Source: Anaeromonas gelatinilytica (lineage in GTDB: Bacteria > Bacillota > Clostridia > Tissierellales > SIT17). From it: a stretch of DNA of 41,012 bases. The notes beneath the pieces are model-generated. The model ran no database searches, had not been told where the DNA came from, and saw nothing but the letters and a program-made list of their open reading frames with translations. The stretch is from the NCBI RefSeq assembly GCF_016820635.1, contig NZ_WSFU01000129.1, positions 1-41,012 on the forward strand. Reading direction: 5' to 3'. Shown here in pieces: positions 1-41,012 of the stretch. Within the stretch, counting starts at the first letter, position 1. Each line of letters starts with the position of its first letter. Made by a program: the position numbers and the translations under genes.

Positions 1-121
1 TTGGAAACCTTATTTTTGGAACAGAAGCTATCTTCTTCTTTCATCAGGCGGAGCCCCTATTGAGACCATAAAAGAATATATTAAAAACCAAGAAACTCCT
101 GATACGGCAAACACCCTCTGA
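1..121 (+). pseudogene. C-terminal end of an IS200/IS605-family TnpA transposase (cut by window edge)
   Basis: The frame ending in TGA at 119-121 reads WKPYFWNRSYLLLSSGGAP and then an IETIKEYIKNQ-type helix. This matches the end of the small HUH (Y1) transposases of the IS200/IS605 family, where FWxRSY, SxGGAPxETxKxYI and a short hydrophilic tail are typical. Only about 40 codons lie in the window, so the catalytic HUH motif and tyrosine cannot be inspected, and whether the gene is intact to the left is unknown. A 16-bp hairpin overlaps the stop codon, as expected for the right end of such an element. The family moves as single-stranded DNA and leaves no terminal inverted repeats or target duplication. 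Assignment rests on these motifs alone. Confidence 0.75.
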
Positions 122-146
122 ATCGAAGATTTCAGAGGGTGTTTGC
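107..146. repeat. Perfect 16-bp inverted repeat (IS right-end hairpin and/or terminator)
   Basis: GCAAACACCCTCTGAA at 107-122 is exactly complementary to 131-146, with an 8-nt loop. It overlaps the TnpA stop codon and ends 15 bp before the erm stop codon. There is no T-tract on either side, so an IS end hairpin fits better than a classical terminator, although it may still stop erm transcripts. Confidence 0.7.
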
Positions 147-160
147 GCCTTAATGCATGG

Positions 161-1033
161 TCAATTACTGATAACACTTCGATGCCTTTTATCAATCTTT
201 TTTTGTTGAGATATTAATTTATTTGTAGCACCTTTTACTAATTGTTTCTTTTCTATAGAAACTCCTTTAATATAATACTCAAATAATCCAATCCACTGTT
301 CTAATTTTATTTCTGTGGGTCTCGCAGATATACCAAATTTAAATTGTTGAGATAATTTCTTAAATTGTTTATGAGTAAATATTTTTTTTAGTCTTTTTTT
401 AAGATCTTTTCCTTGTTGAGAAAATATATAAGAAATAAAATCAGAATACTCTATAAGATACTCTCTATTAATCAAATATTCTTGTCTTTTTTTTATCTTT
501 AATAGCACACTATCTACATTTGGTACAGGTATAAAGTCTGTTTTCTTAAGCCCATAAACAATTGATAATTCAAAATATGGTTTTATCATAAGCGATCTAA
601 GACATTCATTATTATATGGAAAACCTGCATACTTTTGTGCGGCTTCCTTTTGAATAATTAGATATGTCTCTTCAGGTGGATTATCTCTTGAAGTAATCTT
701 TGATAATATTTGTGCTGTTATATTATAAGGAATACTAGAAAATATTTTATACTTCTCTTTATATGGCAATTTATAATTTAAAAAATCTCCAAAAACCAAT
801 TCCACATTATCATAACTACTTAAACATATCTTTAAATTTTCATACAATTTCTTGTCATATTCTATAGCTATTACTTTTGAACATAATTTAGACAACTGTC
901 TTGTAATTATGCCTTTTCCTGGTCCTATTTCAAAAACTATATCATCAGAATCTATATTACTTGTTTTAATCAATTTTTCTACTAATCGATCACTCTTTAA
1001 AAAATTTTGTGTATATTTTAATTTTCTTTTCAT
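161..1033 (-). CDS. erm: Erm-type 23S rRNA (adenine-N6)-methyltransferase
   Basis: This 290-residue protein is a KsgA/Dim1/Erm-superfamily Rossmann methyltransferase. Visible motifs are QNFL (9-12), the SAM-binding motif I EIGPGKG (35-41), an acidic residue at Glu58, GDF near 82-84 and the catalytic motif IV SIPYNIT (100-106). Erm enzymes methylate A2058 of 23S rRNA and give resistance to macrolides, lincosamides and streptogramin B. A strong AAGGAG site sits 8 nt before the ATG. Two points favour Erm over the housekeeping KsgA: the upstream leader with an Arg-Leu-Arg peptide, and a basic C-terminal tail (about residues 260-290) as in ErmD-like enzymes. Oddities: motif IV begins with Ser where Erm and KsgA usually have Asn, and the protein is longer than the usual 245-260 residues. 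The subclass is not assigned. It lies next to an IS200-type remnant. Confidence 0.85.
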   Translation of the reverse strand: MKRKLKYTQNFLKSDRLVEKLIKTSNIDSDDIVFEIGPGKGIITRQLSKLCSKVIAIEYDKKLYENLKICLSSYDNVELVFGDFLNYKLPYKEKYKIFSSIPYNITAQILSKITSRDNPPEETYLIIQKEAAQKYAGFPYNNECLRSLMIKPYFELSIVYGLKKTDFIPVPNVDSVLLKIKKRQEYLINREYLIEYSDFISYIFSQQGKDLKKRLKKIFTHKQFKKLSQQFKFGISARPTEIKLEQWIGLFEYYIKGVSIEKKQLVKGATNKLISQQKKIDKRHRSVISN

Positions 1034-1052
1034 TAATCATTCTCCTTAATTT

Positions 1053-1149
1053 GCTATTTTAAATTTCTAAATAGCACGGATCATGACTATTCAAATTTCA
1101 TATTAAAAATTTTTATTTTTATTTGAAAAGGCTAGGTCACGAACCGTGC
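1053..1149 (-). promoter_or_regulatory. Attenuator fold between the erm leader peptide and erm
   Basis: On the minus strand the 14-nt segment 1149-1136 pairs with 1087-1074 with two mismatched positions; one of them can form a G-U pair in RNA. The fold is extended by an A/T stem (1121-1128 with 1090-1097). A competing small stem, GCTATTT/AAATAGC (1053-1059 with 1069-1075), shares the 3' arm and lies immediately before the erm ribosome site. Mutually exclusive stems placed directly after a stalling peptide are the hallmark of erm translational attenuation. I see no strong direct pairing to the AAGGAG itself, so the exact switch is inferred. Confidence 0.6.
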
Positions 1150-1150
1150 C

Positions 1151-1195
1151 TTATCCTCTCAATCTAATATAGAAAATACAACCATTTAATATCAT
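1151..1195 (-). CDS. Macrolide-type leader peptide MILNGCIFYIRLRG
   Basis: A 14-codon ORF with its own GGGAGG site (1203-1208) seven nt before the ATG. The peptide ends in Arg-Leu-Arg-Gly-stop. The +X+ motif (Arg/Lys-X-Arg/Lys) is the established macrolide-dependent ribosome stalling signal, and RLR occurs in the ErmD/ErmK and ErmX leaders. The downstream stems and erm start at 1033 fit drug-induced translation of erm. The ORF is too short to be supported by length; the support is the motif, ribosome site and position. Confidence 0.75.
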   Translation of the reverse strand: MILNGCIFYIRLRG

Positions 1196-1307
1196 ACAAA
1201 TACCTCCCATTTTCATTAGTCATATTCTTTGAAAACTAAATTTTTAATTACTACTTACTATATTTCCTGTATTTTTTTAATAAAATTTATCTCATTTTTT
1301 ACTCTAT

Positions 1308-1337
1308 AAAAAAATACACAGGCTGGCTACCTGTGTA
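1308..1337 (-). terminator. Intrinsic terminator in the erm leader (second)
   Basis: TACACAGG (1315-1322) pairs perfectly with CCTGTGTA (1330-1337) across a 7-nt loop. On the minus strand it is followed by seven T residues (1314-1308). It lies between the upstream leader peptide and the RLR leader peptide, so full-length erm mRNA started upstream must read through it. Confidence 0.75.
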
Positions 1338-1545
1338 TTGAATAATCGGAAAAATCATTAAAAATATAGAAGAAATCCCTATTTATATTTTTATAAATAT
1401 GCTTAAAAAATTCTAAAGAAATCTCTTCAACAAAACAACCCATAATATATTTTCATTAAGAGCTTTTTAAAAACTTTTAAATGTTACTTACAATTTCATG
1501 TATTCATTAAAAACATTGGCTTTTTCATTATATTTAAACACATAC

Positions 1546-1571
1546 AAAAAAAGGGTAGATTTGTCTATCCC
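1546..1571 (-). terminator. Intrinsic terminator in the erm leader (first)
   Basis: A stem formed by 1553-1559 and 1564-1571 with one bulge, followed on the minus strand by seven T residues (1552-1546). It is about 100 nt downstream of the first leader peptide. A further small hairpin, CTCTAC/GTAGAG (1638-1643 with 1650-1655), lies between them and could be part of an antitermination switch. Confidence 0.65.
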
Positions 1572-1673
1572 TCTTTAACATATTTATCTCTATCATTAAT
1601 AAGGTTTTCTTAAAAATAGGCAGACTAATCCCGACTACTCTACACACAAGTAGAGCCTTTAAACACTATTAAA

Positions 1674-1718
1674 TTAGTTATATAAAGTATAAAATCGAGA
1701 TCTAAATATTCCACACAT
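1674..1718 (-). CDS. Second, upstream leader peptide MCGIFRSRFYTLYN
   Basis: A 14-codon ORF with a GGAGGG site (1729-1734) ten nt before the ATG, placed directly behind a good promoter and followed by hairpins and a terminator with a T-tract. It contains Arg-Ser-Arg, again a +X+ arrangement. The layout of promoter, short peptide and terminator resembles transcriptional attenuators of ermK and of antibiotic-resistance ABC-F genes. Whether it serves erm, or is left from another resistance gene lost from this spot, cannot be told. Confidence 0.55.
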   Translation of the reverse strand: MCGIFRSRFYTLYN

Positions 1719-1753
1719 TTTTAAGCAACCCTCCATCCATTTTAAGTACTAAT

Positions 1754-1782
1754 ATGATACCATATATCTCTATTATTTACAA
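1754..1782 (-). promoter_or_regulatory. Predicted sigma-A promoter for the erm leader transcript
   Basis: On the minus strand TTGTAA (1782-1777), a 17-bp spacer and TATCAT (1759-1754) lie about 36 nt before the ATG of the first leader peptide. This is the best promoter match found upstream of erm. No comparably good promoter was seen between the second terminator and the RLR peptide. Confidence 0.55.
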
Positions 1783-1913
1783 ACACATTTAAATATTATA
1801 TACAAACATGATAAATCATAATGTATTGACACTAAAAATCTAACGACTTTACTAAAAAATATGAATAATATACCTATAAATTTGTAAAGATATTTTTAGG
1901 AGGTGTATTTAAA

Positions 1914-2393
1914 ATGACTATTAATCTTAATCAAAAAGAAAGAACACTTTTAGAAGATCAAAAGAGTCATGAAGAGATATGCATAAAAAAATATAATGAT
2001 TATGCAAATCAAGCTCAGGATCCACAACTTAAACAATTATTTAAAACATATGCAGGACAGGAGGAACAACATCTTAATACAATCAATCAGATTTTGTCTG
2101 GACAAATGCCAAATATGGGAGGACAACAAAGCCAACAACAAAATCAACAAGCAAATCCTCAAAGTTCTCAACAAAATGAAAGTACAGGCATGAATAGTCA
2201 AAAGGATGCTGATCTCTGTACTGATATACTAATGACAGAAAAGTATGTATCAGGTACATATGATACAGCAATTTTTGAATTTAGAGATGCAAATATACGT
2301 CAAACACTTAATCACATACAAAAAGAAGAACAACAACATGGTGAGGGTGTTTTCAACTATATGCAAAGCCATGGTATGTACAACATCCAATAA
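1914..2393 (+). CDS. CotF-like spore coat protein (ferritin-like coat F domain)
   Basis: A 159-residue soluble protein with an N-terminal helical segment (about 8-65: LLEDQKSHEEICIKKYNDYA, QEEQHLNTI), a Gln/Asn/Ser-rich linker (about 68-95) and a C-terminal helical segment (DADLCTDILMTEKYVSGTYD, QKEEQQHGEGVF). The paired helices with ExxH-type residues and the LMTEKYxSGxYDTAIFEF signature fit the coat F domain of spore coat proteins, a ferritin-like fold. It is expected in the spore coat. An AGGAGGTG site lies 9 nt upstream. The gene is monocistronic, faces away from erm and ends in a strong bidirectional terminator. No clear sporulation-sigma promoter could be picked out in the AT-rich upstream DNA. 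Confidence 0.75.
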   Translation: MTINLNQKERTLLEDQKSHEEICIKKYNDYANQAQDPQLKQLFKTYAGQEEQHLNTINQILSGQMPNMGGQQSQQQNQQANPQSSQQNESTGMNSQKDADLCTDILMTEKYVSGTYDTAIFEFRDANIRQTLNHIQKEEQQHGEGVFNYMQSHGMYNIQ

Positions 2394-2427
2394 TAAAACC
2401 TTTTAGAAATACTTATAATGAAATATA

Positions 2428-2486
2428 TAAAGTGCACCTTTAAAGATTAGATTAAATTCAATATCTAACCTTTTGAGTGCACTTTA
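2428..2486. terminator. Bidirectional terminator between convergent genes
   Basis: TAAAGTGCAC (2428-2437) pairs with GTGCACTTTA (2477-2486), and an inner stem (about 2442-2450 with 2464-2472) continues the helix. It lies between the convergent CotF-like gene and the L,D-transpeptidase gene. Confidence 0.75.
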
Positions 2487-2499
2487 CAATTTTAAACTA

Positions 2500-3990
2500 C
2501 TAATAACAAATAACAGGAGTCTCTGGTACAATATTATTATATATTGCCTTAGCTACATCATATGGACAATTTATACAACCATGTGAGCCATTTGTCTTAT
2601 ATATTTGGCCTCCAAATTGACTTCTCCAAGTAGCGTCATGAATTCCTATACCTCCATTAAAAGGCATCCAAAAGGTAACAGGAGAAGCATAATCATCTCC
2701 TCTTAATATAACATCCTTCACCTTATACTTTAACCTATAAATTCCTGGAGGTGTCGTATGGTTCTGACTTATATTACCTGTAACAATATCTCCTTGAGCT
2801 ATTAATGAACCATTTTTATAATACCATATATGCTGATTAGTTAAATCTATCTCGACATAAGTATTTCCAATATCATTTTTACCATGAACAAAAGCAGTTT
2901 GACTATATTCTGGATCCCTTGTTATCGTATTTCCATCTTCTATGGCTGAAATTAAATTTTCTGTTTCTTTAGTTTTATTAATATACCAGCCATAATCCCC
3001 ACCACCTATTCTTATTGTTTTTCCAGATGATGTAACAAAATTTCTCGTTTTACCTATTGTATCATAATTTTCAGAAAGTACATTTACATATTCTTTCACT
3101 TTTTCTTCATCAATTTTAACCTTAAAGTTCTTATCAACTTTAAGCCATTTATTTATTATAGAACCATCTAAAACTTCTTTTCCTTCTTCAAATGTATATA
3201 TTATTTTTGAAGATACATATCTATCAAGTGTCTTCTTAGTTTCTACAACTTTTTTAGAATTTGAAGTGTATTTAGGCTTTACATAACAATCTATTGATTC
3301 TAAATCTATTTCAGTTTCTCCACTAACTATTGAATCTGCTACATGAGAATATAAAATATCTTTATCTACTTTTGTTCCCAATACCTCATCTACTATTTCA
3401 TATTTATTATCTACATACTTTAAAGTAGCATTTTGAGGTTCAATTACATTATTACTATTAAAAAATGAGAGTTCATCTATTTGTTCTTTCAGTAATTTTT
3501 CATCATATGAAACTTCTACTATTTCTTTAGAATCCTTCCCATTAAAACATTCTAAAACCCATTTAAAAGGATTTTGATTATCTTTAAATTTTTCAAATTC
3601 TTTATCCGAACTATATTCTAATCCTATATCCTTTGCTTTTATTTCTTCAATATTACCTCCCCGTTCTTTTAATTTCAATGTATAAGACTTAAGCTGAGAC
3701 GACATTACCACTTTCACTTCTTCTACTGTTTGGCCTGAAACATCAATACCATTGATTTTAGTCCCAAAATAAAAATGATTCATGAAATATTTTACCATTC
3801 CAAAATAAATAATAATTAAAGTACAAAGAAAAATCATTATAGGTATAATAATTTTTTTATACTTTTTTATTGAACTTTCTTCTAGATTCTTTTCCAAATC
3901 CTCTTCTATTTTTTCTTCTTCTTTATCTATATCATCTCCTATTTTTTCTTCTGTTGTATTTTCAATCGGGTTATCTAATTCCTTATCCAT
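2500..3990 (-). CDS. Membrane-anchored L,D-transpeptidase (YkuD) with PG-binding module
   Basis: A 496-residue type II membrane protein. It has a Glu/Asp/Lys-rich cytoplasmic tail (1-45), one membrane segment (about 47-67), a large external region with VanW-type peptidoglycan-binding_4 features (FYFGTKINGIDVSGQTVEEV near 73-92), and a C-terminal YkuD domain (about 373-496). The catalytic motif is complete: IHD near 450 and SHGCIN at 469-474, with Cys472 as nucleophile. Such enzymes make 3-3 (L,D) peptidoglycan crosslinks and are carbapenem-sensitive but resistant to most other beta-lactams; they are common in clostridia. An AGAGGTGATG site precedes the ATG. It appears to be a single-gene unit. 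Confidence 0.9.
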   Translation of the reverse strand: MDKELDNPIENTTEEKIGDDIDKEEEKIEEDLEKNLEESSIKKYKKIIIPIMIFLCTLIIIYFGMVKYFMNHFYFGTKINGIDVSGQTVEEVKVVMSSQLKSYTLKLKERGGNIEEIKAKDIGLEYSSDKEFEKFKDNQNPFKWVLECFNGKDSKEIVEVSYDEKLLKEQIDELSFFNSNNVIEPQNATLKYVDNKYEIVDEVLGTKVDKDILYSHVADSIVSGETEIDLESIDCYVKPKYTSNSKKVVETKKTLDRYVSSKIIYTFEEGKEVLDGSIINKWLKVDKNFKVKIDEEKVKEYVNVLSENYDTIGKTRNFVTSSGKTIRIGGGDYGWYINKTKETENLISAIEDGNTITRDPEYSQTAFVHGKNDIGNTYVEIDLTNQHIWYYKNGSLIAQGDIVTGNISQNHTTPPGIYRLKYKVKDVILRGDDYASPVTFWMPFNGGIGIHDATWRSQFGGQIYKTNGSHGCINCPYDVAKAIYNNIVPETPVICY

Positions 3991-4222
3991 GACATCACCT
4001 CTTTTACCTACAACAAAATTAAAATAAATCCTCTATTTTTTTAATAAGTTTACATTCCATTTTATGCAAAAATATTTAAAATTAAAACAATTATTTTTCA
4101 CTATTTTTACTACATTGTTTAACAAAATAAGTCCTTTTATTTTTAAAATATATCTTTTCTTAGTTTTAAAAACGGTTCTGTTTGTCCAATCCTTTTCATA
4201 CTATTAAAATGGAGGTGATATT

Positions 4223-5314
4223 TTGGTTAAAAAAACAATTTCCATTATGATAATCTTCATTTTAATATCTAATGTTATTTGGGCTTCATCTAATGATGAT
4301 CAAATTAAAGCAAAAGTTATTTCTGTTATAAATAATTATTCTAAAGAGGAATCTGAAATAAACAATCAATTAATAGAGGCCAAAATATTAGAAGGAAATC
4401 ATAAGAATGAAGTTATAACTATAAAACGATCCGTAGATAAATATTCACTATATGGATTCATGTTAAAAGAAGGCGACACAGTCCTGGTAGAATTGCATTT
4501 AGACAATAATTCTTTAAGCGGGAATATAGTTGATATCTGGAGAGTAAATCATTTAAAAACTCTTGGAATAATCTTTCTAGTTTCTTTAGTTATCTTTGGT
4601 AGATTAAAGGGAATATTATCTTTAACAGCACTCATTTTTTCTGGATTGATTATTGTCAAATTTCTAATTCCTTCAGTGTTAAAGGGATATGATGCTGTAT
4701 TTATTTCAATAATTTCCGCCATTTTAATTAGCGTTGTAAGTTTTATATTAATAGCAGGGTTTACAAGAAAAACATTAATTGCTATTTTAGGCACAATCGG
4801 TGGTACAATCACCGCCGGTGTACTATCTCATATATATATAAATTTAACTAGAATAACAGGTTTAGCAGATGAAGACGTTATGTTTATGGTATCAAATCTA
4901 GGTATTAAACTAGATTATAAAGGTTTATATATGGGGGCTATTATAATAGGAACTATCGGTGTAGTCATGGATGTAAGTATGTCAATAACATCTTCAATAT
5001 TTGAAATAAAAAGTCAGTCTCCAAATATAAAATTTATTTACTTATTTGAATCAGGATTAAAAATTGGTAAAGATGTTATGTCCACAATGGTAAATACTCT
5101 TGTTTTAGCATATGTAGGTAGTTTTATGCCTCTATTAATAATATATCTTTCCTCTGATTCAAATTTTTTATATTCTATAAATACAGAACTCTTAGCAGTA
5201 GAAATAATACGATCTTTATGTGGAAGTATAGGTCTTATCTTTACTATACCTTTAACATGTTTTATCGCTGCTTACTCAGTACATAACAATAAGAATATTA
5301 AAAAATATAGATAA
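4223..5314 (+). CDS. YibE/F-family multi-pass membrane protein
   Basis: A 363-residue protein with an N-terminal signal-like segment (MVKKTISIMIIFILISNVIWA), an external beta-rich segment (about 25-110) and at least seven membrane helices, including LGIIFLVSLVIFGRLKGILSL and SIISAILISVVSFILIAG. The motif GIxLDYKGLYMGAIIIGTIGVVMDVSMSI is characteristic of the YibE/F family, whose function is unknown (transport has been suggested). The start is a TTG at 4223, chosen because GGAGGTGAT (4211-4219) lies directly upstream; no ATG is available at that distance. It diverges from the L,D-transpeptidase, and the roughly 230-bp gap between them must hold both promoters. A hairpin follows the gene. Confidence 0.85.
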   Translation: MVKKTISIMIIFILISNVIWASSNDDQIKAKVISVINNYSKEESEINNQLIEAKILEGNHKNEVITIKRSVDKYSLYGFMLKEGDTVLVELHLDNNSLSGNIVDIWRVNHLKTLGIIFLVSLVIFGRLKGILSLTALIFSGLIIVKFLIPSVLKGYDAVFISIISAILISVVSFILIAGFTRKTLIAILGTIGGTITAGVLSHIYINLTRITGLADEDVMFMVSNLGIKLDYKGLYMGAIIIGTIGVVMDVSMSITSSIFEIKSQSPNIKFIYLFESGLKIGKDVMSTMVNTLVLAYVGSFMPLLIIYLSSDSNFLYSINTELLAVEIIRSLCGSIGLIFTIPLTCFIAAYSVHNNKNIKKYR

Positions 5315-5350
5315 TATAATAATATTTTATAACAAAAATCTACATTTAAA

Positions 5351-5369
5351 GGGAGCCTAAAAGGCTCCC
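5351..5369. terminator. Bidirectional terminator
   Basis: GGGAGCC (5351-5357) and GGCTCCC (5363-5369) form a tight hairpin between the convergent YibE/F and putP genes. Confidence 0.7.
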
Positions 5370-5377
5370 CATTACAT

Positions 5378-6859
5378 TTAACATTTATATTTTACAATTG
5401 AATCAAATTCATCTTGAATCTCTTGAGAAGGTTCTTTATCTAAAATACTTACTACTATAATCACTATACAAGATAAAAGAAAAGCAGGAACCATTTCATA
5501 TAATTCAAATATTCCACCTTTTAAATTTCCCCAAATAAATACTGTAGCACCTCCAACAATCATTCCGAATACAGTGCTTAATTTTGTCATTTTCTTCCAA
5601 AATAATGAAAATAAAACTACCGGTCCAAAAGCCGATCCAAATCCTGCCCATGCATTAGAAACAATATCTAATACAGAACTATCTGGATTTAATGCAATAA
5701 TATATGCAATAACAGCTACTGCTAAAACAGTAATCCTACTCACCATTAAAAGTTGCTTCTGTGTTGCATTTTTATTAAGAATTGATTTATAGAGATCTTC
5801 TGAAAAAGCTGATGCAGTAACTAATAACTGTGAATCTGCTGTACTCATAATAGCAGCTAAAACAGCAGCTAAAAACACACCTGCTATAATAGAAGGAAGT
5901 AATCCATCAATCATAATCATAAATACTTGTTCAGAATCTAATAAAGTTTCTGGAATAATAACTCTTCCTACCATACCAATAGCAATAGCTGCGCCTAAAC
6001 TTATAACAACCCAAGACATAGCAATTTTTTTTGATGTTTTTATCTGAGAAGAAGATTTTATAGCCATAAAACGAACTAATATATGAGGTTGTCCAAAATA
6101 TCCTAATCCCCAAGCAAGAGATGATAAAATTACCAATAATCCTAATGAATTACCCTCTGCATCGGTAAAAGGAACTAAGAATTCTCCATTCATACTTCTA
6201 ATACTATCTAAAATATTAAATGGTCCCCCGTTTGTAAAAATACCAACAATAGGTAAAACTACAACAGCAACAAACATGACAATTCCTTGAATAAAATCCG
6301 TAGTACTAACTGCCATAAATCCACCCAAAAACGTATATCCTACAATAACTATAGCTCCTATAGTAAGAGCTAAAGTATAATCTAAGCCAAATACTGTCCC
6401 AAAAAGTTTTCCTCCTGCTACAAATCCTGATGCTGTATAAACCGCAAAATAAAATACAATAATAATAGAAGATATCACTTTCAAAGTATTTTTATCATCT
6501 CTAAATCTATTTCCAAAATAAGATGAAAGTGTCAATGAGTCTCCCGCTATTTCAGTATATTTTCTAAGTCTTTTCGCAATAAACTGCCAATTTAAAAATG
6601 TACCTACTCCTAAACCTAATGCCAACCATATAGATCCAAATCCTGAAATATAGGCAGCACCTGGAAGTCCCATCAAAAGCCATGCACTCATATCCGAAGC
6701 CTGTGCACTCATAGCAGTAACCCAGCTTCCAAGCCTTCTACCTCCTAGCACATAATCAGATAAATTTGCTGTTTTCTTATAATAATAAACACCTATTCCC
6801 AACATCAATCCTAAATACAATATAAAAGCTATTAATATTGCTAAACTACCTTCCACCAT
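5378..6859 (-). CDS. putP: Sodium/proline symporter (SSS family)
   Basis: A 493-residue, 12-13 helix membrane protein of the solute:sodium symporter family, close to PutP in length and sequence. Landmarks are SDYVLGGRRLGSWVTAMSAQASDMSAWLLMGLPG near 34-67, WLALGLGVGTFLNW, the SSS signature region GYTFLGGFMAVSTTDFIQG, and SxADSQLLVTASAF. It imports proline with sodium, for nutrition (Stickland metabolism in clostridia) or as an osmolyte. AAGGAGAAAA precedes the ATG. The 345-bp upstream region holds two inverted repeats (6971-6993 and 7007-7045). No proline-degradation gene is adjacent. Confidence 0.9.
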   Translation of the reverse strand: MVEGSLAILIAFILYLGLMLGIGVYYYKKTANLSDYVLGGRRLGSWVTAMSAQASDMSAWLLMGLPGAAYISGFGSIWLALGLGVGTFLNWQFIAKRLRKYTEIAGDSLTLSSYFGNRFRDDKNTLKVISSIIIVFYFAVYTASGFVAGGKLFGTVFGLDYTLALTIGAIVIVGYTFLGGFMAVSTTDFIQGIVMFVAVVVLPIVGIFTNGGPFNILDSIRSMNGEFLVPFTDAEGNSLGLLVILSSLAWGLGYFGQPHILVRFMAIKSSSQIKTSKKIAMSWVVISLGAAIAIGMVGRVIIPETLLDSEQVFMIMIDGLLPSIIAGVFLAAVLAAIMSTADSQLLVTASAFSEDLYKSILNKNATQKQLLMVSRITVLAVAVIAYIIALNPDSSVLDIVSNAWAGFGSAFGPVVLFSLFWKKMTKLSTVFGMIVGGATVFIWGNLKGGIFELYEMVPAFLLSCIVIIVVSILDKEPSQEIQDEFDSIVKYKC

Positions 6860-6970
6860 AAGTTTTCTCCTTTTACATTTATTTTTATCACATTAATCAT
6901 AATATTCTAGTATTTATTCTACTAAATAGATGTAGTTTAGATTTAAAATATTATTTCTTATAATAAAAAA

Positions 6971-6993
6971 AATAAAACGTTGCACGTTTTATT
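6971..6993 (-). terminator. Hairpin with minus-strand T-tract
   Basis: AATAAAACGT (6971-6980) pairs perfectly with 6984-6993 across a 3-nt loop. On the minus strand an eight-T run follows, so it should terminate leftward transcripts coming from the ABC operon before they enter putP. Confidence 0.6.
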
Positions 6994-7006
6994 AAAGTGT
7001 AATCAC

Positions 7007-7045
7007 AATCGTTATAAAAATTAATTGCCATAAATTATAACGATT
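7007..7045. promoter_or_regulatory. 10-bp inverted repeat upstream of putP (possible operator)
   Basis: AATCGTTATA (7007-7016) is repeated in inverse orientation at 7036-7045, with 19 nt between. No T-tract follows on either strand. Its place between the ABC operon and putP suggests a protein-binding site, but no cognate regulator is obvious. Confidence 0.3.
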
Positions 7046-7136
7046 ATTTATCTACTTGTCAAATGGAAATAAAAAACAAAAATTATAATACTTATTTTTT
7101 CTTTTCACCAAATATAAATTCATTTTCCTAAATATC

Positions 7137-7194
7137 TGTAGACACATCATTTTTTTATTCATGGTTTTATAATATTTAACATGATGTGTCTACA
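7137..7194. repeat. 14-bp perfect inverted repeat after the ABC operon
   Basis: TGTAGACACATCAT at 7137-7150 is complementary to 7181-7194, separated by 30 nt. It begins 10 bp beyond the end of the ABC operon. A T-rich stretch follows only on the plus strand, so as a terminator it would act rightward, where no plus-strand gene is seen. Confidence 0.5.
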
Positions 7195-7204
7195 ATTTTT
7201 CCTC

Positions 7205-8932
7205 CTATACACTTAAACTAAATTCTTTAGCTTGTTCTAATTCTTGTATCATACGATAATAATATCCTTCTTGATCCATTAAAGTTTTATGATTTCCAAT
7301 TTCTTTAATTTCTCCTTGATTCAACACAATAATTTGATCTGCTTCCTTAATTGTATTTAATCTATGAGCAATAACAATCACTGTTTTATTTACTGTTAAT
7401 TTCTGAATTGATTGTCGTATCTTGTATTCATTATCTGCATCCAAAGAAGCCGTTGCCTCATCTAATAATACAATAGAAGCATCCTTAAGTAATGCTCTTG
7501 CAAGAGATATTCTCTGTTTCTCTCCCCCAGATACTGTAGAACCCCCTTCACCTACTATAGTGTCATAGCCATTTTCTAATTTCATAATAAACTCATGACA
7601 ATGAGCAATTTTTGCCACCTCAATAACATCTGATTTTTTTGCTTTTGGATTACCCACTAGAATATTATTATAGATAGTATCATTAAGTAAATAAACCTCT
7701 TGAAAAACCATGGCAATAGAATTCATTAAAGCATCTGGCTTTACCTGACGAACATCTATACCATCTACAGTAATTTCCCCATTATCTACATCATAAAAGC
7801 GTGCAATCAAATTAAGAATTGTGCTTTTCCCGGATCCTGAATGCCCAATGAGAGCAGTCATCGATCCTTCTTTTGCAATAAATGAAATATCCTTTAATAC
7901 ATTTTCTTCTTCATAAGCGAAAGAAACATCTTCAAATTTAATTTCTCCTCTTTTCATTACAAAATCATCTTGAGAATAAGTCATCTGCTTTTGTTGATAA
8001 GTTTCTACTAATTTATCTGTTGCTAAACTTAAATATCTAAAAATCCCATAAAGTGGTGCAAAAGTACGAAACACATTAGTCAAAGCCAAACTAATAATAA
8101 TAAAAGTAAGAAATTCTTGAGCACCTAATAATCCCTGTGTAAAACGCCAAGTTCCAATAACTAAAATCAAAGGAAATGATAATTCTACAAAAATTTGAAA
8201 TATCATTACAAAAGGAACAATGGACACTTCTGTTCTTATACTTTCTTTTTTAAAGTCTTGAAAAGATTGTTCCATTCTTTTAAATTTTTCACCAGTCATA
8301 TTATGAGCTTTAAATAATGTCATCCCATTTAAATACTCAACAATTCTTGAAATTACACTATTCATCACTTTCTTCTTTTCCTTACCTACTTTTTTCACAC
8401 GTCCTCCACCAATAAAAACAAGGGGAAGTCCAATAAGTACAATAGCTAATTGAATCAATGCCAAATTAACATCAATAATAAAACTTATTGTTAATATATA
8501 AATCACCAAAATAGATGTTTTGATTAAATCTGATGTATTATGAGTAATAATAGTTTCCAAATCTCTAAGATCATTAAGCATAACATTAGATAATGAGCCT
8601 ATACTGTTTTTACTAAAATAACCCATATTAAAATTGCGAATATGATCTCCCATTGAAATTCTCAAATTTTCAACTGTTCTTGCTCCTTGACTCTGTATTT
8701 CAGCATAACCATATGAATTTAAAATTAATCTTCCAATTACCGCAATAAGCATAATTCCTGTATACAAAAAGATTCTATCAATTGTAAAGGATTGATTTAA
8801 TAAATCTAGCAACACAGTAAATAATACGCCATAACCAACCATATTAAAGACAGCATCGAAAATTAAAAATATAATAGGTTTTTTAAGATGCTTCATATCA
8901 TCCCCTAAAAGAAATCTTAACTTTCTTAACAA
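7205..8932 (-). CDS. ABC half-transporter, membrane domain fused to ATPase (second of a pair)
   Basis: About 575 residues: a six-helix type IV ABC membrane domain (roughly 20-310) followed by an ATPase with Walker A GHSGSGKST, signature SGGEKQR, Walker B VLLDEATASLD and H-loop AHRL, so this site looks catalytically complete. I place the start at the TTG at 8932, behind AAAGGGGTG and 1 nt after the stop of the upstream partner. The frame stays open to a GTG at 9001, but that region overlaps the partner and reads as its C-terminus shifted. With the 8934-10676 gene it forms a heterodimer. The Fur-box-like site and adjacent AraC regulator suggest siderophore import of the IrtAB/YbtPQ kind rather than drug export; this is inference from context. 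Confidence 0.8.
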   Translation of the reverse strand: MLRKLRFLLGDDMKHLKKPIIFLIFDAVFNMVGYGVLFTVLLDLLNQSFTIDRIFLYTGIMLIAVIGRLILNSYGYAEIQSQGARTVENLRISMGDHIRNFNMGYFSKNSIGSLSNVMLNDLRDLETIITHNTSDLIKTSILVIYILTISFIIDVNLALIQLAIVLIGLPLVFIGGGRVKKVGKEKKKVMNSVISRIVEYLNGMTLFKAHNMTGEKFKRMEQSFQDFKKESIRTEVSIVPFVMIFQIFVELSFPLILVIGTWRFTQGLLGAQEFLTFIIISLALTNVFRTFAPLYGIFRYLSLATDKLVETYQQKQMTYSQDDFVMKRGEIKFEDVSFAYEEENVLKDISFIAKEGSMTALIGHSGSGKSTILNLIARFYDVDNGEITVDGIDVRQVKPDALMNSIAMVFQEVYLLNDTIYNNILVGNPKAKKSDVIEVAKIAHCHEFIMKLENGYDTIVGEGGSTVSGGEKQRISLARALLKDASIVLLDEATASLDADNEYKIRQSIQKLTVNKTVIVIAHRLNTIKEADQIIVLNQGEIKEIGNHKTLMDQEGYYYRMIQELEQAKEFSLSV

Positions 8933-8933
8933 T

Positions 8934-10676
8934 TTAGGCACCCCTTTCTTCAACATATGTTTTTTCATCATATAAATCCCATAATTTCCGGTAAAGTCCA
9001 CATTGACTCATTAGTTCATCATGACTTCCTTTTTCAACAATCGAACCTTCATCCATCACAATAATTTGATCTACATCTTTAATAGTATACAACCTATGTG
9101 CAATAATAATAGCTGTTTTATCCTTTAACAATTCTTGTAATGCATTTTGTATATGTTTTTCATTCTCAATATCTGAATAACTAGTAACTTCATCCAAAAT
9201 AACAATAGGACTTCCCTTTAATATAGCTCTTGCTATAGATATACGTTGCTTTTCCCCTCCACTCAATTTAATTCCATCTTCTCCAAGCTTCGTTTCATAT
9301 TGATTTGGTAAACTCATAATAAGATCATGTATATAAGCTTTTTTACAAGCCTGTTGAATTTCCTCAAAGGAATATTCTTTACCCATTTTCACATTGTTCA
9401 ATATCGTATCATGAGTCATAAATACATCCTGAAATACAAATGAAACCTGATCCATCAAAGAAGATATTTCAATATTTTGAATTAAATTTTCATCAATTCT
9501 AATCTCTCCTTCTTGGATATCCCAGAATCGACCAATTAGTTTACCAACAGTCGTTTTCCCAGATCCAGATGGACCTACAAGAGCAATTACCTCACCGGGT
9601 TGAATTTCTAACGAAAAATCTTTAATCACTTCTTCTTGATCATACTTAAAAGTAACATTTTTATAAGAGATTGCTCCTTGAACACTTTCAAGCTTTTTCG
9701 TTCCATTAGTTTGAGATTCCATATTTAATATATCACGCACTCGTCCTGCTCCAACCAATAACATAGAAAAGTTACCTGCAAATTCAATAAGTACTTTAAA
9801 AGAACTTAAAAATACATTACTTAAAATCATAAATAGTATAAATGTTGGAATAGTAATCATTCCTTTAATAAGCATCCAACCACCAAAAGGAACAATAAAT
9901 AGTAATCCTGAATCAATAATCACAAGAAAAGCCGCATAATATGGAGAAGCTTTTTTTGCATACCATTCCCAAAAATCAGCATACTCTTCTGTAGCTATTT
10001 TCATTTGTTTATATCCTTTTGCAGTCACATTAAAAGCTTTCATAACAGTAATTCCATGAATAAATTGAATAATTGTTTTATTAACTCTTTCCAATAATTC
10101 ATGATACCTTTTCATATTGGCTGAATAATCTTTAAATACAATTATTTGACACATTACCCCTAGTATAACTGGTACAAACATCAATAAAGCTAATCTAAAA
10201 TCTAAAAAAAATAGATATATAATCACAACAAGAGGTGTCATAATTGCCGCAGATAAATCAGGTAATTGATGAGCAATAAAATTCTCTAACTTTTCAATAT
10301 CTTCATTAATTGTCTTTTTAACATTCCCTATAGTTTGACCAGTAAAAAATCCCATATTTAAAGTAGAGATATGTTTAACAACTTTCATTCTTAACTCATA
10401 AAGTATATTAAATGCCGCAATATGTGAAAACACTCCAGAAGATAAAAATAAAATAAGTCGTAATACTAAAACTCCCCCTAAACCATAAGCTATAAACTGA
10501 ACTTGTTTATGATTAACATCTTCTTGAATCAATGCAATCACAATATAATAAATTAAAAAATAAGGTAAAATCGAAAGAATTGAACTTACTACACTAAACA
10601 AACATGAAATAAATAATTTAATTTTATGTTTTCCAGATTCCTTCATTAAAAATTGAAAATTTTCTTTAAAATTCAT
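8934..10676 (-). CDS. ABC half-transporter, membrane domain fused to ATPase (first of a pair)
   Basis: A 580-residue fused ABC protein. It has six membrane helices in about 1-320, then an ATPase with Walker A GPSGSGKTT, signature LSGGEKQR and Walker B VILDEVTSYSD, with H-loop AHRL. The D-loop is unusual: the common SALD/SLD is SYSD here, so the two nucleotide sites of the pair are probably unequal, as in many heterodimeric ABC proteins. GGAG lies 7 nt before the ATG. Directly upstream at 10712-10730 is a 16/19 match to the Fur box, so expression should rise under iron limitation. First gene of a two-gene operon, with an AraC regulator immediately upstream on the same strand. Confidence 0.8.
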   Translation of the reverse strand: MNFKENFQFLMKESGKHKIKLFISCLFSVVSSILSILPYFLIYYIVIALIQEDVNHKQVQFIAYGLGGVLVLRLILFLSSGVFSHIAAFNILYELRMKVVKHISTLNMGFFTGQTIGNVKKTINEDIEKLENFIAHQLPDLSAAIMTPLVVIIYLFFLDFRLALLMFVPVILGVMCQIIVFKDYSANMKRYHELLERVNKTIIQFIHGITVMKAFNVTAKGYKQMKIATEEYADFWEWYAKKASPYYAAFLVIIDSGLLFIVPFGGWMLIKGMITIPTFILFMILSNVFLSSFKVLIEFAGNFSMLLVGAGRVRDILNMESQTNGTKKLESVQGAISYKNVTFKYDQEEVIKDFSLEIQPGEVIALVGPSGSGKTTVGKLIGRFWDIQEGEIRIDENLIQNIEISSLMDQVSFVFQDVFMTHDTILNNVKMGKEYSFEEIQQACKKAYIHDLIMSLPNQYETKLGEDGIKLSGGEKQRISIARAILKGSPIVILDEVTSYSDIENEKHIQNALQELLKDKTAIIIAHRLYTIKDVDQIIVMDEGSIVEKGSHDELMSQCGLYRKLWDLYDEKTYVEERGA

Positions 10677-10711
10677 TTTTTTCTCCTTCCATATATTTTT
10701 TCTAATTTCAT

Positions 10712-10730
10712 TATATTGATAATCATTCTC
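10712..10730 (-). promoter_or_regulatory. Fur-box-like operator of the ABC pair
   Basis: The 19 bp GAGAATGATTATCAATATA (minus strand) match the Fur consensus GATAATGATwATCATTATC at 16 of 19 positions. The site ends 36 bp before the ABC start codon, the expected place for an iron-dependent repressor. Confidence 0.65.
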
Positions 10731-10768
10731 ATATTCTACTCTTAAACAATATAGAAATAGCCCAATAA

Positions 10769-11743
10769 TTAAATTCGGCTATTTCTATATTTTAGCGGTG
10801 TACATCTGTATTTTCTTTTAAAAATTTTAGAAAATTTACTTGGATTATCATATCCTACATCATGAGCAATTTCTAATACTGACATTTCTGAATTTTTCAA
10901 CATTTCTTCTGCTTTTTTCATTCGAATATTCAAAATATAATGATAAACAGTATCTCCCGTAACTTCTTTAAATGCTTTTTGTAATTTATATTTAGATATC
11001 CCTAAATATTCAGCAAGTTCATCCAAAATCGGAGGATTAGCATACTCTCTCCATAATACATCTTTCACCATTTTTACTTTCTCTTCAATATTAGTCTTTT
11101 GAACTTTCAAATTACTATCCCTAAGTCGAAAAGCTTCTGCCAAAAACTCAAAAACATATCCTTTCATAGTAATAAAATCCATCAAATCTTCCATGGAATT
11201 CTCAACAATCCTTTTCGCTAATCGTTTAAACTCTACATTAGCCTTTTGAACTAAAATATATTTTCCTTTAAATAAATGATCTAATTGATTTTCCCAATCA
11301 TAAGTTCCCTTTTTAATCCACTGAGGTTTCAATACATTTTCAATGACCTTAGGATCCATAGTTATAGAAATATTAGTTGACTGTTTAAAATTAACATAAT
11401 ACTTTTCTGCACTATTCTTCATACGGTAAATAAAAACATCTCCTTCTTTCACCTTAAAAATATTTCCCCTTGGATAAGGTATCATTGTTACTTCCCCCTC
11501 AAACATATATCCAACTTCTAGTGCATCTGGCATTTCATTAAATATCTGTGTTTCTAAACTAGGAACTTCCATTTGAAGATTTCGAGAAACTTCTAATCCT
11601 TTCTCAATAAAAAATAATTCCAATTTTCCTTTACCATAATTCGAATTAATATGATAACACTTCCCAAATGTAGATTCAGTGATTTCACATGAAAGCTCAT
11701 TCATAATAGAATCCATATATTGTTCACTAATACTTTTACTCAT
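10769..11743 (-). CDS. AraC-family regulator (PchR/YbtA-like)
   Basis: About 324 residues: an N-terminal sensing region (about 1-215), then a double helix-turn-helix AraC domain (about 220-324) with ILDELAEYLGISKYKLQKAFK and the C-terminal signature SEMSVLEIAHDVGYDNPSKFSKIFKRKYRCTPLKYR. Regulators of this layout control siderophore uptake genes in many bacteria and are often activated by the siderophore. I chose the ATG at 11743, five nt after GGAGAGAAG; the frame continues to a TTG at 11797, which lacks a ribosome site. A Fur-box-like sequence at 11837-11855 lies in its own promoter. The likely target is the ABC pair downstream. Confidence 0.8.
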   Translation of the reverse strand: MSKSISEQYMDSIMNELSCEITESTFGKCYHINSNYGKGKLELFFIEKGLEVSRNLQMEVPSLETQIFNEMPDALEVGYMFEGEVTMIPYPRGNIFKVKEGDVFIYRMKNSAEKYYVNFKQSTNISITMDPKVIENVLKPQWIKKGTYDWENQLDHLFKGKYILVQKANVEFKRLAKRIVENSMEDLMDFITMKGYVFEFLAEAFRLRDSNLKVQKTNIEEKVKMVKDVLWREYANPPILDELAEYLGISKYKLQKAFKEVTGDTVYHYILNIRMKKAEEMLKNSEMSVLEIAHDVGYDNPSKFSKIFKRKYRCTPLKYRNSRI

Positions 11744-11836
11744 CACTTCTTCTCTCCAATGAATATTGCTGAATAACTTCACCCTGTTCCAATACAATCA
11801 CATAATTACATAGCAAAAGAACCTCTCCTTTCGATT

Positions 11837-11855
11837 AATAATAATAATCATTATC
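11837..11855 (-). promoter_or_regulatory. Fur-box-like operator of the AraC gene
   Basis: Read on the plus strand, AATAATAATAATCATTATC agrees with the Fur consensus GATAATGATAATCATTATC at 17 of 19 positions. It sits about 95 bp before the AraC start codon. Confidence 0.7.
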
Positions 11856-12031
11856 AATTTATATTATATATTTTTTGTTATTTTGTCAACAATTTAACCT
11901 ATTTCCACCCTCTTCTCTTAAGTTTTTTGATAAAAATTTTGAAATAATTTAAATATTAGTATAAATCTTTACATAGAATAATCCATTTCACTTTTCTGAA
12001 AGGGACCTAAAAATTCAAATTTCTTTATACT

Positions 12032-12769
12032 CTATACAATATCTTCTTTTTTAAAATAAATCACACTCGAAATAAATCCTGACAACGAAACTAATGAAAT
12101 TAGAAAAATAGCTAACCACATAGGATAACCCGTATTTTCTATCTGTCCTGTTACTAATAAATAGGAAGATGTCCATGGAAATAATGCTGCTAAGTTTTCA
12201 TTTGACACTGCAATGTTTATCATTACTACTGAAGCAGCAGTAATAATTGGTACAACAACACCCTTACTATAAATTGCAATAAATACAAATGGTGAAATCA
12301 TTAAAAATAGTAATATTCCTCCCCAAAAATACTCAATAATTGATTGTTTAAGAATAAGCATACTAAATTCAGAAGCTCTACTTAAAACGGCAAAGAATAA
12401 TGAGCAAACCCATGTAATAACTGTAAGTGCTATTATCCAAACTAAAAGCATAAGAAACTTAACTACAATAAAAGTCACTCTTGATACTGGTACTGTTAAT
12501 ATAATCTTTAAAGTTTTTTCCACATACTCACGACTAAATAAATAAGAACCTATTACAGTATAAACTATCACTCCAAATAAAAGCATTATATAAAGATTAC
12601 TTTCCGAAAAAATATCTGCATAAGTAACGATTTTATCAGCTGTGGTAAACTTTGCTTTCAATACTCCTACAAAAACCATAATTGGCGTAACCATTGCACC
12701 TAATATACTAATAATAATCATTTTAGACCGTTTTAATTTTAAAAGCTCACTTCGAATAAGATTAACCAA
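12032..12769 (-). CDS. ABC-2 type permease of a peptide-antibiotic ABC transporter
   Basis: About 245 residues with six predicted membrane segments: MIIISILGAMVTPIMVFVGV, LYIMLLFGVIVYTVIGSYLF, LMLLVWIIALTVITWVCSLFF, and three more toward the end (WLAIFLISLVSLSGFISSVIYF). The short motif SREYVEKTLK after helix 2 is typical of BcrB/LanE-like permeases that remove bacitracin or lantibiotics. The TTG start at 12769 is preferred because GGAGGTGG lies five nt upstream, inside the end of the ATPase gene. The two genes overlap by 8 nt, implying coupled translation. Last gene of the operon that begins at 15368. Confidence 0.8.
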   Translation of the reverse strand: MVNLIRSELLKLKRSKMIIISILGAMVTPIMVFVGVLKAKFTTADKIVTYADIFSESNLYIMLLFGVIVYTVIGSYLFSREYVEKTLKIILTVPVSRVTFIVVKFLMLLVWIIALTVITWVCSLFFAVLSRASEFSMLILKQSIIEYFWGGILLFLMISPFVFIAIYSKGVVVPIITAASVVMINIAVSNENLAALFPWTSSYLLVTGQIENTGYPMWLAIFLISLVSLSGFISSVIYFKKEDIV

Positions 12770-13685
12770 TTTTTCCACCTCCAATCAAATTTGAAAAATA
12801 TTCCTCTAATTTTTCCTCATTAATATTCATTTTAGTAACCAATAATCCATTATCAACAAAGCACCTATTAATTTCTCCTCTTTTCTCAATTCCATAATAT
12901 ATACGTATTGTATTATTTTCATGAACAGTATAATCATTTATATTAAAATGTTTTTCTAACAATACACAAGCCATGTTCTCATTTGATATCCTAAATTCAA
13001 CATACTGTCGATTACGTTTATGAAGTTCTTTCATATCTACTTCTTCAATCAAACGTCCTTCATGCATCACACCTATTACATCTGCCAATTGTTCAATTTC
13101 ACTTAAAACATGACTTGATATTAATATTGTTGTGCCTTTTTCCTTGCAAAATGAAAGAAGAAAATTACGAATTTCATGAATACCAATTGGATCAAGTCCA
13201 TTAATTGGCTCATCAAGAATAAGTAGCTCTGGTTCATGCATAATAGCAGCAGCAATTCCTAAGCGCTGTTTCATCCCTAGAGAATAATCGGAAAATACTT
13301 TCTTCGTTTCATCTAGTAATCCTACTATTCGAAGGGCATTATCAATACTGTCCTTTCGATGTTTACCTCGTAACATGGCAAGAATTTGAAGATTTTCTCG
13401 AGCAGTTAAATTTTCATAAAATCCTGGTGTCTCAATAATTGAACCAATTTTCCGAAATATCTTTGCAGGACAATTTTTATAATCCTCTCCAAACAAATAA
13501 ATTTTACCATCAGTTGGATTAACAAGATTCAATAACATCCTCATTGTTGTTGTTTTTCCAGCACCGTTTCGCCCTAATAATCCATATATCTTTCCATGTT
13601 CAACATGTAAATTAAGATTATTTACTCCAACTTCTTCTCCATAAAGTTTTGTAAGTTGTTTCGTCTCTATAGCATATTCTGTCAT
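12762..13685 (-). CDS. ABC transporter ATPase (bacitracin/lantibiotic immunity type)
   Basis: A 307-residue stand-alone ATPase. It has Walker A GRNGAGKTTT near 38-47, Q-loop region SIIETPGFYENLT, signature YSLGMKQRLGIA, Walker B LLILDEPINGLDP and switch His in ISSHVLSE. The C-terminal 80 residues form the variable domain seen in BcrA/LanF proteins. It powers the permease encoded next to it. GGAGGTAATGATG precedes the ATG. It lies 76 bp after the kinase gene in the order regulator, kinase, ATPase, permease, the common arrangement of two-component systems that sense cell-wall-active peptides and switch on their own transporter. Confidence 0.85.
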   Translation of the reverse strand: MTEYAIETKQLTKLYGEEVGVNNLNLHVEHGKIYGLLGRNGAGKTTTMRMLLNLVNPTDGKIYLFGEDYKNCPAKIFRKIGSIIETPGFYENLTARENLQILAMLRGKHRKDSIDNALRIVGLLDETKKVFSDYSLGMKQRLGIAAAIMHEPELLILDEPINGLDPIGIHEIRNFLLSFCKEKGTTILISSHVLSEIEQLADVIGVMHEGRLIEEVDMKELHKRNRQYVEFRISNENMACVLLEKHFNINDYTVHENNTIRIYYGIEKRGEINRCFVDNGLLVTKMNINEEKLEEYFSNLIGGGKIG

Positions 13686-13761
13686 TCATCATTACCTCCT
13701 ATATAACACTAATCATATCAAAACAATCTTGCACAACTCTTAATAAAATCTTACTTTTCTC

Positions 13762-14670
13762 TTAATTTACACAAGGAAAAACAATTGAAAAAACAGTACC
13801 ACTATCAAGACTGCTTTTTACAGAAATTTTTCCCTTATGAACATTAACCAATTCCTTTGTAATAGCAAGTCCTAATCCACTCCCCTTATCAGAACGTGCT
13901 CCATCACACTTATACGATCGATCAAAAATATAAGATAATTGTTCTGATGGTATGCTTTGTCCATTATTCATGATTTCAATAATACAACTATCTTCTTTTC
14001 TCTTAATTGAAACCGATACAAAGTTTCCTTTACCATGATTAATAGCATTTTGAAAAAGATTATTCAATATACGACGATATGCCATAGGATCAAGCTTTAC
14101 AATCATCTGTTCTTCACTAATATCTACTTTAAAAGAAATACTTTGCTTCTCAAAAATTGGTATCCAATCAATAATAATCTCTCTAGTACGTTCATTGATA
14201 TCTTCTTTCTTAAAATTAAATTTCTGTTCATTTGAATTCAACTTAAACCATTGAAAAAGCATATCAATATAAGATTTCAAATCATTTGCTTTTCTATATG
14301 CTATCTCTATATATTGACGTTCTTCTTCCTCTAAAACAATTCCATTATGAAATGCTTCTAAATATCCAAGAAGTGAAGCAAGAGGAGTACGAACATCATG
14401 GGATAAACTAGTTAATATTTGTTTATTGGCTTCATCTGCTTTTTCTAATTGTTCAATTCTCAAACTATAGGATTCAATAATAGCATTCAATTCATAACCA
14501 ATATCTTCCATTAAATCAATGTCATTAACAAATATTTTTTGTTTATTGCCATATCTATTGCTCCTCAATATAGAAACCCATTGTTTTTCTTGTTTTTTCA
14601 TTCGTAATATATAAAGAAACTGTCCTAAAGCACAAAAAAATAATAGAGAAACAATAATATGTTCTATCAT
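13762..14670 (-). CDS. Sensor histidine kinase, short-input type
   Basis: A 302-residue kinase with one N-terminal membrane helix (about 2-22) and almost no extracellular region. It has an H-box SLSHDVRTPLASLLGYLEAF, an N-box NNLFQNAINHG and a G-box GSGLGLAITKE. Kinases without an external sensor domain commonly take their signal from a partner ABC transporter (BceS-like logic), which fits the downstream ATPase-permease pair. Its ATG overlaps the regulator stop codon (ATGA), so the two are translationally coupled. All catalytic motifs are intact. Confidence 0.85.
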   Translation of the reverse strand: MIEHIIVSLLFFCALGQFLYILRMKKQEKQWVSILRSNRYGNKQKIFVNDIDLMEDIGYELNAIIESYSLRIEQLEKADEANKQILTSLSHDVRTPLASLLGYLEAFHNGIVLEEEERQYIEIAYRKANDLKSYIDMLFQWFKLNSNEQKFNFKKEDINERTREIIIDWIPIFEKQSISFKVDISEEQMIVKLDPMAYRRILNNLFQNAINHGKGNFVSVSIKRKEDSCIIEIMNNGQSIPSEQLSYIFDRSYKCDGARSDKGSGLGLAITKELVNVHKGKISVKSSLDSGTVFSIVFPCVN

Positions 14671-15368
14671 TTTTCATTACCTCCAAATTTGTAGCCCACA
14701 CCCCATACTGTTAAAATATAAGCTGGATTTTCTGGAGTAGATTCTATTTTTTTACGCAACCGTCTGATATGCACCATAATATTATTATCATCGAAAGCAT
14801 ATTCATCATTCCATACAGCACGGTAAATTTGCTTTTTTGTAAAAACTTTTCCTTTATTACTTGCTAGAAAATAAAGTAAGTCAAACTCCTTAGCTGTTAA
14901 TTCAATCAACATGTTATTTTTATAAACTTCTCTTCTTGAAACATCAATACACAAATTCCCCACAGTTAATATAGATTCTTCAGATTGAGATTGAAAATTT
15001 AAAACCATATATCGTCGTATTATTGATTGTACTCTTGCAATAAATTCACTATTACTAAAAGGCTTAGTTATATAATCATCTGCACCTATTCTTAATCCAG
15101 AAACTTTATCTACTTCACTATCCTTTGCTGTCAACATGAGAACTGGAACAGAACTACTTTTTCTTATTTCAGCTAAAACTTCAAACCCATTCATTTTAGG
15201 TAACATAACATCCAATATAATTAAGTGATATTTATTAATTTGACTCTCTACTAACCCAGATTTTCCATCATGCTTAACAACAACATCATAGCCCTCTAAC
15301 CCCAAATATTTTTTTACCAACCGACATAAATCCATATCATCATCAACTACTAATATTTTATATTCCAT
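14667..15368 (-). CDS. OmpR/PhoB-family response regulator
   Basis: About 233 residues: a receiver domain with DDD near 8-10, the phospho-acceptor in LIILDVMLPKMNG, Thr in LMLTAKD and Lys in ITKPFS, then a C-terminal winged helix (FDLLYFLASNKGKVFTKKQIYRAVW, IMVHIRRLRKKIE, ILTVWGVGYKF). The ATG at 15368 follows GAGGAGAAA; the open frame to 15425 has no ribosome site. It should activate its own operon, with the kinase and ABC transporter following. The signal is unknown; cell-wall antibiotics are a reasonable guess from the transporter type. Confidence 0.85.
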   Translation of the reverse strand: MEYKILVVDDDMDLCRLVKKYLGLEGYDVVVKHDGKSGLVESQINKYHLIILDVMLPKMNGFEVLAEIRKSSSVPVLMLTAKDSEVDKVSGLRIGADDYITKPFSNSEFIARVQSIIRRYMVLNFQSQSEESILTVGNLCIDVSRREVYKNNMLIELTAKEFDLLYFLASNKGKVFTKKQIYRAVWNDEYAFDDNNIMVHIRRLRKKIESTPENPAYILTVWGVGYKFGGNEK

Positions 15369-15527
15369 TTTATTTCTCCTCTTTTTTAACTTATATATAT
15401 CCGTAAAATCCAGAACAAATATCATACATTTCCATAGTTATCATCTTTAGAAATCACAATTCATACTTTTTTTCAATCTTTACAATCCTAGATATATATT
15501 TTCTTTTAGACTACTACAAAACTTACG

Positions 15528-16487
15528 CTATTCTATTAAATATTTATTATATACTGTAAAAGCATCTATAATATTATACTGCTCTGTCTGAGGATTACCT
15601 TCAGCTCCAACAGTAACAAGAATATACTCATTTCCATTTTTTTCAGCTAAGCTCGCCAAACATAATCCAGCTTCTTTTGTATATCCAGTTTTACCTCCAA
15701 GAATTTTTCCACCTTCAAAATCACTTTTGTCCATTTTTTTAAACATGGTACTTGATAGAGTAATTCCTCCAGAATGTAAATTAGTAGGAAGTGTAGAATA
15801 ATGATCAGAAGTAAATACCTCACGGAAAATATCATTTTCTAAAGCGTATTCCAACAATATAGATATATCTTTTACTGTAGTATAATGATTAATATCATGA
15901 AGGCCAGTAACATTGGCAAAATGTGTATCTTTCATTCCAAGTTGTTTAGCTTTTTTATTCATTAAGTTAACAAAATTTTCTTCTGAATCGGAAATATCAA
16001 TAGCTAAACCTATAGCTGCATCAGCTCCAGATGGAAGAATAACTCCATATAATAAATCCATCGCAGTTACTTTTTCACCAGGCAAAAATCCTGCCATAGA
16101 TGCATTGGCTTCATATAGATCCGAAAACATACTTTCAGGAAGAGAAATAGTTCTTTTAAAGTCAGAAATGTTTTCTAATACAACAACTGCAGTCATAATT
16201 TTGGTAAGAGATGCAGGATAAATTTTTTCTTCACTCCCACTCTCTAATAAAACTTTATCATCATTAAGATTAATTAAAATAGCTTGAGTACTATATAAAT
16301 CATTGATTTCAAAATCATTATTTGTCTCAATATCTATATTTTGCTGTGAATCAGTAATAGAATCACTTTCATGTAATTTACTTTCCATGAATTCCGAAAT
16401 ATTATATCCACTTATATAAGTTTTGAAGACATATAATAAAAGTAAAATAATTATAATTCTCCCATATCTTAATTTTCTTTTGCGCAT
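15528..16487 (-). CDS. D-alanyl-D-alanine carboxypeptidase (peptidase S11)
   Basis: A 319-residue membrane-anchored enzyme with an N-terminal hydrophobic segment (about 8-27). The serine active-site set is YPASLTKIM (SxxK), SGAD in place of the more common SGN, and GGKTGYTKEAG (KTG). It trims the terminal D-Ala from peptidoglycan pentapeptides. It is shorter than PBP5 because it lacks the C-terminal amphipathic anchor domain, and the N-terminal helix provides anchoring instead. GAGGAG precedes the ATG. It lies about 160 bp upstream of the two-component operon on the same strand. A second helper in envelope defence is possible, but an own promoter is likely. Confidence 0.85.
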   Translation of the reverse strand: MRKRKLRYGRIIIILLLLYVFKTYISGYNISEFMESKLHESDSITDSQQNIDIETNNDFEINDLYSTQAILINLNDDKVLLESGSEEKIYPASLTKIMTAVVVLENISDFKRTISLPESMFSDLYEANASMAGFLPGEKVTAMDLLYGVILPSGADAAIGLAIDISDSEENFVNLMNKKAKQLGMKDTHFANVTGLHDINHYTTVKDISILLEYALENDIFREVFTSDHYSTLPTNLHSGGITLSSTMFKKMDKSDFEGGKILGGKTGYTKEAGLCLASLAEKNGNEYILVTVGAEGNPQTEQYNIIDAFTVYNKYLIE

Positions 16488-16616
16488 AAAAAATAACTCC
16501 TCTCTTTACTTCTGATTAAACCATAAAATTAAGACTTGTTTTTAAATTTCATATTATTAAAATCTTAAGATTGCCTGAAAATATATATTATCACTTATAA
16601 ATCAATAACCATATAT

Positions 16617-17327
16617 TTAACCAAAAACAATTGCATAACATACTAAGACTGAGATGATACTGAAAAGTGAACCTATTAAGTAATATTCTGCAAAAGATGG
16701 GGACTTTAAAATTTTATTAAATCTTGCCACTGATTTAGCTGTAAAAACTAGTCCTATTGCTCCAAACTGATTATAATACAAAAAAACACTTATTAACAAT
16801 CGTTCTAAATTACCAATTATTGCTCCAGCACCATCAATAGTATTTCTTTCTTCCTCAAACTCTTCAGGAGCATATTTTTGAAATAAGATTTTAAAATTTA
16901 AGTTTACTGGTTTTATTATAATAATCAATAACAATAACCACTTTAATAATTCATCTGATATATTTATCCAATAATTTAATTTTTTACCAATAAATAACTC
17001 TCCAAGAATATATATAATTATAATATGAGATATTTGATAAATCATATAAAATTTAGTATCTATACTTCCAATAATTTCTTCTTTGAATTTTTTACTTTCT
17101 ATTAAATTTTTTAATGTATCTATAGTAATATGTAATATAGAATATATTATAATAAATTTTAAATATTTAAAATTCATTATAATTAAAATACTACTCCCAA
17201 TAAATAAATATATAATATGTTTCTTAAGACTTGTTTTATATTTTATATCTCTTGACTTAACATATATATACATATAATATTCTAAAATAAAATAAAAAAT
17301 ATATAAAACAATAGTAAACTTGTTTAT
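16617..17327 (-). CDS. DUF3307 (SatE-like) membrane protein, probable non-ATG start
   Basis: From the first ATG (17273) the protein has 218 residues, about six membrane segments, and the C-terminal DUF3307 signature: GAGAIIGNLERLLI, LVFTAKSVARFNKIL and SFAEYYLIGSLFS. The family N-terminus (a first helix, then a K...H helix) is missing from that form. The frame stays open upstream and supplies it: 18 more residues run from an ATA at 17327, eight nt after GGGAGG at the end of the upstream gene. The 17273 ATG has no ribosome site. I therefore extend the gene and treat the start codon as ATA or the later ATT. The upstream gene is SatD-like, the usual partner. Function unknown; Sat genes were named for acid tolerance in streptococci. 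Confidence 0.7.
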   Translation of the reverse strand: MNKFTIVLYIFYFILEYYMYIYVKSRDIKYKTSLKKHIIYLFIGSSILIIMNFKYLKFIIIYSILHITIDTLKNLIESKKFKEEIIGSIDTKFYMIYQISHIIIIYILGELFIGKKLNYWINISDELLKWLLLLIIIIKPVNLNFKILFQKYAPEEFEEERNTIDGAGAIIGNLERLLISVFLYYNQFGAIGLVFTAKSVARFNKILKSPSFAEYYLIGSLFSIISVLVCYAIVFG

Positions 17328-17328
17328 T

Positions 17329-17994
17329 TTAAACGCCTCCCATTCTTTTTATTTGTTCGGCTAAACTATTCCTACTTGATAAATATAACTTTATTCCACT
17401 AGATTTTACTCTTCTTGACATAGCCGATTCTGATATTTTCAATTTTTTTGCCAATCTTTTCTGCTCAAATTTCTCACTATAAATGTTACCATCTAAAAGA
17501 CTATGTAAAATTTCTTTTTGACTATCTGTCCAATTTTCTTTCATCCAATCCGTATATGCTAACAAATTATTCATAATTTCATCACTATTGCTTCCACTTA
17601 TAATAGCTATTTTACTATTTCCATAATAATTATTATCATGAATAATTTCAATAGCTTTTCTTGCATTCCAATAGGCTGGTCCATCTGCTCCTATACTTTT
17701 CTCAAAGTCTATACTTGTTTTTATAATACCAAATCCAATTCCATATCTAATTTTATTAGGATTCATTCTATAAGAGATAAAATCTAACATTTCAAAAATT
17801 TTTGAATTTGGTTTTATTAATACTTGAAATTCATCTCCCAATGTGATAATCCATTTAGATATAATATATTCTTTATAAAGTATATTTACCTCTTTTAATA
17901 CCTTTCTTAATCTTTCTTGAACTTCAAACCTATTTTCTATATTCCTTGAATCTATTAAATCAGCTATAATAGCTATTAAATTTTCATGTTTCAT
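17329..17994 (-). CDS. SatD-family protein with C-terminal helix-turn-helix
   Basis: About 221 residues. The N-terminal half (IAIIADLIDSRNIENR, then WIITLGDEFQVLI and RYGIGFGIIKTS) matches the SatD family and has a cyclase-like look around GDEF. The C-terminal part (about 165-221, EQKRLAKKLKISESAMSRRVKSSGI) is a helix-turn-helix, so the protein may sense a nucleotide-like ligand and bind DNA; the sensing role is inference. AAAGGA lies upstream of the ATG at 17994 (a TTG at 17997 is also possible). It is followed within 2 nt by the SatE-like gene. Two palindromes at 18052-18097 stand in its promoter and are natural candidates for autoregulation. Confidence 0.75.
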   Translation of the reverse strand: MKHENLIAIIADLIDSRNIENRFEVQERLRKVLKEVNILYKEYIISKWIITLGDEFQVLIKPNSKIFEMLDFISYRMNPNKIRYGIGFGIIKTSIDFEKSIGADGPAYWNARKAIEIIHDNNYYGNSKIAIISGSNSDEIMNNLLAYTDWMKENWTDSQKEILHSLLDGNIYSEKFEQKRLAKKLKISESAMSRRVKSSGIKLYLSSRNSLAEQIKRMGGV

Positions 17995-18051
17995 CAAATT
18001 AATCCTTTCTTATATTATATTTAATTTTATTATATCAGTTTTAATATAAAT

Positions 18052-18097
18052 TTGCATATAAATATGCAAGTTTTGATAATTGCATATTTATATGCAA
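18052..18097. promoter_or_regulatory. Twin 18-bp palindromes upstream of the SatD-like gene
   Basis: TTGCATATAAATATGCAA (18052-18069) and TTGCATATTTATATGCAA (18080-18097) are each palindromic, with 8-bp arms and a 2-bp centre, and each is the exact reverse complement of the other. Their centres are 28 bp apart. On the minus strand a TATAAT lies 17 bp beyond the near palindrome, so that palindrome would cover the -35 region. This fits repression by a dimeric helix-turn-helix protein, probably SatD itself or an unlinked SatR. Confidence 0.7.
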
Positions 18098-18133
18098 GTA
18101 TAATAATTTAAATCTATTCTAAATTTTTAAAAA

Positions 18134-18157
18134 AGCTGCCTCACTTTTGAGACAGCT
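18134..18157 (-). terminator. Terminator, minus-strand T-tract
   Basis: AGCTGCCTC (18134-18142) pairs with GAGACAGCT (18149-18157) with one mismatch. On the minus strand a run of seven or more T residues follows. It closes the short remnant region 18158-18330 or leftward transcripts from the acetyltransferase gene. Confidence 0.65.
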
Positions 18158-18229
18158 CATTTGAACTAATAATAAACTTATTATTTTCAATTACTAATAG
18201 TACTTCAGTATCTTTTATCAATTTTTTTA

Positions 18230-18319
18230 TTAACATATTAATTTATTTATAACGTCTTTTACTATCAAAAAATTTTGCTTTTCCTTTATAATGGCAAGTT
18301 TATCAGATGAATATCGGCA
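18230..18319 (-). pseudogene. Remnant of a paralogue of the 21219-22583 gene
   Basis: The minus strand reads CRYSSDKLAIIKEKQNF and 13 more residues to a TAA. The intact gene at 21219-22583 contains CRYSSDKLALVKKKVKSF at the matching place. At DNA level 24 bases (18293-18316) are identical to 21498-21521, followed by one mismatch and three more matches. No start codon and no other part of the protein is recognisable, so this is a gene fragment enclosed between two terminators. A 31-codon ORF continues after it but overlaps the terminator and is not called. Confidence 0.55.
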
Positions 18320-18330
18320 TCGGGTAGTAT

Positions 18331-18379
18331 AAATAAAACTCCTTCTCGGTTTAACTATTAATAAGAAGGAGTTTTATTT
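18331..18379. terminator. Strong bidirectional terminator after the acetyltransferase
   Basis: AAATAAAACTCCTTCT (18331-18346) pairs perfectly with 18364-18379. The A/T ends of the 16-bp stem give a T-tract in either direction. Confidence 0.75.
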
Positions 18380-18410
18380 CTCAATTAAGCATATATTTAT
18401 TTATACTATC

Positions 18411-18914
18411 TTACAGTATCTTCTCAAAAGCTAATCTCTCACTTTTATCCTCTAAATAAATTACTCCACAATACTTAAAACCATTCTTTTTAAGCATCCT
18501 TTGCATAGGTAAATTTTTTCTATGGGTATCTATTTTTATACTGTCTATTCCTTTATCTAAACATATTTTTTCAATATTGTTTATAATAATAGACGCTATT
18601 TCTTTTCCTTTATAATCATCATCAATAGCTAATCTATGAATAACTGCATATTGGTCATTACTAATCCATTTGCCATCATAAATATCTTTATAAGTTTTTT
18701 CTCCATCAAAAGAAATCGCCAAAGTAGCTATAACTTTATTAACATCTATTAGTACATATGCATATCCCTTTTTCAAATCATTCTTTATAATTTGAATACC
18801 GGGATAACCATTTTGCCATTGAGGAATCCCTTTTTCCCTTAAAAAATTTTGAGCTTTTTTAATAATGACCATTATATCATTAATATCAGATTCAACTGTT
18901 TTTCTAAATTCCAT
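18411..18914 (-). CDS. GNAT-family N-acetyltransferase
   Basis: A 167-residue single-domain GNAT protein. Landmarks are the N-terminal MEFRKTVESDINDIMVIIKKA, the acetyl-CoA binding region IHRLAIDDDYKGKEIASIIINNIE (about 98-122; the canonical Q/RxxGxG/A appears as DYKGKEIA), and the C-terminal KIDTHRKNLPMQRMLKKNGFKYCGVIYL, which is typical of this subgroup. The substrate is unknown; homologues act on small amines or protein N-termini. GGAG precedes the ATG. Monocistronic, with its own terminator. Confidence 0.85.
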   Translation of the reverse strand: MEFRKTVESDINDIMVIIKKAQNFLREKGIPQWQNGYPGIQIIKNDLKKGYAYVLIDVNKVIATLAISFDGEKTYKDIYDGKWISNDQYAVIHRLAIDDDYKGKEIASIIINNIEKICLDKGIDSIKIDTHRKNLPMQRMLKKNGFKYCGVIYLEDKSERLAFEKIL

Positions 18915-19055
18915 ATAAAACTCCTCTCTAGTCTTTTAATAAATTATATCATATCAAATAATATAACTTGTTTAAATTTTTAGATTTAATAAAATATATA
19001 ACTTTTATAAATATAAATCATATAATATCATAAAGTCTATGAAAGGAAGATAAAT

Positions 19056-19613
19056 ATGTATAGTGATTACAAATCATATAGATGCCCCTACTACTATGAT
19101 CCATATAATATAAATAATTATTATGGAATATATTCATATCCTTATTACTATAATATACCAAAAAATAACTCAGATTATTGGAATGAGCATATTAAATTAA
19201 ATGATTATGGCCCTGAGCCCTTTGTAGTTAATATTGAAGAAGTTACTAAAAAGAATAATAATTTCCGCACTGCTTTATGGACAGGAAAACATCTACAACT
19301 CACCCTAATGAGTATTGACATAGGTAGCGACATAGGATTAGAAATTCATCGTGATCTTGATCAATTTATACGTATTGAGCAAGGTCAAGGTCTAGTTCAA
19401 ATGGGTGATAAGAAGGATAAACTGAATTTCCAAAAAAAAGTATATGATGATTATGCAATATTTATTCCTGCTGGTAAATGGCATAATCTAATCAATACAG
19501 GCTATAAGCCTCTTAAATTATATTCTATTTATGCACCGCCTGAACATCCCCATGGTACAGTTCATAAAACTAAAGCAGATGCAGAAGCTGATAAAGAAAA
19601 TCATTGCTATTAA
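19056..19613 (+). CDS. Cupin-domain protein with Tyr-rich N-terminus
   Basis: A 185-residue protein. Residues 1-50 are very rich in Tyr, Asn and Pro (YRCPYYYDPYNINNYYG). The rest is a single cupin barrel with the metal-binding motif EIHRDLDQFIRIEQGQGLVQMG (about 98-119) and the second motif FIPAGKWHNLINTG (about 137-150), ending APPEHPHGTVHKT. Cupins of this type bind a metal and can be isomerases or structural proteins. The Tyr-rich leader is reminiscent of spore coat proteins, but that is only a suggestion. GAAAGGAAG lies upstream of the ATG. It is flanked by divergent and convergent minus-strand genes and ends in a perfect palindrome terminator. Confidence 0.8.
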   Translation: MYSDYKSYRCPYYYDPYNINNYYGIYSYPYYYNIPKNNSDYWNEHIKLNDYGPEPFVVNIEEVTKKNNNFRTALWTGKHLQLTLMSIDIGSDIGLEIHRDLDQFIRIEQGQGLVQMGDKKDKLNFQKKVYDDYAIFIPAGKWHNLINTGYKPLKLYSIYAPPEHPHGTVHKTKADAEADKENHCY

Positions 19614-19684
19614 TTGAAAAATTATAAAAAATATATACATTAATCTTCTATAATGAAATTTTAAAATTAATTGCATAAATATAG

Positions 19685-19708
19685 CGCCAATCTTTTAAAA
19701 GATTGGCG
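19685..19708. terminator. 24-bp palindromic terminator after the cupin gene
   Basis: CGCCAATCTTTT (19685-19696) and its exact complement (19697-19708) form a hairpin, with a T-rich run shortly after on the plus strand. It separates the cupin gene from the convergent CofE-like gene. Confidence 0.7.
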
Positions 19709-19788
19709 TTACAGATTTTTATTATTTTCACTGTCTACTTGACAGAGGTAAGCATGTTCATATACTTGTGCTTCTTCTTTAACTAATT

Positions 19789-20979
19789 TTATTTTGTATA
19801 ATTATCAAAATATCCTTGAACAAGTACTATAGGCGTTCCTTTATCTCCACTTCCCGACGTCAAATCACATAATGAACCAATTAAATCAGTTAAACGACGA
19901 GGAGTAGTGCCCTGAGAAACCATTTGTCCTACCAAATCATTATCTTTATTTCGAATATAATTAGAAATTGCTTTTTTAAGTTCTTCTCCTTTTAAATCTG
20001 CAAAATCATTATCAGCTAAGTATTTCAATTTAACTTCATTAGGTTGGCCTTCTAATCCTTCTGTATAGGCTGGAGATACAACTGGGTCTGCCAACTCCCA
20101 TATCTTACCAACTGGATCTTTAAATGCTCCATCACCATAAATCATAACTTCTACATGCTTCCCTGTTAATTCAAGAATTTTACTTTGAATCCTATCTACT
20201 ACAGGTTGACAATCTCTTGGAAATAATTTAACAGTTTCTTCTGTTGCTTTATTGCTCCCTAATAATCCATATTTTTCATTATAACCACTGCCATTTATTG
20301 AAAAAGTTAAAATATCATCAAGACTGTAAACTGTTTCTACACCATCGGATTTTAGTAAACGTTTTGTACGAATACGACTATGTATATCACAATTAAGAAC
20401 ATTATTTGTATATTGTAAAATCCCACGCGAATCATTAGCAAGTATTATTTCAACTTCACAACCTTCATTCTCAATTAATTCTTTATAATATTCAATATAA
20501 TCAACACCAGTAAATGTATGTTTATTATCTCCAAATAATTCTCTATATTTTTCTTCAGTTAGTACATCTACCCAAGGATTAATACCTTTTTCATCTAACA
20601 TATCAAAATCAACAAGATGATTTCCAACTTCATCAGATGGATAACTTAACATGAGTACCATCTTCTTTGCACCTTTTGCAATACCCTTAAGAACAATAGA
20701 AAAGCGATTACGACTTAAAATTGGAAAAATAACCCCAACTTTTTCCTCTCCAAATTTACTTTTAACATCAGTAGCAATTTCATCTACTGTTGCATAGTTA
20801 CCCTGCGCTCGAGCAACTACTGCTTCCGTAACAGCTATAACATCTCTATCATTAATATTAAAATTTCCATCTTTTGCTGCATCCAATACACTATTTACAA
20901 CTATTTCTACTATGTCATCTCCCCGACGTATAATAGGAGCACGAATCCCCCTTGACACAGTTCCAATCATTCTTTCCAT
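19789..20979 (-). CDS. CofE-like (F420-0:L-glutamate ligase family) protein
   Basis: About 396 residues. The N-terminal GTVSRGIRAPIIRRGDDIVEIV, NINDRDVIAVTEAVVARAQGNYAT and the C-terminal LTSGSGDKGTPIVLVQGY match the coenzyme F420-0:gamma-glutamyl ligase family, which in methanogens and actinobacteria joins glutamate to F420-0. No other F420 gene is nearby and Clostridia generally do not make F420, so the substrate here is probably different. The protein is also longer than archaeal CofE (about 250 residues). The ATG at 20979 is seven nt after AGGAG; the one at 20985 is too close to it. Upstream, on the same strand and about 240 bp away, lies the gene pair tentatively called DUF6179/DUF6323. 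Confidence 0.75.
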   Translation of the reverse strand: MERMIGTVSRGIRAPIIRRGDDIVEIVVNSVLDAAKDGNFNINDRDVIAVTEAVVARAQGNYATVDEIATDVKSKFGEEKVGVIFPILSRNRFSIVLKGIAKGAKKMVLMLSYPSDEVGNHLVDFDMLDEKGINPWVDVLTEEKYRELFGDNKHTFTGVDYIEYYKELIENEGCEVEIILANDSRGILQYTNNVLNCDIHSRIRTKRLLKSDGVETVYSLDDILTFSINGSGYNEKYGLLGSNKATEETVKLFPRDCQPVVDRIQSKILELTGKHVEVMIYGDGAFKDPVGKIWELADPVVSPAYTEGLEGQPNEVKLKYLADNDFADLKGEELKKAISNYIRNKDNDLVGQMVSQGTTPRRLTDLIGSLCDLTSGSGDKGTPIVLVQGYFDNYTK

Positions 20980-21218
20980 ATTCATTCTCCTTCTATAATA
21001 GATTTATAAACTAAAATTGAAAGGTTATAAGGTTATCATGAAAAATTATCCTACTTTACAATAAATAGTTCCAACTAAAATAATATCTTAGTAAAACCGA
21101 ATAATAAATATTATATCATTAATTTCGTTCATTGTCAGTAGAAGCTATTTAAAGTATCTTTTTATTTTAATAAAATCTAATCACTTATAATTCATTAGAT
21201 TTATCCGTTATTCAAATA

Positions 21219-22583
21219 TCATTCTTCAATGATATGATTTACCATCTGAGAAATCTGTTTTTGTCTACTTAATGTAAGTTGATCAATATATTTTTTTAAA
21301 CATAATCTTAACATCTGTTCAGATTCTGATAAATCTGTAGCTTCAACATTTGAATTAAAAGGATGTCTTTTAATCATTATAGCAACCTCAATATCTCTGA
21401 AATTATCGAAAATAGAAATAATTTCTTCTTCAGTCCATTGTACATCTAACAAAATATCTTCAAGATCATCAAAAGATTTTACTTTTTTCTTTACAAGGGC
21501 AAGTTTATCAGATGAATATCGACATATCGATAATTCATCAATTAATTTTCGGTAGTCATTATCATTCATCTTTACGCTAGCTCTAAAATGTACTTTAGGT
21601 TCTAATTTTGGATTAATCGGAGATATAAAAACTTTTTCAAGAGTTTTTGTTTTAAATGCAGAAAACATATCAGGTATTAATTTTGATAAACTCTGTTTAA
21701 TATATCTTTGAAGGCGAATACTTGTAATGTTTAACTCTTCAAAAATTTTCTCTGTAGCCTCTGTAATCTTCAATGTAAAAGTATAATCATCATATTTTGA
21801 AAACTCATTATATAAATACTGAATATCCATTTTTGAAATATTTAAATTGAAAATATTACAATTCGCAAGGGAACATCCTAATGCTGATATCAATACTTGT
21901 TCAAAAATATTAATCAATAAATCCTTATATCCTTCATCATATCCATAAAGCAAATTATGAATATTACCTGTAGCAAAATTTTTACAAAATTCATTTTCAT
22001 AATAAAGATTTTCAAGATATTTTTGAATAAATTCTACTCCTGCCAAATCATTAACAGGACCAAATAATTGATAATCAATAGACGCAGGACATTCATGAGC
22101 TTCATAATCTGGATCATATGATTTAAAGAATATTCCTATACCATTCTCACTCAATGTTGCATTGTAAGTATAATTAAAAGTCGTCAATTTATTTTTTTTA
22201 TTTAGCTTATACATATGTTTTGCAGTATGAAATTTAGCATTAATTATTTTTCTACCCTTTTTATACATATCAAAAATATTTACTTTCTTAAGCTCTTCCG
22301 CTGCACAATCTACATCTGGTAAAGATTTTAAATATAATCCTATTGTATAAAGATTGGATTTCATAATACTTTCAGCAACTTCTACTCTTATAGAACTACT
22401 TTCACCATTATTGTATCTTTCACTTTTATATGATAATAACTTAATACTTTGCATTTGAACATTTTCTACATCTGAATCATATAAAATACCACATTTATAT
22501 GCCTCTCTTAAAAGTGATGTGAAATAAAATTCTCCACTCAAATTATTGCTATCAACAATATGTGACTTTTCAATATTCCCCAT
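21219..22583 (-). CDS. Uncharacterised protein, tentatively DUF6179 family
   Basis: About 454 residues, soluble, with no signal peptide or membrane segment. I recognise it only as a clostridial conserved protein that occurs beside the smaller protein encoded upstream. Readable features are an N-terminal helical region (FYFTSLLREAYKCGILYDSD), the middle segment HECPASIDYQLFGPVNDLAGVEFIQKYLENLYYENEFC, and a C-terminal region containing CRYSSDKLALVKKK, ending KYIDQLTLSRQKQISQMVNHIIEE. The start at 22583 follows AGAGGG by six nt; the gene overlaps its upstream neighbour by 14 nt, so the pair is co-translated. A fragment of a second copy is present at 18230-18319. No function is proposed. Confidence 0.7.
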   Translation of the reverse strand: MGNIEKSHIVDSNNLSGEFYFTSLLREAYKCGILYDSDVENVQMQSIKLLSYKSERYNNGESSSIRVEVAESIMKSNLYTIGLYLKSLPDVDCAAEELKKVNIFDMYKKGRKIINAKFHTAKHMYKLNKKNKLTTFNYTYNATLSENGIGIFFKSYDPDYEAHECPASIDYQLFGPVNDLAGVEFIQKYLENLYYENEFCKNFATGNIHNLLYGYDEGYKDLLINIFEQVLISALGCSLANCNIFNLNISKMDIQYLYNEFSKYDDYTFTLKITEATEKIFEELNITSIRLQRYIKQSLSKLIPDMFSAFKTKTLEKVFISPINPKLEPKVHFRASVKMNDNDYRKLIDELSICRYSSDKLALVKKKVKSFDDLEDILLDVQWTEEEIISIFDNFRDIEVAIMIKRHPFNSNVEATDLSESEQMLRLCLKKYIDQLTLSRQKQISQMVNHIIEE

Positions 22584-23061
22584 CTTCATCCCTCTCATCA
22601 TGAATCTCATTCTCTAAACAATTCAGATCACATCCATATCTTAATCTACGAGCCATATTAGCGGCCTCTTTTCCCGAAAGTAATTCTAAAGATCCTTGAC
22701 ATTTGCTATCAAAACTATTCTTCATAAACTTTATCAACTCATCATCACTTACTAAATCAAGAGTTTCATTTTTATAAAAATAAAATATTTCAATAAGATC
22801 GTGAATAGTCTCAACATAGTTATGCTCTGAAATATAAGGAGAATCACAAAATTCTTTAATTATCTTATGGATAACACTTCCTTTAAATTCTATTCGTCCA
22901 TTACTTTTTAATGCCATATTACAAGTTTCCACTAATTTAACAGCATCCAAATGAGATAAAGTTAATCCAAATCTAATAGTATGATCATTACATTTCATAA
23001 TTTCTTCTACTGTTTGTTTTTGTATTCTTGATGAAAACATATTCATAATTTCAAATGACAT
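22570..23061 (-). CDS. Uncharacterised protein, tentatively DUF6323 family
   Basis: About 163 residues, predicted mainly helical and soluble. Readable features are VEEIMKCNDHTIRFGLTLSH near 17-36, DLIEIFYFYKNETLDLVSDDELIKFMK near the middle, and ELLSGKEAANMARRLRYGCD toward the end, followed by a very acidic tail. The start at 23061 is preceded by GGAGGTGATTG at good spacing. It is the first gene of a two-gene operon with the protein encoded at 21219-22583 (14-nt overlap). The tight coupling suggests a complex or a shared pathway. The family label is from memory of such gene pairs and should be treated as provisional. Confidence 0.65.
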   Translation of the reverse strand: MSFEIMNMFSSRIQKQTVEEIMKCNDHTIRFGLTLSHLDAVKLVETCNMALKSNGRIEFKGSVIHKIIKEFCDSPYISEHNYVETIHDLIEIFYFYKNETLDLVSDDELIKFMKNSFDSKCQGSLELLSGKEAANMARRLRYGCDLNCLENEIHDERDEDGEY

Positions 23062-23106
23062 TACAATCACCTCCAGATAAATAGTTTCTTAACCTTAAAA
23101 AAACTA

Positions 23107-23135
23107 TTGACATATCATATTAAATGTGTTATAAT
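23107..23135 (+). promoter_or_regulatory. Consensus sigma-A promoter facing an apparently gene-free stretch
   Basis: TTGACA (23107-23112), exactly 17 bp, and TATAAT (23130-23135) on the plus strand. No plus-strand gene follows: the next 300 bp hold only tiny ORFs and two hairpins (23235-23263 and 23374-23418), then convergent minus-strand genes. A small RNA starting near 23142 is possible. Confidence 0.55.
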
Positions 23136-23234
23136 TAATTAGATACTTTTATGTTTGATTTCATGCGGTAAACTTCATTATAACATTATTATGTGTAAAA
23201 ATCAATTGGAAATTTCTATCTATTTCCTTTAAAA

Positions 23235-23263
23235 ATTCCCTCAGTTTTTCAATCTGAGGGAAT
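23235..23263. terminator. Hairpin between the bgl operon and the DUF pair
   Basis: ATTCCCTCAG (23235-23244) pairs perfectly with 23254-23263. A five-T run follows on the minus strand only. On the plus strand it could close a transcript from the 23107 promoter only weakly. Confidence 0.55.
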
Positions 23264-23373
23264 ATAAAAACACTTCAATATTTACTTATAAATTACAATC
23301 TTTATATAATCTACTCCTTTATTTTTAATATTAATATAAATAAAATATTTCAAATTCTTAAATGCTTCGATTA

Positions 23374-23418
23374 GAATTTCAAAGGTTCTCAGCATAATAC
23401 TTAGAACCTTTGAAATTC
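23374..23418. terminator. 16-bp perfect stem after the beta-glucosidase gene
   Basis: GAATTTCAAAGGTTCT (23374-23389) pairs with 23403-23418 over a 13-nt loop. It is 25 bp beyond the glucosidase stop codon and probably ends the PTS operon, though no long T-tract follows on the minus strand. Confidence 0.6.
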
Positions 23419-23442
23419 TTCCTTTAATAAAAATGAATTATT

Positions 23443-24831
23443 TTAAAATCCATTATTATTAGCAATTTCTTTAAACCAATAAGCACTTTTCTTAAACGTC
23501 CTTTTTTTGGTATTAATATCTACTGAAACAAAGCCATAACGATTTTTATATGCATTAGTCCATGACCAATTATCCATAAACGTCCATAAATGATATCCTT
23601 TCACATTACATTCCTTTTCAATCGCTTTATGCAACCACTTTAAATGTTCTTTAATAAATTCTATCCGATAATCATCTTGAATATAGCTGTCTTTAATGAA
23701 CCTCTCTTCATTTTCAACACCCAATCCATTTTCAGAAACGAAGCTTTCAATATTACCGTAATTTTTCTTAAGATTTATCATAATATCATAAATCCCTTTT
23801 TCATATATTTCCCATCCTCTATAAGGATTCATTTTTCTACCTGGCATTTCATAATTATCAAAAAACCATTCTGGCATAAAGGGACTGTATGGATTAGGTA
23901 AATTTTCTTTTGCCTTAACTCTACGTGGTTGATAATAATTAACTCCCAAGAGATCAACAGTATTATTTTTAATTAATTCTAAGTCTTCTTTTTGTGTAAT
24001 TGGTAATTGTCCATACTTTTCTAAAATACAAATTAATTCTTGAGGATATTGTCCCAGAACAGCTGGATCAAGAAAGCTACGATTAAAAAATAAATCAGCA
24101 ATGTTAGCAGCCTCTAAATCAGCTGAATTTTGACTCCTTGGATAGGAAGGAGTTAAATTTAAAATTATCCCAATTTTACCTTTTTCAATATTAAAAGTCC
24201 GAAAACTTTCAACCGCCTTAACATGAGCAAGGATTGTATTATAAGCCACCTGAGCAGCTCTTTTAAAATCGACTACATTAGGATAATGAAAATTATATAA
24301 GTATCCTCCCTCCACTGGTACAATTGGTTCATTAAAAGTAAACCATGTTTTTACACGATCTCCAAATAAGCGAAAACATTCACTAGCATAAACCTTATAC
24401 GCTTCAACTACTTCTCTATTTTCCCATCCTCCTTCATTTTGCAGTTCCAAAGGCATGTCAAAATGAAAAAGATTTAAAATAGGTTCAATATCATTAGCTA
24501 ACAGTTGATCAATAACATTATTATAAAACTTTACAGCTTCGAGATTAATATTTCCACGTCCACCAGGAATTAAACGTGACCATGAAATGGAAAGTCTAAA
24601 AGAATTATGCCCAATTTCTTTCATTAATTTTATATCTTCTTCATATTTATGGTAAAAATCAGATGTAATTTCAGGTCCAATATTTTCAAAAAAACGATTT
24701 GATTCTATTGAATACCAATAATCCCAAATATTTTTACCTTTTCCTTCTTCATTTGCTGCACCTTCAATTTGTGTAGCTGATGTTGCACTTCCCCACCAGA
24801 ATCCTTCTGGAAATTTATATTGCAAATCCAT
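23443..24831 (-). CDS. Glycoside hydrolase family 1, 6-phospho-beta-glucosidase
   Basis: A 462-residue GH1 enzyme: N-terminal FPEGFWWGSATSATQIEGA, acid/base TFNEP with Glu168, nucleophile in VSENGLG, and the C-terminal GYHLWTFMDNWSWTNAYKNRYGFVSVD. Being in one operon with a cellobiose-type PTS, it most likely cleaves cellobiose-6-phosphate or a related phospho-beta-glucoside in the cytoplasm. The start is the ATG at 24831, seven nt after AGGAGG; a TTG one codon earlier is also in frame. Last gene of the operon IIB, IIC, IIA, GH1. Confidence 0.9.
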   Translation of the reverse strand: MDLQYKFPEGFWWGSATSATQIEGAANEEGKGKNIWDYWYSIESNRFFENIGPEITSDFYHKYEEDIKLMKEIGHNSFRLSISWSRLIPGGRGNINLEAVKFYNNVIDQLLANDIEPILNLFHFDMPLELQNEGGWENREVVEAYKVYASECFRLFGDRVKTWFTFNEPIVPVEGGYLYNFHYPNVVDFKRAAQVAYNTILAHVKAVESFRTFNIEKGKIGIILNLTPSYPRSQNSADLEAANIADLFFNRSFLDPAVLGQYPQELICILEKYGQLPITQKEDLELIKNNTVDLLGVNYYQPRRVKAKENLPNPYSPFMPEWFFDNYEMPGRKMNPYRGWEIYEKGIYDIMINLKKNYGNIESFVSENGLGVENEERFIKDSYIQDDYRIEFIKEHLKWLHKAIEKECNVKGYHLWTFMDNWSWTNAYKNRYGFVSVDINTKKRTFKKSAYWFKEIANNNGF

Positions 24832-24842
24832 CAAAAAACCTC

Positions 24843-25160
24843 CTATTTATTTCTATATAACTCAATAATTTCAATAGAAAGATCTTTTACAGTTATAGCT
24901 GTCATCAAATGATCTTGAGAATGAACCAACATTATATTAACAAGCTGCTGATTACCCTTTGCTTCATCTTGAATAAGTTTAGTTTGATAATCATGAGCCT
25001 TTGCTAATTCATCACTAGCACGATTTATTAGCTTATCAGCCATCTCAAAATTTCCTTTTTTAGCCTCTTGAATAGCCTCCATTGCATTAGATCTACCATT
25101 TCCAGCATATAGAATAATTTGAAAAGCAATTTCTGTCATTTTGTCAATATTATCTAGCAT
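24843..25160 (-). CDS. PTS lactose/cellobiose-family IIA component
   Basis: A 105-residue helical protein of the PTS-Lac IIA family, with EIAFQIILYAGNGRSNAMEAIQEAKKG and the phosphorylated histidine region in VHSQDHLMTAI. It carries phosphate from HPr to the IIB protein. I set the start at the ATG at 25160, behind GGAGTG (25167-25172); the frame continues to 25214 without a ribosome site. It sits between IIC and the glucosidase. Confidence 0.9.
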   Translation of the reverse strand: MLDNIDKMTEIAFQIILYAGNGRSNAMEAIQEAKKGNFEMADKLINRASDELAKAHDYQTKLIQDEAKGNQQLVNIMLVHSQDHLMTAITVKDLSIEIIELYRNK

Positions 25161-25232
25161 ATTTTTCACTCCTAAAAGCATAAGTCCTTGAATGACTACA
25201 TTAGAATTATGCATAATATAATTTCTTCTATA

Positions 25233-26516
25233 TTATACCACCTGTTTTTTTTCTTTTTCATAATAACTCTTATCTAAAATTTTTAAGAAAGGCCACCAGA
25301 CTCCCATTACAACCAAAAGATTAAAAATTTGTAATACTGCCCCTCTCCATGAATTTCCTGTTGCTAAAAATCCACTCAATCCAATTGGTGTTGTCCATGG
25401 TACAATAATTCCAGCAGGCTTTGGCACTAATCCTATTGACATAACAAAATACGTAATAATAGTAACGATTACAGGTGCCAATAACCATGGAATAAAAATT
25501 AATGGATTCATGATGATTGGAAGTCCAAAAATAATTGGTTCATTTACATTAAATATTCCTGAAGGCCCACCTAATCTTCCTAATTCTCTAGTTTGTCTAC
25601 TACGACCAATTAAAAAAATTAGAATAATAACTGCTAAAGTCATTCCAGAACCACCCATACCAACTAAAAATGTATCAACAAATTGTTTAGTTATAACATT
25701 TGGCAACTCTTGTCCTGATTGAAATGCTTGCAAATTTTGATCATTTAGTGCAAACCATATGGGATCAAATACTGAATTTATAATAACTTGCCCATGTAAT
25801 CCAAAAAACCAAAATATTTGTATAAGCAGAATAGCAAAAATAGTAGCTCCTAATCCACTTCCTAATTTAGTCAAAGGTCCTTGTATAACAGTAAAAATAA
25901 AATTTTGAACTGTCTCAAAATGTGTGAAACTAAAAATAATACGAATAATTAAAAATATTGATAACGTTAAAGAGATAGGAATTAAAGCACTAAAAGATCT
26001 TGATACAGCTTCCGGAACTCCTGGAGGCATCTTAATAGTAAAATTTTTATTTGCAAAATAATGATACAACTCAGCGGAAATAAATGCTGTAAATATTCCT
26101 ACAAATAATCCTTGTGCTCCAAGACTTGAAGCAGGAATAACACCAGCAACTCCTTCCAATGTTTGTGGAATCAATATAAGAAATGACGCCAGAGCCACAA
26201 CTCCACCATAGACTGCTTCCCCATCATAATATTTAGTTAGTTTATATGCGATTCCCACAATTACAAAAAGCCCCATGATACTAAGCGTCGACTCAGAAGC
26301 AGGTGCTAATGCATTTTGATATACTGCATATGTCTCTTCACTCAAAACTTTGTCTAAAAAAGGAAGATTAGCAATAACTACAAAAATAGATCCAAAAATA
26401 ATTAATGGTAAAGAAACCATAAATCCATCACGTAAAGCAGTTAAATACCGATTATTATTTAGCTTGTCAGCTATTGGAAGTAAAATATTTTCTAAGAATT
26501 CCATAAACTTATTCAT
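25233..26516 (-). CDS. PTS cellobiose-family IIC permease
   Basis: A 427-residue membrane protein with about ten helices and the PTS-Lac/cellobiose IIC markers: KFMEFLENILLPIADKLNNNRYLTALRDGFMVSLPLIIFGS at the start, PPGVPEAVSRSFSALIP, and FNVNEPIIFGLPIIMNP, the sugar-binding GxNEP-type segment. It translocates and phosphorylates a beta-glucoside such as cellobiose or chitobiose; the exact sugar cannot be read. GTGAGGGA lies before the ATG. It is 24 bp after the IIB gene. Confidence 0.9.
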   Translation of the reverse strand: MNKFMEFLENILLPIADKLNNNRYLTALRDGFMVSLPLIIFGSIFVVIANLPFLDKVLSEETYAVYQNALAPASESTLSIMGLFVIVGIAYKLTKYYDGEAVYGGVVALASFLILIPQTLEGVAGVIPASSLGAQGLFVGIFTAFISAELYHYFANKNFTIKMPPGVPEAVSRSFSALIPISLTLSIFLIIRIIFSFTHFETVQNFIFTVIQGPLTKLGSGLGATIFAILLIQIFWFFGLHGQVIINSVFDPIWFALNDQNLQAFQSGQELPNVITKQFVDTFLVGMGGSGMTLAVIILIFLIGRSRQTRELGRLGGPSGIFNVNEPIIFGLPIIMNPLIFIPWLLAPVIVTIITYFVMSIGLVPKPAGIIVPWTTPIGLSGFLATGNSWRGAVLQIFNLLVVMGVWWPFLKILDKSYYEKEKKQVV

Positions 26517-26540
26517 TATTTTCCCTCACTTTCAATCTTT

Positions 26541-26846
26541 TTAATGAATCAATTCTAACGCCCGATTTAATACAGCTTCTCCATCTACTCTTCCATAGGC
26601 AATTGAATCAATAACTTCAATATGAATGCCAAGTTTATCAGCCTTCTTATCTAATTTCTTTTTTAAAAATCTCATTTGTGGCCCAATAAACAAAACATCT
26701 GCTTTTTCCATATCTGTGTCTACTTTTTCATTTCCTACTGCCCAAATTTCAACTTTTAAATTTCTTAATTTCGCTATTTCCTTCATTTTTGAAACTAATA
26801 AACTAGTTGACATACCTGATGAACATGCTAAAAGTATACGTTTCAT
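26541..26846 (-). CDS. PTS cellobiose-family IIB component
   Basis: A 101-residue IIB protein with the phosphocysteine loop LLACSSGMSTSLLV (Cys8) and the later VLFIGPQMRF segment typical of the family. The start at 26846 is chosen because GGAGGGTGATAG lies directly before that ATG. First gene of the PTS operon. Its promoter region contains a 17-bp inverted repeat at 26903-26955. Confidence 0.9.
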   Translation of the reverse strand: MKRILLACSSGMSTSLLVSKMKEIAKLRNLKVEIWAVGNEKVDTDMEKADVLFIGPQMRFLKKKLDKKADKLGIHIEVIDSIAYGRVDGEAVLNRALELIH

Positions 26847-26902
26847 TTCTATCACCCTCCATTTCATTAATTAATATCTTTCTTCATATATATTATAGAG
26901 CT

Positions 26903-26955
26903 TATATATTTTCACTTAAACACATTCTTTTTCTCTTATTAAGTGAAAATATATA
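26903..26955 (-). promoter_or_regulatory. 17-bp inverted repeat in the PTS operon promoter (predicted activator site)
   Basis: TATATATTTTCACTTAA (26903-26919) is exactly complementary to 26939-26955, with 19 nt between. On the minus strand a TATAAT follows just downstream, so one arm overlaps the -35 zone. The natural ligand is the PRD regulator encoded at 27042-28979; LicR/MtlR-like proteins bind such dyads near -35. Confidence 0.55.
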
Positions 26956-26969
26956 TTTAAAATAATAAA

Positions 26970-26996
26970 AAGGCAGATATCAAACTTTTCTGCCTT
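26970..26996 (-). terminator. Terminator of the PRD regulator gene
   Basis: AAGGCAG (26970-26976) pairs with CTGCCTT (26990-26996), followed on the minus strand by a short T run. It separates the regulator gene from the PTS operon promoter. Confidence 0.6.
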
Positions 26997-27041
26997 CTTA
27001 AATCATTCACAACCTAATCTAATATTTATAAATAATTTTTT

Positions 27042-28979
27042 CTACTCATCAGAATGTTTTTGAATTTCACTCATAAACTCCTTATATGTTCTTATCTTAA
27101 TTAAATCTTGAACAATAGAGTTATTTTGAATAATCCTAATAAGCAAATTATACATTTGTTGTAAATCTTCTTGACTATTTTGTTTAACGCACAACAAAAA
27201 AATTAATTGTACCGGTTTTTTCCCCCAATCAATTGAGTGTTCCAATGTACACACTGCTAAAAAAGTTCTTTTTGCTTTAGAAGTAATAGGATGTGGAACT
27301 GCAACAAGATTCCCAAAAGAAGTTAGTGCAATTCTTTCTCTTTCATAAACTGCATCCAAAAAAGTATCATCCACTAATCCCTTTTGAAGTAATTTTGTAT
27401 TTAAATAATTTAATACTTTATCCTTTGATTCAAATTCTTTTTGAAAAAATATCAAATCTTTATCAAAATATGTTTTTATTTTTTGTTTCGATCTTAACAT
27501 GAACTTCTCAATTTTTTTCAAATCGTTCTCATTCATAATTGCATTTACTTCGATTACAGGAACCTCTATTTCTTTTGAAATAGGAATAGAAGTTACTAAA
27601 AAATCAATATCATCAAGATTAGTTTGTCCTAATTTATAATACTCTGTAGTACCTATAACATCTAAACTATTACCAAAATATGATTTTAACTTATAATAGA
27701 TCAATCGTGCAGTACCCATTCCTGATGCACAAACAACTAAGCATTTTTTAGGAAGAGATTTCATTTTTTTTCTTTCAATTGCCGCTCCAAAGTGAAGTGC
27801 AATATAGCCTACTTCATTTTCATTAAAAAATGTTTTAGTATACTCACCAATGGCTAAACTTGCTACAACAGCAACATCAAAGGCTAATGGATAATTATTC
27901 TTGATATCCTGTAACATAGGATTTCTTATATTCATTCTATATTTATATCGATTAATAGCAGGTTTTAAATGTAAGCTTAAATTAAGAATTAATTCTTTAT
28001 CCTCTTTAATTCCAAGATAAAATTTTTCTTCCACCTTATCTAATGCATATTCAATTGCTTTTAAAATCTGACCATCCATTATCTGTTCTATTTTTTTGTT
28101 TGTATATTTTAACGTTTTTATTCCTAAAATATGTATAGCAATATATGCAATTTCATCCTCGGGAAAATCCACATTAAATATACGCTTAATTTCCATTACA
28201 ATATCTTGTGCAACCAAATATTCTTTCTTATTAACGATATCTTGTAAATCAGCCTTATACAATATTACATTATGACCACATTTTATACGCTTATAAGTAA
28301 TTGCAATATGAATAAGAAGATTATTAATTGATATATCTGGTGATGTAATTTGATGTATTCTTAATTGTCTTAAAATAATCTCTAATATACAATCTAACTC
28401 ATCTTGAGATAAAAAAGGCAAATTAACATTAATTCCTTTTTTTTCTTCTTGTTCTTTTCGATTAAAAACATGTTCTGCCATGCAATATCTTAATTTTAAT
28501 TCACTACCATCTACTTTAAATCCATGGCTAGGTTTTGATTTTAAATCAATTTCATAATTATTAAATATTTTCTTTACAGCCTTTAAATCATTTTGTATAG
28601 TTGATTTACTAACAAATATTTCATCTGCTAATTGTTCCATTTTTAAATAATTATCACTTAATAAAAGCTTTCGAATAAGAAAACTCACTCTTTCTTTTGA
28701 CGTTTTAGGAATATAAAATGGATGAAAATAGGACTTATTTACAAAGTTTCCAATAAACTGATTAAATTTCTGATTATTAGAAATTTCTAATCTATATCCT
28801 TTTCCCATTATCGAAAAAATACTAGCTCCATTCTGTTTAAGAATAGAATCAAGATTTTTTATATCATTTCTTATTGTTCGAACACTAACTTGATTTGTAT
28901 TTGCCAAATACAAACCTGTCAATGGATTTTTTGTAGACATCAATTCTTGTAATATTTTTTTTGATCTGGAGCTTAACAT
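27042..28979 (-). CDS. PRD-containing transcriptional regulator (LicR/MtlR type)
   Basis: A 645-residue multidomain regulator. In order: helix-turn-helix region (about 1-80, SRSKKILQELMSTKNPLTGLYLA, VSVRTIRNDIKNL), a second helix-turn-helix (about 100-165, LADEIFVSKSTIQNDLKAVKKIF), two PTS-regulation domains (about 185-290 and 300-410, with HIAITYKRIK, IAYIAIHILGIK and EVGYIALHFGAAIERK), a IIB-Gat-like domain (CLVVCASGMGTARLIYYKL) and a IIA-like domain (about 505-645, with AVPHPITSKAKRTF). Phosphorylation at the PRD and IIA histidines signals sugar availability. AAAGGAG precedes the ATG. It should activate the PTS-glucosidase operon immediately downstream. Confidence 0.9.
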   Translation of the reverse strand: MLSSRSKKILQELMSTKNPLTGLYLANTNQVSVRTIRNDIKNLDSILKQNGASIFSIMGKGYRLEISNNQKFNQFIGNFVNKSYFHPFYIPKTSKERVSFLIRKLLLSDNYLKMEQLADEIFVSKSTIQNDLKAVKKIFNNYEIDLKSKPSHGFKVDGSELKLRYCMAEHVFNRKEQEEKKGINVNLPFLSQDELDCILEIILRQLRIHQITSPDISINNLLIHIAITYKRIKCGHNVILYKADLQDIVNKKEYLVAQDIVMEIKRIFNVDFPEDEIAYIAIHILGIKTLKYTNKKIEQIMDGQILKAIEYALDKVEEKFYLGIKEDKELILNLSLHLKPAINRYKYRMNIRNPMLQDIKNNYPLAFDVAVVASLAIGEYTKTFFNENEVGYIALHFGAAIERKKMKSLPKKCLVVCASGMGTARLIYYKLKSYFGNSLDVIGTTEYYKLGQTNLDDIDFLVTSIPISKEIEVPVIEVNAIMNENDLKKIEKFMLRSKQKIKTYFDKDLIFFQKEFESKDKVLNYLNTKLLQKGLVDDTFLDAVYERERIALTSFGNLVAVPHPITSKAKRTFLAVCTLEHSIDWGKKPVQLIFLLCVKQNSQEDLQQMYNLLIRIIQNNSIVQDLIKIRTYKEFMSEIQKHSDE

Positions 28980-29355
28980 TCTATTTTTCTCCTTTCAAAA
29001 CAAAATTACTACCTAGATAAATTTATTTTTCTTATCCTACAATCTTTCCAATACTAATTCTTATTTTTATACTTATGCAAAAATAACTATCTATATCTAA
29101 ATCTTTAAAACTTTAAGAATAAATTTTCTTAATAAATCATCTTTTAAAAATTATTAGCTTTATTATACCATAATCTTACTTAATTTCTTTATCTGTAAAG
29201 AAAAATCATCCTTATTTACAACATTATAGCAAAACTAGTCATTTCACCATGCATTTGATTTCGGTATTAATAATTTTGTCTCAAATAAATCTCCATTAAT
29301 TCATCGGCACTGATATTAAGTTCATCCTTAGATACATTCTTTAAAGTAAATAAAA
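28980..29355. other. Gene-free AT-rich region with a possible protein remnant
   Basis: About 375 bp without a credible gene, holding the promoter region of the PRD regulator. On the minus strand at 29267-29353 a frame without a start codon reads LKNVSKDELNISADELM and on to YLRQNY-stop. It looks like real protein composition and may be the decayed end of a gene, but I do not recognise the family. Confidence 0.3.
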
Positions 29356-29378
29356 CCCCTAGACTTATCGTCTAGGGG
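29356..29378 (-). terminator. Terminator downstream of the racemase gene
   Basis: CCCCTAGAC (29356-29364) pairs perfectly with GTCTAGGGG (29370-29378) over a 5-nt loop. On the minus strand TTTTATTT follows. It ends the racemase transcript about 160 nt beyond the stop codon. Confidence 0.7.
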
Positions 29379-29533
29379 AACATAATTTTCTCTTGAATTT
29401 TTCTAAAATCTTCTAATCTTATCTATTATAGTAAACATTAAGACTAATACGTAGACTGCATAAAACCCATAATAAAACTAATGGATTGTATCCCATCTCA
29501 TCTAATATTGTACTAACTGTCTTATCACTATTC

Positions 29534-30643
29534 TCATTTAATATATCTTTTATATACTGATGAAGAATTATTTGCAAATACCATAGCTCCATAATAAACA
29601 TCAAATCCTATTACATCTCCAACACGTATTTCTTCTTCAACCTCATCAATATCCAAAATTAAATGATCACTACTTCCACCTAAAATTATGGCTTTTGGTA
29701 ACTTTACACTAACAGAATCAAAACTACCTATATCTCTCTTTCCTAATGCTAATAATGCTCTTTTCCTTATTCCCAAATCTTCATATTCTGGAGTATTTCC
29801 AAAAGCATCAATAAATATTTTCCCAATAGGATAAGATGGCTTTTCCTTTACCTCTATAACTTGTGCATATATAGTATATATATCTTGATACATAAATGGC
29901 ATATCACATTTCCATATATCTATTAAATCTCTAGATAAAACTATACCTTCACCTATTCTAAGATGATTAATACCCTTTGGAATAGTATTATTTAGAACCA
30001 TTGGAAGACTTGATGTTCCCCCACCAGAAACAATATCAAGTGTACGACTTATTTTTCCTTCAATTCTTTCAGCAATATTCACTAATCTACCTAAGTTTTT
30101 TTCATCTGGACATATAGCCCCATAACATCCTAGATTGGTCCCTATTCCTTTTAAATACAAATTAGAAAATTCATTCTCAACCATTAAAGCTGCATCTATC
30201 AATTCTTCTTCATCAAAAAAACCTTCTCTCAAATCTCCTAAATCCATCATTAATATAACAGAATGAATTTTATTTTCTCTTTTAGCTGCTTCATTAGTAA
30301 GCTTTAAAACATTTAACTCAGATTGAAGACTACAATCTGAATATTTTACAACATCATCCAACTCTGACATCATGGGAACACGTAGTAATAAAATTTCTTT
30401 ATTAAATCCCATTTCTCTCATTCTTTTAATGGTATTCATTCTTGAATCTCCTATTGATGTACACCCTGCTGAAATCATAATATTAGCAATTTCATTATAT
30501 GAATGTTCATAAGTATCAGTAGCCTTAACTACTCCTGTAACAGATATTTCATTTTCTGAGCATTTTTCTACAATATTTTTTACATTAGATTTCATATGTG
30601 ATAAATTAATTTCTAAAATTGGATATCTGTCAAATTTTTTCAT
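29534..30643 (-). CDS. Alanine/ornithine racemase-family PLP enzyme
   Basis: A 369-residue fold-III PLP enzyme. The N-terminal PILEINLSHMKSNVKNIV and VTGVVKATDTYEH give the Schiff-base lysine in a TIM barrel. Later features are SLQSELNVLKLTNEAAKR, VILMMDLGDLREGFF and the phosphate-binding DIVSGGGTSSLPMV with NHLRIGEGI. It is closest to the ornithine/alanine racemase (Orr/YhfX-like) group rather than Alr, which would be expected in amino-acid fermenters for D-ornithine formation. No OraS/OraE genes are adjacent, so the substrate is uncertain. The ATG follows a GGGGAGGG site. Confidence 0.75.
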   Translation of the reverse strand: MKKFDRYPILEINLSHMKSNVKNIVEKCSENEISVTGVVKATDTYEHSYNEIANIMISAGCTSIGDSRMNTIKRMREMGFNKEILLLRVPMMSELDDVVKYSDCSLQSELNVLKLTNEAAKRENKIHSVILMMDLGDLREGFFDEEELIDAALMVENEFSNLYLKGIGTNLGCYGAICPDEKNLGRLVNIAERIEGKISRTLDIVSGGGTSSLPMVLNNTIPKGINHLRIGEGIVLSRDLIDIWKCDMPFMYQDIYTIYAQVIEVKEKPSYPIGKIFIDAFGNTPEYEDLGIRKRALLALGKRDIGSFDSVSVKLPKAIILGGSSDHLILDIDEVEEEIRVGDVIGFDVYYGAMVFANNSSSVYKRYIK

Positions 30644-30766
30644 AAAAGTTCCCTCCCCATATATGAATACACTATCCTAGCTTATATTTTATAACTTGAA
30701 TAAGATATTATCAATATTTTATTCAAGTTTACCCTTAAAACTTATGTTTTCAACATAACATTTCTA

Positions 30767-30802
30767 TTGCCAAACGACGGTTTTTACTTTACCGTTAGGC
30801 AA
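30767..30802. terminator. Imperfect hairpin at the end of the higher-GC block
   Basis: TTGCC at 30767-30771 through ACGG pairs with CCGTTAGGCAA ending at 30802, with small bulges. It lies 26 bp beyond the end of the ABC-2 permease gene and marks the low-coordinate edge of the block with raised GC content. Confidence 0.45.
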
Positions 30803-30827
30803 TTTTCATGAAGTGTACATTCAACAG

Positions 30828-32072
30828 TCAAGCAACCTGATGTTTACAATAAGTGCGTATAGCAAGGACAAGAAATACAGGGATTTCAATTGCTGCTGTC
30901 GTCATTATGACATAAGGCGACCAAATGCTTACCTGCCCAATATGCAGGAAATTAAAACCTGTCAACTGATAAAGCAAGCTGTTCTGCATACCAATTCCTG
31001 CTGACGGTAAAATAAAACTAAGCCAATTAGCCCCGGCTGAATAAGTAAATATTGGGAGCAAGCACATTACAATAGCAATAAGAATAACAGAAATCGAATC
31101 CTTGCATTTTGCTGATAGAAATAATGTGAAACTAATGGTTGCCAGCAAGGAAATAAGCCCTCCGATAGCCAAGACAACTTGAAGCTGTCCTAAATTAAGC
31201 GCAGGAAGACTGATAACGGAAAACAGCATCTGCATAGATGTTTTCATGCATTCCGATCCAAATGCGAGGTTTGAAATCAACAAGTGCAATGAGATACAAA
31301 TAATAAAGGCCATTGAAAAAATAGTTAGTGCAGCAAGTATCTTTACCATTGCCAATCGAGAACGCCCATGCTTGGTGCAACGTAAAATACTGTCTGAACC
31401 AGTCTGATATTCATTGGAAAACGTAGGTGTGGCAGCCGCTGTGCAAAGAATCACAAGTAGAAAAATAAAAAGCACGATGTAATCAAAAGCATCCCTCGAA
31501 TATCCGGCATAAAGCTGAAAGGGTGTTTCTACTTCTGTATATTTTTGCAGAGCTTGTTTTTGTGCATTTGGGTGTTCTTTTTGCTCCATCTGCATGATAT
31601 CTTCCAGGTGCTGTACAGTTTGTTCATAAAAGCTGTCTAATTTGTCTGGAGTTATATCTATTAAACTTGATGCCTGACCGGTTTTGGAGTCAGAAAATGC
31701 TTCCGGTAGCCTCCCCAAAAGCGATTCGACCGGAAATACCTTTTCCATATAAAGGTTTATCGGAAAGTCTCCGCTAGAAAGACTGTCCTCTCCATATTTT
31801 GAAACAGCACTTTGATAGATGTTCAAAGCTTCTTTAAGTTTTTTTGGGGTAACTTCTCCGTTATTGACGGAACGAAGCGACTTTTTGTAGGTAATCGCAT
31901 CCAGTCCATTGAGTTTCGCCACTTTATTCCCTTTATCGTCATATTGATTGATGTCCTCGTACATAACAGGAAGCCAAGCCATTACCACAGACATGAACAG
32001 CGCAATGAGCAATAAAATCATAGAACGGCGTGATTTAAGCACGCGTTTAAGTTCAAGATAATAAATACGCAT
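30828..32072 (-). CDS. ABC-2 permease in a higher-GC block
   Basis: A 414-residue membrane protein. It has an N-terminal helix (SMILLLIALFMSVVMAWLPVMYE), a large extracytoplasmic region (about 45-200) and five or six helices in the C-terminal half, including YIVLFIFLLVILCTAAATPTFSNEY followed by QTGSDSILRCTKHGRSRLAMVKI, the typical coupling region of ABC-2 permeases. It is the membrane partner of the ATPase encoded upstream, whose extended frame ends 3 nt before this gene. Base composition is clearly richer in G and C than in flanking genes, pointing to transfer from another, probably gut Clostridia, lineage. Its frame is intact although its neighbours are broken. Confidence 0.75.
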   Translation of the reverse strand: MRIYYLELKRVLKSRRSMILLLIALFMSVVMAWLPVMYEDINQYDDKGNKVAKLNGLDAITYKKSLRSVNNGEVTPKKLKEALNIYQSAVSKYGEDSLSSGDFPINLYMEKVFPVESLLGRLPEAFSDSKTGQASSLIDITPDKLDSFYEQTVQHLEDIMQMEQKEHPNAQKQALQKYTEVETPFQLYAGYSRDAFDYIVLFIFLLVILCTAAATPTFSNEYQTGSDSILRCTKHGRSRLAMVKILAALTIFSMAFIICISLHLLISNLAFGSECMKTSMQMLFSVISLPALNLGQLQVVLAIGGLISLLATISFTLFLSAKCKDSISVILIAIVMCLLPIFTYSAGANWLSFILPSAGIGMQNSLLYQLTGFNFLHIGQVSIWSPYVIMTTAAIEIPVFLVLAIRTYCKHQVA

Positions 32073-32075
32073 AGA

Positions 32076-32963
32076 TTATTTTCCCTCCTCACTGATTTCC
32101 TCTTGAGGAAACAACCATAAATATAAATCCTCCAAACGAGGCGGTGCCATTACGGAATCATTGGTTTTCGCTTCATCTGCCAAATAGCGGATAGATACCT
32201 GATTGTTGCCCTCACTACGCTGATTAATAATACGAAGCTACATTTCATACATAGGCATCTTTTCGGCAGGTACGACACAAGTCCAAACTTTACCTGTAAC
32301 TTGCTTTACCAATTCGTCTGTTGTTCCTACATCAAGAATTCTCCCAGCTTTCATAATAGCATTTTGAGTAGCAATATACTCAATGTCGGATACAATATGA
32401 GTTGAAATGAGAACAATGCGGTCATGAGAAAATTCCGAAATAAAGTTGCGGAAACGAACCCGCTCTCCGGGGTCAAGACCGGCTGTTGGTTCATCCATAA
32501 TCAGAATTTTAGGGTCATTCAGCATTGCCTGTGCAATTCCTACCCGACGTTTCATTCCCTCAGATAACTTGATGATTTTTTTGCTCCTTACATCGGTCAG
32601 AGTGAGTGTATGCAGCAAGCTGTCAATCTTTTTTCCTGTTTCTTTTGCTGGAACGTCTTTTAGCGCAGCTACATACTCCAAATAATCCTTTACTGTAAAA
32701 TCTTGAAAAAATCCAAAATCCTGCGGTAAGAAGCCGAATAAATTTCTATATTCTTCTCCCATTGCATGAATGTCCTTACCATCATAAAGAATTTTCCCGC
32801 TAGTTGGATTCAGAATATCTGCAATCATTCGCATAAGCGTAGTCTTACCGGCCCCGTTGGCTCCAAGTAGTCCCCACACGCCCGGTGTAAGGCTTAAACA
32901 AACATCATCAACTGCGGTTTTATCCTGAAATTGTTTACTAAGATTTGTAATTGTCAGTTCCAT
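32076..32963 (-). pseudogene. ABC transporter ATPase interrupted by an in-frame amber codon
   Basis: From the ATG at 32963 (behind AGGAGAAAGGAC) a 241-residue ATPase is read to TAG at 32240-32238. It has Walker A GANGAGKTT, signature KLSEGMKRRVG, Walker B ILIMDEPTAGLDP and switch His in ISTHIVSD. All nucleotide-binding motifs lie before the stop. Beyond it the same frame continues for 53 codons (LRIINQRSEGNNQVSIRYL and on to EEISEEGK) and ends 3 nt before the permease gene. That is the usual close spacing, so the stop looks like a recent point mutation. The shortened protein might still work, since only the variable tail is lost. A 17-bp inverted repeat precedes the gene. Confidence 0.7.
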
Positions 32964-32995
32964 GTCCTTTCTCCTTTTTTCTAAATTACAACGAC

Positions 32996-33037
32996 AAACG
33001 TCATTGTTCAGTTTTATTATACTGAACAATGACGTTT
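32996..33037. promoter_or_regulatory. 17-bp perfect inverted repeat before the ABC ATPase
   Basis: AAACGTCATTGTTCAGT (32996-33012) is exactly complementary to 33021-33037, with an 8-bp centre. On the minus strand the centre forms part of a TATAAT (-10-like) sequence, 33 bp or more before the ATPase start. No T-tract follows, so a repressor operator over a promoter is more likely than a terminator. Confidence 0.5.
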
Positions 33038-33098
33038 CAAACTTTAAGATAAACAGGATAGATACCTAAGAAAATCCTAATATCCAACTAATGTTTTC

Positions 33099-33887
33099 CT
33101 AAGATCGAGCAGGAATAGATATGGTAAATGTAACCGTATCATTTTCACTGCAAACAGAAATTTCTCCGCCGTGCAAACGAATAATTTCGTCTGCGATAGA
33201 TAAGCCAAGCCCTGCACCGCCAGTGTCTGATTTACGAGCATCGTCCAAACGATTGAATTTATCAAAAATAGATGATAGTTGTTCAGGGGGGATAGTTTGT
33301 CCATGGTTTTCAAATGTAATAATAATTCTACCCTGTTCCTCCTTTGCAGAAATCAGAATTTCCGTATTATGGTAACTGTACGCAGTGGCATTTTTAAGAA
33401 TGTTGTTAAACACCCGAGCCAGCTTTTCGGAATCAACATAAACCGTCAGAGCTTCATCGACATTAAGTACAGCGGTATTTCCCTTAGCGGATAAGACAGG
33501 ATAAAATTCATCAATAAGTTGTACAAGCATATAGTATAAATCAACATTTGTTTTCGTCAGTTTGATTTACTGTGTATTGTACCTTGTGATTTCAAAAAAT
33601 TCGTTGATGAGCTTTTCCAGTCGCATAGCTTTTTTCAAAGCAATCCCAACATATTTTGCTTTCTGTTCTACCGGCATGTCCGGTGCTTCATCAAGCAGAC
33701 TCAAATAGCCGATTACAGATGTGAGCGGTGTGCGAATATCGTGCGCCAGATACATTACCAATTCATTCTTTTTGTTTTCAGCCTCTTTTACAGCTTGCTG
33801 GCTGAGCAGAACAGCCATTTTAATTTGGTTCATCTGCTTTTCCATGTCTTTAAGCGGTTCAGATAATTCAATGGTGCATTTCAGCAC
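33099..33887 (-). pseudogene. VanS-like histidine kinase, C-terminal half with in-frame ochre codon
   Basis: Two open frames on the minus strand (33887-33567 and 33566-33099) are in the same phase, separated only by a TAA at 33569-33567. Joined they read a helical linker, the H-box VMYLAHDIRTPLTSVIGYL, FFEITRYNTQ, stop, IKLTKTNVDLYYMLVQLIDEF, N-box VFNNILKNATAY and G-box TGGAGLGLSIADE. This follows VanS-type kinases closely through the break. Everything N-terminal to the linker (sensor and membrane helices) is missing; the upstream DNA belongs to a different, AT-rich kinase. The fragment shares its higher GC content with the ABC genes downstream, for which it was probably the regulator's partner. 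Confidence 0.75.
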
Positions 33888-34665
33888 TAGAATGTGTAAA
33901 TTCCCACTCTAGAGATTTATCTACAGGGAATGATATAGAACTTTTACTAAAAAATTTTTCAATTTTTTTCACTGAAACACTTCTCAGATTTAAGTCTAAA
34001 TTATCAAAAACAATTAATTTTTCAAGTCTTTTTGTATAATTCTCAATTCGCTCCAAATTATATTCTAAGCTTTCTAAAACCTCTTGTTCCATCTTTTTAT
34101 CAGTCTCGGAAATCATTCCTAATAATTCAACATTACCCTTAACAACTGTTAATGGATTATTAATATCATGAGCAAAAGTAGAAAGTAAATGTTCAAAATT
34201 ATCTTGTTGAATTTTCAATCGAATTTGAGTATGCTCTAATTCTCTAAATCGTTTCTGTATTAAAGTACATGCCTCACCTAATTCATTTTGCGGTACATCT
34301 CCTATCGAGTTTTTTTCTCGTAAATAATCAATACTACTTTTAATCTTATGTTTATAAAATAATAAAAACCCTAGCATAGAAAATACAAATGAAAATATAG
34401 GAAGAGAAAGCCAATTCAAATAGTAAATAAAATCCGATTAAAGTACTTCGACCAGCATAGATTTATCTTTAATATAATAATAAACAAATTCACCATTTAA
34501 TTGAATCTCTTTTATACTGGAATTAAAAATCTGGTTTTGTAACTCTGTCAAAATCAGGGAAAACACCTTGGAAAAAGTAATGCCTATTATAAATGATAAA
34601 AAAAGATATAAAGCAAAAGATTTCTTAAGCTTCCATCCATCTGTAGATTGATTTAACCATTCCAT
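33868..34665 (-). pseudogene. N-terminal half of an AT-rich histidine kinase with in-frame ochre codon
   Basis: The frame starts at ATG 34665, overlapping the regulator gene, and reads one membrane helix (SFALYLFLSFIIGITFSKVFSL), a short external loop ending in KSMLVEVL, and TAA at 34440-34438. It then continues in phase: SDFIYYLNWLSLPIFSFVFSMLGFLLFY (second helix), a linker, and the H-box STFAHDINNPLTVVKGNVELL. After roughly EWEF the sequence changes character, the frame ends at 33868, and the expected ATP-binding half is absent. Instead a foreign kinase half follows in another frame. The kinase is therefore doubly broken: a nonsense codon between its membrane helices and loss of the catalytic domain at a recombination joint near 33.88 kb. 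Confidence 0.75.
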
Positions 34666-35318
34666 CTATATCCTACTCCCCAAACCGTTTGTATAATTTC
34701 CTTTTCTGTATAAGGTGCTATCTTATGACGTATTCTACGTATATGTTCTGCCACAACTTGATTATATCCCAACGCATCATAACCCCAAAGTTTAGTATAA
34801 ATATGTTCTTTTTCAAAAACTCTCTGTGGATGAATTGAAAGAAGTTCCACAATATCAAATTCTGTTTTGGTTAAGGGAATCTCTGTATCATGTACTCTTA
34901 CTTCTCGTCTTCCATAATTAATAACTATACATTCTTCTTTGCCTGACTGCTTTCGTCTATTTTCTCTTTGTAAATTAGCATAAATTCTAGCATGCAGTTC
35001 CTCAAGTGCAAAGGGCTTAACAATGTAATCATCTCCTCCAATCATAAGACCTTTTATTTTATCCTCTTGGGAACTACGGGCACTAATAAAAAGAATAGGC
35101 ACATTATATTGAGAACGTATAATTTTGCAGACTTCAAATCCATTTCTATCTGGCATATTAATATCCAATAGAACTAAATCCGGCGATTTTTTCAATACAA
35201 CCTTAAGATTTATACTGTGTTCCATTATTTCCACTTCATATCCCTTCAAAGAAAGAAATCGTTCTAACAATAAGAGCATCTCCTTATCATCATCAATTAC
35301 AAGAATTTTTCCTTTCAA
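34653..35318 (-). CDS. OmpR/PhoB-family response regulator (partner of the broken kinase)
   Basis: About 221 residues: a receiver domain with IDDD near 7-10, phospho-acceptor in LVLLDINMPDRNG, Ser/Ala in LFISARSS and Lys in IVKPFA, then a winged helix (TKTEFDIVELLSIHPQRVFEKEHIYTKLW, VVAEHIRRIRHKI, IIQTVWGVGYRW). The start is a TTG at 35318 directly behind GGAGGTGGG; the open frame to 35351 has no ribosome site. The gene is intact, but its kinase is disrupted, so it may be phosphorylated by another kinase or act unphosphorylated. AT content matches the bulk of the window. Confidence 0.85.
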   Translation of the reverse strand: MKGKILVIDDDKEMLLLLERFLSLKGYEVEIMEHSINLKVVLKKSPDLVLLDINMPDRNGFEVCKIIRSQYNVPILFISARSSQEDKIKGLMIGGDDYIVKPFALEELHARIYANLQRENRRKQSGKEECIVINYGRREVRVHDTEIPLTKTEFDIVELLSIHPQRVFEKEHIYTKLWGYDALGYNQVVAEHIRRIRHKIAPYTEKEIIQTVWGVGYRWNG

Positions 35319-35449
35319 TTTCCCACCTCCTAATGATAAAAAGATCTGCATAAAAATTCGATTTTTTGTGTCTACTTTACTAACATAGATTCATTTTTTA
35401 TAAATCTATTTCCGGTAAACAATTGAATCCATACAAAAAATTAACTTCT

Positions 35450-36019
35450 TTATATTTCGCTATTTATTTTATTGTACATGTTCTTTATAGATTTAAAATC
35501 TTCCCAAGCATCTTTTTTCTTATTAACATCCCGTAAAATTGCAGCTGGATGATATGTTGCCATTATATTAAATTTATCTCTATCGTACCAAATCCCTCTG
35601 TTTTTAGTAATCCTAAAATCTTTTTGAATTATATTTCTAGCTGCCACAGCGCCTAAACATACTATAATATCTGGATTTATTATCTTTACCTGCCATCTTA
35701 AAAACTCTATACAACTTTTACATTCTTCTTTTAAAGGATTTCTATTGTTTGGAGGTCTACATTTCACAATATTAGCTATATACACATCCTCTCTTGTTAA
35801 ATCAATGGCTTTTAATATCTTGTCAAATAATTCTCCTGATCTTCCGACAAAAGGTCTTCCCATTTTATCCTCATGGTATCCTGGACCTTCCCCTACAAAC
35901 ATAATACTACTTTCTTCGTTTCCCTCTCCAAATACCACGTTAGTTCTGGTCTTTGATAAGGGACATCTATTACATCTTTTTACAATTACTTCAAGTTCAT
36001 TTAAACTATACACATTCAC
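35450..36019 (-). CDS. Family 4 uracil-DNA glycosylase (Fe-S)
   Basis: A 189-residue enzyme. Family 4 marks are the four cysteines that hold a 4Fe-4S cluster (Cys16, Cys19, Cys87 and Cys100 or Cys103), motif GEGPGYHEDKMGRPFVGRSG (about 44-62), VKCRPPNNRNP, and the C-terminal motif MATYHPAAILRD. It removes uracil from DNA, starting base-excision repair of deaminated cytosine. The GTG at 36019 gives the full reading; a GTG two codons later (36013) has better distance to GGGTGA and is equally possible. Apparently a single-gene unit. Confidence 0.85.
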   Translation of the reverse strand: MNVYSLNELEVIVKRCNRCPLSKTRTNVVFGEGNEESSIMFVGEGPGYHEDKMGRPFVGRSGELFDKILKAIDLTREDVYIANIVKCRPPNNRNPLKEECKSCIEFLRWQVKIINPDIIVCLGAVAARNIIQKDFRITKNRGIWYDRDKFNIMATYHPAAILRDVNKKKDAWEDFKSIKNMYNKINSEI

Positions 36020-36182
36020 TCACCCATTTATTTCTAATTCTGACTTTATTCCTAATTTATAAAGAATTTCAGTTTGTCTATTCTTATTATATCCTTTTTT
36101 TTCCTTCAAAACAACTAACTATCTTTCCCTTCTTAAATACACTTGAAAATTGTTTTATATTATTACTATTCTTATTTTTTCT

Positions 36183-36434
36183 CTAGTAGACAAACCATAT
36201 CCACATACCTTGTGGTATCAATTCAAATATGCCTATAAAGATTTTATAAATAAAGACTTTGTTCGCATACCTCTGGCCTAATTCAGTAATTAAGCCCTTA
36301 TTTCTTGTCCATCTGCCATATAGCTCATTTATTCTGTTCATCGTTGAATTAATTGTCTCAATCTGTTCTCTAATTAAATTTGCTATAAAACACCTCTCAA
36401 AATAATTAGTCCGATTCAAGACTATATTATACAT
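36183..36434 (-). pseudogene. MarR-like regulator, N-terminal remnant
   Basis: An 83-codon frame. The part from about residue 18, NLIREQIETINSTMNRINELYGRW, resembles the N-terminal helix of clostridial MarR regulators (IRxIxxTINxxxNxxNELYxRW), but after RNKGL the sequence loses similarity and no winged-helix core is present. The first ATG (36434) lies inside a palindrome and has no ribosome site. AGAGGTG is instead followed four nt later by ATA (36386), exactly where a MarR start would be expected, so the start codon may have mutated from ATG. Two TAGTC-N8-GACTA sites stand just upstream. The MarR reading is by pattern only. Confidence 0.45.
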
Positions 36435-36456
36435 AATATAGTCTTAAACCAGACTA
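36407..36456. promoter_or_regulatory. Pair of TAGTC-N8-GACTA operators with a central 28-bp palindrome
   Basis: TAGTC-N8-GACTA occurs at 36407-36424 and again at 36439-36456, with centres 32 bp apart (three helical turns). Between their inner arms lies a perfect palindrome, AAGACTATATTAT with its complement (36418-36430 and 36433-36445). Paired 18-bp dyads of this kind are typical of MarR-family autoregulation and stand upstream of a MarR-like remnant. Confidence 0.6.
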
Positions 36457-36624
36457 AAGTTAAAAATATTAATTAAATTTAAAATATTGATAGGCAAAAG
36501 TTTGTCCTCAGTGTCTTTTTGATGCAAAAATTCACCTTCAACCCTTTTTAAAATACACTGTCAGTATTCTCAATATCGGGGATTGTTGATTATAATTATT
36601 GTTGTGCTGCTCTCCCCGCAACTT
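36446..36624. other. Intergenic stretch after the MerR-ABC operon
   Basis: Apart from the end of the second TAGTC dyad I see nothing definite here: no ORF, and no hairpin with a T-tract that would end the ABC operon. Confidence 0.4.
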
Positions 36625-37422
36625 TTAAACATCCTTTCTTACTAACTGAAAAATTCCTATAGCAGAAGTAATCCCAATCCACAGAAGTAATAGAAAAATG
36701 CTCGCACCATTACCCAACAATTCATATGAGTTTTCAGAAACAATTCCTGATAAGCTGTGTAAAGATGACTGGGGTAAAATTGGTAAAATTAGTCTTTGAA
36801 TGTCCTTTGAGAACATTTTAATTAGGGCGGGTATAAACATAATAACTAAGGAAAAGATAATTCCCCCTTCACTACTCCTAAAGATAAAGGTTGCTGCTAC
36901 AGTCAATAAGCAATAGAAAACCGGCATGACTGCACTTCCAATTATAAGCTGTACTAAAGAATTGTCTTTAAGAGAAGCCATAGGGATTCCATTGGCTACT
37001 AATACCAATTGCCCTGCAAAAAATGTTGCGAAGGTAACAAGTAGGCTTATTACTCCAGCCAATAAACAATAGGTAAGAAACTTACTGAAATAAAATCTTT
37101 TTCGATTTGGCGTTACTGCCAAAGAAACATGAATTAATTTTGTTGAGAATTCATTTGAAATGGAAATGGCAGTAAAAATTATTAACATAATAGCGGCAAC
37201 ATCTATCCCCAACATACTGGCAGATATTATATCATTTGGAGCCATCTCTGCTATTGATTTCCCCTGGGTCACATTGGTTGTAATGGAAAAAATCAAACCC
37301 ATGGCTAAGCTAGTAAGCATTAATATTCCTAAAAAGGTCTTTGAGAATTTTAGAAACATAATTTTCTGATACTCTGCTTTAATTAAATTTTTAAAGGAAA
37401 CCTTCTTTAATTTAATGATCAT
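36625..37422 (-). CDS. ABC-2 type permease of a MerR-controlled efflux operon
   Basis: A 265-residue membrane protein with six helices: FLGILMLTSLAMGLIFSI, SMLGIDVAAIMLIIFTAISISNEFSTKLIHVSLAVTPNR (helix 2 and the coupling motif), then four more, ending SIFLLLLWIGITSAIGIFQLV. The pattern EFSTKLIHVSLAVTPNRKRFYFSK is typical of two-component ABC-2 drug efflux permeases. AAGGGGTGATG precedes the ATG. It follows the ATPase gene by 6 nt and is the last gene of the MerR, ATPase, permease operon. Confidence 0.85.
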   Translation of the reverse strand: MIIKLKKVSFKNLIKAEYQKIMFLKFSKTFLGILMLTSLAMGLIFSITTNVTQGKSIAEMAPNDIISASMLGIDVAAIMLIIFTAISISNEFSTKLIHVSLAVTPNRKRFYFSKFLTYCLLAGVISLLVTFATFFAGQLVLVANGIPMASLKDNSLVQLIIGSAVMPVFYCLLTVAATFIFRSSEGGIIFSLVIMFIPALIKMFSKDIQRLILPILPQSSLHSLSGIVSENSYELLGNGASIFLLLLWIGITSAIGIFQLVRKDV

Positions 37423-37428
37423 CTATCA

Positions 37429-38355
37429 TCACCCCTTCTTTGTATTCATATTTTGTTGAGAGACATAATCAACTTTACCATCTGTAAGCTCCGTAAAAAG
37501 CTGTTCCAAGGAAGGTTGAACCTTTGTAAGCTCAAATATTGCAAGACTGCTTTCCTTTGCCGCAGTACCTACCTCTTCCATCTCCAGATTTCTAACAATT
37601 AAACAATTCTGCTCCATTTGTTGGATAAATGCTCCCTTATTTCTGAGCAATCCTTGCAATTTAATATTATTTTCACTTCTAACTCTTAAATAACTGCTAA
37701 AGCTCTTTTTAGACATTTCCTCTATGGTCATATCTGCAATGAGCTTGCCTTGAGCCAGAACGATAACTCTTTCAGCTATTGTCTGAATCTCGCTCATTAA
37801 ATGGCTTGATATTAAAACAGCTTTTCCTGCCCTGGCTAAATCTTTAGTCAAATTACGGAGCCACTTGATACCATCAACATCTAAGCCATTAAAGGGTTCG
37901 TCTAATATAACCGTCTCTGGCTTTCCAAGGAGTGCTGCTGCGATCCCTAAACGTTGCTTCATTCCCAAGGAATATTCTCTTATTTGTTTATTCCTTACCT
38001 TTTCTAATCCTGCTTTTTGGAGCATTTCATCAACTCTTGTAGATGAAATTTCACTTGCCGCTGCTATTAATTGCAGATGCTGCTCTGCTGTTAGCTTAGG
38101 ATTGACTGCATCAGCATCAATTAAAGCTCCAATTTTTGAAACGGGCTGTTCCAGATCTATATAGTGCTTTCCATCAATCCTTACCTCTCCATTAGAAGGT
38201 CTGGCCAAATTTAAAATCATCTTCATTGTTGTTGATTTACCAGCCCCATTAGGTCCTAAAAAACCCGTCACTACCCCAGGCATAATATCAAAGGATAGAT
38301 TATCTACTGCAATCTTATCTTGATAATTTTTGCTAAGATTTTTTATTTCAATCAT
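37429..38355 (-). CDS. ABC transporter ATPase (drug efflux type)
   Basis: About 308 residues: Walker A GPNGAGKSTT, Q-loop region ALIDADAVNPKLT, signature YSLGMKQRLGIAAALL, Walker B TVILDEPFNGLDVDG and switch His in ISSHLMSE, followed by an approximately 90-residue C-terminal extension. The ATG at 38355 lies behind GGGAGAGAAG and overlaps the MerR gene by 8 nt, so expression follows the regulator. Works with the permease encoded next. Substrates are not predictable from sequence. Confidence 0.85.
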   Translation of the reverse strand: MIEIKNLSKNYQDKIAVDNLSFDIMPGVVTGFLGPNGAGKSTTMKMILNLARPSNGEVRIDGKHYIDLEQPVSKIGALIDADAVNPKLTAEQHLQLIAAASEISSTRVDEMLQKAGLEKVRNKQIREYSLGMKQRLGIAAALLGKPETVILDEPFNGLDVDGIKWLRNLTKDLARAGKAVLISSHLMSEIQTIAERVIVLAQGKLIADMTIEEMSKKSFSSYLRVRSENNIKLQGLLRNKGAFIQQMEQNCLIVRNLEMEEVGTAAKESSLAIFELTKVQPSLEQLFTELTDGKVDYVSQQNMNTKKG

Positions 38356-39133
38356 GATACTTCTCTCCCTTTTTATCAATTGCTAGATAGGCCTCCATGG
38401 CCTTATCAATAAATTCATTCGTAAACTCCATTAATCGGCGATCTTCCTCTGGCCATTGGTCACGATTATTATAGGCTACTTTATGCGCATTCAGTAGATC
38501 TAGTTTACCCTTTGTAATATTTGTGACCATCTTAATCCACTTTTTTGCAAAGGCCTTCCCTTCTTCTCTTTTAGGGTCAACACCGTTAAAAATATGCATG
38601 GTCGCTTCTAATATAAGGGTTTTCCAGCTCCAATAGATTTCTATTATTTCCTCAGTATCTTCATAGTATTTCATAAAAATATCTTCTGTTTTATCATCAT
38701 AGTGAATTTCTTTATATTTAAAGATTGTATCCCTATTTAAGGAAATCATCAATTGAACCAATTCACCGGAAAATACACCCTTTTTATTTTCTAAATTTTT
38801 AATACTGGTCTCAATTAACGATATATTCATCTTGATATCCATTAATTTTTGATAGAAAACCTGCCGCTGTTTCTGAAGAACAGATGCAATTTGGTCGGCT
38901 GTAACTGCTTCAATAACAAGGTCTTTAATTTCCTTGATAGGAAGCCCTAAGGATTTATAAAATAAAACCTGCTGCAATTTAGCTAAATCTGACTCATCAT
39001 AAAACCTGCGTCCATTCGTTAATTCTTTATTTAATGGTACAAGCCCAATATTGTCGTAATATTGCAGGGTTCTGATGGACACGCCTGTTAAATTTGCTAT
39101 TTCACCTATGGAAAACCGCTTCTTTTCATTCAT
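38348..39133 (-). CDS. MerR-family regulator with ligand-sensing C-terminus
   Basis: About 261 residues. The N-terminal winged helix is FSIGEIANLTGVSIRTLQYYDNIGLV followed by GRRFYDESDLAKLQQVLFYKSLGLPIKEI. A coiled-coil dimer helix (about 75-115) follows, then a C-terminal helical domain rich in aromatic residues (YYEDTEEIIEIYWSWKTLI, EEGKAFAKKWIKMV, WPEEDRRLMEFTNEFIDKAMEAYL), similar in layout to the TipAS drug-binding domain. The ATG at 39133 is eight nt behind GGAG. It should control its own operon through the 19-bp-spacer promoter at 39154-39184, activating efflux when a compound binds. Confidence 0.85.
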   Translation of the reverse strand: MNEKKRFSIGEIANLTGVSIRTLQYYDNIGLVPLNKELTNGRRFYDESDLAKLQQVLFYKSLGLPIKEIKDLVIEAVTADQIASVLQKQRQVFYQKLMDIKMNISLIETSIKNLENKKGVFSGELVQLMISLNRDTIFKYKEIHYDDKTEDIFMKYYEDTEEIIEIYWSWKTLILEATMHIFNGVDPKREEGKAFAKKWIKMVTNITKGKLDLLNAHKVAYNNRDQWPEEDRRLMEFTNEFIDKAMEAYLAIDKKGEKYHD

Positions 39134-39153
39134 TTCCATCACTCCTCAGTTTA

Positions 39154-39184
39154 ATTAAATCACATTACGTAACGTCATATGCAA
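39154..39184 (-). promoter_or_regulatory. MerR-type promoter with 19-bp spacer and central dyad
   Basis: On the minus strand TTGCAT (39184-39179), a 19-bp spacer and TTTAAT (39159-39154). The spacer contains the dyad ACATTACGTAACGT (39162-39175, plus-strand reading), centred between the two hexamers. A long spacer with a central dyad is the defining architecture of MerR-activated promoters. The MerR gene starts 21 bp downstream of the -10 hexamer. Confidence 0.75.
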
Positions 39185-39372
39185 TAGCCTTTATTAATTT
39201 TTAAAAATTTTATCTTCTTTATACCTTTCTTAGAATGCTATAAGTACTAGTTTGCCAACTAATAGTATATTTCATGCCAAAAAGTTTATCATAATAGTCC
39301 ATCGTTGCTAATACACACTACCTTGAATAAAACTTCTTGACATGTGCATATATAATTTAATTGGTGATGGAA

Positions 39373-39699
39373 ATGAAAATTCAAAATAATGTTTTAGAAT
39401 GTGGACGAAACCTTGAAAAAAGTATCGATTTTGATTTTTATAAAACTCTGTTTGATCCTATGAGAAGTGAAATCTTAAAGTTTCTTGCAATACATGGAAA
39501 GAAAAACACCACAGAAATTGCAAAAAACTTTACTCAAGATAGATCTGTTATTTCAAGACACTTGGAATTAATGAATCGATATGGAATATTAAATAAAGAA
39601 AAACAAAACAGAAGCACTTTTTATGAGATTAACAAAGAACTTGTTCTCGAAAAATTTGAAACAACCACAAACAACTTAAAAGAACTCATACAAAAATAA
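39373..39699 (+). CDS. ArsR-family winged-helix repressor
   Basis: About 108 residues with a winged-helix domain: DFYKTLFDPMRSEILKFLAIHGKKNTTEIAKNFTQDRSVISRHLELMNRYGILNKEKQNRSTFYEI, the classical ArsR order of helices and wing. No cysteine metal-binding set (such as CVC) is present, so metal sensing is not supported; redox or organic ligands are possible. The ATG at 39373 has GGTG six nt upstream; the frame extends to a TTG at 39361. It is followed by the Fe-S nitroreductase gene, with an operator-like dyad between them. Confidence 0.8.
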   Translation: MKIQNNVLECGRNLEKSIDFDFYKTLFDPMRSEILKFLAIHGKKNTTEIAKNFTQDRSVISRHLELMNRYGILNKEKQNRSTFYEINKELVLEKFETTTNNLKELIQK

Positions 39700-39742
39700 T
39701 ATTGAATATATTACAAATAGGCAGAAATGCCTTTCTTTTTCA

Positions 39743-39774
39743 ATGTATATATGCATGAATGCGCACATATACAT
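39743..39774. promoter_or_regulatory. Operator-like dyad before the nitroreductase gene
   Basis: ATGTATATATGC (39743-39754) and GCACATATACAT (39763-39774) form an inverted repeat with one G-T mismatch and an 8-bp spacer. Its left arm plus following bases recur at the window end (40994-41012), and a related GTGCATATATAA precedes the ArsR gene (about 39352-39363). A short hairpin (39719-39732) followed by a T-rich run sits just before it. Confidence 0.5.
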
Positions 39775-39802
39775 AACTAATAATTAGAAGGGATTGATTG
39801 AA

Positions 39803-40603
39803 ATGAATCTTATAACTCTGAATGAAGAAAAGTGTATTAAATGCAAACTCTGTATTAAAGCATGTCCAGTAAATGTTCTAAGAATGGGAGAAAACGGACC
39901 GGAGGAAATAGCAAACACTAATTGTATCGCCTGTGGACATTGCGTTGCTATATGTCCTAATGCTGCAATAGATAATAAGAAAACACCTTTGTCACAACAA
40001 ATTGAATTAAAAGATTTTCCTAAATTAAACCAACAGCAGGCAGAGTATTTTTTAAGATCACGTCGTTCTATAAGAAATTACAAAGATGAATCAGTATCAA
40101 GAGAAAAATTAACAAAATTGATTGACATCGCAAGATTAGCCCCTACTGCAAGTAATAGTCAGGGAATATCATTTGTAGTAGTCCAAAATAAACAATTACT
40201 TGAAAAAACTGTAGAAATTTCTATTCAAATGATAGAAGTCTCACCATTAAGACATCTGGTAGAGAAAGCTATCGTAAGTTACAGAAAAGAGGGTATGGAT
40301 TCAATATTCCGTGGTGCCCCAAACTTAATCATCGCTATTTCTAATAAAGATTTTAAATACGGTCGAGATAACGCTGTTTCTTGTTTAACTTATTTAGAAT
40401 TGTATGCACCTTCCCTAGGACTTGGATCATGCTGGGCTGGAATTTTTGAACATTGTGCATCTATTGATGACTCACCAATGCTTAAATTATTTAATATTCC
40501 AGAAGAAAAAAAGGTAGTAGGTGCTGTTATGATTGGATATCCTAAGTACACTTTTAAGAGACTTGTGGATAAAAATTCATTAGATGCTACATTTATAGTT
40601 TAA
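39803..40603 (+). CDS. Nitroreductase with N-terminal 2x[4Fe-4S] ferredoxin domain
   Basis: About 266 residues. The N-terminus carries two cluster motifs, CIKCKLCIKACP and CIACGHCVAICP (about 10-55). The rest is an FMN-dependent nitroreductase domain: RSRRSIRNYKDESVSREKLTKLIDIARLAPTASNSQG, and the C-terminal PEEKKVVGAVMIGYPKYTFKRL. Clostridial enzymes of this fusion type reduce nitroaromatics and other acceptors with electrons from ferredoxin. The ATG at 39803 lies nine nt after AAGGGA. Likely controlled by the ArsR protein encoded upstream. Confidence 0.9.
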   Translation: MNLITLNEEKCIKCKLCIKACPVNVLRMGENGPEEIANTNCIACGHCVAICPNAAIDNKKTPLSQQIELKDFPKLNQQQAEYFLRSRRSIRNYKDESVSREKLTKLIDIARLAPTASNSQGISFVVVQNKQLLEKTVEISIQMIEVSPLRHLVEKAIVSYRKEGMDSIFRGAPNLIIAISNKDFKYGRDNAVSCLTYLELYAPSLGLGSCWAGIFEHCASIDDSPMLKLFNIPEEKKVVGAVMIGYPKYTFKRLVDKNSLDATFIV

Positions 40604-40618
40604 TATCGAAGTACATGA

Positions 40619-40661
40619 AAAGTGAAATATATTCATTTGTAATGTGAATATATTTCACTTT
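40619..40661. terminator. Bidirectional terminator after the nitroreductase gene
   Basis: A perfect 17-bp stem (40619-40635 with 40645-40661) around a 9-nt loop, with AAAGTG/CACTTT at its base. It overlaps the last codons of the truncated radical SAM gene on the minus strand, showing that the truncation and the terminator are adjacent. Confidence 0.7.
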
Positions 40662-40882
40662 ACTAAGGCTTCTACTTTTGTATTTCCTATCATGCTTTCT
40701 AGTTCAATCAACGAACTATCTATTTTATTAAATGACTTTTGGGTATCTGTCTTGTTTTGCGACCTTCCAATAGGACAAATTATGCAGTCAAAGTTACAAT
40801 GTTTTTCTGGAAGTATATCAACTTCCAGTACCCTTCTTCCATCTTCAATATAAATATCTTTATAACTAAAACCACCTATCAT
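40655..40882 (-). pseudogene. Radical SAM protein, N-terminal fragment
   Basis: A 75-codon frame with a good ribosome site (GAGGAGGAT before the ATG). It reads SYKDIYIEDGRRVLEVDILPEKHCNFDCIICPIGRSQNKTDTQ. The CxxxCxxC cluster motif (Cys29, Cys33, Cys36) is that of radical SAM enzymes. Family members have about 300 residues, so more than two thirds, including the SAM-binding barrel, is missing. The frame ends at a stop inside the terminator stem. The intact start and ribosome site indicate a 3' deletion rather than slow decay. Confidence 0.7.
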
Positions 40883-41012
40883 TTTATCCTCCTCAAATTA
40901 CAGAACTTATGAGCGAGAAAGCACACTTCTTCAGATGTGGGATGAAAGCGATATTTTTTAAATAGTTATTGCGGTTCATCAGTATAACTAATACAATGTA
41001 TATATGAATGAA
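40883..41012. other. Window end: hairpin-rich stretch and repeated operator half-site
   Basis: 40909-40955 contains GCACAC and ATGTGGGAT segments that can fold, followed by GAAAGCGA. This looks like a structured end of a mobile element or RNA, but I cannot identify it. 40994-41012 repeats the left arm of the 39743 dyad (CAATGTATATATG and GAATGAA), suggesting that another gene of the ArsR regulon starts just outside the window. Confidence 0.35.

Follow-up and report, generated by a model that had tools for sequence, protein, structure and literature searches.

The erm gene of Anaeromonas gelatinilytica is probably controlled by two drug-responsive attenuators arranged in series, the first acting on transcription and the second on translation, each portable independently of the other. 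In the window (the whole stretch of DNA analyzed, 41,012 bases), a promoter, a leader peptide (P1), two terminator-like hairpins (T1 and T2), a second leader peptide (P2), a set of alternative stems, and erm follow one another on the minus strand. An earlier note on this DNA had described a promoter, two 14-aa ORFs, two T-tract terminators, an alternative-stem region, and erm, all of which were found at the claimed places. It interpreted the leader as transcription attenuation on top of translation attenuation with a series of two +x+ peptides, a prediction from sequence that fits the comparative evidence.

The erm gene (1033-161, minus strand) encodes a 290-aa 23S rRNA methyltransferase of the Erm family, which passed the NCBIfam Erm equivalog NF000499 with 237.5 bits (cut-off of 212). 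The leader promoter (1782-1754, minus strand) consists of TTGTAA, a 17-nt spacing, and the extended -10 element TGnTATCAT, corresponding to 9 of 12 matches with the TG present. It was not statistically special, as the pattern scan retrieved 19 promoter-like sites compared with a shuffle mean of 21. A similar promoter (TTGCAA-17-TGnTATTAT) with the same place, spacing, and TG was found in the leader of Sporosalibacterium faouarense (locus L001). Transcription would start near 1747, and the leader would then be about 715 nt long. Rfam gave no match at gathering for the window and none at E ≤ 1 for 1000-1800. At the contig edge (window 1-146), a long inverted repeat (about 146-108) was spotted by eye, and a short plus-strand frame there resembles what we take to be the end of an IS200-type transposase.

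P1 (1718-1674, minus strand) is the 14-aa peptide MCGIFRSRFYTLYN, which contains Arg-Ser-Arg and has the SD sequence GGAGGG, and P2 (1195-1151, minus strand) is the 14-aa peptide MILNGCIFYIRLRG with the SD sequence GGGAGG. Both passed a strict ORF filter (ATG, 6-40 aa, [RK]x[RK], and a strong SD) and were the only ORFs to do so on both strands of the 41,012 bases. Among 1000 dinucleotide shuffles of the leader, one such ORF was observed in 26 and two in none. Counterparts of P1 were found at the aligned place in L001 (MCGIFRFRFYTL), in the leader of an hflX gene of genome G040 (MRIRFRFYTLCN), and in that of Bacillus licheniformis erm(D) (MTHSMRLRFPTLNQ). The RLRG-stop end of P2 was found at the same place in L001, in the erm leader of genome G013 (L010), and in an hflX leader of Paraclostridium. 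The P2 codons of the window and L001 differ by five synonymous and three other changes with YIRLRG fixed, and those of the window and L010 by one synonymous and six other changes with RLRG fixed.

P1 and P2 have different sequences and carry the +x+ motif at different positions (residues 6-8 in P1 and 11-13 in P2), as would be expected if they answered different drugs or doses (x being Ser or Leu), in which case erm would need a drug that stalls ribosomes on both peptides, or the two ranges would be tuned separately. The RYR peptide of tlrB answers tylosin and not erythromycin, according to the available part of its description (PMC6851288), and the peptide also varies within the family of P1-like cassettes, where MIDILTLNR, without a +x+ motif, precedes an SDR gene. 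The residue x is not kept, as the P1 of Sporosalibacterium has RFR where that of the window has RSR, and we consider such a division of labor unlikely.

In the preferred reading, in which both peptides answer macrolide-type drugs in series, P1 serves the terminators. T1 (1576-1546, minus strand) and T2 (1339-1308, minus strand; AATACACAGGTAGCCAGCCTGTGTATT and a T run) were assigned as terminator-like from sequence and energy. The T1 hairpin (1576-1548) has a bulged stem of -10.6 kcal/mol and a T-tract at 1552-1546, and the T2 hairpin (1339-1313) has a clean stem of -14.4 kcal/mol and a T-run at 1314-1308. A terminator pattern scan of both strands of 1-3000 retrieved two sites (0.5 expected from shuffles), namely T2 and one within erm on the plus strand; T1, which has a bulged stem, was not among them.

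Segment A (strand 2; 1658-1623, minus strand) is common to an OFF and an ON pairing. In the OFF pairing (anti-antiterminator), strand 1 (1732-1693, minus strand), comprising the P1 ribosome site and the codons up to Arg-Ser-Arg, is predicted to pair with 1636-1601. In the ON pairing (antiterminator), segment A would form 33 pairs with strand 3 (1356-1320, minus strand), made up of some 20 nt followed by the 5' half of T2. When the window transcript was folded to its end at 1559, within the 5' half of T1, the OFF pairing appeared as four helices with probabilities of 0.52-0.99. Its duplex energy was -28.4 in the window compared with -14.5 ± 3.4 for shuffled segments (reached in 0 of 300) and -25.8 in L001 (2 of 300), and 29 of the 31 pairs are kept in L001. 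The ON duplex reached -43.4 kcal/mol in the window (shuffled, -16.2 ± 3.1; 0 of 300) and -29.8 in L001 (shuffled, -13.7 ± 3.0; 0 of 300). The segments for these shuffles were picked after the equilibrium fold; a sliding scan, which like the family partner scan described below is independent of the choice of partner, ranked the ON pairing first among all long-range pairings of the leader in both genomes. Of its 33 aligned pairs, 24 are kept between the window and L001 (16 unchanged, seven changed on one side, and one compensatory with changes on both sides).

In the equilibrium fold of L001, the antiterminator probability rose from about 0.07 in the free RNA to 0.83 with a stalled ribosome on P1. 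In the full-length fold of the window, it was already about 0.95 in the free RNA and 0.97-0.99 in the stalled state (two main helices). As the window leader thus prefers the antiterminator even without a ribosome, its OFF state must depend on the order of folding. T1 was present in each full-length state folded (probability of about 0.91). Segment A provides an alternative pairing that would disrupt T2. For T1, the candidate, in which T1 pairs with the 3' portion of segment A, was marginal: shuffles equaled it in 10 of 200 cases for the window, 6 of 200 for erm(D), and 65 of 200 for L001. In the nascent RNA of L001, the 3' half of T1 can pair with the P1 ribosome site (probability of 0.90 stalled and 0.75 free). 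The scheme can be refined accordingly in the model: the P1 antiterminator would act on T2, about 300 nt away, with T1 lying within the loop. A run of five T directly after segment A (window 1616-1612) is invariant in the 14 leaders of alignment A6 and is possibly a pause site; the window copy has no exact match to the TTNTTT NusG motif.

The second attenuator (1162-1034, minus strand) was defined from alignments and from model R1 of the P2 switch. Stem 1:2 surrounds the P2 stop codon, stem 2:3 joins 1149-1136 with 1087-1074, and stem 3:4 joins 1089-1069 with 1059-1034 and covers the erm SD (1047-1042). As in ermC-type translation attenuators, an ORF with an SD and a stall motif lies just upstream of erm, and three alternative stems are present, one of which sequesters the SD. 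In the window, L001, and L010, five of the six positions are paired in the core of stem 1:2; 13, 12, and 13 of the 14 positions in stem 2:3, respectively; and 6-7 of seven outer positions and all three SD positions in stem 3:4. The inner part of stem 3:4 is paired in 7, 4, and 2 of seven columns as aligned and is re-formed in the own fold of each genome. With a ribosome masked on P2, the probability of an unpaired SD changed from 0.57 to 0.62 in the window (0.87 with the ribosome edge 3 nt shorter), from 0.59 to 0.49 in L001, and from 0.50 to 0.50 in L010. Folding with a masked ribosome does not on its own predict the opening of the SD, and the second stage therefore rests on anatomy and conservation.

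An Erm protein search of 249 genomes of the order identified 14 with a match at E ≤ 1e-40, including the window's own. The closest enzyme found was that of S. faouarense (71% identical), whose leader consists of P1 (MCGIFRFRFYTL), T1, T2, P2 (MMFNGGIFYIRLRG), the stems, and erm. Between the two leaders, divergence is much greater in the T1-T2 and T2-P2 spacers than in P1, segment A, T1, T2, P2, or the stems. These two genomes are the only carriers of the tandem leader. The erm gene of G013 (63% identical Erm) has only P2 and the stems upstream, without P1. Among 248 genomes of the order, model R1 matched three, with erm downstream in every case, and model R2, built on the window and L001, also matched three, namely those two and G040, where the match precedes an HflX gene. 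In the Erm tree, the three enzymes with a P2 form one group (94/94), with those of the window and Sporosalibacterium together inside it (86/77).

Eight other erm genes of the order (L011-L013 and L017-L021) are preceded by a single P1-like peptide of another class, lying in a different RNA. Their MGIASMRIRNLVVK-like peptides had been considered as P1 cassettes, and this was rejected as R2 misses them. Their consensus structure contains one hairpin of the terminator type and another that sequesters the SD; 96.9% of its cells are paired, and eight pairs show changes on both sides (0 of 500 shuffles for each). A freed strand (GTGGATTC) can also form 8 bp with the anti-SD strand (GAATCCAC) in 96.9% of cells, a value reached by 63 of 500 shuffles. 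In these leaders, one peptide seems to do both jobs, so that the order appears to hold both one- and two-peptide solutions.

When the Erm search was widened to the class and the phylum (E ≤ 1e-60 and 1e-70), it yielded just two further enzymes, both 42% identical (L027 and L028). The ORF scan found nothing upstream of the first, and the second is preceded, at a distance of about 330-370 nt, by two weak +x+ ORFs that by eye lie inside another gene. Before another Erm of 42% identity (L014, genome G009), we noted the short peptide MCGIFRIRK, which starts with MCGIFRxR as P1 does; it lies 195 nt before the end of the examined stretch, and by eye a terminator-like hairpin follows. Single +x+ peptides (MLHSVRIRK and MTASIRLR) were also seen upstream of other distant erm genes of the order (L022 and L023).

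Outside the order, a P2-like leader (MMVICRGIFFLRLRG) was found before hflX on a plasmid of Paraclostridium bifermentans. R1 matched the Paraclostridium leaders with E values of 0.006 and 0.029, hardly or not at all better than that of a chance match (0.025), so the link to hflX rests on the peptide, on a blastn match to the G013 leader (94% over 34 nt, E 8e-5), and on arms seen by eye. The chance match itself (L042:3267-3375) spans a gene start and was dropped. In P. bifermentans NZ_CP094938.1 (L057:160-480), a mef-like MFS gene has a two-ORF leader in which ORF1 (MKNLYMIINKLNKTHITPTKTY), a terminator-like hairpin, ORF2 (MNAKQAVIIFGI), and P2-like stems were recognized by eye; the whole resembles a stacked leader that is independent of the others and lacks +x+ motifs.

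The folding results, with no switch at P2 in L001 and L010 and one in the window that depends on the assumed ribosome edge, would also suit a leader with a single regulatory stage, in which all control is transcriptional and exerted by P1, as in erm(K), and P2 and its stems either are a relic or serve only to load ribosomes. The erm(D) leader, where the SD directly follows T2 with no second peptide, agrees with this explanation. A relic would be expected to decay; yet RLRG, the stop codon, and the stem arms of P2 are kept in three genomes whose Erm proteins are 63-71% identical, and P2 stands alone before erm in G013 and, in diverged form, before hflX. We therefore regard a purely P1-driven control as improbable.

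The first attenuator belongs to a larger family than the second. R2, built on the two erm leaders only, matched the hflX leader of G040 with an E value of 2e-25 and that of B. licheniformis erm(D) (L045) with 2.7e-7, and it also matched leaders of msr(I)/rlm, mef(F), msr(G), mph, and SDR genes. The plasmid leaders had been reached by blastn with the window leader and then with a related Priestia leader (76% over 99 nt, E 2e-7, between the two), and 14 of the 25 plasmid records from the Priestia-led search were examined. Across 29 loci, R2 matched 17 (the window, L001, L037, and 14 of 15 plasmid loci, the exception being L044), with E values of only 0.05 for L053 and L054, and gave no match in L010, L014, the eight single-peptide leaders, or L057. 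The genes behind the 18 leaders of the family were erm (3: the window, L001, and B. licheniformis erm(D)), hflX (1), an rlmA-like methyltransferase gene followed by msr(I) (2), mef(F) or another MFS gene (4), macrolide phosphotransferase genes (4), msr(G) (2), and SDR genes (2), with L050/L051, L053/L054, and L055/L056 being near-copies.

The RNA of the P1 cassette is homologous to the leader of erm(D), with two T-tract hairpins (on sequence and energy) in both and with MCGIFRSRFYTLYN and MTHSMRLRFPTLNQ aligned at their +x+ peptides in A6, an alignment of 14 of the 18 leaders (L051 and L054-L056 left out). The RNAalifold consensus of these 14 keeps the stem between P1 and segment A and has both-sided changes at seven of 23 predicted pairs, just one of which falls within the P1-segment A helices. 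In a partner scan with steps of 2 nt for the observed sequences and 4 nt for the shuffles, which slightly favors the observed value, the downstream partner of segment A was matched by at most one of 60 shuffles in 15 of the 18 leaders; those not standing out were L050 (9 of 60), L051 (10 of 60), and L052 (6 of 60). The best partner in L044 is not a terminator hairpin.

The T2-side helix was inspected in 14 of the 18 leaders (L044, L051, L052, and L054 left out), and 12 were registered by hand in a table; L046, identical in its letters to L042, and L053, which falls out of register, were omitted. Pairing is seen at columns 1-7 in 10-12 of the 12 leaders and at column 8 in seven, and columns 1 and 5 hold both G-C and A-U pairs. 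A hairpin with a T run ends the module in the other inspected leaders except L037, the G040 locus, whose T2 hairpin has no T run. By script, a T-tract hairpin 37-47 nt after segment A was found in nine of 16 family leaders, including L001, L037, and erm(D); five had none (L042, L043, L046, L048, and L049), and the hairpin was unsuitable in L050 and L053. A 17-nt segment-A pattern gave two matches in viral contigs, two longer patterns gave none, and phage records gave no match.

Several genes behind these cassettes are of interest in themselves. The G040 cassette (L037:5656-5175) precedes an HflX gene, a candidate HflXr, and a second HflX (47%) is encoded elsewhere in that genome; in the genome of the window, no match to HflX was obtained at E ≤ 1e-30. 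Plasmids of Acinetobacter and Latilactobacillus carry erm(D)-type cassettes (L055:2191-2220 and L056:2171-2291) before an SDR-family oxidoreductase gene, and in L055 the RNA is kept with MIDILTLNR as the peptide, pointing to induction by a different drug and perhaps to a role of the SDR in resistance. On a Priestia plasmid (L042:3295-5678), genes for an RlmA-type (G745/G748) methyltransferase and msr(I) lie in a row behind an erm(D)-type leader.

The earlier note had proposed a comparison of homologues, with an upstream peptide belonging to a different resistance gene as the finding that would count against a series; the P1 cassette does precede hflX in G040, yet in the window and Sporosalibacterium only short spacers separate it from P2 and erm. 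That P1, T1, and T2 are the stranded leader of another resistance gene and that P2 and erm are transcribed from elsewhere is very improbable: the cassette does occur before hflX and many other genes, and promoter-like 9/12 sites lie before T2 (1471-1442) and inside P2 (1195-1166), though at the shuffle rate, but the T2-P2 spacers are about 110 nt (window) and 65 nt (Sporosalibacterium), that of the window holds no ORF of at least 60 aa and no minus-strand promoter with at least 9 of 12 matches, and the cassette is equally placed in two genera despite their diverged spacers.

For two attenuators in series, we infer drug-dependent stalling, actual termination, and the following order of events. 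Without drug, P1 would be fully translated, the P1 frame would pair with segment A, and T2 (and T1) would form and stop the polymerase. With a macrolide-type drug, a ribosome would stall at Arg-Ser-Arg and cover strand 1, leaving segment A free to capture the 5' half of T2 so that transcription goes on. On the read-through RNA, a second drug-bound ribosome would stall at the Arg-Leu-Arg of P2 and open stem 1:2, whereupon strand 2 would pair with strand 3 and the erm ribosome site would be released from stem 3:4. If this is true, the drug must persist after the first stall until a second ribosome reads P2, before Erm is made. As the two cassettes have separate distributions, the likeliest histories of the tandem are that an erm(K/D)-type cassette was placed upstream of a P2-controlled erm or that P1 was lost in G013.

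Methylation by Erm is costly, and the control of erm decides between silent and expressed resistance. That each switch is also found singly in front of other resistance genes suggests that such controls are assembled by bacteria from interchangeable parts. We lean towards the broader view that leader attenuators of the macrolide type are portable RNA modules, exchanged by recombination between resistance genes that are themselves unrelated, and that they can be stacked; the leader in the window would then be a two-checkpoint gate made of two unrelated cassettes. Stacked checkpoints of transcription and translation that move independently would illustrate how tight control can be built from modules. 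With a covariance model of the cassette family (erm, hflX, msr, mef, mph, rlm-like, and SDR genes), uncharacterized genes can be proposed as drug-response genes.

The two halves of the leader resemble different known systems. The ermC attenuator follows the scheme of arms 1:2, 2:3, and 3:4 with a leader peptide containing IFVI. P2 shares these arms with the ermC type, together with the 3' end of the peptide on arm 1 and the SD in arm 4, whereas in the window the peptide is of the RLR type and a transcription attenuator, which has a separate peptide, lies upstream. The first half shares with erm(K)/erm(D) of B. licheniformis a 14-aa +x+ peptide with an aligned tail (RLRFPTLNQ in erm(D) and RSRFYTLYN in P1), segment A, two terminators, and an antiterminator on T2. 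In contrast, erm(D) has its SD directly after T2 and no second peptide, and the ErmD methyltransferase is only remotely related to the Erm of the window, with a very long branch in the tree (partial sequence of 183 aa). For erm(K), the accessible text describes two adjacent terminators and a peptide, MTHSMRLR, required for induction, and mentions "one or two" leader peptides before erm genes (PMC4335068). The Listeria hflXr leader (rli80) has, in the portion of its description at hand, a 14-aa RLR ORF and the same logic of anti-antiterminator, antiterminator, and terminator as the P1 cassette, but with one peptide and another gene (PMC6310831).

The earlier note knew of no erm with two such leader peptides, a statement that needs narrowing, as two-peptide leaders and two-level attenuation are each known. 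Two leader peptides (ermBL and ermBL2) precede ermB as they do the erm of the window, and the parts of the source available describe ermB as under translational attenuation (PMC8274638). In mefA-msrD, two drug-sensing peptides (MefAL and MsrDL) lie in series and msrD is under dual control, but, as far as that text extends, each of the two stands before a gene of its own, and transcription is the level at which both act (PMC10314930). For two +x+ peptides in series, one per level, before one erm, no description was found among the titles and abstract openings listed from the open-licence literature, and the novelty accordingly lies in the serial combination. Both attenuation levels are combined on one leader with a single peptide or uORF in tlrB (yxjB) and vmlR of B. 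subtilis, according to excerpts of the reports (PMC6851288 and PMC9226507), whereas the window has two ORFs, each beside its own switch. The tandem leader thereby lets one ask why tlrB-like genes use one peptide for both levels and others use two.
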